In this document: in pieces, positions 1 to 64,000 of the stretch
Layout of the letters: each line of letters starts with the position of its first letter
Position numbering within the stretch: the stretch's first letter is position 1
NCBI RefSeq assembly: GCF_030540765.1
Contig: NZ_JAUOEL010000001.1
Span: 558,001 to 622,000, forward strand
Direction of reading: 5' to 3'
From: Flavivirga jejuensis
GTDB lineage: Bacteria > Bacteroidota > Bacteroidia > Flavobacteriales > Flavobacteriaceae
DNA: 64,000 nucleotides
The notes under the pieces: model-generated
What the model was told of the DNA's origin: nothing
The model's input: the letters and a program-made list of their open reading frames with translations, nothing else
Database searches by the model: none
Position numbers and translations under genes: made by a program

Positions 1-1
1 A

Positions 2-1291
2 TCACATCAAAATGTTAGAATTCAAATTCGCGAGCAATTAGATTTTGCTACCATTTTATATCATAAAGGACTTTACAAACAAAGTTTAAAAATATTAGAC
101 AAGGCGAAGAGTTTGGCTATTGCCAATGAAGAGAAAAACATTGCTTATGAGATCGTTGAGCTGGAAAAAATAATAGAATCTCAATATATTACCAGAAGTC
201 TTAATAATAGGGCAGACGAGTTATCTGTACAAGCAAAAAAATTAAGTCAGCAAAATGTCATAGCTAGTAAATTATCTAATCTATCACTTCAGTTATACGG
301 CTTGTTTTTAAAAACAGGCTATATAAAAAACGATAAGGAAAACCAGAGAGTTACTAAATACTTTAATGATAGGTTGCCAAAATACGATATAAACGAATTA
401 GGGTTTAGAGAGAAACTTTGGTTATATAAAGCCTATTTGTGGTATAGTTTTTTAACCTCAGATTTTTTAGCAAGTTATAAATATGCCTCTAAATGGGTGG
501 ATTTATTCTATAAAAATAAAGATATGATTATTTTAAATCCTGTCTTCTTTTTAAAAGGAAATCACTATTTACTTGAAGCATTATTTTATTTAAGACAATA
601 CGATAAGTTTAAAGAAGCGCTCAATAAATTTGAAGGGGTTACAAAAGAAAAATGGTTCCCTATTGATGATAATGTAGACGGGTTAGCTTTTTTATATATT
701 TATAATAATAAGTTTAATCTGCATTTTATTAATGGAAGTTTTAAAGAAGGCTTGCCTTTAATTGATGAGATATTAGAACGTTTAAAAAACTATAAAGACC
801 GTATAGATGAGCACCATATCATGGTATTTTATTATAAGATAGCAAGTATGTATTTTGGTGCAGGAGAGAATAAAAAATGTATTTACTTTTTAGAAAAGAT
901 AATAAGCAATAAATCTTTGCAAATGCGTGAAGATCTATTGTGTTTTTCAAGAATTTTGAATCTTGTGGCGCATTATGAAGCAGGTTTGGATTATAATCTT
1001 GATGTTTTAATAAGAAGCACGTATAAGTTTTTAATTAAAATGGAAGATTTATATGAGGTGCAAAAAGAATTCATTAAGTTTTTAAGAGGTTTAGGAGATA
1101 TTTATCCAAATGAAGTAAAAAGGGAGTTTATCAAACTGCATAAGAAGTTGAAACAATACGAGAACGATCCTTATCAAAGTCGTGCTTTCCTATACTTGGA
1201 TCTTATTTCGTGGCTGGAATCTAAAATTGAGAACAAACCAATTGACTTGATTATTAGAAATAAGTTTCATGATAAATTAGCCAGAAAATAA
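2..1291 (+). CDS. TPR-like hypothetical protein, 5' end outside window
   Basis: The reading frame is open from the first bases of the window, so the start lies outside it. The TTG at 113 that could be taken as a start is internal. The visible 429 residues are helical, polar and rich in Lys, Tyr, Leu and Phe, with helix-turn-helix spacing like degenerate tetratricopeptide repeats (for example around KGLYKQSLKILDKAKSLA near the start). There is no signal peptide or catalytic motif in the visible part. It is separated from the next gene by a riboswitch leader, so it is not part of the methionine operon. Function unknown; a scaffold or regulatory TPR protein is only an inference from the repeat pattern. 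Confidence 0.75.
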   Translation, partial: SHQNVRIQIREQLDFATILYHKGLYKQSLKILDKAKSLAIANEEKNIAYEIVELEKIIESQYITRSLNNRADELSVQAKKLSQQNVIASKLSNLSLQLYGLFLKTGYIKNDKENQRVTKYFNDRLPKYDINELGFREKLWLYKAYLWYSFLTSDFLASYKYASKWVDLFYKNKDMIILNPVFFLKGNHYLLEALFYLRQYDKFKEALNKFEGVTKEKWFPIDDNVDGLAFLYIYNNKFNLHFINGSFKEGLPLIDEILERLKNYKDRIDEHHIMVFYYKIASMYFGAGENKKCIYFLEKIISNKSLQMREDLLCFSRILNLVAHYEAGLDYNLDVLIRSTYKFLIKMEDLYEVQKEFIKFLRGLGDIYPNEVKREFIKLHKKLKQYENDPYQSRAFLYLDLISWLESKIENKPIDLIIRNKFHDKLARK

Positions 1292-1380
1292 ATTTTTATA
1301 AAATTTCTTGAAAAAAATTAGGATTTTAACTTTTTCTGAACGAATATTTGCATTCACAAAGTTCAATAACTTATTGAAAT

Positions 1381-1498
1381 GTTATCAAGAAAGGCGGAGG
1401 GATTAGACCCATTGAAGCCTTAGCAACCCTTTACTAGTAAAGAAGGTGCTAAATTCTACCCCGATCTGGACATGTATCAGATATCACGGATAGATAAC
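1381..1498 (+). promoter_or_regulatory. SAM-I (S-box) riboswitch upstream of metY operon
   Basis: The sequence shows the S-box core: P1 strand GTTATC at 1381-1386 pairs perfectly with GATAAC at 1493-1498. Between them are AAGAAAGGCGGAGGGA, the GAAGCCTTAGCAACC block and the GGTGCTAAATTC block in the expected order. A weak Bacteroidota -7 box (AATATTTG, 1343-1350) lies upstream. SAM-I riboswitches lower expression of methionine genes when S-adenosylmethionine is abundant. The downstream genes metY, metX-thrA fusion and metZ are the expected targets. Confidence 0.93.
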
Positions 1499-1504
1499 CA
1501 AACG

Positions 1505-1530
1505 AAATTACTTTCAGTAATTTTTAAATT
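1505..1530 (+). terminator. Candidate expression-platform terminator of first SAM riboswitch
   Basis: AAATTAC (1505-1511) pairs with GTAATTT (1517-1523), followed by a T-rich stretch (TTTTTAAATTTTCTTTTT). It begins only 6 nt after riboswitch helix P1, where a SAM-controlled terminator is expected. The stem is short and AT-rich, so the assignment is tentative. Confidence 0.45.
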
Positions 1531-1619
1531 TTCTTTTTAACATTTTTCTATATAAGTACGTTATTCATAACGCATTTTGACTTTTGGTTTATTTGATTAT
1601 TAACTAAAAAATTAGAAAA

Positions 1620-2894
1620 ATGAGCACACAAAAATTAGCAACAAACGCATTACATGCAGGTCACGATCCAGCAACCAATGGAGGTACAAGAGCCGTACCT
1701 ATTTATCAAACATCATCTTACGTTTTTAACGATTCCGATCATGCAGCAAATCTATTTGCTTTAAAAGAATTAGGGTTTATTTATACCAGACTAAATAACC
1801 CAACCAATCAAATTCTTCAAGAGCGTTTAGCAGCTGTAGAAGGTGGTGTTGGAGCTGTTGTGTTTGCTTCTGGTACTGCGGCAATTTCAACAGGTTTATT
1901 AACGCTTTTAAAAGCAGGAGATCATATTGTTGCATCCAGTAGTTTATATGGAGGAACCTATAATCTATTAAGTGTTACCTTACCTCGATTAGGTATTACA
2001 ACAACATTTGTAGATGCTTCTAACCCCAATAATTTTAAGGATGCTGTACAAGATAATACGAAAGCATTTTTTGTAGAATCTTTAGGGAATCCGAAGTTAG
2101 ATGTTTTAGATCTAGAGGCTATTGCTGTACATTCTAAAGCTGCAGGTGTTCCTTTTATTGTTGACAATACGGTAGCAACACCAGCATTATTGAATCCATT
2201 AAAACATGGTGCAAATATTGTGATTCATTCACTCACTAAATACATTGGGGGTCAAGGAACTTCTTTAGGAGGTGCTATTATTGATGGTGGTACTTTCGAT
2301 TGGGCCAATGGAAATTTTCCTGAATTTACAGAACCATCAGCAGGATATCATGGTTTAGTTTATCACGAAGCTTTAGGCGCTGCATCGTATACTTTTAAAT
2401 TGATTTTAGAAGGATTGAGAGATTTTGGAGGTGCTTTAAGCCCGTTCAATGCCTTTCAGATTATTCAAGGTTTAGAGACCCTAACAGTGAGAATAAAACA
2501 ACATAGCGAGAACGCTTTAGAGCTGGCAAAATGGTTAGAAGAACAAGATGAGGTTGCCTGGGTGAACTATCCAGGTTTAGAAAGTAGTAAATACAAAGCT
2601 TTAGCCGATAAATATTTGCCTAAAGGACAAAGTGGTATCGTTACTTTTGGAGCAAAAGGCGGATATGATGCTGCAAAAACGATAGCAGATAAAACAAAAC
2701 TATTTTCATTATTAGCAAATATCGGAGATACAAAATCACTAATCATTCACCCAGCAAGTACAACCCATCAGCAATTAAGTGATGAAGAACAAGTATCTGC
2801 AGGAGCCACTAAAGATTTAATTAGATTGTCTGTTGGGATAGAAGATATAGAAGATTTAAAAGCCGACTTAAAAGCTGCTTTTAGTGAAATTTAA
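1620..2894 (+). CDS. metY: O-acetylhomoserine sulfhydrylase (MetY)
   Basis: PLP enzyme of the Cys/Met metabolism family, 424 residues, the usual length for MetY (longer than the ~390 of MetZ/MetB). It converts O-acetylhomoserine and sulfide to homocysteine and acetate. Visible motifs are the start TNALHAGHDPATNGGTRAVP, the cofactor-loop SGTAAIS, and the PLP lysine K207 in HSLTKYIGGQG. The C-terminal IGDTKSLIIHPASTTH segment is typical of the family. It is the first gene after a SAM-I riboswitch, and 17 nt separate it from the MetX-ThrA fusion that makes its substrate, so the two form one operon. ATG at 1620 follows an A-rich leader and has no in-frame competitor. Confidence 0.95.
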   Translation: MSTQKLATNALHAGHDPATNGGTRAVPIYQTSSYVFNDSDHAANLFALKELGFIYTRLNNPTNQILQERLAAVEGGVGAVVFASGTAAISTGLLTLLKAGDHIVASSSLYGGTYNLLSVTLPRLGITTTFVDASNPNNFKDAVQDNTKAFFVESLGNPKLDVLDLEAIAVHSKAAGVPFIVDNTVATPALLNPLKHGANIVIHSLTKYIGGQGTSLGGAIIDGGTFDWANGNFPEFTEPSAGYHGLVYHEALGAASYTFKLILEGLRDFGGALSPFNAFQIIQGLETLTVRIKQHSENALELAKWLEEQDEVAWVNYPGLESSKYKALADKYLPKGQSGIVTFGAKGGYDAAKTIADKTKLFSLLANIGDTKSLIIHPASTTHQQLSDEEQVSAGATKDLIRLSVGIEDIEDLKADLKAAFSEI

Positions 2895-2911
2895 GTTCTA
2901 AATAATTACTA

Positions 2912-5900
2912 ATGAAAGACGCATTGTCACATATTATAATTCCAAAATATACTACCGAAAGTAATGTTTTGGTCTCAGAAATTAAACTGAGTTACCAGCT
3001 TTTTGGTAAAACTTTGGGTACAGCACCTATCGTTTTGGTGAATCATGCCTTAACAGGTAATAGTAATGTTGCGGGTGATGATGGGTGGTGGAAAGATCTG
3101 GTTGGTATCGATAAAGTAATAGATACTAATTTATATACTGTTTTAGCATTTAATATCCCTGGAAATGGTTTTGATGGTTTTGTAATTGATAACTATAAAG
3201 ATTTTGTTGCCAGAGATGTTGCCAAGCTGTTTCTAGCGGGGCTTAAAGCATTAAAGACCGATAGACTTTTTGCTATTATAGGAGGCTCTTTAGGCGGAGG
3301 TATTGCTTGGGAAATGGCTGTTATAGAGCCTGATGTTACAACCCATTTAATAGTTGTAGCAACGGATTGGAAATCGACAGATTGGCTAATTGCTAATTGC
3401 CAAATACAAGAACAGTTTCTGTTAAACTCAAAAGAACCCGTGCATGATGCCAGAATGCATGCTATGCTGTGTTACCGTACTCCAGAATCATTCAAAGAAC
3501 GTTTTCATCGTTCTAAAAATGAAGATCTAGAGATTTTTAATGTAGAAAGTTGGTTGCTACATCATGGTAAAAAATTGCAAGAAAGGTTTCAGTTGTCGGC
3601 TTATAAGTTGATGAATCAATTATTAAAAACAATTGATGTTACTAAAAATAGAGCAGACGATTTTAATATTTTAGAACGTATTGATGCTAATATTCATATT
3701 GTGGGGGTAGATTCCGATCTCTTTTTTACAGCAGAAGAAAACAGGCAAACCCATAAACAATTAGCGTTAACACATCCCAATGTAACCTACAATGAAATAC
3801 ATTCAGTACATGGGCATGATGCCTTTTTAATGGAATACGAACAATTAGAAAAAATTATAGAAGGCATTTTTGTGCCAGATTCTAAAAAAAGAAAAATGAA
3901 AGTATTAAAATTTGGAGGAAAGTCGTTAGCCAATGGTGATGGCTTAAATAAAGTGCTTTCCATTATTGAAAATAAGGTTAATAATGGAGAACGCATTACC
4001 GTAGTAGTTTCTGCAAGAGGAAACGCTACAGATGAGCTAGAAGACATTTTAAGTAAAGCTCTAAAAGGGGAGCCGTTTCAAGACGCATTAGAAGCTTTTA
4101 AAACATATCAAAAAGCACCATTAAATACCATAGATTTTTCTGAGCAGTTTTCAATTCTCGGGAAACTTTTTGAAGGTGTTAGTTTGTTACGAGATTGTAG
4201 CCAAAAAACGAAAGATGGCATTTTAGCACAAGGGGAATTATTGTCTAATAAATTGGTTGCAGAATTACTTAACCAACGTGGTATTAAAGCAAAAGCTACC
4301 GATGCGAGAACATTAATTAAAACAGATGATGCCTTTGGGAATGCACAGCCTATTTCGCAATTAACTAAAGATAATGTTAGAAATTATTTTAAACAAAATA
4401 ATGGCGACACCGTTAATATTGTTACAGGGTTTATAGCTTCAAATGAAAAAAATGAGACAACTACTTTAGGTAGAAATGGAAGTAATTATACAGCCGCTTT
4501 ATTAGCCAATTATTTGGATGCAGATGAGTTGCAAAATTATACCCACGTAAATGGAATCTATACAGCCAATCCTGATCTGGTTGCAGATGCACAAAAAATT
4601 AGAGAATTATCGTTTGGTGAAGCCAATGAGCTAGCTAATTTTGGAGCCACTGTTTTACATGCCAAAACCATTATTCCTTTAGTCGAAAAGAATATCAATC
4701 TGCGTATTTTAAACACCTTTAATTCTGATGATGAAGGGACACTTATCACAGCAAAACGTAGTTCTAAAGAAGTAACATCCTTATCGGTTTTAGATGATGT
4801 TGCCTTATTGAATTTAGAAGGACGTGGTTTGCTAGGTAAGGTTGGAGTAGATGCCAGAATTTTTAAGGCATTAAGTATTCATAATATTAATGTGAGTATT
4901 ATTTCCCAAGGATCTTCAGAAAGAGGTATTGGATTGATTATAAATGCAGAAGAAGCTACACAAGCAGTTATTGCATTAGAGCGTGAATTTGAAAATGATT
5001 TTTATTCGCAAGATGTTAATAAAATTGAAGTAGTTGATGATGTTTCTGTAATTTCAATCATTGGAATTGAATTAAGTTCGTTCCATAAACCATTTAATGC
5101 ATTGATAAAAAACCAGATCACGCCTTTACTGTTTAATAATACAGTTACAGGTAGAAATGTGAGTTTGGTAGTTAGAAAGAATCAATTGCACAAAGCCATG
5201 AATGTGATCCATGGTGAGGTTTTCGGAATTTCAAAAAAGATAAACATTGCCATTTTTGGACACGGTTTAGTTGGAGGTGCTTTAATAAACCAGATCTTAA
5301 AGTCTAAAGATGATATTGAAAAAAGAAAAGGCATTAACCTAAATGTATTTGCAATTGCTAATTCCAGAAAACTCCTTTTAAGTAAAAATGGTGTTGAAAA
5401 TAATTGGGAAGAAGCTATAGAGACGACGTCGCAAGAAAGTTCTATTCAAGATATTATTGATTTTGCAAAGGTGCATCATTTAGAAAATTTAATAGCGGTA
5501 GATAATACAGCAAGTTCAAATTTTTACACGAATTATATACCGTTGGTTGAAGCTGGTTTCGATTTAGTATCATCAAACAAAATAGCCAATACAATTTCAC
5601 ATGAGTTTTATACAGAGTTGCGTTCACAATTACACGAACATAACAAACAATATTTGTATGAGACTACGGTTGGTGCAGGTTTACCATTAATAGATACGAT
5701 CAAGCTATTACATGAATCTGGAGAAAATATTACGAGAATACGAGGTGTTTTTTCAGGAACATTGAGTTATTTGTTTAATAATTTTTCAGTTGAAGATAAA
5801 CCGTTTAGTGAGATCATTCAGGAAACTATTGATAAAGGTTTTACAGAACCAGACCCAAGAGAAGATTTTTCTGGAAATGATGTTGCTAGAAAACTATTGA

Positions 5901-6313
5901 TTTTAGCTAGAGAATTAGATCTGCAAAATGAATTTGAAGATGTAGCGGTTCAGAATTTAATTCCAGAAGCTTATCAGAATATTTCAGTTCAAGAATTTTT
6001 AAGTCAGTTGGATGTTTTAGATGATGAATTTCAAAAGATAAAAGATGAGCAAAAAGAAGGCCATGTATTAAGATATATTGGTGATTTATCAGGAGATTTA
6101 TCTCAAGATAAGGGGAACCTTGATGTGAAATTGGTCTCAATTCCAGAAGATAGTACTTTGGGACATATAAAAGGATCGGATGCTATTTTTGAGATTTTCA
6201 CAGAATCTTATGGAGAACAACCCATCGTTATTCAAGGAGCAGGAGCAGGAGCAGAAGTAACAGCAAGAGGTGTTTTTGGAGATATTTTGAGGCTGTCTAA
6301 ACATATAAATTAA
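2912..6313 (+). CDS. Fusion: homoserine O-acetyltransferase (MetX-like) + aspartokinase/homoserine dehydrogenase
   Basis: One 1133-residue ORF with three enzyme modules. Residues ~1-325 are an alpha/beta hydrolase like MetX: nucleophile S126 in GGSLGGG, Asp269 in VDSDLFF, His302 in GHDAFL. A linker (DSKKRK) leads to the aspartokinase module starting MKVLKFGGKS at residue 329. ACT regulatory segments follow (SIHNINVSIISQGSSERG). Homoserine dehydrogenase starts near 775 with Rossmann motif IFGHGLVGG; it has ETTVGAGLPLI, the SGTLSY signature and GFTEPDPREDFSGNDVARK. The protein would catalyse aspartate to aspartyl phosphate, aspartate semialdehyde to homoserine, and homoserine to O-acetylhomoserine; aspartate-semialdehyde dehydrogenase is not included. 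ThrA/MetL alone is ~815 residues. There is no stop or frameshift at the junction. Acetyl rather than succinyl donor is inferred from MetX similarity and the MetY neighbour. Confidence 0.92.
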   Translation: MKDALSHIIIPKYTTESNVLVSEIKLSYQLFGKTLGTAPIVLVNHALTGNSNVAGDDGWWKDLVGIDKVIDTNLYTVLAFNIPGNGFDGFVIDNYKDFVARDVAKLFLAGLKALKTDRLFAIIGGSLGGGIAWEMAVIEPDVTTHLIVVATDWKSTDWLIANCQIQEQFLLNSKEPVHDARMHAMLCYRTPESFKERFHRSKNEDLEIFNVESWLLHHGKKLQERFQLSAYKLMNQLLKTIDVTKNRADDFNILERIDANIHIVGVDSDLFFTAEENRQTHKQLALTHPNVTYNEIHSVHGHDAFLMEYEQLEKIIEGIFVPDSKKRKMKVLKFGGKSLANGDGLNKVLSIIENKVNNGERITVVVSARGNATDELEDILSKALKGEPFQDALEAFKTYQKAPLNTIDFSEQFSILGKLFEGVSLLRDCSQKTKDGILAQGELLSNKLVAELLNQRGIKAKATDARTLIKTDDAFGNAQPISQLTKDNVRNYFKQNNGDTVNIVTGFIASNEKNETTTLGRNGSNYTAALLANYLDADELQNYTHVNGIYTANPDLVADAQKIRELSFGEANELANFGATVLHAKTIIPLVEKNINLRILNTFNSDDEGTLITAKRSSKEVTSLSVLDDVALLNLEGRGLLGKVGVDARIFKALSIHNINVSIISQGSSERGIGLIINAEEATQAVIALEREFENDFYSQDVNKIEVVDDVSVISIIGIELSSFHKPFNALIKNQITPLLFNNTVTGRNVSLVVRKNQLHKAMNVIHGEVFGISKKINIAIFGHGLVGGALINQILKSKDDIEKRKGINLNVFAIANSRKLLLSKNGVENNWEEAIETTSQESSIQDIIDFAKVHHLENLIAVDNTASSNFYTNYIPLVEAGFDLVSSNKIANTISHEFYTELRSQLHEHNKQYLYETTVGAGLPLIDTIKLLHESGENITRIRGVFSGTLSYLFNNFSVEDKPFSEIIQETIDKGFTEPDPREDFSGNDVARKLLILARELDLQNEFEDVAVQNLIPEAYQNISVQEFLSQLDVLDDEFQKIKDEQKEGHVLRYIGDLSGDLSQDKGNLDVKLVSIPEDSTLGHIKGSDAIFEIFTESYGEQPIVIQGAGAGAEVTARGVFGDILRLSKHIN

Positions 6314-6315
6314 TT

Positions 6316-6340
6316 GTCAGGTTGAGCGCAATCGAGACCT
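6316..6340 (+). repeat. Short intergenic palindrome, GAGCGC-AATCGAG type
   Basis: GTCAGGTTGAGCGCAATCG continuing to AGACCT lies in the 40-nt gap between the fusion gene and metZ; AGGT (6319-6322) pairs with ACCT (6337-6340). The core GAGCGCA-TC recurs in reverse orientation at 41721-41750. It looks like a dispersed extragenic palindrome. Confidence 0.5.
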
Positions 6341-6353
6341 AAAGAAGATAAAA

Positions 6354-7526
6354 ATGAGCAAAGAGAAAAAGAAGTTTGAAACAGAAGCCATTCGTACACA
6401 ATTAGAGCGTACCGAATTTTTAGAACATACAAGTCCGTTATATTTAACATCAAGTTTTGTTTTTGAAGACGCAGAAGATATGCGAGCATCTTTTACAGAG
6501 GAAAAAGACCGCAATATTTACAGCCGATTCACAAACCCAAATACCACTGAGTTTGTAGACAAAGTTTGTAAAATGGAAGGTGCAGAAAGTGGGTATGCAT
6601 TTGCAACGGGAATGGCTGCTATTTATGCCACTTTTGCAGCACTCTTAGAGAGTGGCGACCATATAGTGTCTGCACGGTCGGTATTTGGTTCAACACATAC
6701 CTTGTTTACCAAGTATTTCCCAAAATGGCATATAGAAACAACATATTTCGATATCAATAAACCAGAAACTATTGAAAGTTGCATCACGCCAAAAACAAAA
6801 ATTCTATATGCAGAGTCACCAACAAACCCTGCGACCGATATTATTGATTTAGAGCTGTTAGGCGATATTGCTAAAAAGCACAATCTGATTTTAATTATTG
6901 ACAACTGTTTTGCAACACCTTATTTGCAACAGCCTATAAAATATGGCGCGCATTTGGTGGTACATTCGGCAACAAAGTTAATGGATGGTCAGGGACGTGT
7001 GCTAGGGGGGGTAACTGTTGGTTGTGCCGATTTAATTAGAGAAATCTATTTATTTGCTAGAAATACAGGCCCAGCATTATCACCTTTTAATGCATGGACT
7101 TTATCTAAAAGTTTAGAAACCCTTTCGGTAAGAGTCGATAAACATTGTGAAAATGCCTTAAAAGTAGCCGAATTTTTAGAAACCCACGGACAAGTTAATT
7201 GGGTGAGATATCCATTTTTAAAATCACATCCGCAATATGAGGTGGCTAAAAAACAGATGAAACTAGGTGGTAATATTGTAGCTTTTGAAGTTAAAGGAGG
7301 CATTGAAGGAGGACGTCAATTTTTAAATGCTATAAAAATGTGTTCATTGTCTGCTAATTTAGGAGATACAAGAACGATTGTAACACACCCAGCATCAACA
7401 ACACACAGTAAATTGGCTGAAGCAGATAGACTGGAAGTGAGTATTACAGATGGTTTGGTAAGGGTTTCTGTCGGTTTAGAGCATGTTGATGATATTATTG
7501 GAGATTTAGAGCAGGCTTTGGGTTAA
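6354..7526 (+). CDS. metZ: O-succinylhomoserine sulfhydrylase-type transsulfuration enzyme (MetZ)
   Basis: PLP-dependent Cys/Met metabolism enzyme of 390 residues. PLP lysine K208 sits in VHSATKLMDGQGRVLGG, a motif typical of MetZ-type sulfhydrylases. NIYSRFTNPNTTEF and ATGMAAIYATF are the usual cofactor-contact segments, and the C-terminal GDTRTIVTHPASTTHSKL matches the family. It is a paralogue of the upstream metY (related fold, clearly different sequence) and the last gene of the SAM-riboswitch operon. MetZ enzymes can use O-succinyl- or O-acetylhomoserine. With a MetX domain encoded just upstream, O-acetylhomoserine is a plausible substrate, but that is inference. An intrinsic terminator follows. 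Confidence 0.9.
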   Translation: MSKEKKKFETEAIRTQLERTEFLEHTSPLYLTSSFVFEDAEDMRASFTEEKDRNIYSRFTNPNTTEFVDKVCKMEGAESGYAFATGMAAIYATFAALLESGDHIVSARSVFGSTHTLFTKYFPKWHIETTYFDINKPETIESCITPKTKILYAESPTNPATDIIDLELLGDIAKKHNLILIIDNCFATPYLQQPIKYGAHLVVHSATKLMDGQGRVLGGVTVGCADLIREIYLFARNTGPALSPFNAWTLSKSLETLSVRVDKHCENALKVAEFLETHGQVNWVRYPFLKSHPQYEVAKKQMKLGGNIVAFEVKGGIEGGRQFLNAIKMCSLSANLGDTRTIVTHPASTTHSKLAEADRLEVSITDGLVRVSVGLEHVDDIIGDLEQALG

Positions 7527-7550
7527 TTGTTTTTAGTCTTAGAAATTATA

Positions 7551-7588
7551 AAGAGGTCTAAAAATGACACTTTTTAGAACTCTTTTTC
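7551..7588 (+). terminator. Intrinsic terminator of metY-metZ operon
   Basis: AAGAG and TCTAAAAA (7551-7564) pair with TTTTTAGA and CTCTT (7571-7584), with one mismatch between the two stem blocks, followed by a T run. It lies 25 nt after the metZ stop. Confidence 0.75.
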
Positions 7589-7733
7589 TATACCTTAAAA
7601 TTGAATTTTTACGTCACATTCAGGTTTAAAAACACCTGTTAAATGGCTTCCTCTTTTCTCCAAAATATTGTTGATTGAGTTCGTTTTGTGTTCATATTTT
7701 CATGAAGTAAACGCATTCAATAATAATCACAAA

Positions 7734-7761
7734 AAAAGGCCATCTCAAAAGATAGCCTTTT
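7734..7761 (-). terminator. Terminator of the FN3/GEVED secreted protein gene
   Basis: AAAAGGCCATCT and AGATAGCCTTTT form a 12-bp stem with one mismatch. Read on the minus strand it is followed by a run of T. It lies 20 nt past the minus-strand stop codon. Confidence 0.8.
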
Positions 7762-7780
7762 ATAATTATTATGAGCCTTT

Positions 7781-10700
7781 TTATTGTTTGATAAACCTTT
7801 TGGTAGTTGCTAACCTTTTAGAAACAAACCTTACAAAATACATACCTGACATAAATTGAGATACATCAATAGAATGAGAACCTTTACTAGGTTTTACCTT
7901 TTTAATGATCGCTCCCGTAGATGTAAATATTGTAATTTCATCAAAACCATTCTCCAAAATATCAATAGTTAACCTTGAATTTGCAGGGTTAGGATACATG
8001 TTAATATTTTTGTTTGAGGTTTCTGTGAATGTCTTCAATGCTTTAGCATTAGTATTAACTGAGTTTCCAATTCCAAGGTTAATTGTATAGTCCTCCACTT
8101 CACCATAAGTGAACGTTTCACAAGAAGTCGGAATTCCATTATACTTCAATGAAACTCTCATTCTAACCGAAGTTCCAGAAGTTCCATTAGGAACTGTAAA
8201 AGTCCCGCTATTGGAAGTATCAGTTGAAGGGGATTTAGACCAAACTAATTCACCTGTATCATCAAAACTTCCATTATTATTGTAGTCGATCCAAACGGCA
8301 TAAGCTTCAGGGTATGTAGTTCCTGTCCAAGTCGGAACAACCGTTACAGTATATGTATCACCTTCGTTTAGATTTGTAGAAATTGAAGTGAAATCTGAAT
8401 AAAATTGCCCACCTGAATTATTGTTAATAGTATTTAACTGAACATTGCCAATAAATTCGTCGTCTATATTTGTACTTGCAGAGCTACAATAATTAATATT
8501 ATTAGCAATTGTAGTAAACGAAACAGTGTCATTTCCTGAAACATTCCCCGCAGCATCTTGAGCAGTCACAGAAGCAACATATGGAGTTGAAGGGGAAAGT
8601 CCTGTAACATTAAAGCTAGTAGTTGTAGAAGTACCAACAAGAGTACCGCCTATAGAGATATTATAGAGAACTACACCTACATTATCTGTGGATGCGATCC
8701 AGCTAAGTGTTGCTCCACTAGCTGTAATATTGCTAGCAGACATATTTGTTGGGTCTGTTGGCGCTTCAGTATCAGGAGTGCCAGTTCCAAGGTTAATTGT
8801 ATAGTCCTCCACTTCACCATAAGTGAACGTTTCACAAGAAGTCGGAATTCCATTATACTTCAATGAAACTCTCATTCTAACCGAAGTTCCAGAAGTTCCA
8901 TTAGGAACTGTAAAAGAACCACTATTAGAAGTATCAGTTGAAGGGGCTTTAGACCAAACTAGTTCACCTGTATCATCAAAACTTCCATTATTATTGTAGT
9001 CGATCCAAACAGCATAAGCTTCAGAGTATGTGCTTCCTGGCCAAGTCGGAACAACCGTGACAGTATACGTTTCACCTTCGTTTAGATTTGTAGAAATTGA
9101 AGTGAAATCTGAATAAAATTGCCCACCTGAATTATTGTTAATAGTATTTAACTGAACATTGCCAATAAATTCGTCGTTTATATTTGTACTCGCAGAGCTA
9201 CAATAATTAACATTGCCAGCGATTGTAGTAAACGAAACAGTGTCATTTCCTGAAACATTCCCCGCAGCATCTTGAGCAGTCACAGAAGCAACATATGAAG
9301 TTGAAGGAGAAAGTCCTGTAACATTAAAACTAGTAGTTGTAGAAGTGCCAACAACAGTACCGTCTATAGAGATATTATATAGTACTACGCCTACATTATC
9401 TGTGGATGCAATCCAGCTAAGTGTTGCTCCACTAGCTGTAATATTGCTAGCAGCCATATTTGTTGGGTCTGTTGGTGCTTCAGTATCAGGAATACCAGCT
9501 TCAATTTGAAATTTTCCAACAACACCTTTTCTACTACCATTAACATACTCGGTAATATACCAAAACGAAGAATCATCCGACGGATCTACATCAATCTTGC
9601 TATAATCCCCATATCGATAACTAGGAATATTTCCATTTCCATTTGCGATAAGCTCTTCTGCACTTGTCATGGTTCCTAATGGGTCAGAACTCAATCTGCC
9701 TGTAAAATAAGAACTAACTCTAACTGTTGTTGGGGTTGTAGGTCCAGACATAGATGTATATCCCATTCCTATATTGCCCTGTCCATCCATTGCCAGACTT
9801 GCTGTCCAGGCATGTCTGCCATCTGGTGCGGTATAGGTACCTTCTTGATATAAAGACCAAGGTTGATTATCACCACTTTGCCTAAACTCGTACCAACGTA
9901 TTCCTGCCAGTTCACCAGAACTAGCATCTGTGTCAACTACAAAATTAAATAGCGCTGAATTATGAGTTGCAAATTTTCTAAATTGAGCTTGATTCATAAT
10001 CGTTGCTTGTAATGCATCAATAGTAGCACCTCCTCCAGGTTGGCTTAAATTAGAAAAACTTCCATTATCAAAAACACTAATAAAAGGTGTTGTATTGATT
10101 TCCTGAGAGTTTGAAACCGTTGAACTTCCTGGATTATTCCAATCTAGATCAGCAGTCCAAACTTTAATATGATCCTGAGAAACCCCGCTCCAAGCATCGT
10201 CCTGAAGATAGATTATAGTAGCGCCTCCAGGAGCAGGTAAATTAGCATCGGTAACATTTAATACTTGCGGACTATAAAATCCACTGGTTACAATCCCTGG
10301 AAGGTTAAATCCAATAATTTGAGCTCCAGAACCTCCTGTTAACATGACATCTCTTTCTAATGCCCATAGTTTATTAGAACTTGAGCTATTATCAGTAATA
10401 TAATATCCATCACTCCAGATAGATAATTTTTGATAATCTTGTATCGCTGAAATATTATATACATACCATCCTGCTGTTAATGGGTTAGGCCCATCTGAAA
10501 CTGCTATTTGAGCTCCAGATCCAAGAAAAGAAAGCACCCATCTGTCTGCTGCGTTATCATAGGATACCGTAAGATCGCAACATCCACCCGAAGGGAAAAT
10601 AGCTGGATTTGGAGACGTTTCACCTAACAATTGATTCCCAGATTTATCATAAACCATAAACCCTGTATTAAAAACTACCATCACGTGATTAGGCCCTACA

Positions 10701-11050
10701 GCCATGGAAGGATCTGTAGGTTGAGAATTTGATGAGTAGGTGTCAAAAACAAGACTGGCAGGAGCTCTTTGTGTACTTTGTTCCTCTTCATGCTTATTTA
10801 TTAAATAATAATCATTTGTCGTTTGAGGGTCTTTACCTGAAATAATTTGATTTCCTAATGATCTTTTATCTTTTGCCTCCTTAAATGAATTGTCTGGGGA
10901 AGTGAGATCATGGGGTCTTGATAACATGGAAGAAACATGCTCTACAGATGATATCTTTCCATGATAAAAAGCTTTGTTTTGATTTTCTTGTGCGTACGCC
11001 ATAAAGGAAAAGACGAACAATAAAGGTAATAATAGGTACTTGTGTTTCAT
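7781..11050 (-). CDS. Large secreted T9SS protein with two FN3-GEVED repeats
   Basis: 1089 residues. N-terminal signal peptide (MKHKYLLLPLLFVFSFMAYAQ). Residues ~95-515 form a beta-rich region with propeller-like repeats (PSMAVGPNHVMVVFNTGFMVYD, YGDYSKIDVDPSDDSSFWYITEY). Two near-identical units of 238 residues follow, each made of a fibronectin type III domain (PDTEAPTDPTNM...) and a GEVED domain (AVWIDYNNNGSFDDTGE ... TFTYGEVEDYTINLG). The C-terminus (~1015-1089, MYPNPANSRLTIDI ... RFIKQ) is a T9SS type A sorting domain, so the protein is exported and probably surface-attached or released. FN3 and GEVED modules are non-catalytic in most proteins; the N-terminal region could bind or cut a polymer but no active site is recognisable. 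It is transcribed alone. Confidence 0.9.
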   Translation of the reverse strand: MKHKYLLLPLLFVFSFMAYAQENQNKAFYHGKISSVEHVSSMLSRPHDLTSPDNSFKEAKDKRSLGNQIISGKDPQTTNDYYLINKHEEEQSTQRAPASLVFDTYSSNSQPTDPSMAVGPNHVMVVFNTGFMVYDKSGNQLLGETSPNPAIFPSGGCCDLTVSYDNAADRWVLSFLGSGAQIAVSDGPNPLTAGWYVYNISAIQDYQKLSIWSDGYYITDNSSSSNKLWALERDVMLTGGSGAQIIGFNLPGIVTSGFYSPQVLNVTDANLPAPGGATIIYLQDDAWSGVSQDHIKVWTADLDWNNPGSSTVSNSQEINTTPFISVFDNGSFSNLSQPGGGATIDALQATIMNQAQFRKFATHNSALFNFVVDTDASSGELAGIRWYEFRQSGDNQPWSLYQEGTYTAPDGRHAWTASLAMDGQGNIGMGYTSMSGPTTPTTVRVSSYFTGRLSSDPLGTMTSAEELIANGNGNIPSYRYGDYSKIDVDPSDDSSFWYITEYVNGSRKGVVGKFQIEAGIPDTEAPTDPTNMAASNITASGATLSWIASTDNVGVVLYNISIDGTVVGTSTTTSFNVTGLSPSTSYVASVTAQDAAGNVSGNDTVSFTTIAGNVNYCSSASTNINDEFIGNVQLNTINNNSGGQFYSDFTSISTNLNEGETYTVTVVPTWPGSTYSEAYAVWIDYNNNGSFDDTGELVWSKAPSTDTSNSGSFTVPNGTSGTSVRMRVSLKYNGIPTSCETFTYGEVEDYTINLGTGTPDTEAPTDPTNMSASNITASGATLSWIASTDNVGVVLYNISIGGTLVGTSTTTSFNVTGLSPSTPYVASVTAQDAAGNVSGNDTVSFTTIANNINYCSSASTNIDDEFIGNVQLNTINNNSGGQFYSDFTSISTNLNEGDTYTVTVVPTWTGTTYPEAYAVWIDYNNNGSFDDTGELVWSKSPSTDTSNSGTFTVPNGTSGTSVRMRVSLKYNGIPTSCETFTYGEVEDYTINLGIGNSVNTNAKALKTFTETSNKNINMYPNPANSRLTIDILENGFDEITIFTSTGAIIKKVKPSKGSHSIDVSQFMSGMYFVRFVSKRLATTKRFIKQ
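8073..9500 (-). repeat. 714-bp tandem duplication inside the secreted protein gene
   Basis: Copy A (8073-8786) and copy B (8787-9500) align without indels over 714 bp, exactly 238 codons, with only scattered substitutions. Each encodes one FN3 plus one GEVED module. The in-frame length and high identity point to a recent unequal duplication. Confidence 0.9.
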
Positions 11051-11910
11051 TTTTGGTTGTTTTAAGTTTTTTTAATTAGACGGCAAGGCATATTTATAAT
11101 ACGAACTAACCTTTCTCTTACCTATTTCTTTTAAGAAATGGTATTCGGCTCACATAGTGTTAGTTAGTATATGTGTCTTTTGCATAATCAACCTTTTTTG
11201 GATCATTTTCTTTTCGATGATCATGATTGATTAATCTCCTTTAAAATTAAACCCAATTTCGTTTTTGTCTCTTAACTAGTAGAACGGCTATAATATTTTA
11301 TTATAAGCCTGGTTAACCTAAGTTTGATTAGTGGTTTAGGTATAATTTAGCAGTAAAAAAATAGATTTCTTAGTGAATTAAAAACACTAATAATCTATAG
11401 TTTAAAGTTACGGAAATATTTTGTATTACTTAACTGAGAATATGATAAAAATAGTAATAGATTATTGCTATATTGATTTTCAATATTTAATAAAGTATTA
11501 ACAATAAATGAGAGCCCATATTTAAAATATCTTTGGCTTTTCTTCGCTGTCTTTTTAACTATTTCCATTTCAATATTTTTTCAAATATGTATGTATCAAT
11601 ATTTGTGTCCAAACGGTAGCCTTGGGGCGGGCTTGCCTGTAAGCAAAGGCTGGGATAGTCAGTTTTAAGAATTTTTTATTGTCAAACTCACTGGATCACA
11701 TAATGAACCGCTAAAAAAGGCATATACGAAAAATAGTAGTTAGTTGTTTAGCGCCTTACAAAAGATTGTACCTATTTGTAAGTTCTGCCAAATCTGAGCT
11801 TTAGCATTTAACAAGAAGAGAAAGATAAATAACAAGCGCAATTTGGCTTTACGGTAAACCGAGTTTTTGTACTTTTAGGGTAATTATAAACTGTCAGGCT
11901 GTATAAATAA
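11051..11910. other. 860-nt non-coding region
   Basis: Lies between a minus-strand and a plus-strand gene, so it holds divergent promoters. No ORF in it is credible. It contains one dispersed repeat (11620-11680). I see no RNA gene; no clean TAnnTTTG box was found at the expected positions. Confidence 0.5.
11620..11680 (-). repeat. Dispersed ~60-bp repeat, copy 1 (minus orientation)
   Basis: On the minus strand it reads AATAAAAAATTCTTAAAACT then GACTATCCCAGCCTTTGC; the plus-strand copy at 16562-16624 differs at only a few positions over the first ~35 nt and then diverges while keeping CAGG...CC-CCAAGG. The two copies are inverted and about 5 kb apart. Confidence 0.65.
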
Positions 11911-12423
11911 ATGAATACAATAATAGAAACAGAAAGATTAATTCTAAGGGAATTCACAATGAATGATTTTGAAGCAGTATATGAATTCAATTCTAATACC
12001 GAACTTCATAAATATACTGGTGATGAGATAATAAAATCATTAGACCATGCAAAAGAAATCATTAAAGATATTTGGATTCAAGACTATAAAAAATATGGCT
12101 ATGGAAGATGGGCTACAATTTACAAACCTGAAAATAAAATTATTGGCTTTGCTGGACTTAAATATTTGCCTGAAATAAATGAAACCGACATTGGATTTAG
12201 ATTTTTACCTGAATATTGGGGGAAAGGGATTGCTTCTGAAATTACCGAGGAAATTATAAGATTTGGATTTGAAAATTTAAGGCTGGACAAAATTATTGGA
12301 ATCGCTATGCCAGAAAATGTCGGATCCTGGAAAGTTCTTGAAAAGAATGGTTTAACCTTATATAAGGTGGGCGAATATGATGGAGATGGGAAAGATTATA
12401 AATGGTATAAAATAAAGAAGTAA
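11911..12423 (+). CDS. GNAT-family N-acetyltransferase (RimJ/RimL-like)
   Basis: 170 residues, typical of the RimJ/RimL branch. It opens with IIETERLILREFTMNDFEAVYEF, the strand-helix hallmark of that group. Motif A, which binds acetyl-CoA, is visible as IGFRFLPEYWGKGIASEITEEIIRFGF, and the C-terminal block PENVGSWKVLEKNGL is standard. The family transfers an acetyl group from acetyl-CoA to amines such as ribosomal-protein N-termini, antibiotics or polyamines; the substrate here cannot be told. It stands alone in an accessory region, followed by a fragment of a second GNAT gene. Confidence 0.88.
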   Translation: MNTIIETERLILREFTMNDFEAVYEFNSNTELHKYTGDEIIKSLDHAKEIIKDIWIQDYKKYGYGRWATIYKPENKIIGFAGLKYLPEINETDIGFRFLPEYWGKGIASEITEEIIRFGFENLRLDKIIGIAMPENVGSWKVLEKNGLTLYKVGEYDGDGKDYKWYKIKK

Positions 12424-12457
12424 GAACTACTTAAACGTCATCAAAAAAATAACTAAA

Positions 12458-12532
12458 ACCTTAATATTAATTGAAAGATTAAAATTAAGATTGATTGGCT
12501 TATCAGATTTAGATGCCATATATAGAAAAGTT
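12458..12532 (+). pseudogene. N-terminal remnant of a second GNAT acetyltransferase
   Basis: Translation in one frame gives TLILIERLKLRLIGLSDLDA followed by IYRK, very like the conserved GNAT N-terminus (ETERL-LR----DLDAIY). It has no start codon in a suitable place, loses similarity after about 25 codons, and reaches a stop shortly before tetR. It is best read as a truncated gene remnant. Confidence 0.5.
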
Positions 12533-12551
12533 AAAAAAATATTTGTTGTTT

Positions 12552-12567
12552 CTAACCTATTGTTTAG
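12552..12567. promoter_or_regulatory. Putative TetR operator 1
   Basis: CTAACCTATTGTTTAG: 6-4-6 inverted repeat with one mismatch, ending 23 nt before the tetR ATG. It has the same length, spacing and right half-site as the perfect palindrome downstream of tetR. Confidence 0.6.
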
Positions 12568-12590
12568 ATTTGTATTGAATTGAGAAATTC

Positions 12591-13154
12591 ATGGCTAGAA
12601 AAAAACAATATATAGAAGAAGAGGTTATTGATAAAGCAATGCAATTGTTTTGGAGAAATGGCTATGAAAACACATCAATGCAAATGCTTGAAAAAAAAAT
12701 GAACATCAATAAATTTTCAATATATTCTAGTTTTGGGAGCAAACATGGTGTTTTTTTAAAAAGCTTACAATGTTACAAAAGAAAAGTAAGCGCCATGTTT
12801 GAAAAATTCAAAAATGCTACTAATGGTGTTGAAGATATTAAAGCGTTTTTCTACGATTCTGTTGATATTTGCTATCAAGACGGGAATCAAAAAGGCTGCT
12901 TATTAACCAGTACCTACCATGAATTTTCACAAAGTGAGGACAAATTAGTGAAAAATGAAATGGAGGCATTTATGGAAAACTTAAAAAGCCTATTTGTTAA
13001 CAAATTAAGGATGGATGTCACCAAGGATGAAGAGACAATAGAGAAACAAGCAAATTTTTTATTACTAGCAAAGCATGGTTTGGCTACAGCTACAAGAGTT
13101 AACAGTCAAAGAGAAATTCAAGACTATATTGAAATGACATTTAATAATATCTAA
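12591..13154 (+). CDS. TetR/AcrR-family transcriptional regulator
   Basis: 187 residues. The N-terminal TetR helix-turn-helix is clear: EEVIDKAMQLFWRNGYENTSMQMLEKKMNINKFSIYSSFGSKHGVFLKSL, residues ~9-58. The C-terminal ligand domain is helical and variable, and its ligand cannot be predicted. The gene lies between two copies of a 16-bp palindrome and 116 nt upstream of a lipoprotein gene on the same strand. The simplest model is a self-repressing regulator that also represses that lipoprotein. ATG at 12591 is the only start compatible with a full HTH. Confidence 0.92.
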   Translation: MARKKQYIEEEVIDKAMQLFWRNGYENTSMQMLEKKMNINKFSIYSSFGSKHGVFLKSLQCYKRKVSAMFEKFKNATNGVEDIKAFFYDSVDICYQDGNQKGCLLTSTYHEFSQSEDKLVKNEMEAFMENLKSLFVNKLRMDVTKDEETIEKQANFLLLAKHGLATATRVNSQREIQDYIEMTFNNI

Positions 13155-13171
13155 TATTTTTTATTCAATAT

Positions 13172-13187
13172 CTAAACGTTTGTTTAG
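13172..13187. promoter_or_regulatory. Putative TetR operator 2
   Basis: CTAAACGTTTGTTTAG is a perfect 6-4-6 palindrome in the tetR-lipoprotein gap, 17 nt past the tetR stop and 83 nt before the lipoprotein ATG. It shares 13 of 16 positions with operator 1. Confidence 0.65.
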
Positions 13188-13270
13188 TTATTTTGATATG
13201 AATTATAACAACATTAAAAATTCAAACTATTGAAAGTACCTTTAAATTAATATATTATAAAAACAACAAC

Positions 13271-14086
13271 ATGAAGTTCAGTTTATCAGTAATCACAATC
13301 TTAAGTATCCTTTTTTTTTCTTGTAATAGCAAAAATAAAACAGAGTCTCAACAAGAGACGCATCAGACTTTTAAAAACAAGGGACATGAGTTAATTTATA
13401 AAATGGTGGAAAAAGTGGGTAACTACAATTCACTTAGGAAAAAAAAGGATGTAATTTATACGTATAAGTATCAAACTCCTGATGGTAAAAGTGATGTTTC
13501 AACAGAAAAATACATATTTAACGGAGAATTGTCTTACGGTTCTTACAAGCAACATCAACGTACTTTTCCTGATTTAGAAGGAGAAATAGAGCAAGGTTAT
13601 GATGGCAGTGAGTATTGGCTTAAGCATAATCAAAAAGTCTTAAATGATACAACCCGATTAAAAAGAGTCGCTTTTAACAGGCCAACAAACTTTTATTGGT
13701 TTACAATGTTCCAAAAATTATTGGATACAGGACTGAACTACGAATATATTGGAGAAAAAACATTAAATGAAATAGCATATGATATCGTTAAAGTCACCTT
13801 TAATTCAAATGAGGGAAAACTAACAGACATTTATCAACTTTATTTAAACAAGAATACACTACTGGTTGATCAATTTCTTTTTACCGTAGCTGATTTTGGA
13901 ATTATGGAAACACCGAACTTGATGACAGTCCAATATGAAGAAATAGATGGCATGTTGATTCCAACAAAACGACGTTATAAAAAATCGAATTGGAATGCAG
14001 AAGTAAGCGATAAGCCTTGGATAGAGGTAACTTGGTCTAATATTCGATTTAATAATGATTTGAATATGACCGATTTTAAAAAATAA
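13271..14086 (+). CDS. Outer-membrane-type lipoprotein of unknown function (LolA-like/DUF6503-like)
   Basis: 271 residues. Signal peptide with lipobox FFSC, lipidated Cys at residue 18, followed by NSKNKTESQQ. The mature part is a beta-rich single domain (TEKYIFNGELSYGSY, IGEKTLNEIAYDIVKVTF, YQLYLNKNTLLVDQFLF, EIDGMLIPTKRRY), similar in strand pattern to LolA-like periplasmic lipoproteins of Bacteroidota; I compare it to DUF6503 but that is from memory of the pattern. Downstream of tetR on the same strand, with an operator-like palindrome between. A strong terminator follows. Role unknown; possibly a sensor or carrier controlled by the TetR ligand. Confidence 0.75.
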   Translation: MKFSLSVITILSILFFSCNSKNKTESQQETHQTFKNKGHELIYKMVEKVGNYNSLRKKKDVIYTYKYQTPDGKSDVSTEKYIFNGELSYGSYKQHQRTFPDLEGEIEQGYDGSEYWLKHNQKVLNDTTRLKRVAFNRPTNFYWFTMFQKLLDTGLNYEYIGEKTLNEIAYDIVKVTFNSNEGKLTDIYQLYLNKNTLLVDQFLFTVADFGIMETPNLMTVQYEEIDGMLIPTKRRYKKSNWNAEVSDKPWIEVTWSNIRFNNDLNMTDFKK

Positions 14087-14113
14087 ATAAAAGCTGGCAG
14101 AACAAAGATGTGT

Positions 14114-14159
14114 AAAAGCAATAGCGGTTTGGGTTACAACCCAAGCCGCTATTGCTTTT
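14114..14159 (+). terminator. Strong bidirectional terminator after lipoprotein gene
   Basis: A long perfect stem: AAAAGCAATAGCGG and CCGCTATTGCTTTT enclose an inner TTGGGTT/AACCCAA. T run on both strands. Confidence 0.9.
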
Positions 14160-14744
14160 ATGTTTAATATAGCTATCTGGAAAGTAAGTGAATTTAATTC
14201 ATTGCTGCTCTCATACTAACCGTTAGACTGTGCGAAAACCTATTTTGAAATAAAAAAATCTTGAACTAAGAAAAGTAGTATTAAATCTCAACCAAATTCA
14301 TTTTGAAACATTTGCTCATAGCCCCAATTATATCTAAAACGACAGTTCGTAGGAGGATAGGTAGCCGTATTTAATAAATGTTTTAGGTTGTTGATATTCT
14401 TTATAAATATCATTAACAATATTAGTGAGAGCTAAATTTACAAATATAGCAAACACACCCATGAATGCCGCTAGTAACACTGATAGAGACAGATTATTAT
14501 GAGAAATACTTAGTTTAAAAAAACAAAAAAAAAGAGTTGATTTAGTAATTTTTTCTATATTTGCTATACTTTTATATACCACAAGCACACTTTTAAAAAA
14601 TCACATTTCTACTATTAGCTTTTTGTGTATTTGTTAAATACAATATTATAAAGTTATAATATTTATAAATTTAGTTATTTAACAAATATTTTTAGACCAA
14701 CAACAGCTGTATGAAGCTAAACGTCATAAAAACTAAATAGTGTT
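14160..14744. other. 585-nt region without a credible gene
   Basis: Very AT-rich. The only ORF is an 84-codon minus-strand frame starting with GTG, with no similarity I recognise and one hydrophobic stretch; I do not accept it. The right part must carry the promoter of the two-component operon. Confidence 0.4.
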
Positions 14745-15827
14745 ATGTTTAAAAAAACCACAGGAGTTATTAATATAAATGACAATAGCAATTTTAATAT
14801 TACCATAAGGCATCATGTCATATTTTGGGTAGTCTATTTTCTGTTTACAACATTTAGATGGGGAAGTTACTTTAATGACTATGAGTATGCTTTTAAAACC
14901 ACTCTTTTAGGTTTTTCTATTCATATGACATTATGTTATTTTAACTTATATTACTTAATGCCTAAGTTTATTTATACCCGTAAATACTTTGTGTATGGTA
15001 TTGTTCTAAGTGCTTCTTTGTTTTTTATGCTTATTATAAAATTTAATTTAACCTACTTTTTGGTTAGTAATAATGTATGGCCAGAAGGACCAGAAGTAAC
15101 CTCAACACTTACTTTAAATTATGCTATTGAAATGATGATGGGGGAACTGTATGTTATAACATTTGTAACAGCAATAAAAGTAACATTTGATTGGATTAGA
15201 GAGCATAAAAGGCTTATAGATATGGAAAAGCTGCAGTTGGAAACAGAGTTGCGATTATTAAGAACTCAAATTTCCCCACATTTTTTCTTTAATACCTTAA
15301 ATAATATTTATTCTTTAACTATTGAGAAATCTGATAAAGCTCCAAGGATAATTCTTAAATTATCAGAATTGATGAGGTACCTTTTGTACGAAACAAAACA
15401 AAAAAGGCAAAGCCTAACAAAAGAGATCATCTGCTTACAAAATTATCTGGATTTAGAGCGTATACGATATGGTGACCAATTAAAGATAAATATAGATATT
15501 TCTGGAGACATAGAAGATAAAGAAATTGCCCCGATGTTATTACTATCTTTTATAGAAAACTCTTTTAAACACGGGGCAAATAAAAACATTGGGGAGGTAA
15601 AAATTAATATTGATTTTAATGTTATTGGAGATTTTCTTCACTTTAGAGTTTCTAACCCAATCGCAGCATTGAGAGATAATAATGCCATAAAAGAGACCCA
15701 TGGCGGCATTGGTATAGATAATGTAAAAAAGAGATTGGAATTAGGTTATAAAGAAGGTGAATATTATCTTGATATCAATAGCGATGATGAAGAATATATT
15801 GTGACTCTTAAAATAAAAGTAGTATGA
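14745..15827 (+). CDS. LytS-type sensor histidine kinase
   Basis: 360 residues. Residues ~20-150 hold four hydrophobic segments (HHVIFWVVYFLFTTF, TLLGFSIHMTLCYFNLYYLM, YGIVLSASLFFMLIIKF, ELYVITFVTAIKVTF), so the sensor is membrane-embedded with no large periplasmic domain. A short coiled coil leads to the His_kinase block, phospho-acceptor H179 in LRTQISPHFFFNTLNNIYSL. The C-terminal ATPase has the N box (LLLSFIENSFKHG) and G box (HGGIGIDNVKKRL). It overlaps the response regulator gene by 4 nt, so the two form one transcriptional unit. The signal is unknown. Confidence 0.92.
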   Translation: MFKKTTGVININDNSNFNITIRHHVIFWVVYFLFTTFRWGSYFNDYEYAFKTTLLGFSIHMTLCYFNLYYLMPKFIYTRKYFVYGIVLSASLFFMLIIKFNLTYFLVSNNVWPEGPEVTSTLTLNYAIEMMMGELYVITFVTAIKVTFDWIREHKRLIDMEKLQLETELRLLRTQISPHFFFNTLNNIYSLTIEKSDKAPRIILKLSELMRYLLYETKQKRQSLTKEIICLQNYLDLERIRYGDQLKINIDISGDIEDKEIAPMLLLSFIENSFKHGANKNIGEVKINIDFNVIGDFLHFRVSNPIAALRDNNAIKETHGGIGIDNVKKRLELGYKEGEYYLDINSDDEEYIVTLKIKVV

Positions 15828-16540
15828 GTTTGAAATGTGTTATAGTAGATGATGAGCCATTGGCAATTAATGTTATTAAAAGTTATATAGAGCAAACGAA
15901 AGGGTTGAAGCTGTTTCGTTCTTTTAGTAATGCAGTAGAAAGTATTGATTATATAAGAAACAATACTGTGGACTTACTTTTTTTAGATATTAATATGCCT
16001 TTATTAGATGGTTTAAATCTTTTAAAGAGTTTAGATAAAAAACCTATTACTATTATAACTACTGCTCATGAAGAATTTGCAGTGGAGAGTTATGAATTAG
16101 AAGTTTTGGATTATTTAGTTAAGCCCATTCCTTTTCATAGGTTTATTATGGCAATAAACAAAGCATTTAAAGCACATAGCCAGACCAAGGATATTATTAT
16201 GCCTAATGAGAGAGCTTTTATCTTTGTTAAAGTCGATAAAAAGAAAATGGCAAAAGTTTATTTGGATGAGATCTTATCTATAGAAAGTTTAAAAGATTAT
16301 ATAAAAATAAATACGCATACAAATAGGTATATTGTACATCAAACCTTAGGGAGTTTTACGGATGAATTACCATCTGATAGATTTATAAGGATACATCGTT
16401 CTTATACAATTCCAATTGAAAAAGTGGAAACTGTTGAAGGTAATAGCGTTGAGATAGCTGGTATAAGATATACCATAGGTAGGAGTTATTTAAATGAAGT
16501 AAAAAGCATTATCCTAAAGAATAATGCTTCAAATGAATAA
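15824..16540 (+). CDS. LytTR-family response regulator
   Basis: 238 residues. N-terminal receiver with acidic pocket VDDEP (residues 8-12) and phospho-acceptor D55 in LLFLDINMPLLDG; conserved Thr/Lys around TTAHEEFAVESYELEVLDYLVKP. Residues ~140-235 are a LytTR DNA-binding domain (ILSIESLKDYIKINT ... RFIRIHRSYTIPIEKVE). It is coupled by a 4-nt overlap to the LytS-type kinase. LytTR proteins bind pairs of direct repeats in promoters; no target is obvious here. Confidence 0.94.
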   Translation: MSLKCVIVDDEPLAINVIKSYIEQTKGLKLFRSFSNAVESIDYIRNNTVDLLFLDINMPLLDGLNLLKSLDKKPITIITTAHEEFAVESYELEVLDYLVKPIPFHRFIMAINKAFKAHSQTKDIIMPNERAFIFVKVDKKKMAKVYLDEILSIESLKDYIKINTHTNRYIVHQTLGSFTDELPSDRFIRIHRSYTIPIEKVETVEGNSVEIAGIRYTIGRSYLNEVKSIILKNNASNE

Positions 16541-16561
16541 TTAATAGAATTAAGTTGAAAT

Positions 16562-16624
16562 AATAAAAAAATTCTTGAAACTGACTATCCCTGTCTTTGT
16601 CAGCAAACAGGTTCGAACCAAGGG
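16562..16624 (+). repeat. Dispersed ~60-bp repeat, copy 2 (plus orientation)
   Basis: Begins AATAAAAAAATTCTTGAAAC, then TGACTATCCCTGTCTTTG; near-identical over ~35 nt to the minus-strand copy at 11620-11680. It contains GGTTCGAACC, which resembles a tRNA T-loop but has no surrounding cloverleaf. Confidence 0.65.
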
Positions 16625-16798
16625 TCTGAGAATTTTTAGATTAAAAGTTATTGACCAATTACAATTCAAAAAATACTAATAAAAATAAGGCCTATTTTTT
16701 ATCAAAAGTTTAGATTAGTAAGAGGTCTCTTAGTTAATGTTGAATCCATAGGTTTTGCCTAACATTTGGTACATGCTTTAAATTAAGTATATTAGCAC

Positions 16799-17230
16799 AT
16801 GCTATCTAAAAAAACGAAGTACGGATTAAAAGCGCTTACTTACATCGCTAAAAGCGAAGGAGATGCCCCTGTTCAAATAAGTGAGATATCAAAAAACGAA
16901 AATATTCCACAAAAATTTTTAGAGAGCATTATGTTAACTCTTAGGAAGTCGGGTTTCTTAGGCTCAAAAAAGGGAAAACATGGTGGTTACTATCTTATAA
17001 AAGAACCGTCCCAAATTAAAATGTCAGATGTTATGCGTATTTTAGAGGGGCCTATTGCCATGGTGCCTTGCGTGAGTCTAAACTTTTATGAGAAATGTGA
17101 TGACTGTCCAGATGAGCATGAGTGTAGTGTTCATAAACTTATGATTCAAGTGCGCGATAATACTTTAAAAGTATTAAGAAATAATACCTTAGAAGATCTA
17201 TCTTCCTCTCCAACAGTGAAAACTTCATAA
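16799..17230 (+). CDS. Rrf2-family transcriptional regulator with Cys cluster
   Basis: 143 residues. Winged HTH at the N-terminus (KYGLKALTYIAKSEG, ISEISKNENIPQKFLESIMLTLRKSGFLGSKKGKHGGYYL). Four cysteines, C91, C100, C103 and C109 (PCVSLNFYEKCDDCPDEHEC), match the region where IscR and relatives bind a [2Fe-2S] cluster, so iron-sulfur or redox sensing is likely. A disrupted paralogue lies at 24578-25150 immediately upstream of the sulfate-assimilation operon and shares the promoter-proximal sequence TTAAATTAAGTATAT. This makes control of sulfur genes a reasonable inference (compare CymR/IscR), not a proven one. Confidence 0.92.
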   Translation: MLSKKTKYGLKALTYIAKSEGDAPVQISEISKNENIPQKFLESIMLTLRKSGFLGSKKGKHGGYYLIKEPSQIKMSDVMRILEGPIAMVPCVSLNFYEKCDDCPDEHECSVHKLMIQVRDNTLKVLRNNTLEDLSSSPTVKTS

Positions 17231-17316
17231 AATAAAACAGTATTTTCTTTTTTTCAGCTGGGCTAACTCCATTTTTTTTGGCTTAATATTAATAGTTAAA
17301 ACATATAAAAATTAAA

Positions 17317-17350
17317 AAAGTGCACATGAATAAAATTCACATACACTTTT
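17317..17350 (-). terminator. Terminator of GH64 gene
   Basis: AAAAGTGCACATG and CACATACACTTTT form an imperfect hairpin with a T run on the minus strand, 20 nt past the stop. It is clearly related in sequence to the hairpin at 19994-20030 that belongs to the PL6 gene. Confidence 0.7.
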
Positions 17351-17369
17351 CGTTTTTTAAAAAAGACTA

Positions 17370-19754
17370 CTAGTTTTTAATAAATTTTTGGGTTTTTACG
17401 GTTTGTGTATTGGTGTTTATTATTTGTAAGAGGTAAAGCCCTTTAGCTAAGTTGTCAAGGTTATCTAAAGAAGCATTAGAATTTATCGTTTTTTCTCTAA
17501 TGGTCTTACCAACTAAGTCAACTAGTTTTAAAATAATAGTATCATTCGTATCTGTGGTTATATTAATCGTATTAGAAAAAGGATTCGGATATGTTTTAAA
17601 TTCTAATACAGCTGGGCTGTTAGAAACGATTTTTTTTGTATCTGTTTTAGCAGTACTTGTACCTGCACAAATAATTTCAAAGTCGGCAATCGCTACCCAT
17701 GTACCTGTATAGCTATTAGCTCCTGTAATAGTAAGTTTTACATAACGTACTTCTTGTGTAGAAAAAGTTTTATTAATAGGGCTAGAGCTCGTGTTGTTGC
17801 TAGCATCCACTAAAGTAGAAAAACCAGAACTAGCAGAAGTTGTAGAGCCTTCTACAGTAAATTGATAATCTCTGTCATTATAGGTTGCTAAGTTAATTTC
17901 ATTCACATTATAATTGTCGCCTAAATCAATTACGGCGTATTGAGGAAACCCAGAAGCAGACCATCTATTGGTGTCATTCCCATCAATAATATTTAAAACT
18001 GTGTTGGTAGTATTTTCTTGTGTACTAAAATCGACGATTGTCGCATTTAAAGATAAGTTTGTTCCAGCAGTACAAGGTGGTGGTGTAGTATTAGTGCTTG
18101 AAGTAATATCTAACCAGTTAATATTCCAACCTGATCCTGTAGCTAGTAATTTTAATGTTTGGTTTCCTTCTGTAAGATTCACATCAACAGAAACTGTTTC
18201 CCAAGCAAACCAACCGCCAGTAGCTGGACTAGACATACTACCTATTAGAGACATTCCTTGATATATATCGAATTCGACACCTTGACTTATAGAAGCAATT
18301 CTAAAGTCAATAGAATATGTTCCAGAACTAGGAACATTAATATTGTAGATTAAGTAATCGCCACTATCTATCCATCCAATAGAAGTGCCATTATCTGTAT
18401 CATGTGAAGCTTCACTTTGAGTTCCAGATTGAGAAATGAAACTTTCAGCTTCAATTAAAGAAGGTATAGAAGTGTAATTAGTTTCGTTGTTAACATTTGA
18501 AAAACCACCAATAGTAATTCTTACGTTACTAGGAACGGTAGATTGAATGGTTGAAGAAAAATCAAATACATCATCATAAGCAAAAGCATAAGTTTCACCT
18601 TCAAAACTAATATCTGTAGAGTGCCAAAATTTCACATATTCATTAAATGGATCATTCGTGAAAAATTCATCTTCATTTGACCATTCGATTATTTCACCAT
18701 TATCTGCATTAATATCAATAACACCGCGATTAAAAGCAGCACTGAAATGTTTTTGTATATTTTTATCAGCATGAATATCAGGAGTAGAAGAAACATCTTC
18801 TGCTAATACACCTTTTGCTTCGAGTATTTCTGGAGTAGTTGGTTTATCACTAATCATACCTACAACGCCATTGGCGTTTGTAAAAATAAATTCGTTATCA
18901 CTATTTACGCTTCCGATCCAAAAACCAGCTTCACCGATACTTAAATTTAAGTCTTCATTTCTGTACTTAGCCCATACTGCATCTACATACGTTCCAAAAT
19001 AATCACTATATGCACCACCTTCTTGAAATTCACTGGTTTTAGAAGGTGCTTCAATAATGCCTAAATCTGTATTTAAACAAGCTAAAAACGCATCAGGAAC
19101 TCTAGCTGTCCATTCATCTAAAATTTCTTGATGTGTTTTTAATTCTCCAACTTTTTTATAGAAACCATCTTCTCCCCAAACTTCTAAGCCCATAGGATAT
19201 TGATAGGCATCTACTCGAGTCGTATTAGTCCAAAGTCCGTTGTCTCCGTAGGTAAGTTCAATCATTTCGTATCTTATGTTCTGGTTAGGATCCGAGTCAT
19301 TAGATATTGCAGGAGCAGAATAACCTCCATTTCCGCCAAAAAAATAAAGATATAATTGTTCTTCAAAAGCTATAAAAATACGTACCGCATAAATTTGTGG
19401 TATTTGTATGGTTTTGTTAGGAATATCAGATAGTTTTGTAAAGCAATCGGCATACTTAGCATTGTTTCCAGGACCATTGTTTCCATTATAAGATGGTCCG
19501 TCAATAGTATTATCTGTAACCAACATTGGATTTATGGTACTGGTAGATAAATCCATCCATACATCCTCTCCATCATTAATTTTACCAACTAAGCCTACAT
19601 AGATTTCACTATCTTCATAGGTTGAAGAATTTACAATTTCATAAGGTAATGGAAATGTTTGTGCATTTAATTTAGTTATACTTATAAGAATAAAAGAGGA
19701 TATAAGTATAAACTGTATTGTTTTGTGTAGGTGTTTTGTGTTAATTTTTTTCAT
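17370..19754 (-). CDS. Secreted GH64 beta-1,3-glucanase with CBM6, discoidin and T9SS domains
   Basis: 794 residues. Signal peptide to ~31. Residues ~33-425 match glycoside hydrolase family 64 (laminaripentaose-producing beta-1,3-glucanases): IYVGLVGK, IPQIYAVRIFIAF, SNDSDPNQNIRYEMIELTYG. Catalytic pair E166 (IELTYG) and D182 (RVDAYQYP) is 16 residues apart, the same spacing as Glu154/Asp170 of the Streptomyces enzyme. A CBM6 follows (~435-565, SLIEAESF ... GWNINWLDI), then an F5/8 type C (discoidin) domain (~572-705) and a T9SS type A sorting domain (~720-794). Likely substrate is laminarin or another beta-1,3-glucan outside the cell. The last 698 bp are almost identical to those of the PL6 gene. 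The upstream region resembles that of PL6, suggesting co-regulation. Confidence 0.87.
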   Translation of the reverse strand: MKKINTKHLHKTIQFILISSFILISITKLNAQTFPLPYEIVNSSTYEDSEIYVGLVGKINDGEDVWMDLSTSTINPMLVTDNTIDGPSYNGNNGPGNNAKYADCFTKLSDIPNKTIQIPQIYAVRIFIAFEEQLYLYFFGGNGGYSAPAISNDSDPNQNIRYEMIELTYGDNGLWTNTTRVDAYQYPMGLEVWGEDGFYKKVGELKTHQEILDEWTARVPDAFLACLNTDLGIIEAPSKTSEFQEGGAYSDYFGTYVDAVWAKYRNEDLNLSIGEAGFWIGSVNSDNEFIFTNANGVVGMISDKPTTPEILEAKGVLAEDVSSTPDIHADKNIQKHFSAAFNRGVIDINADNGEIIEWSNEDEFFTNDPFNEYVKFWHSTDISFEGETYAFAYDDVFDFSSTIQSTVPSNVRITIGGFSNVNNETNYTSIPSLIEAESFISQSGTQSEASHDTDNGTSIGWIDSGDYLIYNINVPSSGTYSIDFRIASISQGVEFDIYQGMSLIGSMSSPATGGWFAWETVSVDVNLTEGNQTLKLLATGSGWNINWLDITSSTNTTPPPCTAGTNLSLNATIVDFSTQENTTNTVLNIIDGNDTNRWSASGFPQYAVIDLGDNYNVNEINLATYNDRDYQFTVEGSTTSASSGFSTLVDASNNTSSSPINKTFSTQEVRYVKLTITGANSYTGTWVAIADFEIICAGTSTAKTDTKKIVSNSPAVLEFKTYPNPFSNTINITTDTNDTIILKLVDLVGKTIREKTINSNASLDNLDNLAKGLYLLQIINTNTQTVKTQKFIKN

Positions 19755-19866
19755 AATCTTGTAAGTAGGGTTTGAGGCAGCAATATTTAGTTTATTGCTA
19801 AGGTTTTTAATTTATTTTTATAATGTTCAAATTTTTTTAAATCGGCTCGTTAATCTGACTAACCAG

Positions 19867-19880
19867 ATTGGTTTACCAAT
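19867..19880. promoter_or_regulatory. Operator-like palindrome upstream of GH64
   Basis: ATTGGTTTACCAAT, a perfect inverted repeat ~113 nt upstream of the GH64 start; the same sequence, extended to 16 bp, lies at the equivalent place upstream of PL6 (23320-23335). Confidence 0.55.
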
Positions 19881-19993
19881 TAAAAAAGAGCCCAAAGGTA
19901 AATAAAAATCTTGAATAAAAAAGACCATTTTTAAAGTTAATAAGTTAGTTTTTCCATTATTGTTTTTTTTAAAATTGGTAGTATGTAAAAAAC

Positions 19994-20030
19994 AAAAAGT
20001 GCATGTGGATTTTTTAATCACATGCACTTT
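19994..20030 (-). terminator. Terminator of PL6 gene, displaced by a MITE
   Basis: AAAGTGCATGTG (19996-20007) pairs perfectly with CACATGCACTTT (20019-20030), with T runs on the minus strand. It is homologous to the GH64 terminator, which sits 20 nt past its stop; here a 248-bp element lies between stop and hairpin. Confidence 0.75.
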
Positions 20031-20036
20031 CTGTTT

Positions 20037-20284
20037 AAACCTGAGTTCGACGTAAGGATCGTAGATAAAAGTCAATAAATATGCTAGATTCAACTTATAA
20101 TTATCATAGACTAGCTAGCTTATGATAATTTAAGGAAGAAGATGGTATATTTATTGATTTTTAGCTTGAAACTAATAGATTTGAATATGTTTCAGATATC
20201 TAAAACTCACTTTGTTAATATAAACATTTGATAAACAGTTTTTTGTGAAAACAGCCTCATTTTCCTTACGTCGAACTCAGGTTT
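20037..20284. mobile_element. MITE-like element with perfect 21-bp terminal inverted repeats
   Basis: Left end 20037-20057 (AAA then CCTGAGTTCGACGTAAGG) and right end 20264-20284 are exact inverted copies. The 206-bp interior is AT-rich with no ORF. Insertion between the PL6 stop and its terminator supports mobility. No parent transposase is in the window. Confidence 0.7.
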
Positions 20285-20298
20285 TAAAGAAAAAGTAA

Positions 20299-20996
20299 TT
20301 ACTTTTTAATAAGTTTTTGGACTTTTATGGTTTGTGTATTAGTGTTTATTATTTGTAAGAAGTAAAGCCCTTTAGCTAAGTTGTCAAGGTTATCTAAAGA
20401 AGCATTAGAATTTATCGTTTTTTCTTTAATGGTCTTACCAACTAAGTCAACTAGTTTTAAAATAATAGTATCATTCGTATCTGTGGTTATATTAATTGTA
20501 TTAGAAAAAGGATTCGGATATGCTTTAAATTCTAATACAGCAGGACTGTTAGAAACGATTTTTTTTGTATCAGTTTTAGCAGTACTTGTACCTGCACAAA
20601 TAATTTCAAAATCAGCAATAGATACCCATGTTCCTGTATAGCTATTAGCGCCTGTAATGGTAAGTTTTACATAACGTGCTTCTTGCGAAGAGAAAGTCTC
20701 ATTAATAGGACCATCGTCTGTATTATTACTAGCATCCACTAAAGTAGAAAAACCAGAGTTCGCAGAAGTTGTAGAGCCTTCTACAGTAAATTGATAATCT
20801 CTATCATTATAAGTTGCTAAGTTAACTTCATTTACACTATAGCTATCTCCTAAATCAATTACGGCGTATTGAGGAAACCCAGAAGCAGACCATCTATTGG
20901 TGTCATTCCCATCAATAATATTTAAAACCGTGTTGGTAGTATTTTCTTGTGTACTAAAATCGACGATTGTCGCATTTAAAGATAAGTTTGTTCCAG
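20299..20996 (-). repeat. 698-bp 3' module shared with GH64 gene (17370-18067)
   Basis: From the stop codon inward 698 bp of the PL6 gene align without a gap to 17370-18067 of the GH64 gene, with only sporadic substitutions. The unit encodes a discoidin domain plus the T9SS sorting domain. Confidence 0.9.
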
Positions 20997-23199
20997 AACT
21001 ACAAGATGTAGAACTACCTTCTCCTTCATATACTTCTACTTCTGCTAATGAAAGAGGTGTACTGGTTAAATTATTTACAATTTTAATGGTATTTCCAAAA
21101 ACTCCACCAGCATTAACAGTTACAGAAGAGTTTGGTGCTTCAGTAATAGTTTGGCTAAAAACTTGATTGTTGCTACTATCGTAAACATAAACAGTGAAAT
21201 TAGATAATCTGTTTATACAACAAGAATCTGTTCTATTGTAGATCGTGATATCTCCAATATTTGTTTGCGAATTAAGAACCACTTGCCACCAAGAGCCTGT
21301 TATAGAAGAAGTGTGAGTTACGGATCCGCTAGAGTAGCTTCCGTTAGTGTTTCCGTCAATAGCACGGGAAGCTACACCATTATAAGCTGTAGTAGATTGT
21401 GAAGCCGTTCCATTTATAGCTAAATTATCGGAAGGAGTAACAGTTGTACCGCTTTGAGTAACAGAAACAGTACGAGTAATATTTCCACCCGAAATGGTAA
21501 TAGAAGCAGATCTAGTTGAAGTGGCTGTGTTAGCACTAGCTGTAACGGAAACAGTACCGTTATTAGAACCGCTAGTTGTGTTTACAGAAATCCAAGAACT
21601 ACTTTCAGAAACAGTCCAACTTACATTAGAGCTTACTGTAATTGTTTGAGAGCCACCATTAGCAGAAAATTGACTTAGTGAGTTTGTTGTTAGATAGTTT
21701 GGTGTAGATCCGTTACAGTCTGTTAAGTTATTTCCTTCTGCGCCTATAAAACAAGCTCCAATACCATTACCTACCATGCTATCAGTAGTAGGTTCATAAC
21801 CATTCAAATTGGCTCCTTTACCTGATGCACCTGATATATTATAAATTTCTCCATTATTAGAAGCGTTTAAAGAGGCTACCGAAAAACCATTTACTGCCTC
21901 AGAACTAGTAGTTCCTAAACTAGCTACATTATAAACATTTCCGCTGTAAGATAGTGCTGTGCCCATGCTTGAATAAGAACTCGTGGTATCACCAGAAATA
22001 ATGTCTGTTAAATTTGAAGCGCCTTGATCAAAATAAATTAAGTTATTAGAACATGTTCCAGTGACATTAGTTGAACCTTTATCAGTATTATAAAACAAAG
22101 GGGCATTTGTGTTAACAATGGTGTTATTTGAAACAACAATATCTTGTGATATTTGATAGCCATTTGAAACACTTGTAGAAGTACAGTTATCTACAGAACT
22201 ATCGCCACCTCCTATAAAAGTGATACCATTATTCCACTTGGCTTGGTCAACAACTGTAATGCAATCTTGAATATAATTGTTAGTAATTGTATGGTCGCTA
22301 TCAACAATTCTAATGCCTCCTGTACCATCTACATCTTCACCTAAAAAAATATTTCCATCTACCGTTGCACCAGAACCATGACGTAATACTAAAGAACCTC
22401 TACATCTTCTAAATGTATTATTAACATATATATTATTATCACTCTTATTAGTAATAATTTCGTTTTCGCCATCAGCTTCTACAAAGTAATTATTACTTAC
22501 CGTAGTTGCACAATTTACATTTTGAAATTCACTAGTACCTACTCGAATAGTTTCACTATCTCCAGCATTAGTTAATGAGGTATCAATCTTATCATATTTA
22601 TAAAAGTAATTATTACTAATTGTATGTCCTACTTCAGTACATCTATTGGCTTCGGCGTTATATTCAAGTTCAACTAAAATCGTAGCTCCAGCGTTAGATT
22701 TATTCATGAAGGAACAGTTTATTACATTGTTATAATTTCCATACAACACAACCCACCTGTGTTTAACACTAGTTCCAGACTCCAAATCATCGGGACTAAC
22801 AGTTAAACCGTTAATGGCACAGTTTTTAATGGTACAATTCTGAGCATATGTTGTCCCATTTCTAAATTGAATAAAGTTACTAGCTCCATATCCACCATTC
22901 CAATAAAATCCATCAACAACAAGGTAGCTCCCTGCTATATCCATTTGTAAACCACCAGTAAATATAACGCCACCAGGAGTTTCTGGTTTAAACGTAATTG
23001 GGTTATTAGAAGTGCCTGTTCCTAAAAATTGAATTCTTTCATCTGATGAATATGTGCCGTTAGCCAAAATAACTTCATCTCCAGCTGAAAGTGATAAATT
23101 TGTAAGATCTTCTGGGTCATTAATATTATGAGTAGTTTGACCTATCATAGGGGTAAACGCGAGTAATATTAAAATTACTAAGTAATTGTGTTTTTTCAT
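20299..23199 (-). CDS. Secreted PL6 polysaccharide lyase (alginate-lyase-like) with BACON, two discoidin and T9SS domains
   Basis: 966 residues. Signal peptide to ~20. Residues ~25-500 are a parallel beta-helix of polysaccharide lyase family 6: AGDEVILANGTYSSDERIQF, then catalytic-type Lys252 (EIITNKSDNNIYVNN) and Arg273 (GSLVLRHGSGATVDGNIFLG), matching the Lys/Arg pair of chondroitinase B. Most marine PL6 enzymes cut alginate. A BACON domain follows (~505-590, VSSNVSWTVSESSSWISV), then a fucolectin-like F5/8 type C domain (~595-735), a second discoidin domain (~737-880) shared with the GH64 protein, and a T9SS sorting domain (~890-966). No SusC/SusD pair or alginate oligomer genes are adjacent, so it is an orphan secreted lyase in this window. 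Confidence 0.88.
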   Translation of the reverse strand: MKKHNYLVILILLAFTPMIGQTTHNINDPEDLTNLSLSAGDEVILANGTYSSDERIQFLGTGTSNNPITFKPETPGGVIFTGGLQMDIAGSYLVVDGFYWNGGYGASNFIQFRNGTTYAQNCTIKNCAINGLTVSPDDLESGTSVKHRWVVLYGNYNNVINCSFMNKSNAGATILVELEYNAEANRCTEVGHTISNNYFYKYDKIDTSLTNAGDSETIRVGTSEFQNVNCATTVSNNYFVEADGENEIITNKSDNNIYVNNTFRRCRGSLVLRHGSGATVDGNIFLGEDVDGTGGIRIVDSDHTITNNYIQDCITVVDQAKWNNGITFIGGGDSSVDNCTSTSVSNGYQISQDIVVSNNTIVNTNAPLFYNTDKGSTNVTGTCSNNLIYFDQGASNLTDIISGDTTSSYSSMGTALSYSGNVYNVASLGTTSSEAVNGFSVASLNASNNGEIYNISGASGKGANLNGYEPTTDSMVGNGIGACFIGAEGNNLTDCNGSTPNYLTTNSLSQFSANGGSQTITVSSNVSWTVSESSSWISVNTTSGSNNGTVSVTASANTATSTRSASITISGGNITRTVSVTQSGTTVTPSDNLAINGTASQSTTAYNGVASRAIDGNTNGSYSSGSVTHTSSITGSWWQVVLNSQTNIGDITIYNRTDSCCINRLSNFTVYVYDSSNNQVFSQTITEAPNSSVTVNAGGVFGNTIKIVNNLTSTPLSLAEVEVYEGEGSSTSCSSGTNLSLNATIVDFSTQENTTNTVLNIIDGNDTNRWSASGFPQYAVIDLGDSYSVNEVNLATYNDRDYQFTVEGSTTSANSGFSTLVDASNNTDDGPINETFSSQEARYVKLTITGANSYTGTWVSIADFEIICAGTSTAKTDTKKIVSNSPAVLEFKAYPNPFSNTINITTDTNDTIILKLVDLVGKTIKEKTINSNASLDNLDNLAKGLYFLQIINTNTQTIKVQKLIKK

Positions 23200-23319
23200 A
23201 ATCTTATAGTATAGTTTAGAGTCAGCAATGTTTAGTTTATTGCTAAGGTTTTATCTATATTATAATGATCAATTTTTTGAAATCGGTTTACCAGATTGAT
23301 TAATTAAATTGGATAACCA

Positions 23320-23335
23320 AATTGGTTTACCAATT
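23320..23335. promoter_or_regulatory. Operator-like palindrome upstream of PL6
   Basis: AATTGGTTTACCAATT is a perfect 16-bp palindrome. Two related degenerate dyads precede it: ATCGGTTTACCAGAT (23282-23296) and TTGGATAACCAA (23309-23320). Clustering suggests a repressor or activator site; GntR/LacI-type binding is a guess. Confidence 0.55.
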
Positions 23336-23607
23336 ACACAAAACGAAAATAAACAAAAAAAATGAATAAAAATGATAATTAGTTAGTATTTTGTGTATAT
23401 GAATATGTATTTGTTATTTAGTAGTGTGTTTTGTTAATATTTTGATATTTGTTAAATAGGCTTGTTTTTGAGAAATTTATACTTTGAATGGGTTATTGTA
23501 AAAAACATCATTAAAAACGAAACCTCAAAAATAACATTTTAAAGAAGCCTACAAAAACAAACCTTTAACCTCCTAGTGGCAGAAATTCAATAAACTCATA
23601 GACAAAA

Positions 23608-23631
23608 CCACACTATATGGTTATAATGTGG
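23608..23631 (-). terminator. Putative terminator of small secreted protein gene
   Basis: CCACACTATA and TATAATGTGG form a 10-bp stem with one mismatch, followed on the minus strand by TTTTG; 92 nt past the stop. Confidence 0.5.
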
Positions 23632-23722
23632 CTTCGCTTTTTCTTACCTACTCGATACGACACTTGGTTACAGCCAAATTGCTAGTACACGAGTAATAGT
23701 AGAGGGTAATAGTTGTTTGTAC

Positions 23723-24085
23723 TTATCTATATAATGAGAGATCGGCATAAATATCGTTGTCTCCAGTACCTATCGCATATAAGCCAACGTACCCTTGACT
23801 GCCCCATGTTATACTTATGGCATAATATCCATCTACAAGAGCGGTTATATAATATGCTAAAGGATCATCAACATACCAAAAAAAAGGCATAGAACCGTTG
23901 CTGTCAGGGCCTACATAATTACCATCAGAGTCCTTCACAACATAGACACGAGTGCCACCTGTACCACTTGAAGTATCTTCAATTTCATAGCTATAGCTTT
24001 GAGCAAATAATGTTCCAGCACCCATAAGTAAAACAAAAAGGAGTACTAAAGATGTTTTTGTTTTTATAAAAGATTGTGTTTTCAT
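23723..24085 (-). CDS. Small secreted protein of unknown function
   Basis: 120 residues with a clear signal peptide (TKTSLVLLFVLLMGAGTLFAQ), cleaved near residue 29. The ~90-residue mature protein is acidic and rich in Tyr, Gly and Asp (SYSYEIEDTSSGTGGTRVYV, ALVDGYYAISITWGSQGYVG), suggesting a small beta-sandwich. It has no sorting domain and no lipobox, so it may stay in the periplasm. I do not recognise a family. It lies in the accessory block between PL6 and the broken Rrf2 gene. Confidence 0.7.
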   Translation of the reverse strand: MKTQSFIKTKTSLVLLFVLLMGAGTLFAQSYSYEIEDTSSGTGGTRVYVVKDSDGNYVGPDSNGSMPFFWYVDDPLAYYITALVDGYYAISITWGSQGYVGLYAIGTGDNDIYADLSLYR

Positions 24086-24180
24086 AATGTTGAATATTTT
24101 AATTAAAATTTATTTAATGATATTTTTTAAATGATATTATAGCTTTTACCCTTCCCAAAATGGAAAGATACAATCCTTAA

Positions 24181-24270
24181 CTAAGGAGGTATTAAAGTTG
24201 GTAATTCCTGAGCCTTAGCAATTTTAAAAGCGAACACAAGAAATACAAGTGTTAAAAATCGTATATTCAT
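24181..24270 (-). pseudogene. Remnant N-terminus of a large secreted (RHS-like) protein
   Basis: A 29-codon minus-strand ORF encodes a good signal peptide followed by AQELPTLIPP and then a stop. A signal peptide followed by LP-LIPPSP is how many large RHS-type secreted proteins of Bacteroidota begin, so this looks like the stump of one. It could instead be a real tiny secreted peptide. Confidence 0.4.
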
Positions 24271-24325
24271 AAGGGGCTATTAAAGATTGTCTTGTGTTTA
24301 TAAAACTATGAAATATTTTTATAAA

Positions 24326-24368
24326 AATGCTAAGGTTTTACCTTAGCATTAATAAGGTAAAACCTTAG
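24326..24368. repeat. Overlapping perfect inverted repeats
   Basis: Hairpin A: AATGCTAAGGT (24326-24336) with ACCTTAGCATT (24340-24350). Hairpin B: CTAAGGTTTTACCTT (24330-24344) with AAGGTAAAACCTTAG (24354-24368). The two share sequence and exclude one another. T runs on both sides make tandem terminators possible. Confidence 0.6.
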
Positions 24369-24577
24369 TTTTTAATGAAGTAATTTTCATTGTAAATCAT
24401 ACATAAACCCTTAATTTTATTAAAAATTCGGCTATTTCTTTTAATTTTTAAGCAGGAAAAAACTTATGAATTTGTCATTTTGTAAAACGCTATAAGTCGC
24501 TAAAAAGGGAAATGATTTTTTGGTAATTAAGTTTTATCTCAATTTGGAGCAAACATTAAATTAAGTATATCGGCATG

Positions 24578-25150
24578 ATGCTATCCAAAAAGACAAAATA
24601 AGGGCTAAGCTCTGACTTACATTGTTAAGAAAGAGGGGCATTCGCCAGTGCAAATAAGAGAAATTTCCAAAAGTGAAAATATTCTACAAAAATTTTTGGA
24701 AAGCATGATGTTTACATTTGGAAACAGTTTAAATTTTATCCTTTAGTTTCTTTTGTCGTCCTAAGCCCTTATTCTGCAGGAAAATTTCTTTAAATAGCAA
24801 TGCTATTCGCATTTATTTTGAGTTGACTGAGATCGTAATCCACCTAAACTAATTCCAAAAATAAAAACTTAAACAGTTTCTTAGAAAATCAGGTTTTTAG
24901 GTTCAAAAAAGGGCAAGCATGGTGGGTATTATTTGCGACAAGAACCTTCAGATATTTTAATGACCGATGTGATGCGTGAACTAAAAGATCCTATTGCTAT
25001 GGTGCCATGCGTGATTTAAATTACTACGAAAAGTGTAATGACTGTCCAGACGAGTATAAATGCAGCGTGCATAAACTCATGATTCGGGTACGCGATAGTA
25101 TATTTAAAGCATTTAGAAATGTCTCTTTAGCAGATTTATCTGGTTCTTGA
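24578..25150 (+). pseudogene. Disrupted Rrf2-family regulator gene
   Basis: Clear homology along the whole length to the intact regulator at 16799-17230, including the upstream TTAAATTAAGTATAT and the cysteine region (EKCNDCPDEYKC). It is inactivated several times: codon 8 (TAC in the intact gene) is TAA, a 160-bp element is inserted at 24721-24880, one base is lost in GGTTTTTAGG (24892-24901), and another in GCGTGATTTAA (25010-25020). Its position just before DUF2061-cysH suggests it once controlled the sulfate operon. Confidence 0.92.
24721..24880. mobile_element. 160-bp MITE-like insertion in the Rrf2 pseudogene
   Basis: Left end GAAACAGTTTAAATTTTAT, right end (reverse complement) GAAACTGTTTAAGTTTTTAT: terminal inverted repeats with a few mismatches. 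The insert has no counterpart in the intact paralogue and splits it after the codons for ESMMFT. It has no ORF. A short (2-3 bp) target duplication is possible but not certain. Confidence 0.75.
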
Positions 25151-25244
25151 ATGTGATGATTTACTAAAATTTCTCGATTTTTTTATTTTTTCTGAAACGA
25201 TGCTCACAAAAACATGTCATTAATCTAAAAAACTGTTAATTATG

Positions 25245-25274
25245 TTTGTCATATTGAAAAAAGTATTACTTTTG
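25245..25274 (+). promoter_or_regulatory. Promoter of sulfate-assimilation operon
   Basis: -33 TTTG (25245-25248), 18-nt spacer, -7 TACTTTTG (25267-25274): a full match to the Bacteroidota housekeeping consensus, 44 nt before the first ATG. Confidence 0.75.
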
Positions 25275-25278
25275 TAAT

Positions 25279-25297
25279 TCCTATTAAATCGATAGGA
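25279..25297. promoter_or_regulatory. Inverted repeat at the transcription start of the cys operon
   Basis: TCCTAT-7 nt-ATAGGA starts 5 nt after the -7 box, overlapping the expected start site. Such a place suits a repressor, possibly the Rrf2 protein. Confidence 0.45.
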
Positions 25298-25317
25298 TTA
25301 ATATAACACAACAACAA

Positions 25318-25575
25318 ATGATAGCCCAAATGTTATTAAAAAATAAAGAAAAGTCTACATATAAAGAAGATAGTGTTGGTGAAAAACCTATTCGAAGCGT
25401 TGCTAAAGCGCTTAGTTGGAGGGTTGTAGGTACTTTGGATACCTTGGCTGTTTCTTTTGTTTTGGCAAAAGATATTAAACTCGCTGCCTCTATAGCTTCT
25501 GTAGATTTTATAACAAAATTGGTGTTATATTTTTTCCATGAACGCGTTTGGAATGTTATTAAGTGGGGAAAATAA
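25318..25575 (+). CDS. DUF2061 small membrane protein
   Basis: 85 residues matching DUF2061: PIRSVAKALSWRVVGTLDTLAVSFVLAKDIKLAASIASVDFITKLVLYFFHERVWNVIKWG. Two hydrophobic helices (~40-52 and ~58-74) suggest an inner-membrane protein. It is the first gene of the sulfate-assimilation operon, 13 nt before cysH. DUF2061 genes often stand beside sulfate reduction genes in this group, so a role in sulfate or sulfite transport or handling has been suspected, but the function is unknown. Confidence 0.9.
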   Translation: MIAQMLLKNKEKSTYKEDSVGEKPIRSVAKALSWRVVGTLDTLAVSFVLAKDIKLAASIASVDFITKLVLYFFHERVWNVIKWGK

Positions 25576-25588
25576 ATAGTATAGAACG

Positions 25589-26209
25589 ATGTTTACAGAA
25601 AATCAAATACAAGAATTGAATGAGGCATTTAAAGATGCATCACCAGCAGAAATCATTAAAAAAGCATTTGAGCTTAATAATGAAACGGTAGTGACTACTA
25701 ATTTTAGGCCTTACGAAGCGGCTATTTTACACGCTGTTAATTCGGTAGAAAATAAGACCCCAGTAGTTTGGTGTGATACAGGTTATAATACACCACAAAC
25801 TTACAAACATGCAGAACAGGTTATCAAAGATTTAGATTTAAATGTGTTTTTGTATGTGCCAAAACAAACATCGTCTCATAGAGACGTGGTTATGGGAATT
25901 CCAAGTGTGGATGCTCCTGACCATGCTTTATTTACAGAACAAGTAAAGTTAGAGCCTTTTAAAAGAGCCATGGAGGAACATAAGCCAAAAGTATGGTTTA
26001 CAAATTTACGACAGGGACAAACAGCATTTAGAGATAGTATTGGTGTTTTTAGTGTGAGTAAAGATGGTGTGTTAAAAGTGAGTCCATTTTATTATTGGTC
26101 TGATGAAAAATTAGATGCCTATTTAGAAGAAAATAATTTACCAAACGAATTTAAATATTTCGATCCAACAAAAGCATTAGAAAATAGAGAATGCGGTTTG
26201 CATGGATAA
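25589..26209 (+). CDS. cysH: Phosphoadenylyl/adenylyl-sulfate reductase, cluster-free type
   Basis: 206 residues of the CysH family. It reduces (P)APS to sulfite with thioredoxin. Visible motifs: TTNFRPYEAAILH (P-loop-like PPi region), VVWCDTGYNTPQTY, VWFTNLRQGQTAFR, and C-terminal ECGLHG carrying the catalytic cysteine. Only two cysteines occur in the whole protein, so the CC...CxxC set that holds the [4Fe-4S] cluster of APS reductases is absent, as in PAPS reductases. No APS kinase (CysC) is encoded in the operon, so whether the substrate is APS or PAPS is open. It is 13 nt after DUF2061 and precedes cysD. Confidence 0.92.
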   Translation: MFTENQIQELNEAFKDASPAEIIKKAFELNNETVVTTNFRPYEAAILHAVNSVENKTPVVWCDTGYNTPQTYKHAEQVIKDLDLNVFLYVPKQTSSHRDVVMGIPSVDAPDHALFTEQVKLEPFKRAMEEHKPKVWFTNLRQGQTAFRDSIGVFSVSKDGVLKVSPFYYWSDEKLDAYLEENNLPNEFKYFDPTKALENRECGLHG

Positions 26210-26290
26210 TTAGTAAACGATCATTAATATGTAGTTAACAGAAAGTTTTGAAAGTTAATTAAGCATATAGAATAAAATAATAATAACAAA

Positions 26291-26340
26291 ACTCTTAATT
26301 CGCCCGAGTAAGAGTTCTCCCTTCGGGGGTTAGCGGGCTA
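26291..26340 (+). repeat. Two-stem GC-rich palindromic repeat upstream of cysD
   Basis: ACTCTT/AAGAGT (26291-26296, 26310-26315) encloses CGCCCG; then CTCC-CTTC-GGGG (26317-26328), and GCCCG (26302-26306) can pair with CGGGC (26334-26338). The same design recurs upstream of the sulfite reductase (28713-28766). It ends 6 nt before the cysD ATG. Confidence 0.7.
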
Positions 26341-26346
26341 AAAATT

Positions 26347-27252
26347 ATGAACAAAGATACATCACATATCAACTCGTTAGAAAATGAAGCGATATACATC
26401 ATGAGAGAAGTAGCAGCACAGTTTGAAAAACCAGTGTTGTTATTTTCAGGAGGAAAAGATTCGATCACTTTGGTAAGATTAGCGGTAAAAGCATTCTATC
26501 CAGCAAAAGTGCCGTTTCCTTTAATGCATATTGATACAGGTCATAATTTTCCTGAAACGATTGAATTTAGAGACCGTTTGGTTGAAGAATTAGGATTGGA
26601 ATTGATTGTTAGAAATGTACAAGATTCTATCGATCAAGGAAAAGTAAAAGAAGAATCTGGACGTTATGCAAGCAGAAATATGTTGCAAACAACCACGCTT
26701 TTAGATGCTATTGAAGAATTTAAATTTGATGCATGTATTGGAGGAGCGCGTCGTGATGAAGAAAAAGCAAGAGCTAAAGAGCGTATTTTTTCGGTACGTG
26801 ATGATTTCGGACAATGGGATGAGAAAAACCAACGCCCAGAGTTATTCGATATGCTAAATGGTGATATTGAACATGGACAAAATGTGCGTGTGTTTCCAAT
26901 TTCTAATTGGACAGAATTAGATGTGTGGTCTTATATAGAAAGAGAGGCTATTGAGATTCCTTCCATCTATTTTGCGCACAAACGTAAAGTGTTTTTAAGA
27001 GATGGTATGATATGGTCTGCAGAAGATGGTGTGGTTTATAGGGATGAAAGCGAAGAAGTCATAGAAGAGCTTGTACGTTTTAGAACCGTTGGAGATATGA
27101 GTTGTACAGCAGCAGTACTATCTGATGCCGTATCTATTTCTAAGGTTGTACAAGAAATTAGAGAAAGTACGATTTCAGAACGTGGTGCGCGTATTGACGA
27201 TAAACGATCTGAAGCGGCTATGGAGAAACGTAAACAACAAGGGTATTTCTAG
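26347..27252 (+). CDS. cysD: Sulfate adenylyltransferase subunit 2
   Basis: 301 residues, the normal CysD length. ATP-pyrophosphatase motif SGGKDS in PVLLFSGGKDSITLVRL; also MHIDTGHNFPETIEFRD and GGARRDEEKARAKERIFSVRD, all standard CysD blocks. It activates sulfate with ATP to form APS, driven by the CysN GTPase. It lies between cysH and cysN on the same strand, with palindromic repeats in the gaps on both sides. The ATG at 26347 gives the usual N-terminus (SHINSLENEAIYIMREVAAQFEKPVLLFSGGKDS). Confidence 0.96.
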   Translation: MNKDTSHINSLENEAIYIMREVAAQFEKPVLLFSGGKDSITLVRLAVKAFYPAKVPFPLMHIDTGHNFPETIEFRDRLVEELGLELIVRNVQDSIDQGKVKEESGRYASRNMLQTTTLLDAIEEFKFDACIGGARRDEEKARAKERIFSVRDDFGQWDEKNQRPELFDMLNGDIEHGQNVRVFPISNWTELDVWSYIEREAIEIPSIYFAHKRKVFLRDGMIWSAEDGVVYRDESEEVIEELVRFRTVGDMSCTAAVLSDAVSISKVVQEIRESTISERGARIDDKRSEAAMEKRKQQGYF

Positions 27253-27268
27253 AATACCAATTTTTGTC

Positions 27269-27288
27269 ATTTCCGCGAAGGCGGAAAT
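27269..27288 (+). repeat. Short palindrome between cysD and cysN
   Basis: ATTTCCGC-GAAG-GCGGAAAT, perfect 8-bp stem, preceded by GTC and followed by CTTTT; a degenerate relative (ATTCC...GGGAATCTTTTA) follows the PagL-like gene near 41662. Confidence 0.6.
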
Positions 27289-27354
27289 CTTTTAAAAAGA
27301 ATACAAATTCAGGCTTGAAGTAAACTAGTAGAAGGCCGACATTACAATATAGAA

Positions 27355-28602
27355 ATGGAAGTATTAAAAATTGCAACAGCAGGAAGTGTAGATGATGGTA
27401 AAAGTACCTTGATAGGACGTATTCTATACGATACAAAATCATTAACCACAGATAAGTTAGAAGCTATTGAAAAAACAAGTAAGCAAAGAGGTTACGATTA
27501 TTTAGATTTTTCTTTAGCAACAGATGGTTTAGTAGCAGAGAGAGAGCAAGGAATCACGATAGATGTCGCCCATATTTACTTCTCAACAGCTAAGAAAAGT
27601 TACATTATAGCAGATACTCCAGGTCACGTAGAATATACACGTAACATGGTAACAGGAGCTTCAACATCTCAAGCATCCATCATTTTAATTGATGCCAGAA
27701 AAGGTGTTATCGAACAAACGAATCGTCACTTTTTTATCAATAACTTATTGAGAGTTAAAGATGTTGTTGTTGCCATTAATAAAATGGATTTAGTTGATTA
27801 TTCTGAAGAAACATATAATAAAATCAAAGCTGATTTTTCAGAGTTGATGAGTAAAAGAGATTATCAAGATCAAAAAATAACGTTTATTCCAGTTAGTGCT
27901 TTAAAAGGAGATAATGTTGTAAATAAAACAGATAAGATGCCTTGGTACGAAGGTCAGACTTTATTAGAGCATTTAGAGGAAATAGATAAATCAGATATTT
28001 TTAATGTTGGGACTCCAAGGTTTCCAGTACAATACGTAATACGCCCAAAAACAGAAGATTTTCACGACTATAGAGGGTATGCAGGAAAAGTGTATGGAGG
28101 TAATTTAAGTGTTGGAGATGATATCGTGGTATTGCCGTCGCAAACAAAATCTAAAATAAAAGATATTTATTTCTATGATGAAAAGTATGAAACGGCTTCA
28201 AGACGTTCGTCGGTAACCATCACTTTAGAAAATGATATCAATGTGAGCAGAGGAGATATGATTGTAAAAGATGGCGATTTGCCAACTATAGAGAAGCAAT
28301 TTACGGCCAATGTATGCTGGATGGACTCAAGCCAATTAACACCAGGAGGTAAATATGTAGTACAGCATGGTGTGAATAAAGTACTAGCTAAAGTTGATAG
28401 AATTAATCATAAAATTAATCCAGATTATTCTGGAATAGAAGAAAATGTTACTGGTTTAAATGTTAATGATATTGCTTCGGTAACTTTTAAATTAAATAAG
28501 CCAATTTTTTACGATCAGTTTAAAAACCACAGAACAAATGGTTCGTTTATCTTAATTGATACACAAAACAATAATACTGTTGGGGCTGGCTTCATTCAAT
28601 AA
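27355..28602 (+). CDS. cysN: Sulfate adenylyltransferase subunit 1 (GTPase)
   Basis: 415 residues. EF-Tu-like GTPase: P-loop AGSVDDGKSTLIGR, ITIDVAH, DTPGHVEYTRNMVTGAS, and INKMDLVDY (NKxD). Domains II and III follow (RFPVQYVIRP onwards). It powers CysD-catalysed sulfate adenylation by GTP hydrolysis. Many CysN proteins carry a C-terminal APS kinase (CysC) domain that brings the length above 600; here the protein ends after the beta-barrel domains, so no kinase is fused. The gene follows cysD with a ~100-nt gap holding a palindrome. Confidence 0.96.
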   Translation: MEVLKIATAGSVDDGKSTLIGRILYDTKSLTTDKLEAIEKTSKQRGYDYLDFSLATDGLVAEREQGITIDVAHIYFSTAKKSYIIADTPGHVEYTRNMVTGASTSQASIILIDARKGVIEQTNRHFFINNLLRVKDVVVAINKMDLVDYSEETYNKIKADFSELMSKRDYQDQKITFIPVSALKGDNVVNKTDKMPWYEGQTLLEHLEEIDKSDIFNVGTPRFPVQYVIRPKTEDFHDYRGYAGKVYGGNLSVGDDIVVLPSQTKSKIKDIYFYDEKYETASRRSSVTITLENDINVSRGDMIVKDGDLPTIEKQFTANVCWMDSSQLTPGGKYVVQHGVNKVLAKVDRINHKINPDYSGIEENVTGLNVNDIASVTFKLNKPIFYDQFKNHRTNGSFILIDTQNNNTVGAGFIQ

Positions 28603-28603
28603 A

Positions 28604-28626
28604 TCCCTCTAGTCCCCGAAGAGGGA
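28604..28626 (-). repeat. GC-rich palindrome after cysN, inverted relative of the CTTCGGGG family
   Basis: CCCTC (28605-28609) pairs with GAGGG (28621-28625). On the minus strand it reads TTCCCTCTTCGGGGACTAG, similar to the CTCCCTTCGGGGGTTAG part of the element before cysD. Confidence 0.5.
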
Positions 28627-28660
28627 ACTGGCAGGTTTGTGAAAAAAAGAATAAGTTTTT

Positions 28661-28687
28661 CTATAAGGGTTTTAAAACCTTGTAGGG
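28661..28687. repeat. Hairpin AAGG-TTTTAAAA-CCTT type
   Basis: CTATAAGGGTTTTAAAACCT then TGTAGGG; it resembles the CCTGCAAGG...CTTTGCAGG terminator at 33447-33496 and a partial copy near 53156. Possible terminator-like palindrome in the operon. Confidence 0.4.
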
Positions 28688-28712
28688 TATGAGAAAATAA
28701 ATTAATAACAAT

Positions 28713-28766
28713 ATTCTTACTTCACCCGAGTAAGAATGCCTCTCCTTCGGGGAGGTTAGGAGGGAC
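28713..28766 (+). repeat. Two-stem GC-rich palindromic repeat upstream of sulfite reductase
   Basis: ATTCTTAC (28713-28720) pairs perfectly with GTAAGAAT (28730-28737) around a CACCCGA loop; then CCTCTCC (28739-28745) pairs with GGGGAGG (28749-28755); then TTAGGAGGGAC. Same architecture as 26291-26340, including the CCCGAGTAAGA core. It ends 6 nt before the start codon chosen. Confidence 0.75.
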
Positions 28767-28772
28767 TTGTGT

Positions 28773-30887
28773 ATGCAAAGTTTTAGAACAGAAATAGAAA
28801 ATCCAATTGTCGAAAATGACATTATAGAATTAGCTAATAAAATTCAGCTTTTTCATAATGGTAAAATAGATGAAGAGAAATTTAGAAGCCTTCGTTTAGC
28901 ACGTGGTGTTTACGGACAGCGTCAAGAAGGTGTACAAATGATTCGTATAAAATTGCCTTATGGAAAAGTTAAGAGCAATCAATTACGAAGAATTTCTGAG
29001 GTGTCCGATGAGTATTCTCGTGGTCGTTTACATATTACCACACGTCAGGATATTCAAATTCACTATGTTGATCTAAACAGAACTCCAGAACTTTGGGCCG
29101 AGTTAGAACGTGATGATGTCACCCTTAGAGAAGCTTGTGGTAATACAGTAAGAAATGTAACCGCTTCAGAAACTGCAGGTATAGACGTGAATGAACCGTT
29201 TGATGTATCGCCCTATGCAGATGCGCTATTTCGTTTCTTCTTAAGAAACCCTATTTGTCAGGAAATGGGACGTAAGTTTAAGGTGTCTTTTTCATCTTCA
29301 GATGAAGATACTGGTTTATCGTACATGCACGATTTAGGTTTTATAGCGAAGATTGAAAATGGTGTACGTGGATTTAAAGTACTCCTTGGTGGTGGATTAG
29401 GTTCTCAACCACGTCATGCCGATGTATTATATGATTTTTTAGAAACAGATAAGATCATTCCCGTAATGGAAGGCGTTTTAAGAATCTTTGATCGTCATGG
29501 TGAGCGTAAAAGCCGTGCCAAAGCGCGTATGAAATTCTTAATAAAAGATATAGGCTTAGAGGCTTTTAAGGCATTAGTTGAAGAAGAGCAAGATGCTATT
29601 GAGTTTAAAACAGTTGCTATTGATGCAGATGCATACGAGGTTTCAAAACCAGTAGATGTTGAGGTACCATTAGTAGACATTAAAGATCAAAAGGCATTCG
29701 AAATATGGAAGTCTACAAACCTGATTCCTCAAAAACAAGAAGGTTATGTGGCTATTGGAATTAAAGTGCTTTTAGGCGATTTTTATACAGACAAAGCGAG
29801 ATTGTTAGCCGATTTAGTTGATAATTATGCAGCTGGTGAAATAAGATTGTCATTACGTCAAAACATTGTAATTCCTTTTGTGAAAAGAGAATTAGTACCG
29901 TTTTTCTATAATGAATTAGAAAAATTAGGTTTTGTAGAAGCAGGTTATAATAAAGCTGTTGATATTACCGCATGTCCAGGTACAGATACTTGTAATTTAG
30001 GAATTGCAAGTAGTACTGGAATTGCAGATGAATTGGAACGTGTTATTAAATCGGAATACCCACAGTACCTAAGTAACGAAGATTTAGTTATTAAAATTAG
30101 TGGTTGTATGAATGCCTGCGGACAACATAATATGGCAAATATTGGTTTCCAGGGCATGTCTGTTCGTACACCAGATAAATTAGTAGCACCTGCATTACAA
30201 GTATTATTAGGTGGTGGTAACTTAGGAGGTGGTAATGGTGCCTTTGCTGATAAAGTAGTTAAAGTACCAAGCAAAAGAGGACCAGAAGCATTACGAAGAA
30301 TTTTAAATGATTTTGAAGCGAATGCAAACGGGAAACAATTTGTTACTTATTATAAAGAAAAAGGAGAGAAGTATTTCTATAATTTTTTAAACGATCTGCA
30401 AGATGTTACTAGTTTAACACAAGATGATTTTATCGATTGGGGTGAAGAAGAGAAATATGTTAAAGAAATTGGTATTGGTGAATGCGCTGGTGTTGTTATC
30501 GATTTAATTGCAACCTTATTTTTAGAAAGTGAAGAAAAGATTGAAAATGCTAGAAAATCTTTCGATGAAAAAGTGTATTCAAGTGCTATTTATCATGCTT
30601 ATAGTTCTTTAGTTAATTCGGCTAAAGCCTTATTATTAGCAGAAAATAAGAAAACAAATACCCATGCAGGCATTATAAGTCAATTTGATGAATTGTTTGT
30701 AGCAAGCGGAAATATAGATTTAGGAACATCTTTCTCAGAATTGATCTATCAAATTAATAAATTTGCACCAACAGAAGATTTTGCATTAAGGTATATTGAT
30801 AATGCAAATCTGTTTTTAGATAAAGTAAGAACATTTAGAGAAACAGAAAACCCTGTAACTCCTAAAGGAGGAAAAGTAACAGTTTAA
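28773..30887 (+). CDS. Sulfite reductase (siroheme, 4Fe-4S) with C-terminal HEPN domain
   Basis: 704 residues from the ATG at 28773; an in-frame TTG at 28767 lies at the edge of the repeat and is less likely. Two ferredoxin-like/siroheme repeats of the nitrite/sulfite reductase family fill residues ~1-560: ITTRQDIQIHYV, EACGNTVRNVTAS. The siroheme-iron-sulfur cysteines are ACPGTDTC (C401, C407) and SGCMNAC (C445, C449). It reduces sulfite to sulfide with six electrons. Residues ~590-690 form a HEPN-like helical domain (ENARKSFDEKVYSSAIYHAYSSLVNSAKALLL ... RYIDNANLFLDKVRTF) absent from ordinary SirA/CysI; no RxxxxH RNase motif is visible. Operon context (cysHDN upstream, siroheme genes and a ferredoxin-NADP reductase downstream) favours sulfite over nitrite. 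Confidence 0.9.
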   Translation: MQSFRTEIENPIVENDIIELANKIQLFHNGKIDEEKFRSLRLARGVYGQRQEGVQMIRIKLPYGKVKSNQLRRISEVSDEYSRGRLHITTRQDIQIHYVDLNRTPELWAELERDDVTLREACGNTVRNVTASETAGIDVNEPFDVSPYADALFRFFLRNPICQEMGRKFKVSFSSSDEDTGLSYMHDLGFIAKIENGVRGFKVLLGGGLGSQPRHADVLYDFLETDKIIPVMEGVLRIFDRHGERKSRAKARMKFLIKDIGLEAFKALVEEEQDAIEFKTVAIDADAYEVSKPVDVEVPLVDIKDQKAFEIWKSTNLIPQKQEGYVAIGIKVLLGDFYTDKARLLADLVDNYAAGEIRLSLRQNIVIPFVKRELVPFFYNELEKLGFVEAGYNKAVDITACPGTDTCNLGIASSTGIADELERVIKSEYPQYLSNEDLVIKISGCMNACGQHNMANIGFQGMSVRTPDKLVAPALQVLLGGGNLGGGNGAFADKVVKVPSKRGPEALRRILNDFEANANGKQFVTYYKEKGEKYFYNFLNDLQDVTSLTQDDFIDWGEEEKYVKEIGIGECAGVVIDLIATLFLESEEKIENARKSFDEKVYSSAIYHAYSSLVNSAKALLLAENKKTNTHAGIISQFDELFVASGNIDLGTSFSELIYQINKFAPTEDFALRYIDNANLFLDKVRTFRETENPVTPKGGKVTV

Positions 30888-30909
30888 AAACTGTTTTTAG
30901 TAAAGAATA

Positions 30910-31722
30910 ATGAATAAAGAAAAAAGTATAGATAATAAAGCTGCGAGTTCAATCCCCTCTTCGGGAAGTAAGGGGCGCTTAACTGTTGTAGGAGCTGGAC
31001 CAGGCGATGTAGATTTAATAACGCTCAAAGCTATTAAATCTATTGAATCTGCAGATGTTATTCTGTACGATGCTCTTATTAATGAGGCATTACTAAAATA
31101 TGCATCAAGCAGTGCGGAACTCATTTTTGTGGGTAAACGTAAGGGGTGTTATGCGTTTCAGCAAGAACAAATAAATGAACTTATAGTTAGTAAAGCCAAA
31201 AACCACGGGCATGTTGTGAGATTGAAAGGTGGCGATCCATTTATATTTGGAAGAGGCGCAGAAGAGATTGATTATGCAAGGCAATTTGGTTTAGAGACTT
31301 TTGTAGTCCCTGGCATATCATCGGCTGTTGCAGTACCAGCATATCTGGGGATTCCTTTAACTAAACGAAATGCTTCAGAAAGTTTTTGGGTGATTACAGG
31401 AACAACAAAAAATCATCAGTTATCATCAGATGTTGCTTTGGCTGCAAAATCAACAGCAACTGTAGTTATTTTAATGGGGATGGGTAAGTTGAGCGAAATT
31501 GTTCGTATTTTTTCAGAAGAAAACAAACAAGACACAGCTATTGCAATTATTCAAAATGGTACGAAAGAAAATGAAAATGCAGGGATTGGTACTATTGAAA
31601 CAATTAGCGATATTGTAGCTGAAAAAGAATTAAAAAATCCCGCTATTATCGTTATTGGTGATGTGGTTAAAAAACGTGCTGTATTAACATCCATTTATAA
31701 AGAAGTTAATCAGGAATTGTAA
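30910..31722 (+). CDS. cobA: Uroporphyrinogen-III C-methyltransferase
   Basis: 270 residues. SAM-dependent methyltransferase making precorrin-2 for siroheme: GRLTVVGAGPGDVDLITLKAI, VRLKGGDPFIFGRGAEEI, VVPGISSAVAVPAYLGIPLTKRN. The first ~20 residues (AASSIPSSGSKG) precede the normal family start and are encoded by a palindrome of the intergenic CCCCTCTTCGGG family (30953-30977), so the N-terminus is a repeat-derived extension. No other in-frame start lies between it and the conserved core. It sits 22 nt after the sulfite reductase and 1 nt before the next siroheme gene. Confidence 0.94.
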   Translation: MNKEKSIDNKAASSIPSSGSKGRLTVVGAGPGDVDLITLKAIKSIESADVILYDALINEALLKYASSSAELIFVGKRKGCYAFQQEQINELIVSKAKNHGHVVRLKGGDPFIFGRGAEEIDYARQFGLETFVVPGISSAVAVPAYLGIPLTKRNASESFWVITGTTKNHQLSSDVALAAKSTATVVILMGMGKLSEIVRIFSEENKQDTAIAIIQNGTKENENAGIGTIETISDIVAEKELKNPAIIVIGDVVKKRAVLTSIYKEVNQEL

Positions 31723-31723
31723 T

Positions 31724-32356
31724 ATGATAGCCAAGGACGACGATAAAATAAATATATCGAATTCAGTTTCCCCTTCGGAGGCAGAAAGGAATAATTTATA
31801 TCCTATTTTTTTAAAGACTAAAAACTTAAACGTACTTATTGTAGGTGGCGGTTTTGTAGCTGAAGAAAAATTAACGTTCCTATTAAAATCAAGTCCAGAT
31901 GCACATGTTACCATGGTGTCGCCTATATTTAGAGATGGCACTGTAGCACTTGCAAATAAAGGTGATGTTACGCTGATTAAAGATGCTTATAATAAAAGTT
32001 ATTTAAAGGGAAAGCATATTGTTGTAGCTACGACAGATATCCCAGAAGTAAATGTGGAGGTTTGGAAAGATTGTAGAGCAGAAGCTAAATTAGTGAACGT
32101 TGCCGATAACCCACCATATTGTGATTTTTATATGGGTGGCATTGTAACAAAAGGTCATGTGAAAGTAGCGATTTCAACAAATGGAAAATCGCCAACAACA
32201 GCCAAAAGATTACGTCAGTTTTTCGAGGATGTGATTCCAGAAAACATAGATGATTTGGTTAAAAACTTAAACGAATACAGAAAGACAATAAAAGGTGATT
32301 TCGAGGAAAAAGTCGAAAAATTAAACGAATTCACAAAAGGATTAATTGAAAAATAA
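31724..32356 (+). CDS. Precorrin-2 dehydrogenase / sirohydrochlorin ferrochelatase (CysG N-terminal type)
   Basis: 210 residues. Rossmann motif VLIVGGGFVAEEKL; DVTLIKDAY, IVVATDIPEVN-type region, NVADNPPYCDFYMGGIV and ISTNGKSPTTAKRLRQFFE are the CysG/Met8/SirC signatures. It oxidises precorrin-2 to sirohydrochlorin and may insert iron, completing siroheme for the sulfite reductase. The first ~25 residues (SNSVSPSEAERNN) are unusual for the family and are encoded partly by a TTCCCCTTCGGAGGC palindrome at 31766-31792, again a repeat-derived N-terminus. One nucleotide separates it from cobA. Confidence 0.93.
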   Translation: MIAKDDDKINISNSVSPSEAERNNLYPIFLKTKNLNVLIVGGGFVAEEKLTFLLKSSPDAHVTMVSPIFRDGTVALANKGDVTLIKDAYNKSYLKGKHIVVATTDIPEVNVEVWKDCRAEAKLVNVADNPPYCDFYMGGIVTKGHVKVAISTNGKSPTTAKRLRQFFEDVIPENIDDLVKNLNEYRKTIKGDFEEKVEKLNEFTKGLIEK

Positions 32357-32373
32357 AAGTAAAGAAGCATATA

Positions 32374-33426
32374 ATGATTAAAACAGATATACTTATAATA
32401 GGCGCGGGTCCAACTGGGTTATTCGCGGTTTTTGAAGCAGGTTTATTAAAACTTAAATGTCATTTAATAGATGCATTGCCACAACCAGGCGGACAATGTT
32501 CGGAAATTTATCCTAAAAAACCTATTTATGATATTCCTGGTTTTCCTGAAATATTGGCTGGTGATTTAACTAAAAATTTACTAGAACAAGGAAAACAGTT
32601 TGAACCAGGGTTTACTTTAGGTGAGCGTGCAGAAACAATAGAAAAACAAGAAGATGGTTCATTTATTGTAACAACTAATAAAGGTACGCAACACCAGGCA
32701 CCCGTAGTTGCTATTGCTGGAGGATTAGGATCTTTCGAGCCTAGAAAACCAGCTATAGATGGTATTGTAGATTATGAAGATAAAGGAGTTGAATATATTA
32801 TTAAAGACCCAGAATTTTATAGAGATAAAAAAGTAGTGATTTCTGGTGGAGGTGATTCTGCATTAGATTGGAGTATCTTTTTAACCGATGTCGCTTCAGA
32901 AGTGACTTTAATTCATAGAAGAAATGAATTTAGAGGAGCTTTGGATTCTGTTGAAAAAGTTGGAGAATTAACTAAACTTGGTAAAATTAATTTAATTACA
33001 CCAGCAGAAGTTAAAGGGGTACATGGTAATGGTAAAATAGAAACACTTACTGTTGTTAAAGATGGTGAAACTTCTCAAATTGAAACAGACCACTTTATTC
33101 CATTATTTGGATTGTCACCTAAGTTAGGACCTATTGGAAATTGGGGATTAGATATTGAAAAGAATGCTATAAAAGTTGATAATTCATTAAACTATCAAAC
33201 CAATATTCCTGGTGTTTTTGCTATAGGTGATGTAAATACATATCCAGAGAAATTAAAATTAATTTTGTGTGGATTCCATGAGGCAACATTAATGTGTCAA
33301 GCGGCATACAGAATTATCAATCCTGGTAAAAAATATGTTTTAAAATATACAACCGTTAGTGGAATTGATGGCTTTGACGGAACAAGAAAAGAAGCACCTA
33401 AAGCAGTTGTTCAAGCTATTAATTAA
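32374..33426 (+). CDS. Ferredoxin--NADP reductase, thioredoxin-reductase-like
   Basis: 350 residues. FAD motif ILIIGAGPTGLFAVFEAG at the N-terminus, NAD(P) motif VVISGGGDSALDWSIFLTD near 153, and C-terminal FAIGDVNTYPEKLKLILCGFHEATLM. The CxxC redox pair of thioredoxin reductase is absent, which marks the FNR2 (TrxR-like ferredoxin-NADP reductase) group. It is the last gene of the operon and probably supplies electrons through ferredoxin to the sulfite reductase, which has no flavoprotein subunit here. That role is inferred from position. Confidence 0.9.
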   Translation: MIKTDILIIGAGPTGLFAVFEAGLLKLKCHLIDALPQPGGQCSEIYPKKPIYDIPGFPEILAGDLTKNLLEQGKQFEPGFTLGERAETIEKQEDGSFIVTTNKGTQHQAPVVAIAGGLGSFEPRKPAIDGIVDYEDKGVEYIIKDPEFYRDKKVVISGGGDSALDWSIFLTDVASEVTLIHRRNEFRGALDSVEKVGELTKLGKINLITPAEVKGVHGNGKIETLTVVKDGETSQIETDHFIPLFGLSPKLGPIGNWGLDIEKNAIKVDNSLNYQTNIPGVFAIGDVNTYPEKLKLILCGFHEATLMCQAAYRIINPGKKYVLKYTTVSGIDGFDGTRKEAPKAVVQAIN

Positions 33427-33446
33427 TTTTTAGTTTGATTAATAAT

Positions 33447-33496
33447 AAAACAATCCTGCAAGGTTTAAGCGCTAAACTTTGCAGGGTTTGTTTTTT
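33447..33496 (+). terminator. Terminator of sulfate-assimilation operon
   Basis: AAACAA, CCTGCAA and GTTTA pair with TAAAC, TTGCAGG and TTTGTTT around AGCGC, followed by T6; 20 nt after the stop. Confidence 0.85.
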
Positions 33497-33611
33497 ACAG
33501 AAAACATGAATATTAAGCGATATTAGTTTTATTTTTATAAGCTTAATTTCTAATACTATTTAAAACTAAAAGGAGTGATAATTGGGATAAGCCCTGCCAA
33601 ACAAATAATAC

Positions 33612-34352
33612 ATGAAAAGCTATAATGTTTGTTTAAAAGACACAGTCAAAAAATTTACCAAAAGATTGTTTTATGCGTTGTTCGATAGTGAACAGGAAGA
33701 AGCTTATGGAGAATATTTAGAGAAAACATTTCTAAAAATAACATCTAAACTAGATATAGATAACGGTAAAGCTATATGGGAAAGTTTTAAATCCGAACTT
33801 CCAGAGATTAGAAAAATATTAGATTTGGATGCTATTGCATTCGAAAATAATGATCCAGCATCGCATTGTTTAGATGAGATTTATATGGCATATCCAGGGT
33901 TTCATGCTATCTCAATTTATAGATTAAGTCATGCGCTTTATAAGCGAGACGTGTATATTTTACCAAGAATGATGAGTGAATACATTCATGGCATTACAGG
34001 TATCGACATTCACCCGGGGGCTACTATTGGTGAATCATTTTATATTGATCATGGTACAGGAATTGTAATAGGAGAGTCTTCAATAATAAAAAGCAATGTT
34101 AAAATTTATCAAGGGGTAACCTTAGGGGGAATTCAGGTTTCTAAAGATTTGGCATCAACAAAAAGACATCCAACCATAGATGATAATGTAACAATTTATG
34201 CCAATGCCACTATTTTAGGAGGCGATATCGTTATTGGTAAAGACAGTATAATTGGCGCAAATGTTTGGATTACACAATCGGTTCCAGAAAACTCGTTAGT
34301 TACTTATCAGACAGAAATTAAAATCAGACCTAAAAAAAATGGGATACGGTAA
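33612..34352 (+). CDS. cysE: Serine O-acetyltransferase
   Basis: 246 residues. Helical N-terminal region followed by left-handed beta-helix hexapeptide repeats: GIDIHPGATIGESFYIDHGTGIVIGESS, VKIYQGVTLGG, KRHPTIDDNVTIYANATILGG. The DHGTG and TLGG motifs are diagnostic for SATs. It acetylates L-serine with acetyl-CoA to make O-acetylserine. The gene overlaps cysM by 14 nt, so the two are translated together; O-acetylserine passes directly to CysM. The usual C-terminal Ile is not present (ends NGIR), so tight inhibition by CysK-type binding is less certain. Confidence 0.95.
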   Translation: MKSYNVCLKDTVKKFTKRLFYALFDSEQEEAYGEYLEKTFLKITSKLDIDNGKAIWESFKSELPEIRKILDLDAIAFENNDPASHCLDEIYMAYPGFHAISIYRLSHALYKRDVYILPRMMSEYIHGITGIDIHPGATIGESFYIDHGTGIVIGESSIIKSNVKIYQGVTLGGIQVSKDLASTKRHPTIDDNVTIYANATILGGDIVIGKDSIIGANVWITQSVPENSLVTYQTEIKIRPKKNGIR

Positions 34353-35229
34353 AAGCATATTAGATGACATTGGTAATACACCAATAGTTGAAGCAAGTCA
34401 TATTATAAAAAATAAAAAGGTTCGATTATTTTTAAAACTGGAGGGTAATAACCCTGGTGGTAGTGTTAAAGATCGTGCTGCTTTTAATATGATTAATGAA
34501 GCATTAAAAAGAGGCGATATAGAAAAAGGAGGTACTTTGGTTGAAGCTACAAGTGGAAACACAGGCATTGCTTTGGCTTTCATTGCGCAATTGTTAGGAT
34601 TGAATATGGTGTTGATTATGCCAGAGAACTCCACCGAAGAACGCGTTAAAACCATGCGTGCATATGGGGCTGAGGTTATTTTAACACCAGCAGATGTAGG
34701 TATTGAAGGTTCCAGAGATCTCGCTTTTAAATTAAGAGACGAAAAAGGGTACACGCTTTTAAATCAGTTTGAAAATAATGATAACTGGAAGGCGCATTAT
34801 AAAACCACAGGACCAGAAATATGGAGAGATACCGAGGGTGAAATAACACACTTTGTATCTGCCATGGGAACTACGGGAACCATTATGGGAACTTCCACAT
34901 TTTTAAAGGAGAAAAATAAAAACATACAAATAGTTGGAGCACAACCAGCTGATGGTTCTAGAATACCTGGTATTCGAAAATGGTCGCCCGATTATGTGCC
35001 TAAGTTTTTCGATCGTTCAAAAGTAGACCAAGTTATCGATGTAAGTGATGTTCAAGCTAAAGCGATGACGCAACGTTTAGCTAAAGAAGAAGGCATTTTT
35101 GCAGGGATGAGTAGTGGTGGCGCTGTGTATTGTGCTTTAAAAATAGCAGAATCTATTGATGAAGGTGTTGTAGTTGCTGTTATTTGTGATAGAGGCGATA
35201 GGTATTTATCCTCCACTTTATTCGAATAG
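34339..35229 (+). CDS. cysM: Cysteine synthase (CysM type)
   Basis: 296 residues, fold type II PLP enzyme. PLP lysine K44 in NNPGGSVKDRAAF; phosphate loop VEATSGNTGIAL; C-terminal GMSSGGAVYCAL. EGNNPGGSVKDR and the length favour CysM over the ~310-residue CysK. It converts O-acetylserine and sulfide to cysteine. It overlaps the cysE 3' end by 14 nt. Sulfide comes from the operon immediately upstream. Confidence 0.94.
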   Translation: MGYGKSILDDIGNTPIVEASHIIKNKKVRLFLKLEGNNPGGSVKDRAAFNMINEALKRGDIEKGGTLVEATSGNTGIALAFIAQLLGLNMVLIMPENSTEERVKTMRAYGAEVILTPADVGIEGSRDLAFKLRDEKGYTLLNQFENNDNWKAHYKTTGPEIWRDTEGEITHFVSAMGTTGTIMGTSTFLKEKNKNIQIVGAQPADGSRIPGIRKWSPDYVPKFFDRSKVDQVIDVSDVQAKAMTQRLAKEEGIFAGMSSGGAVYCALKIAESIDEGVVVAVICDRGDRYLSSTLFE

Positions 35230-35306
35230 TGCAATTTTTATCAATTTAATGTGGATAAAAAAAATATAGTTAGTACTTTTGCTCACTAGTTCATTAACGT
35301 ATTAAT

Positions 35307-35415
35307 GTTATCAAGAAAGGTAGAGGGAATAGACCCGTTGAAGCCTTGGCAACCCTTTAACTTTAAAGAAGGTGCTACGTTCTACTAATGTTTAAAAAAA
35401 TATTGGAAAGATAAC
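35307..35415 (+). promoter_or_regulatory. SAM-I riboswitch upstream of metH operon
   Basis: P1 GTTATC (35307-35312) / GATAAC (35410-35415); core AAGAAAGGTAGAGGGA, GAAGCCTTGGCAACC, GGTGCTACGTTC. A full -7 box TACTTTTG is at 35274-35281. A 7-bp hairpin GAAAAGT/ACTTTTC (35416-35438) starts directly at the end of P1, but no clear T run follows, so the switching mechanism is unsettled. It controls metH and metF. Confidence 0.93.
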
Positions 35416-35467
35416 GAAAAGTGTTTCTTTTACTTTTCTTGATGACATATAGATAAAAAATATCAAA

Positions 35468-36481
35468 ATGTCGAACATAAAACAAGCTTTACAAGACCGT
35501 ATTTTAGTACTAGATGGTGCTATGGGTACTATGTTGCAGGCCTATAAATTTACAGAAGAAGATTTTAGAGGCGATCGTTTTAAAGATTACCCAACGCCGT
35601 TGCAGGGTAATAACGATTTGCTGTCTATCACGCAGCCAAAAGCAATTAAAGAAATACACGCTAAGTATTTTGAAGTAGGTGCAGATATTGTAGAAACGAA
35701 TACGTTTTCTGGCACAACAATCGCCATGGCAGATTATCAAATGGAAGATTTAGTTTACGAACTTAATTACCAGTCTGCAAAAATAGCAAAGGAAGTAGCC
35801 GATGAATTTACAGCCAAAGAACCACATAAACCTCGTTTTGTAGCAGGATCCATTGGACCAACAAACCGTACAGCAAGTATGTCGCCAGATGTAAACGATC
35901 CTGGCTATAGGGCTGTAACGTTTGATGAATTACGGATAGCTTATAAGCAGCAAGTAGAAGCTTTAGTTGATGGTGGTTCAGATCTACTTTTAGTAGAAAC
36001 CGTTTTTGATACCCTGAATGCTAAAGCTGCATTATTTGCTATAGAAGAAGTTAAAGAAGCACGCAATATAGACATTCCTGTTATGCTTAGTGGCACAATT
36101 ACCGATGCGTCAGGGAGAACACTTTCTGGTCAAACAGCAGAAGCTTTTTTGATCTCAGTATCACATATTCCATTATTATCTGTTGGTTTTAATTGTGCTT
36201 TAGGAGCTAATTTATTGCAACCACATTTAGAAGCTATTGCTTCTAAAACAGATTTTGCAATTTCTGCCCATCCCAATGCTGGATTGCCAAATGCCTTTGG
36301 TGAGTATGATGAAACACCAGAAGAGATGGGAGAGCAAATAGAAGAATATTTAAAAAAGGATTTAATAAATATTATTGGAGGCTGTTGTGGTACAAGCCCA
36401 GAGCATATTAAAGTTATTGCAGATATAGCCGCTAAATATAAACCAAGACATCATTCTGAACTTGTTTCAGAATCACATTAA
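35468..36481 (+). CDS. metH: Methionine synthase, homocysteine-binding module (MetH N-terminal part)
   Basis: 337 residues corresponding to the first module of cobalamin-dependent MetH: RILVLDGAMGTMLQAYKFTEEDFRG, DIVETNTFSGTT. The zinc-binding cysteines are in GFNCALG and GGCCGTSPEH. The remaining modules are encoded by a separate gene at 36772, with an ABM-domain ORF between them, so the enzyme is split. The last 11 codons (RHHSELVSESH) come from an intergenic palindrome (ATTCTGAA/TTCAGAAT) and are not part of the family. First gene behind the second SAM riboswitch. Confidence 0.94.
   Translation: MSNIKQALQDRILVLDGAMGTMLQAYKFTEEDFRGDRFKDYPTPLQGNNDLLSITQPKAIKEIHAKYFEVGADIVETNTFSGTTIAMADYQMEDLVYELNYQSAKIAKEVADEFTAKEPHKPRFVAGSIGPTNRTASMSPDVNDPGYRAVTFDELRIAYKQQVEALVDGGSDLLLVETVFDTLNAKAALFAIEEVKEARNIDIPVMLSGTITDASGRTLSGQTAEAFLISVSHIPLLSVGFNCALGANLLQPHLEAIASKTDFAISAHPNAGLPNAFGEYDETPEEMGEQIEEYLKKDLINIIGGCCGTSPEHIKVIADIAAKYKPRHHSELVSESH
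36453..36473 (+). repeat. Dispersed palindrome forming the 3' end of metH-N
   Basis: ATTCTGAA (36453-36460) and TTCAGAAT (36466-36473) flank CTTGT. The encoded peptide HSELVSES is the usual read-through of this type of intergenic palindrome. Confidence 0.65.
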
Positions 36482-36490
36482 GTTAAAGTT

Positions 36491-36772
36491 ATGATACTCG
36501 AAGTTGCCATCTTAAATATTAAAAAAGGGCTTTCTGCAGATTTTGAAAAAGTTTTTCAAGAAGCGCAACGTATCATTTCCTCTATGAAGGGTTACATATC
36601 ACACGAATTAAAAAAGTGTGTTGAGCAAGAAGATAAATATATATTATTAGTGAATTGGGAGACGATTGAAGATCATGAGATCGGATTTAGAAAATCGAGT
36701 GAATATCAAAAATGGAAAGCATTATTACACCATTTTTATGAGCCATTTCCAATTGTAGAACATTATAAATAA
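36491..36772 (+). CDS. ABM-domain (antibiotic biosynthesis monooxygenase-like) protein
   Basis: 93 residues with the dimeric alpha/beta barrel pattern of ABM proteins: [29 protein letters not shown] then [32 protein letters not shown] and [15 protein letters not shown]. Such proteins act as small oxygenases, haem-degrading enzymes or unknown dimeric factors; no specific substrate can be named. It lies inside the split methionine synthase operon, 9 nt after metH-N, and its stop codon overlaps the metH-C start by one base (TAATG), indicating coupled translation. Confidence 0.9.
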
Positions 36773-39447
36773 TGAAAGCTAACCAAACAAAATATATGAG
36801 ACTTTCAGGATTAGAACCACTAATCCTAAACGAAAACAGCAATTTTATCAATGTTGGTGAACGTACCAATGTTGCTGGTTCTCGTAAGTTCTTAAGATTA
36901 ATAAAAGAAGAAAAATTTGATGAGGCCTTAGATATAGCACGACATCAAGTAGACGGAGGTGCGCAAATAATAGATATCAATATGGACGACGGTCTTATTG
37001 ATGGTAAAGAATCGATGGTTCGTTTCTTAAATTTAATTGCAGCCGAACCAGATATTTGCCGTGTGCCTATTATGATAGATAGTTCTAAATGGGAAATTAT
37101 TGAGGCAGGACTTCAAGTCGTGCAAGGTAAATGTGTCGTAAATTCTATTTCCTTAAAAGAAGGCGAAGAAAAGTTTATTTGGGAAGCAAAGCAGGTTAAA
37201 CGATACGGAGCAGCTGTTATTGTGATGGCTTTTGATGAGGTTGGACAAGCAGATAATTACGAAAGACGTATCGAAATAGCAGAACGCTCATACCGTGTTT
37301 TAGTTGATAAAGTAGGATTTCCATCAGAAGATATAATTTTCGATCTAAATATATTCCCTGTAGCAACAGGTATGGAAGAACACCGCAAAAATGCGATCGA
37401 TTTTATTGAAGCCACACGTTGGGTACGGGAAAATCTGCCAAATGTGAGTGTTAGTGGTGGTGTGAGTAATGTGTCGTTTTCATTTAGAGGAAATGATAGG
37501 GTTCGTGAAGCGATGCACTCGGTGTTTTTATACTATGCCATTCAAGCAGGGATGAATATGGGGATTGTAAACCCAGCACTTTTAGAGGTGTATGATGACA
37601 TTCCTAAAGACTTGTTAGAACATGTAGAAGACGTTATTTTAGATAGAAGAGACGATGCTACCGAACGATTATTGGATTTCGCCGAAACAGTTAAAGGTTC
37701 TAAAAAAGAAAAAACTGTTGACTTGTCATGGAGAGAAAATTCACTTCAAGAGCGTATAACTCATGCGCTTGTAAAAGGAATTGATGCATACATTATTGAA
37801 GATGTAGAACAAGCAAGACAGGAAGCTAAAAAACCAATTGAGGTTATTGAGGGGCATTTAATGATTGGAATGAATGTGGTTGGTGATTTATTTGGTGCTG
37901 GTAAAATGTTTCTACCCCAAGTAGTAAAATCAGCAAGGGTTATGAAAAAGGCGGTTGGTTATTTAAACCCTTTTATTGAAGCCGAAAAAGGTGAAAAACA
38001 AGAAGCTTTAGGTAAGGTGTTAATGGCTACCGTAAAAGGCGATGTACATGATATTGGTAAAAATATTGTGAGTGTTGTTTTAGGGTGTAATAACTACGAA
38101 ATTGTTGATCTAGGGGTTATGGTGCCACCTGAAAAAGTTATTTCAGAAGCCAAAGAACATAACGTAGATGCCATTGGTTTGTCTGGTTTAATTACGCCAT
38201 CTTTAGACGAAATGGTGTATCTGGCTAAAGAAATGGAGCGTCAAAATTTTTCTGTGCCTTTGCTTATTGGTGGAGCAACAACATCGAAAGCGCATACCGC
38301 AGTGAAAATTGATCCTCAGTATAAAAATGCTGTAGTTCACGTTAATGACGCTTCCAGAGCGGTGACAGTCGTTGGAGATTTATTAAATAAAAAGACCTCT
38401 AATGAGTATGTAGCAAAACTTAAAAAAGATTACGATGAATTTCGTGAGAAGTTTTTAAAACGAGGTAAAGAGAAATCATATATTTCGATAGCAGAAGCGC
38501 GTCGTAAAAAATATACTATAGATTGGGAAACATCAGACATTGTAAAACCTAATGAATTAGGAATTCAAAGATTAAAACAATTAAGCTTGAAAGAGTTGTT
38601 ACCCTTTATAGATTGGAAACCTTTCTTTATTTCGTGGGATTTGCATGGTAAATTCCCAGAGATATTAACAGATGATGTTGTGGGAGAACAAGCAACACAA
38701 TTGTATGAGGATGCCCAAGAAATGATTAAACAAATTATTGCGAAACAGTTATTAAAACCAAAAGGAGTCTTTGGTTTATTTGAGGCTAATACTATAAATG
38801 AAGATGACATTTCTATTCAGAAAAAAGGAAATGAGATTGCTGTGTTTAGGACGTTACGTCAACAATTAAAGAAAAGAGATGGCATTCCAAATATTGCTTT
38901 GTCTGATTTTATAGCGCCAAAAGAAACAGGTAAAACCGATTATATGGGGGCATTCTGTGTGGGTATTTTTGGAGCGCAAGAACTAGCAACTTTTTACAAG
39001 GACAAAGAAGATGATTATAACTCGATAATGGCACAAGCCATTGCAGATAGATTTGCTGAAGCGTTTGCAGAATACTTACACAAGCAAGTGAGAATGAAGC
39101 ACTGGGGGTATGCGGCAGATGAAGATTTATCTAATGAAGATTTAATAAAAGAAACCTATAAAGGGATTCGTCCAGCACCTGGTTACCCAGCATGTCCAGA
39201 TCATTTAGAGAAAGAGACCATTTGGGAGTTGTTGGATGTAGAAGAGTTAATAGGAGTTACCCTTACTGAAAGTTTAGCCATGTGGCCAGCAGCTGCAGTA
39301 TCAGGATATTATTTTGGAAATCCAGAAGCAAAATATTTTGGCTTAGGTAAAATTACTGATGACCAAGTCACTGATTATGCCACTAGAAAAGGCATTGGAA
39401 AAGATAAAGCTAGAAAGTGGTTGCATCCTAATTTGGCAGAGGAGTAA
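36772..39447 (+). CDS. metH: Methionine synthase, folate/cobalamin/activation modules (MetH C-terminal part)
   Basis: 891 residues. Pterin-binding module (~20-290: [40 protein letters not shown]), cobalamin module with the cap and H426 ligand motif [12 protein letters not shown], and SAM-binding activation domain (~560-890, [36 protein letters not shown]). It transfers methyl from methyl-THF through B12 to homocysteine, which must be bound by the separate metH-N product. MetH is a single ~1200-residue chain in many bacteria; the split falls between homocysteine and pterin modules. The start overlaps the ABM gene stop. Confidence 0.95.
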
Positions 39448-39457
39448 TCCCTACCGA

Positions 39458-39470
39458 CCTTCTCTGAAGG
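39458..39470 (+). repeat. Short palindrome after metH-C
   Basis: CCTTC-TCT-GAAGG, followed by GGAGGC; member of the local CTTC/GAAGG-type extragenic hairpins. Confidence 0.4.
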
Positions 39471-39534
39471 GGAGGCACAAGTATTATTGGATGCAATTAA
39501 AATTAAAAATAAATTAAATACGACCCATTAAAAA

Positions 39535-39549
39535 CCCTTCTTTGGAGGG
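39535..39549 (+). repeat. Short palindrome before metF
   Basis: CCCTTC-TTT-GGAGGG, followed by ATTGGAAAGGCAC and the metF ATG at 39563. The hairpin ends 13 nt before the start codon. Confidence 0.5.
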
Positions 39550-39562
39550 ATTGGAAAGGCAC

Positions 39563-40519
39563 ATGAAAGTAACAGATCATATAAAGAAAGCTAACGGGAA
39601 AACATTGTTTTCGTTTGAAATTATTCCACCACAAAAAGGTAGAAACATTCAAGAATTATATAATAATATAGACCCTTTAATGGAGTTTGAACCACCATTT
39701 ATTGATGTAACAACTTCTAGGGAACAATATATTTATATTGATAAAGGTGAAGGCTTATTAGATAGAAAAATAACACGTATGCGACCAGGTACTGTTGGTA
39801 TTTGTGCAGCAATAAAACATAAATACAATGTGGATACCGTTCCGCATGTATTATGTGGCGGTTTTACAAAAGAAGAAACAGAATACTTGTTGGTGGATTG
39901 CCATTATTTAGGTATCGATAACGTTATGGCGTTACGTGGTGATGCTATGAGCCATCAAAAATATTTTCAACCTTCTAAAGGAGGTAATGCATATGCAACA
40001 GACTTAGTAGCTCAAATTCAGAATTTAAATTGTGGAAAGTATTTACACGAAGTTATAGAATCAGATCATAAATCTAATTTTTGTATTGGTGTAGCTGGTT
40101 ATCCTGAAAAACATATGGAAGCCCCTTCTTTGCAAGCGGATTTAAGACGTCTTAAAGAAAAAGTAGAAGCTGGAGCAGATTATGTAGTCACGCAAATGTT
40201 TTTTGATAATGAGAAATACTTTGAGTTTGTAGACCAGGCAAAAAAGGCAGGTATTGATGTGCCTATCATTCCTGGCATAAAACCTTTAGCGGTTAAACGT
40301 CATTTACAAGTACTACCTCAGGTCTTTAAAATAGATTTACCAGAAATTTTAGTTAATGAAGTTGAAAAATGCAAAGATAATAAACAGGTAAGGCAAGTAG
40401 GTGTTGAGTGGGCTATAAAACAATCTGAAGAGCTTAAAAAAGCAGGTGTACCTGTATTGCATTATTACTCAATGGGTAAAAGTGATAATATAAAAGCCAT
40501 TGCATCTCATATGTTTTAA
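39563..40519 (+). CDS. metF: Methylenetetrahydrofolate reductase
   Basis: 318 residues from the ATG at 39563 (MKVTDHIKKANGKTLFSFEIIPP); a TTG at 39542 lies within the palindrome and is not favoured. TIM-barrel flavoprotein motifs: FSFEIIPPQKG, DVTTSREQYIY, LCGGFTKEETEYLL, MALRGD, FCIGVAGYPEKH, TQMFFDNEKYFEFVD. It reduces methylene-THF to methyl-THF with NADH, supplying MetH. It lies behind the same SAM riboswitch as metH, ~115 nt after the metH-C stop. Confidence 0.95.
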   Translation: MKVTDHIKKANGKTLFSFEIIPPQKGRNIQELYNNIDPLMEFEPPFIDVTTSREQYIYIDKGEGLLDRKITRMRPGTVGICAAIKHKYNVDTVPHVLCGGFTKEETEYLLVDCHYLGIDNVMALRGDAMSHQKYFQPSKGGNAYATDLVAQIQNLNCGKYLHEVIESDHKSNFCIGVAGYPEKHMEAPSLQADLRRLKEKVEAGADYVVTQMFFDNEKYFEFVDQAKKAGIDVPIIPGIKPLAVKRHLQVLPQVFKIDLPEILVNEVEKCKDNKQVRQVGVEWAIKQSEELKKAGVPVLHYYSMGKSDNIKAIASHMF

Positions 40520-40528
40520 TATTTCTGT

Positions 40529-40536
40529 TATTTTTG
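40529..40536 (+). promoter_or_regulatory. Putative -7 box for PagL-like gene
   Basis: TATTTTTG matches TAnnTTTG, 26 nt before the ATG at 40563. No clear -33 element. Confidence 0.4.
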
Positions 40537-40562
40537 CCCTTTATTTAGGTAAACCTACTTTA

Positions 40563-41660
40563 ATGAAGTTATTTTTAGTCTGTGTTTTTTGTGCTATTGT
40601 CAACTGTTCATTCTCCCAGGAAAAAGAACACACATCTTATATGGATGTTAATTATATTAACGGAAATATAGCTTTACATAATACCGATATTCTGCATTTA
40701 ATAAAAGGACGCCCAGAAGGTTTTATTTTAAGTTGGAATAAAAAAAACTATGGATTTAAAGATTGGGAGCAACGCTACAACTATCCAGATCATGGTGTGT
40801 CTTTTATCTATCAAGACTTAAAAAATGATGTTTTAGGCAACGTTGCTTCATTATATGCGCATTACAATTTTTATTTTTTAAAACGGAATGTGATGTTACG
40901 TATAGGTCAAGGTTTAACTTACTCAAATAAACCTTATGATAAAGTAGAGAATTTTAGAAATATAGCCTTTGGTTCCAAAATAATGGGTACTGCTTACTTG
41001 ATGCTTAATTATAAAAAAGAACATATTATAAATAGGTTTGGTTTACAAGCAGGCCTGTCATTTATTCATTATTCTAATGCTAGTGTAAAATCGCCTAATA
41101 CAAGTATAAATGTTATAGCCCTAAACGTTGGGATGACTTATAATTTAGATGATAAAGCGCCAGAATTTAAATCTACCTTAGATGAAAATGATGGTAAGTT
41201 TACCCAACCTATAAAATATAATATAGCATTTAGAGCAGGGATTAATGAAAGTGATGTTATTGGTAGCGGACAATTCCCTTTTTACATTTTTTCTGCTTAT
41301 GCAGATAAGCGTATTAATAGAAAAAGTGCATTCCAGTTAGGGACGGATGTTTTCTTTTCAAATTTTTTAAAAGAGTATATTTATTATAGATCGGTTGCTT
41401 TTCCAGGAGATAATTTATCTGGAAATGAAGATTATAAGAGAGTCGGTGTTTTTGCTGGTCATGAATTATTTATTAATAAAATGTCAGTTATCACACAGTT
41501 AGGATATTATGTTTATTATCCGTTTGATTTTGAAGGACGCACGTATTTTAGAGTAGGTTTAAAACATTATTTTGGTGATAAATGGTTTGGAGCTATAACG
41601 CTAAAAACACATGTTGCAAAAGCGGAAGCGGTAGAATTTGGAATAGGCGTTAGATTATAA
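40563..41660 (+). CDS. Acyloxyacyl hydrolase / PagL-like outer membrane protein
   Basis: 365 residues from ATG 40563; upstream in-frame codons overlap the metF end and lack a start fit. Signal peptide LFLVCVFCAIVNCSFSQ. The rest is amphipathic beta-strand sequence typical of an outer-membrane barrel. Catalytic-type His-Ser-Asn in FIHYSNASVKSPNTSINV (H169, S171, N172) matches lipid A 3-O-deacylase PagL and its Bacteroidota relatives. If active it would remove a 3-O acyl chain from lipid A. It ends with an aromatic-flanked strand (AVEFGIGVRL) as barrels do. Barrel position and activity are inferred. Confidence 0.82.
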   Translation: MKLFLVCVFCAIVNCSFSQEKEHTSYMDVNYINGNIALHNTDILHLIKGRPEGFILSWNKKNYGFKDWEQRYNYPDHGVSFIYQDLKNDVLGNVASLYAHYNFYFLKRNVMLRIGQGLTYSNKPYDKVENFRNIAFGSKIMGTAYLMLNYKKEHIINRFGLQAGLSFIHYSNASVKSPNTSINVIALNVGMTYNLDDKAPEFKSTLDENDGKFTQPIKYNIAFRAGINESDVIGSGQFPFYIFSAYADKRINRKSAFQLGTDVFFSNFLKEYIYYRSVAFPGDNLSGNEDYKRVGVFAGHELFINKMSVITQLGYYVYYPFDFEGRTYFRVGLKHYFGDKWFGAITLKTHVAKAEAVEFGIGVRL

Positions 41661-41720
41661 TTCCTATAAAGATGGGAATCTTTTATATTGAAACATAAAA
41701 ATAATAATAGGTTTATACTT

Positions 41721-41750
41721 GCGTAATTTGACTGCGCTCAGTGTAACATG
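41721..41750 (-). repeat. Dispersed extragenic palindrome (GAGCGCAGTC type)
   Basis: On the minus strand it reads GCATGTTACACTGAGCGCAG then TCAAATTACG; the core is shared with 6316-6340. A second palindrome, ATTCC...GGGAATCTTTTA at 41662-41690, resembles the one between cysD and cysN. Confidence 0.45.
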
Positions 41751-41765
41751 CAGGAATAACAACAT

Positions 41766-42512
41766 ATGAAAAGAATAGTTCACATATTTGTTTTGTTTTT
41801 AATAATAGCTTGTGATAGTGAAAATGCAGGTAATTGTTTTCAAAAAACAGGAGATATTATTCAACAAGAAGTTGTTGTAGATTCTTTTACTAAAATTTTT
41901 GTAAATCGCGATATTGAGTTAATAATTAAAGAAGGTGCGACACACAAAGTTATTATTGAAACTGGCGAAAATCTATTAAATGATGTTTCTGCTATTGTTC
42001 TTGATGGCAAATTAACGTTGACCGATAATAATACCTGTAATTATGTGCGCGATTATGGGATTACTAAAGTATATGTAACATCCCCAAATATTACAGAAAT
42101 AAGAAGTTCTACACAGTATGATATAAGTTCCGATGGGATTTTAAGGTACCCAAGTTTAACGATCTTATCAGAAGATTATGGAGAACCAGATACTTTTACA
42201 AATGCTGATTTTAGATTAGAGATTGATAATAACTTATTTGTGGTGGTCTTTAATAATATATCTAATTGCTTTATTTCTGGAAAAACAGAAAGCCTGAACC
42301 TTACATTTGCATCAGGAGCCTCACGTTTTGAGGGTCGGGATCTTATCGCTCAAAAAGTGCAATTATGGAACCGAGGATCAAACGATATGTTTGTAAACCC
42401 GCAACAAGAAATAAAAGGAACTATTTCTGGAACTGGCAACGTGATCTCTGTAAACCAACCGTTAATAGTTGAGGTTGACGAATTATATAAAGGACGTTTG
42501 GTTTTTGAATAA
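41766..42512 (+). CDS. Lipoprotein with GIN (DUF2807) adhesin-head domain
   Basis: 248 residues. Signal peptide with lipobox IIAC, lipid Cys at 16. The mature protein shows the repeating beta pattern of DUF2807: VVVDSFTKIFVNRDIELIIKEG, KVIIETGENLLNDVSAIVLDGKLTLTDNN, KVYVTSPNITEIRSSTQYDISS, VQLWNRGSNDMFVNPQQEIKGTISGTGNVI. Such proteins are probably surface lipoproteins of unknown function. The last 30 nt overlap the end of the convergent ackA gene. Confidence 0.88.
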   Translation: MKRIVHIFVLFLIIACDSENAGNCFQKTGDIIQQEVVVDSFTKIFVNRDIELIIKEGATHKVIIETGENLLNDVSAIVLDGKLTLTDNNTCNYVRDYGITKVYVTSPNITEIRSSTQYDISSDGILRYPSLTILSEDYGEPDTFTNADFRLEIDNNLFVVVFNNISNCFISGKTESLNLTFASGASRFEGRDLIAQKVQLWNRGSNDMFVNPQQEIKGTISGTGNVISVNQPLIVEVDELYKGRLVFE

Positions 42513-43685
42513 CCGAACGGCTTGTTTCGCTATTTCTAATTCTTCATTAGTTGGAATCACTAAAATTTTAACCTTAGAATCCTCTTTGCTAATAACATGC
42601 AAACCTTTAGACCTCGTATTATTTTTTTCAAAATCTAAATGAATACCTAAAAAGTCAAGATCTTTAGAAACGAGTTCTCTTATTAATTGTGAATTCTCTC
42701 CAATACCTGCCGTAAATACTATAGCATCTAATCCGTTCAGAATAGCCGTATAACTACCAATATATTTTTTTATACGGTACACGTTCATTTCTAAAGCCAA
42801 TTGACAAGCTTTATTACCTTGGGCTGCTTGTTCTTGAATATCTCTTAAATCACTCAAACCTGTTAAACCTAACATACCACTCTTTTTTTGTAGCAAGGTG
42901 TTAATTTCGTCTAAACTGAAATTTAATTTGTTTGCTAAATGAAAGATGATAGCAGGATCGATATCCCCGGAACGAGTTCCCATTATTAAACCACTTACAG
43001 GAGAAAACCCTAAGGAATGATCGATGCTTTTTCCATTTTTAATAGCTGTCATGCTACAACCATTTCCTAAATGAATGGTGATAATCTTAGACTCTTTTTT
43101 GTTTAAATAGTCAATAGCTTTTTCTGAAACATATTTATGACTCGTGCCATGAAAACCGTATAAACGAATATGGTGCTCGTCTAAAAAAATATTAGGAATA
43201 GCATATTTATAAGCATGTTCTGGTATAGATTGATGGAAAGCTGTATCAAAAACAGCGACTTGCTTTGCGTTCGAAAATATATCTTCGGCGACCTCGATCC
43301 CTTCAAGGTTAGCTGGATTATGCAAAGGAGCTAATGATGCTAGTTCCTTTATTTTTTCTTTTACAAGACCAGTGATTTCTGTAGTTTCTTTAAAATGAAT
43401 ACCACCATGAACCACTCTATGACCCACTATTGAAATGTCTTCAGGTGATTTTATAATTCCTGTATCTTTATCTAAAAGTTGTTTTGATAATAATCTGAGT
43501 CCTTCTTTATGGTTTAAAATGGAACTTTCAAATTCAATAGTATCCTTTTGAGTGTTGAATTTAAAAATAGCATCATTAAAACCAATACGCTCAATGAGTC
43601 CTGAGCATAAAATACGTTCTTCGGGCATCGAAAATAATTGAAACTTTATAGAGGAACTCCCAGAGTTTAAAACTAATACTTGCAT
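42483..43685 (-). CDS. ackA: Acetate kinase
   Basis: 400 residues. ASKHA-fold markers: VLVLNSGSSSIKFQLF, VGHRVVHGG, FHGTSHKYVSEKA, HLGNGCSMTAIKNGKSIDHSLGFSPVSGLIMGTRSGDIDP, FTAGIGENS, IPTNEELEIAKQA. It interconverts acetyl phosphate and acetate with ADP/ATP. It lies 5 nt after pta and is cotranscribed with it on the minus strand. Its 3' end overlaps the convergent GIN lipoprotein gene by 30 nt. Confidence 0.97.
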   Translation of the reverse strand: MQVLVLNSGSSSIKFQLFSMPEERILCSGLIERIGFNDAIFKFNTQKDTIEFESSILNHKEGLRLLSKQLLDKDTGIIKSPEDISIVGHRVVHGGIHFKETTEITGLVKEKIKELASLAPLHNPANLEGIEVAEDIFSNAKQVAVFDTAFHQSIPEHAYKYAIPNIFLDEHHIRLYGFHGTSHKYVSEKAIDYLNKKESKIITIHLGNGCSMTAIKNGKSIDHSLGFSPVSGLIMGTRSGDIDPAIIFHLANKLNFSLDEINTLLQKKSGMLGLTGLSDLRDIQEQAAQGNKACQLALEMNVYRIKKYIGSYTAILNGLDAIVFTAGIGENSQLIRELVSKDLDFLGIHLDFEKNNTRSKGLHVISKEDSKVKILVIPTNEELEIAKQAVRLFKNQTSFI

Positions 43686-43690
43686 ATTTA

Positions 43691-45781
43691 TTATTGGTTT
43701 TGAGCTTGAATAGCAGTGATTATAACAGTGCTATAAATATCATCGACAGTGCAACCTCTACTAAGATCGTTCACTGGTTTATTTAATCCTTGTAAAACGG
43801 GGCCTATAGCTAATGCTCCTGTTTCACGTTGTACAGCTTTGTATGTGTTGTTTCCTGTATTTAGATCAGGAAAAATTAAAACACTGGCGTGTCCTGCCAC
43901 CTCAGAATCTGGTAATTTAGTTTTTCCAATACGCATATCTACAGCAGCATCATATTGAATAGGACCTTCAATTTTTAGATCTGGATTTTGAGTTTTTACA
44001 ATATCGGTAGCTTCTCTAACTTTTTCTACATCGGCTCCTTTTCCAGAAGAACCAGAAGAATAAGAAAGCATAGCAATTTTAGGTTCTATGCCAAATTCTT
44101 TGGTCGTTTGAGCTGATGAAATAGCGATCTCTGCCAATTGTTGTGCATTTGGATTTGGATTGATGGCACAATCTCCAAACACAGAAATCCTATCTTCTAA
44201 GCACATAAAGAAAATAGACGATACCAGATTAACTCCAGGTTTTGTTTTTATAAATTGTAAAGCAGGTCGTAAAGTATGTTGGGTAGTATGCACCGCTCCA
44301 GAGACCATACCATCTGCATGGCCTTTATAGATCATCATCGTGCCAAAATATGACACATCAGACATGGTATCTTTTGCCATTTGTAAAGTTATATTCTTAT
44401 GCTTTCTAAGTTCGTAAAAGGTCTTAGCGTAATCTTCAAAGTGAGGCGATTTTGTTGGAGATATAATGTTTATCTCATTAATATTTAGAGGGATGTCTAA
44501 TTTTTCAATGAGTTCTTTAATTTTATCTTCTTCACCTAAAAGCGTTAACTCTACTACATGTGCATTAATTAATTTTGCAGCAGCACGCAAAACACGTTCG
44601 TCGTAACCTTCAGGTAAAACAATATGTTTTTTATCATTTAGAGCACGTTGCAATAAATTGTATTGAAACATTCTAGGCGTAAATATATCGGACTCAAAAG
44701 TAATGAGTCGTTCAGCTAGCTTGTCTGTGTCTACGTGTTTTTCAAAAGTAGCTATGGATGTGCTTATTTTTTCTATATTTTCGGCATCAATTCTAGATTT
44801 AATGTTGCCTATGCTGTTGGTTACATGGTACGTACCACCTTTTACGCTAATAAGCGGAACAATGCTAGAAAGTCCTTCAATGAGTTTTAAAATAGGTGCT
44901 TCTGGAATAAGACCACCAGTTAGAATGATCCCTGATACCTTAGGGTAATTTTTAGAGATGTTAGCTTGTAAGGCTCCTAAAATAATATCGGCTCTGTCTC
45001 CAGGAGTAATAACCAATGAGTTTTCCTTAAGATGCATTAAATAATTACGTAATTGCATGGCACCTACGCTAAAATGTTCTGTTAGGTTATTTAGCATATC
45101 TTGTCCAAAAAGAACCTCCCCACATAAAGCTTTAGAAATTTCTTTTACAGTAGGACTGCTAAGGCTAGGGATTTTTGGTATTACTGTAATATCTGTTCCG
45201 TTGGTTATACGTGTTTTTAATTGTTCTTTAAGAGCGGAAAGATCATCAGGGTTTGCTTTGTTAGTTATTATAGAAAGCACATCTACTTCTTGTTTAAAAG
45301 TATCGTGTGCTAATTGGACACTATCTACAATCTCTTTAAGTCCTTTCTTGTCTCCTTGAGATACTATAATAACAGGGAGTCCAAGGTTTTTAGATATTAA
45401 AATATTAATATCTAGTTCTAAACTCGAGTTTTCATGAGAGAAATCGGTACCTTCTACTAAAATAAAATCAAAACGGTCTTCAAGATTTTTGTATTTTTTG
45501 ATAATTTCATCGATAAGCTCACCAGACCTCCCTTGGTTATATAAATCAAGTACCTGATTTCTTGTATAAGCATACGTTTTCTTATAGTTAATATCCAATT
45601 CAAAATGAGACATCACTGTATTAATGTGGTTGTCCATCTCTCCTGCTTCAAGATCTTCAATTATCGGTCTAAAATATCCAACTTTAGCAGTCTTTCCTAA
45701 AAGCATACGCATTAAACCAAGAACAACGACAGATTTACCGCTGTTTGGCTCGATAGTAGCTACATAAATTCCTTTACTCAT
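43691..45781 (-). CDS. pta: Phosphate acetyltransferase
   Basis: 696 residues, the long Pta type. N-terminal P-loop-like domain (GIYVATIEPNSGKSVVVLGLM), DRTGG middle domain (~220-330), and C-terminal catalytic PTA_PTB domain (HIVLPEGYDERVLRAAAKL ... YFGTMMIYKGHADGMVSGAVHTTQHTLRPALQFI ... VFGDCAINPNPNAQQLAEIA ... YDAAVDMRIG). It converts acetyl-CoA and phosphate to acetyl phosphate, the substrate of the adjacent AckA. N-terminal domains often confer allosteric control in long Pta enzymes. Confidence 0.97.
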   Translation of the reverse strand: MSKGIYVATIEPNSGKSVVVLGLMRMLLGKTAKVGYFRPIIEDLEAGEMDNHINTVMSHFELDINYKKTYAYTRNQVLDLYNQGRSGELIDEIIKKYKNLEDRFDFILVEGTDFSHENSSLELDINILISKNLGLPVIIVSQGDKKGLKEIVDSVQLAHDTFKQEVDVLSIITNKANPDDLSALKEQLKTRITNGTDITVIPKIPSLSSPTVKEISKALCGEVLFGQDMLNNLTEHFSVGAMQLRNYLMHLKENSLVITPGDRADIILGALQANISKNYPKVSGIILTGGLIPEAPILKLIEGLSSIVPLISVKGGTYHVTNSIGNIKSRIDAENIEKISTSIATFEKHVDTDKLAERLITFESDIFTPRMFQYNLLQRALNDKKHIVLPEGYDERVLRAAAKLINAHVVELTLLGEEDKIKELIEKLDIPLNINEINIISPTKSPHFEDYAKTFYELRKHKNITLQMAKDTMSDVSYFGTMMIYKGHADGMVSGAVHTTQHTLRPALQFIKTKPGVNLVSSIFFMCLEDRISVFGDCAINPNPNAQQLAEIAISSAQTTKEFGIEPKIAMLSYSSGSSGKGADVEKVREATDIVKTQNPDLKIEGPIQYDAAVDMRIGKTKLPDSEVAGHASVLIFPDLNTGNNTYKAVQRETGALAIGPVLQGLNKPVNDLSRGCTVDDIYSTVIITAIQAQNQ

Positions 45782-45851
45782 AGTGTTTATTGTGTTACTA
45801 AGATAGTTCTTATTAAAGAACGATGCTTATGATGTAAATATAATTTCACAA

Positions 45852-45859
45852 CAAAATTA
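45852..45859 (-). promoter_or_regulatory. Putative -7 box of pta-ackA
   Basis: Minus strand TAATTTTG (TAnnTTTG), about 70 nt upstream of the pta start. No convincing -33 box. Confidence 0.35.
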
Positions 45860-45934
45860 ATGTCTTCAAATTATCATAAGGATGATATTTATCATACTTT
45901 TAATTTAAAACTTGTTGAATATAAGAAGAGGAGG

Positions 45935-46831
45935 TTATTTTGATGTTAAATCTCTAAAAAGAGATTCTAAACTTGCATTTTTTTGATTGAGTTGTAAAAT
46001 TTTCAATTGATTATCATGAGCAAAATCAAATACACAGGATCTCATGTCTTCTGAGGTTTTAAAAGTGATCTCATAAACAAAACCATGTGTATTGTTTACG
46101 TTTTTTGCTTTTGGAAGTTTTAATAAAAAAGCATCTTCAACACGATAATCAAATTCTACAATAACAATCTGTTCTTTCTCATCTCTTAGTTCACTTAGTT
46201 TTTTATCTGCAACAATCTCACCTTTATTAATTATGACCACACGATCGCACATGGCTTCAACTTCTTGCATAATATGTGTGGATAGAAACACGGTTTTGGT
46301 TTCTCCAATCGTTTTTATAAGATTTCTAATGTCAACCAATTGGTTGGGGTCTAAGCCTGTGGTTGGTTCATCTAATATTAAAACCTCAGGATCATGTAAT
46401 AAAGCATTCGCTAAACCTACACGTTGGCGATACCCTTTAGAGAGTTGTCTTATCTTTTTATGAGCCTCTGGAGTTAAGCCAGTAAGTTCTATAACATCAT
46501 TAATACGTTGTTTGGAGACCTTGTATATAGTTGCGTTAAAGTTTAAATATTCTTTAACGAACATTTCTAAATATAAAGGATTATGTTCGGGTAAATACCC
46601 AACATTTCGTTGCACAAATTGTGTGTTTTCTTTTATATCATGTTCGTTTACCTTAGCAGTACCTTCACTCGGGTTAATATAAGTCGTTAAGATTTTCATC
46701 ATGGTAGATTTCCCCGCACCATTAGGTCCTAAAAATCCAACAATCTCTGGTTTGTTAACTTTAAAGGATATATTGTTTAAAGCTTTTTGTTTACCATAGT
46801 ATTTTGAAACCCCTATTACTTCAATAGACAT
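45935..46831 (-). CDS. gldA: Gliding-motility ABC transporter ATP-binding protein GldA
   Basis: 298 residues. ABC ATPase: Walker A LGPNGAGKSTMMKIL, signature LSKGYRQRVGLANALLHDP, Walker B LILDEPTTGLDPNQ, switch His in STHIMQEVEAMCDRV. The N-terminus (MSIEVIGVSKYYGKQKALNNISF) and YINPSEGTAKVNEHD, YLPEHNPLYLEMFVKEYL are typical of GldA, which works with membrane proteins GldF and GldG in gliding and T9SS-related functions in flavobacteria. gldF and gldG are not adjacent here. A general GldA-like ABC exporter ATPase is the alternative. Confidence 0.88.
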   Translation of the reverse strand: MSIEVIGVSKYYGKQKALNNISFKVNKPEIVGFLGPNGAGKSTMMKILTTYINPSEGTAKVNEHDIKENTQFVQRNVGYLPEHNPLYLEMFVKEYLNFNATIYKVSKQRINDVIELTGLTPEAHKKIRQLSKGYRQRVGLANALLHDPEVLILDEPTTGLDPNQLVDIRNLIKTIGETKTVFLSTHIMQEVEAMCDRVVIINKGEIVADKKLSELRDEKEQIVIVEFDYRVEDAFLLKLPKAKNVNNTHGFVYEITFKTSEDMRSCVFDFAHDNQLKILQLNQKNASLESLFRDLTSK

Positions 46832-46848
46832 AATTAAAATTATTTATT

Positions 46849-46856
46849 CAAAAATA
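46849..46856 (-). promoter_or_regulatory. Putative -7 box of gldA
   Basis: Minus strand TATTTTTG, 17 nt before the gldA start codon. Confidence 0.45.
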
Positions 46857-46936
46857 ATAATTATATAATGCAATAGAAGTTTTGTTGTAGAATCTTTAAA
46901 ACTTTTGAAAATATAAAAAAAAACTAATGTCACAAT

Positions 46937-46966
46937 TTTGATTTCTTAAAATATTATTTACTTTAG
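46937..46966 (+). promoter_or_regulatory. Promoter of the Phe/Tyr operon leader
   Basis: -33 TTTG (46937-46940), 18-nt spacer, -7 TACTTTAG (46959-46966, one mismatch to consensus). Transcription would begin a few nucleotides before the leader-peptide ATG at 46977. Confidence 0.6.
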
Positions 46967-46976
46967 CCTCATAATT

Positions 46977-47060
46977 ATGAAAACAACAGTATTTTTTACA
47001 TATTTCAACAATTGGTTTTATTTCTTTTTTAGCAAAAGGAACGAGATGTTGTATATGTAA
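46977..47060 (+). CDS. Phe/Tyr-rich leader peptide of an attenuator
   Basis: ORF of 27 codons plus stop, too short for ordinary gene callers. Residues 6-18 (FFTYFNNWFYFFF) contain seven Phe, two Tyr and one Trp in 13 codons. It begins ~10 nt after the -7 box and is followed 25 nt after its stop by an intrinsic terminator, then by prephenate dehydratase. This is the arrangement of classic transcription-attenuation leader peptides (pheL/pheST type). Ribosome stalling on uncharged tRNA-Phe would leave 47042-47047 free to pair with 47087-47092 and block the terminator. Confidence 0.82.
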   Translation: MKTTVFFTYFNNWFYFFFSKRNEMLYM

Positions 47061-47085
47061 TTTATAGATATAAATTTAAAATATG

Positions 47086-47114
47086 AGTCTCGATGAAAAT
47101 CGGGACTTTTTTTT
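47086..47114 (+). terminator. Attenuator terminator of Phe/Tyr operon
   Basis: AGTCTCGAT (47086-47094), loop GAAA, ATCGGGACT (47099-47107), then a run of T to 47114. It lies between the leader peptide and pheA, not at a gene end. The alternative pairing is CGAGAT (47042-47047) with the TCTCG part of the 5' arm. Confidence 0.85.
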
Positions 47115-47177
47115 GTTTAACTTTTAATTAATCAACCTCAATTAAAGATTGGAGGCTTATAAAATAAAACTAAGATT

Positions 47178-48005
47178 TTGATTAAAACAGTAGCCATACA
47201 AGGAGTAAAAGGATCTTTCCATCATATTGTGTCACAGCAGTTTTTTGATAAGCCCGTAGGTGTTATTGAGTGTTTAACATTCGATAAGGTAGTCGATTCT
47301 TTAATTACAAAAGAATGTGATGCTGCTATTATGGCCTTAGAAAATTCTATAGTAGGATCCATCATTCCTAATTATGCTTTAATCGATGCATATGGTTTAC
47401 ATATTGTTGGTGAGCATTATTTGGATATTCAGCATAATTTAATGGCAATGCCAGGGCAAAGTATAGAAGCTATTGAAGAAGTGTATTCGCACCCTATGGC
47501 ATTGTTGCAGTGTAAAGAGTTTTTTAAGCAATACCCTCATATTAAATTAGTAGAAGATAAGGATACTGCCGAGGTTGCTGAACGAATACATGAAAAAAAA
47601 CTTAAGGGAATAGGTGCTATTGCAAGTGTTATGGCGGCAGATATATTTGAGTTAGATATTCTGGCATCTAGTATTCAAACTATAGAGCATAATGAAACAC
47701 GATTCGTTATTGTAAAACGAACAAATTCTGAAGTTTCAGAAAATGAGATCAATAAAGCGTCTGTTAAGTTTGAAAGCGACCATAAACGAGGCAGCTTGGC
47801 TGCAATCCTTAATGTAATGAGCGATTGTAAATTGAATTTAACAAAAATTCAATCACTACCCATAGCCGAGACACCTTGGAAATATGCTTTTTTTGTTGAT
47901 GTTACTTTTGAAAAGTATATAGATTTTAAAAAAGCAAAAGCTATCATCGATATTATGGGAGAAGGATTTAAAGTGTTGGGAGAATATAAAAGAGCTAAGT
48001 TATGA
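47178..48005 (+). CDS. pheA: Prephenate dehydratase
   Basis: 275 residues starting at TTG 47178 (no in-frame ATG before the conserved start VAIQGVKGSFHH). Catalytic domain ~1-180: GSFHHIVSQQFF, ALENSIVGSIIPNY, HNLMAMPGQ, VYSHPMALLQCKEFF, and the TRF triplet in HNETRFVIVKR. ACT regulatory domain ~190-275 (RGSLAAILNVMSDCKLNLTKIQSLPI), the expected Phe-feedback site. No chorismate mutase domain; that activity is in the DAHP synthase fusion at the end of the operon. It is the first gene after the attenuator and overlaps the aminotransferase by 4 nt. Confidence 0.94.
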   Translation: MIKTVAIQGVKGSFHHIVSQQFFDKPVGVIECLTFDKVVDSLITKECDAAIMALENSIVGSIIPNYALIDAYGLHIVGEHYLDIQHNLMAMPGQSIEAIEEVYSHPMALLQCKEFFKQYPHIKLVEDKDTAEVAERIHEKKLKGIGAIASVMAADIFELDILASSIQTIEHNETRFVIVKRTNSEVSENEINKASVKFESDHKRGSLAAILNVMSDCKLNLTKIQSLPIAETPWKYAFFVDVTFEKYIDFKKAKAIIDIMGEGFKVLGEYKRAKL

Positions 48006-49147
48006 TTGAAGCAGCAAATAGATTACAAACAGTAGAAGAATATTACTTTTCAAAAAAATTAAGAGAAGTAAGTTTACTTATAGCTAGTGGAAAACCGATT
48101 ATTAACTTAGGTATTGGTAGTCCAGATTTACAACCGCCGCAAAGAGTTGTTGAGGCAATAAAAGAAGGCTTATTAGATCCTAGTGCGCATAAATATCAAA
48201 GTTACCAAGGCTTACCAGAATTAAGAGAAGCCATAACGGGATTTTATAAAACTCATTTTTCGGTGTCTTTAAGTTCTTCTACAGAGGTGTTGCCACTCAT
48301 GGGAAGTAAAGAAGGTATCATGCATATTTCGATGGCATATTTAAATGAAGGTGATGCTGTGTTAATCCCAAATCCAGGATATCCAACATATCAATCTGTT
48401 ACGAAATTAGTAGGGGCAACACCTGTTTTTTACGAATTGGATGAAGCAAATAATTGGTTGCCAGATTTTAATGCTTTGGAACAATTAGATTTAAGCAAAG
48501 TGAAATTGATGTGGGTTAATTATCCGCATATGCCAACAGGAGCGAAATCTAATACTCATTTATTTGAAAAATTAGTAGCATTTGGCAAGCGTCATAATAT
48601 TTTAATAGTTAACGATAATCCGTATAGTTTTATACTAAATGATGATCCAAAAAGTATTTTAAGTGTTGCTGGAGCAAAAGATGTTTGTTTAGAGCTTAAT
48701 TCATTAAGTAAGACGTTTAATATGGCTGGATGGCGTGTAGGGATGGTCGTTGGAGACAGTAAGCATATAAACAATATTTTAAAGGTGAAGAGTAATATGG
48801 ACTCTGGTATGTTTTATGGCATTCAAAAAGGAGCTATTGAAGCTTTAAAATGCTCTGAGATGTGGTTTGTTACTTTAAATAGTGTGTATGCACGACGTCG
48901 CGATTTAGTTTGGCAATTAGCAGACGCTTTAAATTGTACGTATGACAAAAATGCCATGGGACTTTTTGTTTGGGCTAAACTACCAGGCGATTTAAAAGCT
49001 GAAGCGTATATAGACTCAGTGCTTAAAAATAATCACATATTTATTACTCCAGGAACCATTTTTGGAAGTAAAGGAGAAGGCTATATTCGATTTTCTTTAT
49101 GTGCATCAAACGAAGTATTAGAAGAAGCTATAAAAAGAATTAAATAA
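48002..49147 (+). CDS. PLP-dependent aminotransferase (aromatic/aspartate type)
   Basis: 381 residues, class I/II aminotransferase. Motifs: INLGIGSPDLQPPQRVVEAI, YQSYQGLPELREAITGFY, NPGYPTYQSV, NDNPYSFI, PLP lysine K237 in ELNSLSKTFNMAGWRVGM, and RFSLCASNE carrying the carboxylate-binding Arg. It overlaps pheA by 4 nt and lies before tyrA, so transamination of phenylpyruvate and 4-hydroxyphenylpyruvate (or prephenate) is the probable job. Family members also act on methionine or aspartate; specificity is not readable from sequence. Confidence 0.92.
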   Translation: MIEAANRLQTVEEYYFSKKLREVSLLIASGKPIINLGIGSPDLQPPQRVVEAIKEGLLDPSAHKYQSYQGLPELREAITGFYKTHFSVSLSSSTEVLPLMGSKEGIMHISMAYLNEGDAVLIPNPGYPTYQSVTKLVGATPVFYELDEANNWLPDFNALEQLDLSKVKLMWVNYPHMPTGAKSNTHLFEKLVAFGKRHNILIVNDNPYSFILNDDPKSILSVAGAKDVCLELNSLSKTFNMAGWRVGMVVGDSKHINNILKVKSNMDSGMFYGIQKGAIEALKCSEMWFVTLNSVYARRRDLVWQLADALNCTYDKNAMGLFVWAKLPGDLKAEAYIDSVLKNNHIFITPGTIFGSKGEGYIRFSLCASNEVLEEAIKRIK

Positions 49148-49203
49148 GTAGACAGTACTCAGTAAGCAGTAAAACGGATAAAAAGTAATAATAATTAATA
49201 ATT

Positions 49204-49218
49204 CTTCCTTTAGGGAAG
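49204..49218 (+). repeat. Palindrome just before tyrA
   Basis: CTTCC-TTTAG-GGAAG, followed by a second small CTC-AAAAA-GAG hairpin and GAGATGGG running into the start region. Member of the GC-rich hairpins found before start codons in this window. Confidence 0.5.
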
Positions 49219-49241
49219 ATGTCTCAAAAAGAGAGATGGGA

Positions 49242-50093
49242 ATGAAAAATATTTACATTATAGGTGTTGGGTTAATAGGTGGAAGTCTTGCTCTCGATAT
49301 TAAAAAAAATAAGCCAGAAGTTGTTATTCATGGTATTAGCAGAAAAGAAACAACGCTTGATGAAGCTTTGTCTCTTAAACTAATTGATAAAAAAGCAACC
49401 CTAGATGATATTAATAAAGCCGATTTAGTTATTATATCTATTCCTGTAGATGCTACAGTAAAGTTGTTGCCAACGGTATTAGATAAAATATCCGATTCAG
49501 GATTGGTTGTAGATGCGGGATCTACTAAAAAGGACATATGCAAGATTGTTGAAGCGCATCCTAAACGTAGAAATTTTTTAGCAATGCATCCTATTGCTGG
49601 AACCGAACATTCGGGACCTAGTGCAGCAATTAGCGGCTTGTTTGAAGGGAAGACAAATATTGTATGCGAAGTTGAAAAAACAGCATTTAAACTTCAAGAA
49701 AAAGCCTTAAAACTTTTTGTAGATATAGGCATGCGAATTCGTTATATGAACCCAGAGGCTCATGATAAACACATAGCGTATATGTCTCATTTATCGCATA
49801 TAAGTTCATTTATGTTAGGTAAAACGGTTATTGAAAAAGAAAAAAATGAGCGTGATATTTTTGATATGGCAGGCAGTGGATTCGCTTCTACAGTCCGTCT
49901 GGCAAAAAGTTCCCCAGAAATGTGGACACCCATTTTTGAACAAAACAAAGAAAATGTTATTGAAACCTTAAAAGAATACATCAATAATCTAAATCAATTT
50001 AAAGATCTTATGGAAAAAGATGATTTTGAGGCAGTTTACAATGAAATGAAAAACACGAATCATATAAAACAAATTTTAAACGGAATAGCCTAA
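49242..50093 (+). CDS. tyrA: Prephenate dehydrogenase
   Basis: 283 residues from ATG 49242; an ATG at 49236 two codons upstream lies in the repeat and is an alternative. Rossmann motif IYIIGVGLIGGSLALDI; VISIPVDATVKLLP; VDAGSTKKDI; AMHPIAGTEHSGPSAA carries the catalytic His region; YMSHLSHISSFMLG. It oxidises prephenate to 4-hydroxyphenylpyruvate with NAD(P). It has no ACT or chorismate mutase domain. Third gene of the attenuator-controlled operon. Confidence 0.94.
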   Translation: MKNIYIIGVGLIGGSLALDIKKNKPEVVIHGISRKETTLDEALSLKLIDKKATLDDINKADLVIISIPVDATVKLLPTVLDKISDSGLVVDAGSTKKDICKIVEAHPKRRNFLAMHPIAGTEHSGPSAAISGLFEGKTNIVCEVEKTAFKLQEKALKLFVDIGMRIRYMNPEAHDKHIAYMSHLSHISSFMLGKTVIEKEKNERDIFDMAGSGFASTVRLAKSSPEMWTPIFEQNKENVIETLKEYINNLNQFKDLMEKDDFEAVYNEMKNTNHIKQILNGIA

Positions 50094-50113
50094 GTAGCTA
50101 AATATTAAACAAA

Positions 50114-51196
50114 ATGGAGAATAAAAAAGAAATGAGAAACTGGTTGGATGCATTAAACTTAGATCATCCTTTGGTTATTGCAGGACCTTGTAGTGCTGAA
50201 ACAGAAGAGCAAGTATTAAAAATTGCACATGAGTTAAAAGATACCGATGTTAGTTATTTTAGAGCAGGTATTTGGAAACCAAGAACAAGACCAGGAATGT
50301 TTGAAGGTGTTGGTGCATTAGGCTTAAAGTGGCTACAAAAAGTAAAAGCAGAAACTGGAATGAAAATCTGTACCGAAGTAGCTAATGCTGCTCATGTAAA
50401 ATTAGCATTAGAGCATGATGTAGATTTATTATGGATTGGTGCACGTTCTACAGTAAGCCCATTTATAATGCAAGAAATTGCAGATGCTTTAGAAGGAACG
50501 GATAAGCCTGTATTGATTAAAAACCCTGTAAATCCTGATTTGTCATTATGGTTAGGAGGTATTGAAAGAATATATAAATCTGGTGTAAAAAATATTGGCG
50601 CTATTCATAGAGGCTTTTCAACATACCAAAAGACCAAATATAGAAATATTCCAGAGTGGCAATTAGCTATCGAATTTCAGAATAGATTCCCTGATATTCC
50701 ATTAATTAATGATCCATCTCATATTACTGGTAATAGAGAGATGATTTTTGATGTGTCTCAAACGGCTTTAGATTTAAATTTTGATGGATTAATGATTGAA
50801 ACACATTATGATCCTGAGAATGCATGGAGTGATGCAGCACAACAAGTAACGCCATCTACATTGGTGCAGATTATGAAAAATTTAAAAATTAGAAAAGAAA
50901 CTAATGCTGAAGCTGAATACAATAGCGAACTTGATAATTTAAGAGCGCAAATTGATGTTGTAGATAATCAAATTATTAATTTGTTAGGACAACGTATGGA
51001 AGCAGCAGATGGTATTGGAGCACTTAAAAAAACAAAAAATGTAGCTGTATTACAATCTAAGCGTTGGAATGAGATTTTAGGGAAAATGGTTTTAGAAGGA
51101 CAAGATCATGGACTTAGTGAAGAGTTTATCTTAAAGATGTTTAAAGCCATTCACCAAGAATCTATCAATCATCAAGAAAAGATTATCAATGGTTAA
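50114..51196 (+). CDS. Bifunctional DAHP synthase / chorismate mutase
   Basis: 360 residues. Residues ~1-265: type I-beta 3-deoxy-7-phosphoheptulonate synthase (PLVIAGPCSAETEEQ, YFRAGIWKPRTRPGMFEGVG, LWIGARSTVSPF, VLIKNPVNPD, IHRGFSTYQKTKYRN, PLINDPSHITGNRE). Residues ~270-360: AroQ-type chorismate mutase (LDNLRAQIDVVDNQIINLLGQRMEAADGIGALKK). It condenses PEP and erythrose-4-P at the pathway entry and converts chorismate to prephenate at the branch. It supplies the mutase missing from pheA and tyrA in the same operon. A terminator follows. Confidence 0.95.
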   Translation: MENKKEMRNWLDALNLDHPLVIAGPCSAETEEQVLKIAHELKDTDVSYFRAGIWKPRTRPGMFEGVGALGLKWLQKVKAETGMKICTEVANAAHVKLALEHDVDLLWIGARSTVSPFIMQEIADALEGTDKPVLIKNPVNPDLSLWLGGIERIYKSGVKNIGAIHRGFSTYQKTKYRNIPEWQLAIEFQNRFPDIPLINDPSHITGNREMIFDVSQTALDLNFDGLMIETHYDPENAWSDAAQQVTPSTLVQIMKNLKIRKETNAEAEYNSELDNLRAQIDVVDNQIINLLGQRMEAADGIGALKKTKNVAVLQSKRWNEILGKMVLEGQDHGLSEEFILKMFKAIHQESINHQEKIING

Positions 51197-51210
51197 TAAT
51201 TAACTGTATA

Positions 51211-51241
51211 AAAAAAGCCTCGCAATTGCGAGGCTTTTTTG
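51211..51241 (+). terminator. Terminator of the Phe/Tyr operon (bidirectional)
   Basis: AAAAAAGCCTCGC-AATT-GCGAGGCTTTTTT, perfect 13-bp stem, T run on both strands; it also serves the convergent gene at 51263. Confidence 0.95.
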
Positions 51242-51262
51242 TTTTAATAAAATAAAGTAGTT

Positions 51263-51712
51263 TTATTTATTTCTTTTAAAAATGTAACGGGTTATAAAAA
51301 TACCTTGTTTGTCATCTTTACCCCCTTTACTTTCAACGGCACTAGTTACAAAAGCTAATTCCCAGCCTTCTTCTATCATCGTATTGATTTTTGAAGTAAT
51401 TATGGCATCATTAGCAGCAATATTTTGGAAACGAATTCCTCCTACATTATAAAAGTTTAATAGTTTTGTTTCATCAAAACCTTTAACTCTAATTTCGCCA
51501 CGTTTAGACTTATTACGTGTGTTGTCTTCTTCTGTTTGAGTAGAAGTGTATTCTTTGTAATCTTTTTCTTCGTTAGCGCTAATAAGTCTAGAACGGCCTA
51601 AACCGTTAGGAACAATAGATTCTACACTAGTAATAACTTTGTACTGTACTTGAGCATTTGCGTCGATAAAAGAAAATAACGCGATAGTAAAAATGATAAG
51701 TAATTTTTTCAT
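51263..51712 (-). CDS. Small exported protein of unknown function
   Basis: 149 residues with a signal peptide (KKLLIIFTIALFSFIDANAQ). The mature part starts VQYKVITSVESIVPNGLGRSRLIS, has a charged middle (DYKEYTSTQTEEDNTRNKSKRGE) and ends KQGIFITRYIFKRNK. The text MIEEGWELAFVTSAVES resembles the DUF4177-like fold in which a protein reads out a query tagged WELV; weak. No lipobox or sorting domain. Periplasmic location inferred. Confidence 0.75.
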   Translation of the reverse strand: MKKLLIIFTIALFSFIDANAQVQYKVITSVESIVPNGLGRSRLISANEEKDYKEYTSTQTEEDNTRNKSKRGEIRVKGFDETKLLNFYNVGGIRFQNIAANDAIITSKINTMIEEGWELAFVTSAVESKGGKDDKQGIFITRYIFKRNK

Positions 51713-52154
51713 GTTAGATTGGTTTTTTTAAATTAAGGTGCTAATGTATGAAAAATATTTAAAAAAACACGATAAAGTGTTTATTTTGAACGACGAAATG
51801 CTTTTTGTGTGACTTAGATGAATTTTCAGTTTAGGTGAAATAGCTTGTGTTTACGCATTCCGAAAAGGATATAATAGCACTCAAAATTTTATATTGAACG
51901 CATCCCGTCATTTTATTTTTAATCAAAAATGAGTTGAAAACTTGTTCATATTAAACACTTTTAGAAAGGCAATGGCATTGCACCGTGAAAAAAAGGAGTG
52001 ATATATAAGACGAATATCAGCCATTTTTTAGGAAATAGAAAAGGCAAGAAGAGTTCATTATTGAAAAAGTAAATGAGGGACTATTCGTTACTAAAAAGTA
52101 AATAGAGAGCAAAATTCAATTTAAAAATTGTTATTTTGTGCTATAATATAATGG
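51713..52154. other. 442-nt intergenic region, divergent promoters
   Basis: AT-rich gap between divergent genes. I see no ORF, RNA gene, strong hairpin or repeat in it. Confidence 0.4.
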
Positions 52155-53108
52155 ATGACAGGACTCGTTTATAAATCTACAGGAAGCTGGTACACGGTAA
52201 AAACCGATTTGGGCCATACTTATGAATGCCGTATTAAAGGGAGATTTCGTATAAAAGGTATTAAAAGCACAAATCCTATTTCGGTTGGTGATGTGGTCGA
52301 TTTTGAACTTGAAACCGATAATAATCAGGAGTCAGGTATCATACATAATATTCATGATAGAACGAATTACATTGTTAGGAAATCGGTCAATTTATCTAAA
52401 CAAACACATATTATTGCTGCTAATTTAGATCAGGTTTTTTTAATGATTACCATTAATAACCCGCCTACATTAACCAGTTTTATAGACCGATTCTTAGTAA
52501 CAGCCCATGCATACTCTATTAAAACAGTGTTACTATTCAACAAAATAGATGCATACGATGAAGAAACCCTTTTAGAAGTTAAATACCTTGCTCACGTTTA
52601 CAGGAAAATAGGATATGAGTGTATAGGTGTTTCTGCAAAAACTGGTAAAAATGTAGATAAAGTAAAGGCTTTAATGCGTAATAAAGTTAGTATGTTTTCG
52701 GGACATTCTGGAGTTGGTAAATCGACACTTGTAAATGCTATTGAGCCAACTTTAAATATCAAGACAAAAGAAATTTCAACACAGCATATGCAAGGGCAAC
52801 ATACGACAACCTTTGCCGAAATGTTCGATTTAAGTTTTGGAGCAAAAATTATTGATACACCAGGTATAAAAGGTTTTGGAGTTGTTGATATGGATAAGGA
52901 GGAAGTCGGGGATTATTTTCCAGAAATATTTAAATTAAAACAAGACTGCAAGTTTAATAATTGCTTACATGTTCAAGAGCCTAAGTGTGCTGTTAAAAAA
53001 GCATTAGATAATGATGAGATAGCATTTTCACGTTATAGAAGTTATTTGCAAATTATTGAAGGTGAAGATGCACATTATAGAACAGATAACTGGGATAATA
53101 AAGAGTAA
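52155..53108 (+). CDS. rsgA: Ribosome small-subunit-dependent GTPase RsgA
   Basis: 317 residues. OB-fold domain at the N-terminus (GLVYKSTGSWYTVKTDLGHTYECRIKGRFRIKG), then a circularly permuted GTPase: G4 LFNKIDAYD, G1 GHSGVGKSTLVN, G3 DTPGIKGFG. The C-terminal zinc site is CKFNNCLHVQEPKC. It checks the 30S decoding centre late in ribosome assembly. ATG 52155 rather than the out-of-frame ATG at 52151. First gene of a plus-strand run of housekeeping genes. Confidence 0.96.
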   Translation: MTGLVYKSTGSWYTVKTDLGHTYECRIKGRFRIKGIKSTNPISVGDVVDFELETDNNQESGIIHNIHDRTNYIVRKSVNLSKQTHIIAANLDQVFLMITINNPPTLTSFIDRFLVTAHAYSIKTVLLFNKIDAYDEETLLEVKYLAHVYRKIGYECIGVSAKTGKNVDKVKALMRNKVSMFSGHSGVGKSTLVNAIEPTLNIKTKEISTQHMQGQHTTTFAEMFDLSFGAKIIDTPGIKGFGVVDMDKEEVGDYFPEIFKLKQDCKFNNCLHVQEPKCAVKKALDNDEIAFSRYRSYLQIIEGEDAHYRTDNWDNKE

Positions 53109-53209
53109 GTGGTTACAGTAACTCATTTACAGTAATAATATGCTGAGAATATAATTTTGCAAGGTTTTAAAGTCTTACTAGACGTTGCTTAATAGTTAAT
53201 AAATAAGAT

Positions 53210-53221
53210 CTCCTTTGGGAG
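53210..53221 (+). repeat. Palindrome before dtd
   Basis: CTCC-TTTG-GGAG, followed by TTTAAAGGA and the dtd ATG at 53231; same hairpin type and position as before metF and tyrA. Confidence 0.45.
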
Positions 53222-53230
53222 TTTAAAGGA

Positions 53231-53683
53231 ATGAAAATAGTTATTCAAAGAGTTTCAAAAGCTAGTGTAACCATTAATGAGGAGAAAGTAGCATCCATTT
53301 CAAAGGGACTTTTAATCTTTTTAGGTATTGTAAATGAAGATACTCAAGAAGATATTAAATGGTTAACTAATAAAATAGTGAATCTTCGTGTTTTTGGTGA
53401 TGAAAATAATGTTATGAATACTTCTTTATTAGATGTTCAGGGTGATGTTATAGTGGTAAGTCAATTTACTTTACATGCTTCTACAAAAAAGGGAAATAGA
53501 CCAAGTTATATTAAAGCAGCAAAACCAGATGTAGCTGTTCCGCTTTATGAAAATTTTGTAAAGCAATTAGAAGTTGATTTAGGGAAAAAAGTACAAACTG
53601 GACAATTTGGAGCCGATATGAAAGTAGCATTGCTTAACGATGGGCCAGTAACTATAACAATCGATTCTAAAAATAAAGAATAA
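53231..53683 (+). CDS. dtd: D-aminoacyl-tRNA deacylase
   Basis: 150 residues, the standard Dtd length. MKIVIQRVSKASVTIN, FLGIVNEDTQEDIKWLTNKIVNLRVF, the SQFTL active-site motif, GNRPSYIKAA, and the Gly-cis-Pro motif in NDGPVTITIDSK. It hydrolyses D-aminoacyl (and Gly-tRNA-Ala) esters to free tRNA. The stop codon overlaps the next start (TAATGG), so translation is coupled. Confidence 0.96.
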   Translation: MKIVIQRVSKASVTINEEKVASISKGLLIFLGIVNEDTQEDIKWLTNKIVNLRVFGDENNVMNTSLLDVQGDVIVVSQFTLHASTKKGNRPSYIKAAKPDVAVPLYENFVKQLEVDLGKKVQTGQFGADMKVALLNDGPVTITIDSKNKE

Positions 53684-54219
53684 TGGCATCTATCTTTGGA
53701 CATGCTGTGGTTGGTTTTACATTGGCAAAAGTGATAGACAAACACCATGCTAAATGGCTAATAATATTTGCTGTATTTTCAACCATACTTCCAGATTTTG
53801 ATGTTATAGGTTTTAAATTGGGAATACCTTATGCACATCCTATGGGACATCGTGGTTTTTCGCATTCCATATTGTTTTCAATAATATGGGGGCTTATTTT
53901 AATGTTTACCATAGGTAGGAAAAACAAGCTCATTTGGTTTTGTGTGATTTTTTTATCAACGCTTTCACATGGTGTTTTAGATGCTATGACATCTGGAGGG
54001 AAGGGTGTTGGTTTTTTTATCCCTTTTAATAATAGTCGTTTTTTCTTTCCGTTTCGAGGTATCCAAGTCTCACCAATTGGTGTAAAAAACTTTTTTTCAG
54101 AATGGGGATTAAAAGTGTTATTTAGCGAGTTTAAATACATTTTTATACCATCTTCTTTTGTGTTAGCCGTAAGATTTTTATCTTGTTGGGCGAAAGATAC
54201 TTTTTATAGTAAAAACTGA
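53683..54219 (+). CDS. Membrane-bound metal-dependent hydrolase (YdjM/DUF457-like)
   Basis: 178 residues. GHAVVGFTLAKVIDKHHAKW, ILPDFDVIGFKLGIPYAHPMGHRGFSHSILFSIIWGL, STLSHGVLDAMTSGGKGVGFF: conserved His and Asp residues between hydrophobic helices match the DUF457/YdjM group of inner-membrane hydrolases. Four or five membrane segments are likely. The biochemical substrate is unknown for most members. It overlaps dtd by one base. Confidence 0.9.
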   Translation: MASIFGHAVVGFTLAKVIDKHHAKWLIIFAVFSTILPDFDVIGFKLGIPYAHPMGHRGFSHSILFSIIWGLILMFTIGRKNKLIWFCVIFLSTLSHGVLDAMTSGGKGVGFFIPFNNSRFFFPFRGIQVSPIGVKNFFSEWGLKVLFSEFKYIFIPSSFVLAVRFLSCWAKDTFYSKN

Positions 54220-54280
54220 TTTTACTCATATAACAATTAGATTTATACAAGTACCTTTAATGTTTAAAACTTTATAATGT

Positions 54281-56194
54281 ATGACTATAAAAAAAATTGT
54301 AAGTCTTCTTACTTTACTCCTAACCTTATCTGTTACTTCACAAGAAAATTTATATAGTAGTTATACGATTCCAACAAATCTTAAAGAAAAAGCTAATGCG
54401 GTTATTCGATCTAATGATGTTCATATTTCATTAAGATCGTCAAGTGAAATGTATGTTACTAAGAAACGAATTATTACAGTCTTAAATAAAGAAGGAGATG
54501 ATGCTGTAGGAGCCTATATACACTACGATAATAATGTTAAAATTAAGAGTTTAGAAGTTTTGGTTTTTGATGATTTTGGCAAAGAAATTAAAAAGATCAA
54601 AAAGAACGATTTTAAAGATGTTAGTGCAGTTGATGGTGGCACATTATATTCAGATTCTAGAGTTAAATATTTAGAATATACTCCTATTGAGTATCCATAC
54701 ACAATTGAATTTACTAGTGAAGCCGTTAATAATAATACAGCATTTATTCAACCCTTCTCACCTGTTAATGGTTATTTTGTAAGTGTAGAAAAAAGTACTT
54801 ATACCATAGATTTTCCAGAAGATCTTACAATTAGAACAAAAGAGAAGAATTTTGAAACTTTAGATTTATTAAAAGAGGAGACTCTCGGAAAAATCACATA
54901 CGAAGTGAAAAATATTGAAGCCGTAAAACCCGAAGCATATAGTCCTGCATCTGTTAATATGGCTCCTAAAGTTTTAATTACTTCAAAACAATTCACATTA
55001 GAGGGCGTACATACACAGGTAGAAAATTGGAATGATTTTGGAAAATGGATGTATCACGATTTGATAAAAGATACGTATGATTTACCTGCAAGTACTATTA
55101 GCATGATTCAAAACTTGGTAAAAGAGGAACCTGATGATGTAGCAAAAGCAAAGAAAATATACCAGTATGTGCAAGATAAAACGCGTTATATAAGTGTACA
55201 AGTAGGTATTGGAGGTTGGAAACCTTTTAAAGCTTCACAGGTAGATGAATTAGGTTACGGAGATTGCAAAGCTTTAACAAACTATACCATGTCACTTTTA
55301 AAAGCAGTAGGAATTGAGTCTAATTATGCAATAGTATATGCTGGTAAATCACAAAGAAGTTTAGAGAAAGACTTTGCCGCTATGCAAGGAAACCATGCTA
55401 TTCTTAATATTCCACAACAAAATAAAGAAGATATCTGGCTAGAGTGTACAAGTCAAAAATTACCTTTCGGTTTTATTGGAGATTTCACAGACGATAGAGA
55501 CGTATTGGTAATAACACCAGAAGGAGGTGAAATTCAACATACAAAAAAATACAACACAGAAGAGAGTACCCAACGAATTAAAGGGAGCTACACCATTTCT
55601 AACGAAGGGGCTATTAATGCTGATGTAAATATAAATTCTAAAGGCATACAATATGACGATAAATATTGGTTAGAAACCGAAACAGAAAGAGATTTAGATA
55701 AACATTATAAAAAACGTTGGAAATATATCAATACCATCACGATTAACAACATGCATATTACAAATGATAAAAATGCTATTGAATTTGTTGAAGATGTTAG
55801 TTTTCAAGCTACTAATTATTCTAAAATATTAGGCGATAGAATGTTACTTGCTTTAAATGTTTTAAATAGAAATACAGAAATACCAGATCGTTACAGAAAT
55901 AGAAAATACCCCCTTAAAATTAGAAGAGGATTTACAGATATTGATGAGGTTGAAATTAAATTGCCATCAGATTATAAAGTGGAATCTAAACCTAATAATA
56001 AGAATATTGAAAACAAATTTGGGAGTTATAAAGCAGAGGTAATCGTAAAAGATGAAAATACACTTATATACAAAAGAGAATTTGTAGTTAATGATGGCGA
56101 ATTTCCTAAAGAAGACTATGATGCCTTTAGAAATTTTTATAAAGAAGTGAATAAACAAGATAATGCAAAAGTGGCATTAATTAAAAAAGAATAA
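54281..56194 (+). CDS. Exported DUF3857 protein with transglutaminase-like domain
   Basis: 637 residues. Signal peptide to ~21 (IVSLLTLLLTLSVTSQ). N-terminal DUF3857 beta domain (~30-230: VYVTKKRIITVLNKEGDDAV). Transglutaminase-like core ~270-400 with catalytic C329 in GYGDCKALTNYTMSLLKAVGIESNYAIVYAG, His in GNHAILNI and Asp nearby. The C-terminal beta domain (DUF3858-like) ends VNKQDNAKVALIKKE. Probably a periplasmic or surface protein; function unknown. One base separates it from its paralogue downstream. Confidence 0.9.
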   Translation: MTIKKIVSLLTLLLTLSVTSQENLYSSYTIPTNLKEKANAVIRSNDVHISLRSSSEMYVTKKRIITVLNKEGDDAVGAYIHYDNNVKIKSLEVLVFDDFGKEIKKIKKNDFKDVSAVDGGTLYSDSRVKYLEYTPIEYPYTIEFTSEAVNNNTAFIQPFSPVNGYFVSVEKSTYTIDFPEDLTIRTKEKNFETLDLLKEETLGKITYEVKNIEAVKPEAYSPASVNMAPKVLITSKQFTLEGVHTQVENWNDFGKWMYHDLIKDTYDLPASTISMIQNLVKEEPDDVAKAKKIYQYVQDKTRYISVQVGIGGWKPFKASQVDELGYGDCKALTNYTMSLLKAVGIESNYAIVYAGKSQRSLEKDFAAMQGNHAILNIPQQNKEDIWLECTSQKLPFGFIGDFTDDRDVLVITPEGGEIQHTKKYNTEESTQRIKGSYTISNEGAINADVNINSKGIQYDDKYWLETETERDLDKHYKKRWKYINTITINNMHITNDKNAIEFVEDVSFQATNYSKILGDRMLLALNVLNRNTEIPDRYRNRKYPLKIRRGFTDIDEVEIKLPSDYKVESKPNNKNIENKFGSYKAEVIVKDENTLIYKREFVVNDGEFPKEDYDAFRNFYKEVNKQDNAKVALIKKE

Positions 56195-56195
56195 A

Positions 56196-58205
56196 ATGTG
56201 GCCTACAATAATTTTATTTAGCTTATGCTTTACTATAACGGTATTTGCTCAAGATTACAAATTTGGAAAAATTTCTAAAGAAGAATTAGAAGAAAAGTTT
56301 AATCCGTTAGATTCATCTGCTAATGCAACATACTTGTATAAGAATAGAAAAACTTTTTATGAATACAGAGAAGGAGTAGGCTTTGAGTTAATAACTGAAA
56401 TACATGAGCGGATAAAAATATATAACAAAGAAGGGTTCAACTATGCTACCAATCGGGTAGGTTTACATAAAAGCGGAAGTGATAATGAGGAGATGAGTAG
56501 CATAAAAGCTTATACCTATAATTTATTAGAAGGAAAGATTAAAGAAACTAAACTGACTAAAGAGGGGATTTTTAAAACAGAAAAATCTAAATATTTTGAT
56601 GAAACAAAGTTTACCATGCCAGACATTAAAGAGGGAAGTGTGGTTGAATTTAAGTATAGGATTTCATCACCTTTTTATTGGAGTGTAGATGATTTTGATT
56701 TTCAGTATGATATTCCTGTAAAAAAATTAGACGCCAGATTTGAAGCACCAGAATATTTTGTTTTTAAGGCTAATACTAAAGGGTTTTTGTCTGTAGTTCC
56801 TATAAAGGAACAAAAAAGAGATCGGATTATTTTTAATAATAAAACAAGAAGTGGCCAAGGCTTATCTGGAACAAGAACGTCATTTAGTTCATCGAATTTA
56901 GAATTCACCAAAAATATTTCATCCTATAATCTTAAAAATATCCCCGCACTAAAAGAAGAGTCCTATGTAAACAGTATAAACAATTATAGATCGTCTGTAA
57001 ACTATGAGTTGTCTTATACAAAGTTTCCAGAATCTACTGTTAAGTATTATTCTACGACTTGGGAAGATGTTGTTAAGACCATTTATAAAAGTCCTGCTTT
57101 TGGAACAGAATTAAATAAAACAGGGTATTATGAAGATGACTTGGATGCCATAATAAGTTCTATATCGGACCCAATGAAACGTATAGCCTTAATTTTTGAT
57201 TTTGTAAAATCTAAGGTGAAGTGGAATGGGTATTATAGTAAGTATACCAGTGAAGGTGTAAAAAAAGCATTTAAAAATCATGTAGGTAATGTTGCAGAAA
57301 TAAATTTAATGTTAACTTCTATGTTAAAATATGCAGGTTTAAATGCCTATCCTGTTTTGGTAAGTACAAGGCAGAATGGTGTTCCATTGTTTCCAACAAG
57401 AGAGGGTTACGATTATGTGGTTAGTTATGTTAAGCTTTTTGACGGATATATGTTGTTAGATGCTACAAATAAATATAGTATACCCAATGTTTTACCTTTT
57501 AGAGCATTAAATTGGCAGGGACGCGTAATTGCAGAAAAAGGAGGATCTACATTAGTAGATTTATATCCCAAGGAAAAATCGAAAAATATGATCTCTATCC
57601 TGGTAGATTTAAATGAAGCTGGTAGTTTAAGTGGCGGTTTTAGAAGTGTTAAAACAAACCATAATGCCTTGTCATACAGAGCGCGTTATAACGACGTTGA
57701 TGAAGACGATTTTATAGAGAAATTAGAGAATAAATATAATGGTTTGGAAATTTCTGATTTTAAGGTGGTTAATGATAAGGACTTGTCAAAACCAGTAATA
57801 GAATCTTATAAATTTGTAAAAGAAAGCCAAGCAGATGTAATTGGCGATAAAATTTACTTTTCTCCAATGTTTTTTTTAAAAACAACAGAGAACCCTTTTA
57901 AATTAGAAAAAAGAGAATTTCCAGTCGATTTTGGATATCCTTCTATCACTAAATATAGAATTTTAATAAATTTGCCTGAAGGATATAAAATAGAGTCAAT
58001 ACCAGAAACAATAGGGTATAGTTTACCTGATAAATTAGGAATGTTCAAGTACAAGATATCTATGACCAATAATACAGTACAACTATTAGTAGAATCACAA
58101 ATTAATCAACCTATCATTTCTTCCTTATATTACGATGCTTTAAAAGAATATTTTAAGCAAATGATAGAAAAAGAAAATGAACAAATAGTATTAACTAAAG
58201 TATAA
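56196..58205 (+). CDS. Exported DUF3857 paralogue with degenerate transglutaminase triad
   Basis: 669 residues. Signal peptide (ILFSLCFTITVFAQ). Same layout as the neighbour: DUF3857 N-terminus (AYTYNLLEGKIKETKLTKEGIF, PDIKEGSVVEFKYRISSPFYW), then a transglutaminase-like core. At the place of the catalytic GDC the sequence is GNVAEINLMLTSMLKYAGLNAYPVLVSTR (V366 in place of Cys), and the usual His segment reads GYDYVVSYVKL, so Cys and His are lost while LLDATNKY keeps the Asp. It is probably a non-catalytic partner of the upstream protein, with which it is co-translated. Confidence 0.9.
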   Translation: MWPTIILFSLCFTITVFAQDYKFGKISKEELEEKFNPLDSSANATYLYKNRKTFYEYREGVGFELITEIHERIKIYNKEGFNYATNRVGLHKSGSDNEEMSSIKAYTYNLLEGKIKETKLTKEGIFKTEKSKYFDETKFTMPDIKEGSVVEFKYRISSPFYWSVDDFDFQYDIPVKKLDARFEAPEYFVFKANTKGFLSVVPIKEQKRDRIIFNNKTRSGQGLSGTRTSFSSSNLEFTKNISSYNLKNIPALKEESYVNSINNYRSSVNYELSYTKFPESTVKYYSTTWEDVVKTIYKSPAFGTELNKTGYYEDDLDAIISSISDPMKRIALIFDFVKSKVKWNGYYSKYTSEGVKKAFKNHVGNVAEINLMLTSMLKYAGLNAYPVLVSTRQNGVPLFPTREGYDYVVSYVKLFDGYMLLDATNKYSIPNVLPFRALNWQGRVIAEKGGSTLVDLYPKEKSKNMISILVDLNEAGSLSGGFRSVKTNHNALSYRARYNDVDEDDFIEKLENKYNGLEISDFKVVNDKDLSKPVIESYKFVKESQADVIGDKIYFSPMFFLKTTENPFKLEKREFPVDFGYPSITKYRILINLPEGYKIESIPETIGYSLPDKLGMFKYKISMTNNTVQLLVESQINQPIISSLYYDALKEYFKQMIEKENEQIVLTKV

Positions 58206-58206
58206 G

Positions 58207-58533
58207 ATGGATATAAAAAATGCACAAATAATAGTTGACGATTGGATAAATGATCATGGTGTGCGCTATTTTAACGAGCTTACTAATATGGCTCAACTTA
58301 CCGAAGAAGTAGGAGAAGTAGCTCGTATTATTGCCAGACGCTATGGTGAACAAAGCGAAAAAGAAAGTGATAAAGGGAAAGACCTTGGAGAAGAATTAGC
58401 AGATGTTTTATTTGTGGTATTATGTTTGGCAAACCAAACGGGTGTTGATTTACAAAAGGCATTTGATAAAAGAATGGATAAGAAAGCAAAACGAGATCAC
58501 GATAGACATCATAATAACGAAAAATTAAAGTAA
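58207..58533 (+). CDS. MazG-like nucleotide pyrophosphohydrolase
   Basis: 108 residues, single MazG-type helical domain. The metal-binding ExxE-12-28-ExxD pattern is visible as EEVGEVARII ... EELADVLFVVLCLANQTG. It hydrolyses (d)NTPs, possibly non-canonical ones, to NMPs. It follows the DUF3857 gene by one nucleotide and is the smallest gene of the run. Confidence 0.9.
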   Translation: MDIKNAQIIVDDWINDHGVRYFNELTNMAQLTEEVGEVARIIARRYGEQSEKESDKGKDLGEELADVLFVVLCLANQTGVDLQKAFDKRMDKKAKRDHDRHHNNEKLK

Positions 58534-58566
58534 ATTTGCTGCTTGTTTAAAAGAGAATTTATAAGC

Positions 58567-59790
58567 ATGCATATTACACTTCAAAAATCGACAATTGCTA
58601 AGCAATCTTCAATTCAAATAACAGGATCTAAAAGTGAATCCAATAGATTATTACTTTTAAAAGCCCTGTACCCAGAAATTAGTCTGGATAATGTATCAAA
58701 CTCTGATGATAGTAACTTAATGACTAATGCCTTGAGTTCTAATACAGGTTTAGTTGATATTTATCATGCAGGAACTGCTATGCGTTTTTTAACAGCCTAT
58801 TTTTCTGTTCAAGAAGGGAGAGAAGTCGTGCTTACGGGTTCTAAACGGATGAAAGAACGCCCCATAGAGGTTTTGGTAGAAGCACTTCAAGAGCTTGGTG
58901 CAGATATTAGTTATGTTGAAAATGAAGGGTTTCCGCCGATAAAAATAAAAGGAAAAAAACTAATTAAAAATAAAGTATCGCTAAAAGCAAATGTAAGTAG
59001 TCAATATATTTCTGCATTACTGCTTATAGCTTCAAAACTTGAAAACGGATTAGAGCTAACCTTAGTAGGAGACATAACCTCGGTTCCATACATAAAAATG
59101 ACACTTAGTCTATTAGATGAAATAGGAGTAGACGCCACATTTAATGGACATGTTATTACAGTAAAACCAAAAGTTAATGCGCAAACTCCAAAAACATTAA
59201 CTGTAGAATCAGATTGGTCATCAGCATCTTATTATTTTAGCATTGCTGCTATTAGTGAGGTTGGAACAGAAATTAGACTGTCTTCATATAAAGAAAACTC
59301 ATTACAAGGCGATTCGGTTTTAGTAGATATTTATAAGCATTTTGGGGTAAGTGCTGTTTTTAATGATCATGGCGTAATTCTAAAAAAAGAGTTTTCAAAT
59401 TTAGAGCCATTAACTTTAGATTTAAAAAATGCTCCAGATATTGCTCAAACTATTGCAGTAACATGTTTTGCTTTAGGGATATCTTGTGATTTAACAGGGC
59501 TACACACACTCAAAATTAAAGAAACAGACAGATTGGTTGCTTTAAAAAATGAAATCGAAAAATTAGGAGGTCAGGTTGACATTACTGATAAATCTCTGCA
59601 TTTATCAACTTCTACTATTATAAATGAGTTCGTGCCAATAGAGACGTATCACGATCATAGAATGGCCATGGCATTTGCACCACTAGCACTTAAAACGGCA
59701 ATAATTATTAAGGATGCAGAAGTGGTTTCAAAGTCGTATCCAACATTTTGGGATGACTTAAAATCTATTGGATTTAAAATAACTGAATAA
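58567..59790 (+). CDS. aroA: 3-phosphoshikimate 1-carboxyvinyltransferase (EPSP synthase)
   Basis: 407 residues from ATG 58567 (MHITLQKSTI); a TTG at 58543 would add eight residues and is unlikely. Motifs: ITGSKSESNRLLLLKALYP, HAGTAMRFLTAYFS, GSKRMKERPIEVLVEALQELGADI, SSQYISALLLIA, SDWSSASYYFS, KETDRLVALKNEIEKLGG, DHRMAMAFAPLAL. The family usually reads LNAGTAxR at the HAGTAMR site. It makes EPSP for chorismate, which feeds the DAHP/pheA/tyrA operon elsewhere in the window. Confidence 0.95.
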   Translation: MHITLQKSTIAKQSSIQITGSKSESNRLLLLKALYPEISLDNVSNSDDSNLMTNALSSNTGLVDIYHAGTAMRFLTAYFSVQEGREVVLTGSKRMKERPIEVLVEALQELGADISYVENEGFPPIKIKGKKLIKNKVSLKANVSSQYISALLLIASKLENGLELTLVGDITSVPYIKMTLSLLDEIGVDATFNGHVITVKPKVNAQTPKTLTVESDWSSASYYFSIAAISEVGTEIRLSSYKENSLQGDSVLVDIYKHFGVSAVFNDHGVILKKEFSNLEPLTLDLKNAPDIAQTIAVTCFALGISCDLTGLHTLKIKETDRLVALKNEIEKLGGQVDITDKSLHLSTSTIINEFVPIETYHDHRMAMAFAPLALKTAIIIKDAEVVSKSYPTFWDDLKSIGFKITE

Positions 59791-59804
59791 TAATCATTCA
59801 TTTA

Positions 59805-59837
59805 CTTGACAATCGCTATTCGCAGATTGTATATTTG
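59805..59837 (+). promoter_or_regulatory. Promoter of queA
   Basis: CTTG near -33 (59805-59808) and -7 TATATTTG (59830-59837, full consensus), 25 nt before the queA ATG at 59863. Confidence 0.6.
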
Positions 59838-59862
59838 CAGCTTTCAAAAAAACAGACTATAT

Positions 59863-60912
59863 ATGAAATTATCAAACTTTGGCTTCAATTTACCAGAAGA
59901 ACTATTAGCGGAATACCCATCAGAAAATAGAGATGAGTCACGTTTAATGGTTTTAAATAGAAAAGAGCAAACCATAGAGCATAAGTTGTTTAAAGATATT
60001 ATTGACTACTTTGAAGAAGATGATGTTTTAATTCTTAATAATACCAAAGTGTTTCCCGCAAGATTATACGGTAACAAGGAAAAAACAGGAGCGAGAATAG
60101 AAGTGTTTTTGTTAAGAGAATTAAACGAAGAACAACGTCTTTGGGATGTTTTGGTCGATCCAGCTCGTAAAATAAGAATTGGTAATAAATTATATTTCGG
60201 CGATGATGATACATTAGTAGCTGAGGTTATAGATAACACAACATCTAGAGGACGTACATTACGTTTTTTATATGATGGATCGTATACTGAGTTCCGTAGA
60301 AAACTAAACGAACTTGGAGAAACACCACTTCCAAAATATATAAAAAGAGATGTAGAGCCAGATGATGAAGAGCGTTATCAAACGATATATGCAAAAACCG
60401 AAGGTGCTGTAGCAGCTCCAACTGCGGGGCTTCACTTTTCTAAACACTTATTAAAAAGATTAGAAATTAAAGGTGTTGATTTTGCAGAAGTGACTTTACA
60501 TGTTGGGTTAGGTACTTTTAATCCAGTTGAAGTGGAAGATTTGTCGAAACACAAAATGGATAGTGAAGAGTTGAGGATTGAAGAAAAAGCAGCAACTATT
60601 GTAAACAATGGTATAGAGAGTAAAAGACGTATTTGTGCTGTAGGTACTACAGCCATGCGTGCTATAGAAAGTGCTGTGTCGTCGAATGGTAGACTAAATG
60701 AAATTGAAGGGTGGACCAACAAATTTATTTTCCCCCCATACGAATTTAGTATTGCTAATAGTATGATTACTAACTTCCATACTCCAAAATCAACATTGTT
60801 AATGATGGTTTCTGCATTTGCAGGACACGATTTTATAAAAAGAGCTTACGAAGAAGCAGTAAAAGAAAAATACAAATTTTATAGCTATGGCGATGCCATG
60901 TTAATCATTTAA
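59863..60912 (+). CDS. queA: S-adenosylmethionine:tRNA ribosyltransferase-isomerase
   Basis: 349 residues from ATG 59863 ([28 protein letters not shown]). Standard QueA blocks: [129 protein letters not shown]. It transfers the ribosyl of SAM to preQ1 in tRNA to make epoxyqueuosine. Upstream in-frame codons to 59806 overlap the promoter and are not coding. Confidence 0.96.
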
Positions 60913-60949
60913 TTCTAGACGTGTTTCAGTATCTTATTTAAATATAAGG

Positions 60950-60979
60950 AAAGCCTTGTTTTAGCAAGGCTTTTTTTTA
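60950..60979 (+). terminator. Terminator of queA
   Basis: AAAGCCTTG-TTTTAG-CAAGGCTTT followed by a T run; ~38 nt after the stop. Confidence 0.9.
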
Positions 60980-61040
60980 GGGCATTATCTATAACTTTCA
61001 ATTAATAAATCAAAAATCGTTAATAGTAAAACCTTTCACT

Positions 61041-61048
61041 ATTTTTGT
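61041..61048 (+). promoter_or_regulatory. -7 box of rlmN, implying a very short or absent 5' leader
   Basis: TATTTTTG ends 7 nt before the rlmN ATG (61056). If used, the start site would fall within a base or two of the start codon. Confidence 0.5.
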
Positions 61049-61055
61049 AACACTT

Positions 61056-62096
61056 ATGGCAACAGGTAAAAAAGACATTCGAGCGTTAACCAAAGACGAT
61101 TTAAGAGAATTCTTTGTAAAACAAGGAGATAAAGCTTTTCGTGGAAATCAGGTTTACGAATGGCTTTGGCAGAAATCGGCACATACTTTTAAGGATATGA
61201 CTAATGTTTCAAAAGAAACACGTCAAATGCTAGAAGATAACTTTGTTATTAACCATATCGAAGTCGATACCATGCAACGTAGTAAAGATGGAACAGTAAA
61301 AAATGCGGTTCGATTACATGATGGTTTAATAGTAGAGTCCGTTTTAATACCAACAGCAACAAGAACAACCGCTTGTGTTTCCAGTCAAGTGGGATGTAGT
61401 TTAGACTGTAAGTTTTGTGCAACGGCACGTTTAAAGCGTATGCGCAATTTAAATCCAGATGAGATTTACGATCAGGTTGTCTCTATAGACAAAGAAAGTC
61501 GTTTATATCATAATCGCCCGCTAAGTAATATTGTTTTTATGGGGATGGGAGAGCCTCTCATGAATTATAACAATGTTATTAAGGCTATTGATAAGATTAC
61601 GTCGCCCGAAGGGCTTGGCATGTCTGCAAAGCGAATTACAGTATCGACATCGGGTGTTCCTAAAATGATTAAAAAAATGGCAGACGATGAAGTGAAATTC
61701 AATTTAGCTGTGTCTCTACACTCGGCTATTGATGACGTTCGTACGTCCATCATGCCCTTTAATGAAACGTTTCCTTTAGTAGATTTAAAAGAAGCATTAG
61801 AATATTGGTATGATAAAACCCAGCGTACCATTAGTTATGAATATGTGGTTTGGAAAGGGATAAATGATACTCAAAAAGATATAGATGCTTTTGTTAAGTT
61901 CTGCAAGTATGTACCATGTAAAGTAAATATAATTGAATACAACCCTATTGATGATGGTCAATTTCAACAAGCTACGAATGTAGCTTTAGAAAATTATATC
62001 AATACCTTAGAAAAGAATAGAATAGTTGTGAATGTGCGTCGCAGCAGAGGAAAAGATATTGATGCCGCTTGCGGACAGTTAGCCAATAAAAGTTAG
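61056..62096 (+). CDS. rlmN: 23S rRNA (adenine-2503-C2)-methyltransferase
   Basis: 346 residues. Radical-SAM cluster cysteines C114, C118, C121 in GCSLDCKFCATARL. GMGEPLMNYNNVIKAI and TVSTSGVPKMIKK are family motifs. The C-terminal Cys339 (DAACGQL), the methyl-carrier/catalytic cysteine of RlmN, is present. It methylates A2503 of 23S rRNA and also tRNA A37. A C-terminal QL motif is retained, favouring RlmN over Cfr. Monocistronic. Confidence 0.96.
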   Translation: MATGKKDIRALTKDDLREFFVKQGDKAFRGNQVYEWLWQKSAHTFKDMTNVSKETRQMLEDNFVINHIEVDTMQRSKDGTVKNAVRLHDGLIVESVLIPTATRTTACVSSQVGCSLDCKFCATARLKRMRNLNPDEIYDQVVSIDKESRLYHNRPLSNIVFMGMGEPLMNYNNVIKAIDKITSPEGLGMSAKRITVSTSGVPKMIKKMADDEVKFNLAVSLHSAIDDVRTSIMPFNETFPLVDLKEALEYWYDKTQRTISYEYVVWKGINDTQKDIDAFVKFCKYVPCKVNIIEYNPIDDGQFQQATNVALENYINTLEKNRIVVNVRRSRGKDIDAACGQLANKS

Positions 62097-62132
62097 AAAC
62101 AAAAAAGCTGTATAGGGTAGCTTTTTTGTTTC
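62096..62132. terminator. Bidirectional terminator between rlmN and T9SS protein
   Basis: GAAACAAAAAAGCT pairs with AGCTTTTTTGTTTC, 14-bp perfect stem around GTATAGGGT, between convergent genes. Confidence 0.9.
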
Positions 62133-62147
62133 CAGATAGGAGAAAAC

Positions 62148-63329
62148 CTAATCTTTTATAATTTTTAACGTTTGCGATTTTTTATTTGCATTTACTGTTA
62201 TCAAATAAATCCCTTTGTTTAGAGGGCTTAAATCGATGGAGTTCCCAGAAATACCTTCTTTGTTTATTTCTACAATACGCTGACCTAATTGATTTGATAT
62301 TAGTATTTTATCAATAGTTTCTGTGGTTTCAATATTCAAAAAGTCCTTAACGGGGTTTGGATAAGCGTTTGTAATTTTTAATTGATTATTGTCAATAGAA
62401 AGCGCAGGGTTTGATCCAGTAGTAAAAGACCAAACTGACGTTCCTGTTGCACCTCCAGTAATATTGTATGATACAGCAGCCCAGTAATAGGTTGTTGAAT
62501 ATTCTAAGCCAAAAAGAGTAAAACTTGTATTGCTAATATCAGCTAATGCCGTTGGAGGGTTCGATGTTCCGAAATAGAAAATATACCCATCAGGAGCCTC
62601 TCCTGTTAAGGCATTTTCCCATGAAAAGGTGTAAGCGGCATCGCTGGCATCAATAACCAAATCTTCATTATAATCGGTGTCTAATGCTAAAGCAACATCT
62701 GTGGCACTATCAATAGGGTTTGGAGTTATTGCTGGATTTGGAATTGGTATAGTTGGTTGTTGAACAGTAATATTATCAATTCCCCAATAATATGAAAAGT
62801 CTCCAACCCACCTAAATCTAACTTGGGCATTTGTAATATCTTTCAATTCTGCTGTGACATCTAAAATAATTGAACCACTTATAAAGGTGTTGGCGGTAAT
62901 TGTCGCTTCGGTGTATGACATAATTTCAACCCAAGAAGCACCATTATAGACTTCAACATAAGCTTCACCTCCAAAACCACTAACGAAGAGGTGATTAAAA
63001 GTCAGTTTTATGTTTGTTAAACCACTACAGTCAAACGCTGGACTTTCTAATGCAGTCTCCTCTGGTCCTCCTCCATACGCATCACTATTAAGAATGGCAT
63101 AATTCCCTGAAAAACCACCTTCTGTGTAAAAAGAAGTATTAAAATCACCAAGGAAAGGTGCAAATCCACCAGTTTCAAAAGTCCAAATATTTCCCGTTGA
63201 TGTCACTTCATTATTAGTCCATCCAGTAGGAAGAGTTAGGTCTGTTTCAAAGTCTTGAGAAATTAAAATTTGCCCGAAAGTAAATGAAACGGAAAAGAGG
63301 AAGAAAGATAATAAGGTAATTTTATTCAT
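62148..63329 (-). CDS. Secreted protein with adhesin/MAM-like, FN3-like and T9SS domains
   Basis: 393 residues. Signal peptide MNKITLLSFFLFSVSFTFGQ. Residues ~22-190 resemble the cleaved-adhesin/MAM jelly-roll (ISQDFETDLTLPTGWTN, YAILNSDAYGG, LESPAFDCSGLTNIKLTFNHLF, YWGIDNITVQQ). A fibronectin III-like segment (~200-305, FSWENALTGEAPDGYIFYFG, YYWAAVSYNITGG) follows, then a T9SS type A sorting domain (~318-393, AYPNPVKDFLNIET ... LKIIKD). No active site is apparent; likely a surface adhesin or carrier module. Monocistronic. Confidence 0.85.
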   Translation of the reverse strand: MNKITLLSFFLFSVSFTFGQILISQDFETDLTLPTGWTNNEVTSTGNIWTFETGGFAPFLGDFNTSFYTEGGFSGNYAILNSDAYGGGPEETALESPAFDCSGLTNIKLTFNHLFVSGFGGEAYVEVYNGASWVEIMSYTEATITANTFISGSIILDVTAELKDITNAQVRFRWVGDFSYYWGIDNITVQQPTIPIPNPAITPNPIDSATDVALALDTDYNEDLVIDASDAAYTFSWENALTGEAPDGYIFYFGTSNPPTALADISNTSFTLFGLEYSTTYYWAAVSYNITGGATGTSVWSFTTGSNPALSIDNNQLKITNAYPNPVKDFLNIETTETIDKILISNQLGQRIVEINKEGISGNSIDLSPLNKGIYLITVNANKKSQTLKIIKD

Positions 63330-63513
63330 AAGCTATTTAATTAGTTATTAATATAATTAACATATAAAATATTTCTTACAAAACACTATTTTGTCGATCA
63401 AGTGTTTTTTTTAAAGATTAATAGTACAAGTATTTAGAAAAGGAACTTTCGAGGATCTATTGTAGTAATATTTTAACTTTATTAGTAATTTCGCGAAGAA
63501 TAAGTTTTGAATA

Positions 63514-64000
63514 TTGAAAATAGTAGAGCAAATAAAGCAACCCATAGACTATGAAATGGATCTTTTCGAGCAAAAGTTCCAACTATCTATGTCGAGTAAA
63601 GTAGCTTTGCTTAACAGGATTACGCATTATATTGTAAACAGAAAGGGAAAACAAATGCGCCCTATGTTTGTTTTTCTGGTTTCTAAAATGGTGTCTAATG
63701 GAGAAGTTAGTGAACGAACTTATAGAGGCGCCTCGGTAATTGAACTTATTCATACAGCAACTTTAGTACATGATGATGTTGTTGATGATAGTAATCGCAG
63801 ACGTGGATTTTTCTCTGTTAATGCTCTTTGGAAAAATAAAATAGCCGTTTTAATAGGTGATTATTTATTGTCTAAAGGATTGCTTTTAAGTATAGATAAT
63901 AATGATTTCGATTTACTCAAAATTATTTCTATTGCCGTTCGAGAAATGAGTGAAGGTGAATTGCTTCAAATTGAAAAAGCCAGAAAGCTTGATATAACAG
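63514..64000 (+). CDS. Polyprenyl (octaprenyl-type) diphosphate synthase, 3' end outside window
   Basis: Open to the end of the window; 162 residues visible. The start is TTG at 63514, giving MKIVEQIKQPIDYEMDLFE, the usual N-terminus; no ATG fits before the conserved block. Motifs: RKGKQMRPMFVFLV and the first aspartate-rich motif LVHDDVVDDSNRRRG (DDxxD). IGDYLLSKGLLL follows. The enzyme condenses isopentenyl diphosphate onto an allylic primer for quinone side chains. Chain length and the second DDxxD cannot be judged. Confidence 0.92.
   Translation, partial: MKIVEQIKQPIDYEMDLFEQKFQLSMSSKVALLNRITHYIVNRKGKQMRPMFVFLVSKMVSNGEVSERTYRGASVIELIHTATLVHDDVVDDSNRRRGFFSVNALWKNKIAVLIGDYLLSKGLLLSIDNNDFDLLKIISIAVREMSEGELLQIEKARKLDIT

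Follow-up and report, generated by a model that had tools for sequence, protein, structure and literature searches.

A putative ribosome-mediated attenuator with a phenylalanine/tyrosine leader peptide is conserved upstream of pheA in Bacteroidia

Results

Organization of the pheA locus in Flavivirga jejuensis

The 64,000-nucleotide (64-kb) stretch of the F. jejuensis genome that was analyzed as a whole is referred to as the window. It contains a short leader located between the divergent gene gldA and an operon composed of pheA, an aminotransferase gene, tyrA and a gene for a fused DAHP synthase-chorismate mutase. The features of the locus are as follows:

45935-46831, reverse strand: gldA, the divergent upstream neighbour
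46937-46966, forward strand: promoter, with a -33 TTTG at 46937-46940 and a -7 box TACTTTAG at 46959-46966 (from the sequence)
46977-47060, forward strand: leader peptide ORF of 27 codons, with the control run in codons 6-18 at 46992-47030 (from the sequence and the codons of relatives)
46997-47010, forward strand: region 1, UACAUAU at 46997-47003 and CAACA at 47006-47010, within the first control codons (from the fold of the leader ORF and own versus swapped 1:2 duplexes)
47042-47059, forward strand: region 2, of which CGAGAU at 47042-47047 pairs with region 3, and 47047-47051 and 47053-47059 pair with region 1
47042-47092, forward strand: antiterminator, a long hairpin of regions 2 and 3 with an A+U-rich inner hairpin (minimum-energy fold of 47042-47098)
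47085-47114, forward strand: intrinsic terminator (regions 3 and 4), stem 47085-47094/47099-47108, U run to 47114
47178-48005, forward strand: pheA, prephenate dehydratase, TTG start (PF00800, 1.1e-53; NF008865, 5.2e-55, under its curated cut-off)
48002-49147, forward strand: class I/II aminotransferase (PF00155)
49236-50093, forward strand: tyrA, prephenate dehydrogenase (NF006307 above its cut-off; PF02153)
50114-51196, forward strand: DAHP synthase-chorismate mutase fusion (PF00793 and PF01817)

The ORF at 46977-47060 encodes the peptide MKTTVFFTYFNNWFYFFFSKRNEMLYM, in which 10 of the 13 codons 6-18 are aromatic (in order F, F, Y, F, W, F, Y, F, F and F). Such a density was reached by a single one of the 728 ATG ORFs of 10-60 codons on both strands of the window, the runner-up having 7 aromatic codons. 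The amino acids specified by this run match the products of pheA, the aminotransferase gene, tyrA and the DAHP synthase-chorismate mutase gene downstream. A first-pass annotation had listed the two promoter boxes, the 27-codon ORF, its 10 aromatic codons and a terminator, and all of them were recovered at the same positions.

Folding of the leader RNA revealed three alternative stems. The region 47085-47108 was the only terminator-like site between 46700 and 47500. The annotation had further claimed that CGAGAT at 47042-47047 can pair with the 5' arm of the terminator; the partner was located at 47087-47092 (GUCUCG), giving five Watson-Crick pairs and one U-G pair. Two elements absent from that annotation were added here, namely the long antiterminator and a 1:2 hairpin, in which 46997-47003 pairs with 47053-47059 and 47006-47010 with 47047-47051. 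When folded alone, the leader ORF adopts the 1:2 hairpin (-15.6 kcal/mol, z -2.2) and 47042-47098 adopts one continuous 2:3 hairpin (-11.5 kcal/mol, z -2.64), while addition of the 3' arm to the latter segment lets the terminator win (-15.9). Judged by sequence and folding only, the antiterminator excludes the terminator and the 1:2 hairpin excludes the antiterminator. Region 2 moreover overlaps the stop codon of the leader (47058-47060).

Distribution of the leader upstream of pheA

Two forms of a detector were applied to the regions upstream of pheA. The strict form demanded an ATG ORF of 10-45 codons in which a run of 12 codons contains 6 or more aromatic ones, a terminator within 85 nt and a helix, 6 pairs long or longer, that joins the 3' end of the ORF to the 5' arm of the terminator; the relaxed form dropped the helix. 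Strict matches were obtained in 193 of 238 upstream regions and in none of 474 dinucleotide shuffles (158 upstream regions, three shuffles each), and within the window at this place only. The relaxed form was positive in 204 of the 238 regions, which are not independent of each other because the named records L081-L160 overlap with L001-L040: several of their leaders are identical, and they look like the same genomes. By group, relaxed matches were found in 38/40 regions from the genus and family (L001-L040), 37/40 further regions from the family (L041-L080), all 80 named records (L081-L160; Flavivirga, Algibacter, Tamlana and others), 14/20 in the order draw, 17/20 and 12/20 in two class draws and 6/18 in the phylum draw, the last comprising 2/3 within and 4/15 outside the class. 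As a control, 28 metY upstream regions were scanned with the relaxed detector and yielded no match. On both strands of 40 pheA loci, 36 of its 38 distinct matches were the pheA leader and 2 were stray.

Leader and terminator were not found by the detector in 34 of the 238 regions, including 11 of the 15 outside the class. Among the regions without a detected leader were L172, L177 and L178, which belong to one family and whose pheA is only ~30% identical. The search for pheA itself gave a match in 12/12 genomes of the genus, 84/100 of the family, 69/118 of the order, 47/158 of the class and 172/198 of the phylum. As only 47 of the 158 class genomes had a match, the range of the leader is to be read as the range of this type of pheA. 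The upstream regions beyond the family (20, 20, 18 and 20) were picked non-randomly, for different families and good matches, and two 10-base placeholders (L215 and L216) were left out of all counts. According to the family labels of the sampled genomes, the relaxed-detector positives span 19 families of Bacteroidia and 4 outside.

In the family draw, 73 of the 78 inspected genomes (of 84 with pheA) were positive within 450 nt. The leader was located further upstream in L033, was identified by a covariance model at a contig edge in L027 and was seen by eye only in L071, and L064 and L074 were negative. The covariance model of the leader, R1, gave 39 matches in 38 of 60 family genomes, 37 of which had one match each, and 37 of the 39 matches adjoin pheA. 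One further match, in G058, follows a gldA-like flank at the end of a contig and is probably the same locus split across two contigs. A weak match in G014 stands upstream of a different gene and drew attention to the Met/Cys leaders described below.

Two aromatic leaders, MAYRSAYYFYFFCFFSSCRG and MNCMGYTYYYFFSLMDHRRLWVV, stand in tandem upstream of pheA in L190; a terminator comes after each, found by the detector for the first and by eye for the second.

Outside the class, L201-L204 carry an aromatic leader in front of a pheA that is 43-47% identical to that of the window. The other outside-class pheA among the matches listed have 29-38% identity, with one partial match at 43%. Gene and attenuator have perhaps moved together in L201-L204.

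The aromatic codons are bound to the leader frame

Across the 204 loci, the codons of the control run were aromatic in 78% (L001-L160) and 80% (L161-L240) of cases in the leader frame and in 19-33% in the other two frames, in which Tyr made up 0-7% and Trp 0-1.6% of codons. This restriction to one frame argues against the ORF as a mere by-product of U-richness. A plain terminator that blocks read-through or produces a short RNA, with the ORF as such a by-product, would fit a leader that is U-rich and whose terminator is strong and close to the 5' end of pheA. However, besides the frame bias, length differences in the aromatic run preserve the frame, the antiterminator pairing is kept across loci (see below) and the upstream neighbour gldA is divergent, so that we find this explanation hardly credible.

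Among the 124 leaders of L001-L080 and L161-L240, Tyr was present in all, at least three Phe in 122 and Trp in 72. The presence of Tyr throughout and of at least three Phe in nearly all leaders fits an operon for Phe and Tyr, and both amino acids are likely signals for the leader.

A TAnnTT[TA]G box was detected upstream of the leader ATG in 176 of the 204 loci. In F. psychrophilum, the -7 box occupies positions -12 to -5 according to passages of PMC9723704. Applied to the box ending at 46966, this rule places the start of transcription near 46971, six bases 5' of the AUG, which suggests a 5' UTR of ~6 nt. Of the 176 loci with a box, the 149 from Flavobacteriaceae have by the same rule a median 5' UTR of 7 nt and the other 27 one of 14 nt. 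Leaderless mRNAs are given as only 5.5% in F. psychrophilum (passages of PMC9723704).

Pairing of the alternative stems is maintained by matched changes

The first-pass annotation had proposed a comparison with related flavobacteria as a check. In this comparison the aromatic run, the terminator and the pairing of region 2 with the terminator arm recurred, and the letters of the arms changed while the pairing was kept. Two alignments were used: A1, with 71 of 149 distinct segments, and A2, with 22 of these segments. Across the 71 sequences, pairing in the terminator stem reached 97.2%, and 7 of its 9 pairs showed both-sided changes, 53 in all; each of these three measures was above all 500 shuffles. 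Among the 22 close relatives of A2, the 2:3 helix was 100% paired and near-invariant with no both-sided change, so that a column count proves nothing for this helix. Since MAFFT places region 2 one base apart in two sub-types of A1 and the register of the 1:2 helix varies among relatives, the duplex energies of a locus's own arms were compared with those of arms swapped between loci.

This comparison comprised 114 of the 204 loci, L002-L011 and L081-L160 being left out. For the 2:3 duplex, the own arms gave a mean of -12.1 kcal/mol versus -8.4 kcal/mol for swapped arms (sd 0.22), and none of 10,000 permutations was as low; the 49 distant loci taken alone gave -13.5 versus -9.0, again with no permutation as low. 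For the 1:2 duplex, the means were -19.1 kcal/mol (own) and -13.5 kcal/mol (swapped, sd 0.29), with 0 of 10,000 permutations as low, and the result likewise held for the 49 distant loci. Both antiterminator and 1:2 hairpin are hence conserved by compensatory change. Matched changes include CGAGAC/GUCUCG, CGGGAC/GUCCCG, AGGAUUGU/ACAAUCCU, GAGCGGUC/GACCGCUC and GAGAACUUC/GGAGUUCUC. The core of the window's own 2:3 helix is weak, with 6 pairs including one U-G and a duplex energy of -7.7 kcal/mol. The 2:3 pairs were present in the minimum-energy fold of 102 of 104 loci, the window included, which is no independent test because these loci (without L002-L011 and L081-L160) had been chosen by the strict detector, which demands the 2:3 helix.

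Geometry of the leader and proposed mechanism

In the classical attenuation scheme, a stalled ribosome masks region 1 and thereby frees region 2. After removal of identical segments, 177 of the 193 leaders were kept to determine the spacing. Counted from the first base of the final aromatic codon, the median distance to region 2 was 14 nt (interquartile range 12-14, 5-95% range 10-17), the low end of this spacing being bounded by the search range for region 2. Assuming that the ribosome reaches to +15 relative to the P site, a stall at the last aromatic codon would leave all of region 2 exposed in 120 leaders and hide part of it in 57, where stalls at earlier codons would expose it. A ribosome at the stop codon would cover region 2 at least partly in 168 of the 177. 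The window's leader has a spacing of 14 nt, and a ribosome at its stop codon would cover region 2. As the window's first control codons (6-10) overlap region 1, a stall there would mask region 1 and free region 2.

From these data we consider it very probable that the pheA leader controls transcription by classical ribosome-mediated attenuation, with charged tRNA-Phe and tRNA-Tyr as the signals sensed. Transcription would begin a few bases 5' of the leader AUG. When Phe or Tyr is scarce, a translating ribosome would stall in codons 6-18 and leave region 2 (from 47042-47047) unpaired, with a stall at the first control codons masking region 1 as well. The free region 2 would then pair with the terminator 5' arm at 47087-47092, allowing RNA polymerase to read into pheA, the aminotransferase gene, tyrA and the DAHP synthase-chorismate mutase gene. 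With both amino acids plentiful, the ribosome would reach the stop codon and cover region 2, and the terminator at 47085-47114 would form. Without translation of the leader, region 2 would be sequestered in the 1:2 hairpin and the terminator would form too. By this scheme, the bacterium probably turns its Phe/Tyr genes on only when ribosomes run short of these amino acids. The annotation had already proposed ribosome-mediated attenuation in a working geometry, a reading that gains support from the comparison with relatives.

An arrest peptide offers another way to read the same leader: the nascent chain would sense free Phe or Tyr instead of charged tRNA, for which TnaC provides the analogy. 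The C-terminal tail of the peptide (e.g. KRNEALYV) is indeed well kept in the window's relatives, but its overlap with the 1:2 and 2:3 pairings can account for this conservation. Tails moreover vary by lineage (KRGTGLL, DKSRD, SRECFC and others) while the pairing is kept, the leaders of L094, L105 and L108 end before the tail, and in 14 of the 177 leaders the stop codon starts 5' of region 2. We regard an arrest peptide as very improbable and retain ribosome-mediated attenuation as the preferred reading. On sequence grounds, the pheA leader is best described as a real and well-conserved attenuator of the classical type, as the first-pass annotation had identified it.

Relation to known leader RNAs

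At the pheA leader, no Rfam family was matched at its gathering score; three families matched at E up to 1, far below their gathering scores. A ligand-binding riboswitch, a T-box or a protein-dependent antiterminator would likewise appear as a structured 5' leader upstream of amino-acid genes, but against it stand these low Rfam scores and the fact that, by eye, A1 contains no aptamer-like conserved core beyond the ORF, the alternative stems and the promoter. We therefore attach next to no probability to it and continue with attenuation.

The family RF01859 (Phe_leader), which we take to be the enterobacterial pheL-pheA leader, gave no match at this place at its gathering score or at E up to 1. 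The enterobacterial leader and the one described here share Phe codons, alternative 1:2, 2:3 and 3:4 stems and a downstream pheA. Unlike the enterobacterial leader, the present one also contains Tyr codons, precedes an operon with tyrA and DAHP synthase and has a 5' UTR that appears to be ~6 nt long. Some attenuators are said to have been predicted in the Bacteroidetes/Chlorobi group, in 2004 by Vitreschak et al. From the same phylum, the Bacteroidete tryptophan peptide leader RNA Bacteroid-trp (RF01692) appears in the part of PMC2864571 consulted. The trp leader of the F. jejuensis genome matches this model (59.3 bits versus a gathering score of 49), whereas the pheA leader does not at the gathering score or at E up to 1; RF01692 is distinguished by its Trp codons and trp operon.

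For F. psychrophilum, structured 5' elements upstream of pheA and hisG, conserved in other genera of Flavobacteriaceae and without Rfam matches, were reported by Guerin et al. (2021) together with "strong clues" for leader-peptide attenuation upstream of amino-acid operons (passages of PMC9723704). The pheA element reported there concerns the same gene and the same family as the leader in the window, and the passages on it neither contain a leader sequence or an antiterminator nor state a range past the family. Leader-peptide-like ORFs have been described in B. thetaiotaomicron, with no pheA case in the accessible part of the text (PMC7366714), and leader ORFs in Bacteroidetes and other phyla have been interpreted as reinitiation sites, not attenuation (passages of PMC4833913). 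A search of the literature, with most subscription journals outside its reach, returned no description of the pheA leader sequence or of Met/Cys leaders at metY, and a phage collection searched with 46950-47120 gave no match. The annotation's claim of novelty is borne out only in part, given the pheA element and the attenuation clues in the passages of PMC9723704 and the trp leader RF01692. This kind of attenuator is already known, and the pheA element has already been flagged in a relative. New are the full anatomy, the range, the putative 6-nt 5' UTR and the company of his, trp, ilv and thr leaders in one genome; the findings of lasting value are the range, the complete anatomy and this company. 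The attenuator offers a detailed candidate mechanism for the unexplained pheA element of PMC9723704, and R1 can be used for annotation.

Leaders for other amino acids and the methionine loci

In the same genome, further leaders were identified upstream of hisG (MTFIQLHHHHFHICSQAN, L241, His-rich codons), a trpE-like gene (MNIILNNTWWWSFRNLRS, L242, Trp-rich codons) and ilvD (MKKQILNIVSISVIVIISQR, L244, Ile/Val-rich codons), each with a terminator seen by eye. A leader with Thr-rich codons precedes a thrA-like gene (MNHLNQNIDVRFSSLTEGTTTIFGTTTITTTLWGC, L247), with no clear terminator found downstream of it.

The first Met/Cys leader was encountered in L278. In 60 relatives of G014, 56 genomes had a metY match, and the best 30 of these 56 were analyzed. 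In this set, 17 loci had an upstream SAM-I riboswitch, and none of the 17 had a Met/Cys leader. Nine loci from 7 genera (L289-L292, L295, L304, L307, L312 and L316) had one or two Met/Cys leaders upstream of metY without an upstream SAM-I, one locus had SAM-II and three had neither, two of these with only 383 and 15 nt upstream. Among the best 30 of 56, Met/Cys leaders were thus found in 9 of 13 metY loci without SAM-I versus 0 of 17 with it. In 6 of the 9 loci two leaders follow each other, e.g. MNKNLNIMCRCMMCINYAGDTIV and then MNTIFNFLTFMMMCCMRMMCCYMIRYCQT in L289, and terminators come after the leaders, found by the detector or by eye. Pairings of region 2 with a terminator arm were seen in L289, L292 and L295, by eye only. 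In the metY upstream stretches of L319-L323, inspection by eye revealed no Met/Cys leader. The metY leaders look like Met/Cys attenuators, often in tandem, that would stand in for the riboswitch.

The phylum mostly lacks Shine-Dalgarno sites, and peptide-leader attenuation requires a ribosome that closely trails RNA polymerase. Considering the putatively very short 5' UTRs, the genome with Phe/Tyr, His, Trp, Ile/Val and Thr leaders and the apparent replacement of SAM-I by Met/Cys leaders, often two in a row, at metY in several lineages, we lean towards the view that ribosome-mediated attenuation may be a general, old and modular layer of control in Bacteroidia. If true, this would imply that, in this phylum, transcription and translation are closely coupled right from the beginning of a transcript, and that evolution has exchanged riboswitch and peptide attenuator for one another. 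With the pheA leader present in 19 families of Bacteroidia, both this coupling and initiation on very short 5' UTRs can be tested directly.

The window's own metY (1620-2894) has a SAM-I riboswitch upstream. Downstream of this metY and its SAM-I follows an ORF of 1133 amino acids (2912-6313, PF00742), which looks like a homoserine acetyltransferase fused to an aspartokinase-homoserine dehydrogenase, the other domains being assigned by eye. A second SAM-I riboswitch is located within 35305-39447, upstream of the ORFs 35468-36481 and 36772-39447, which, named by eye, look like a methionine synthase split in two.
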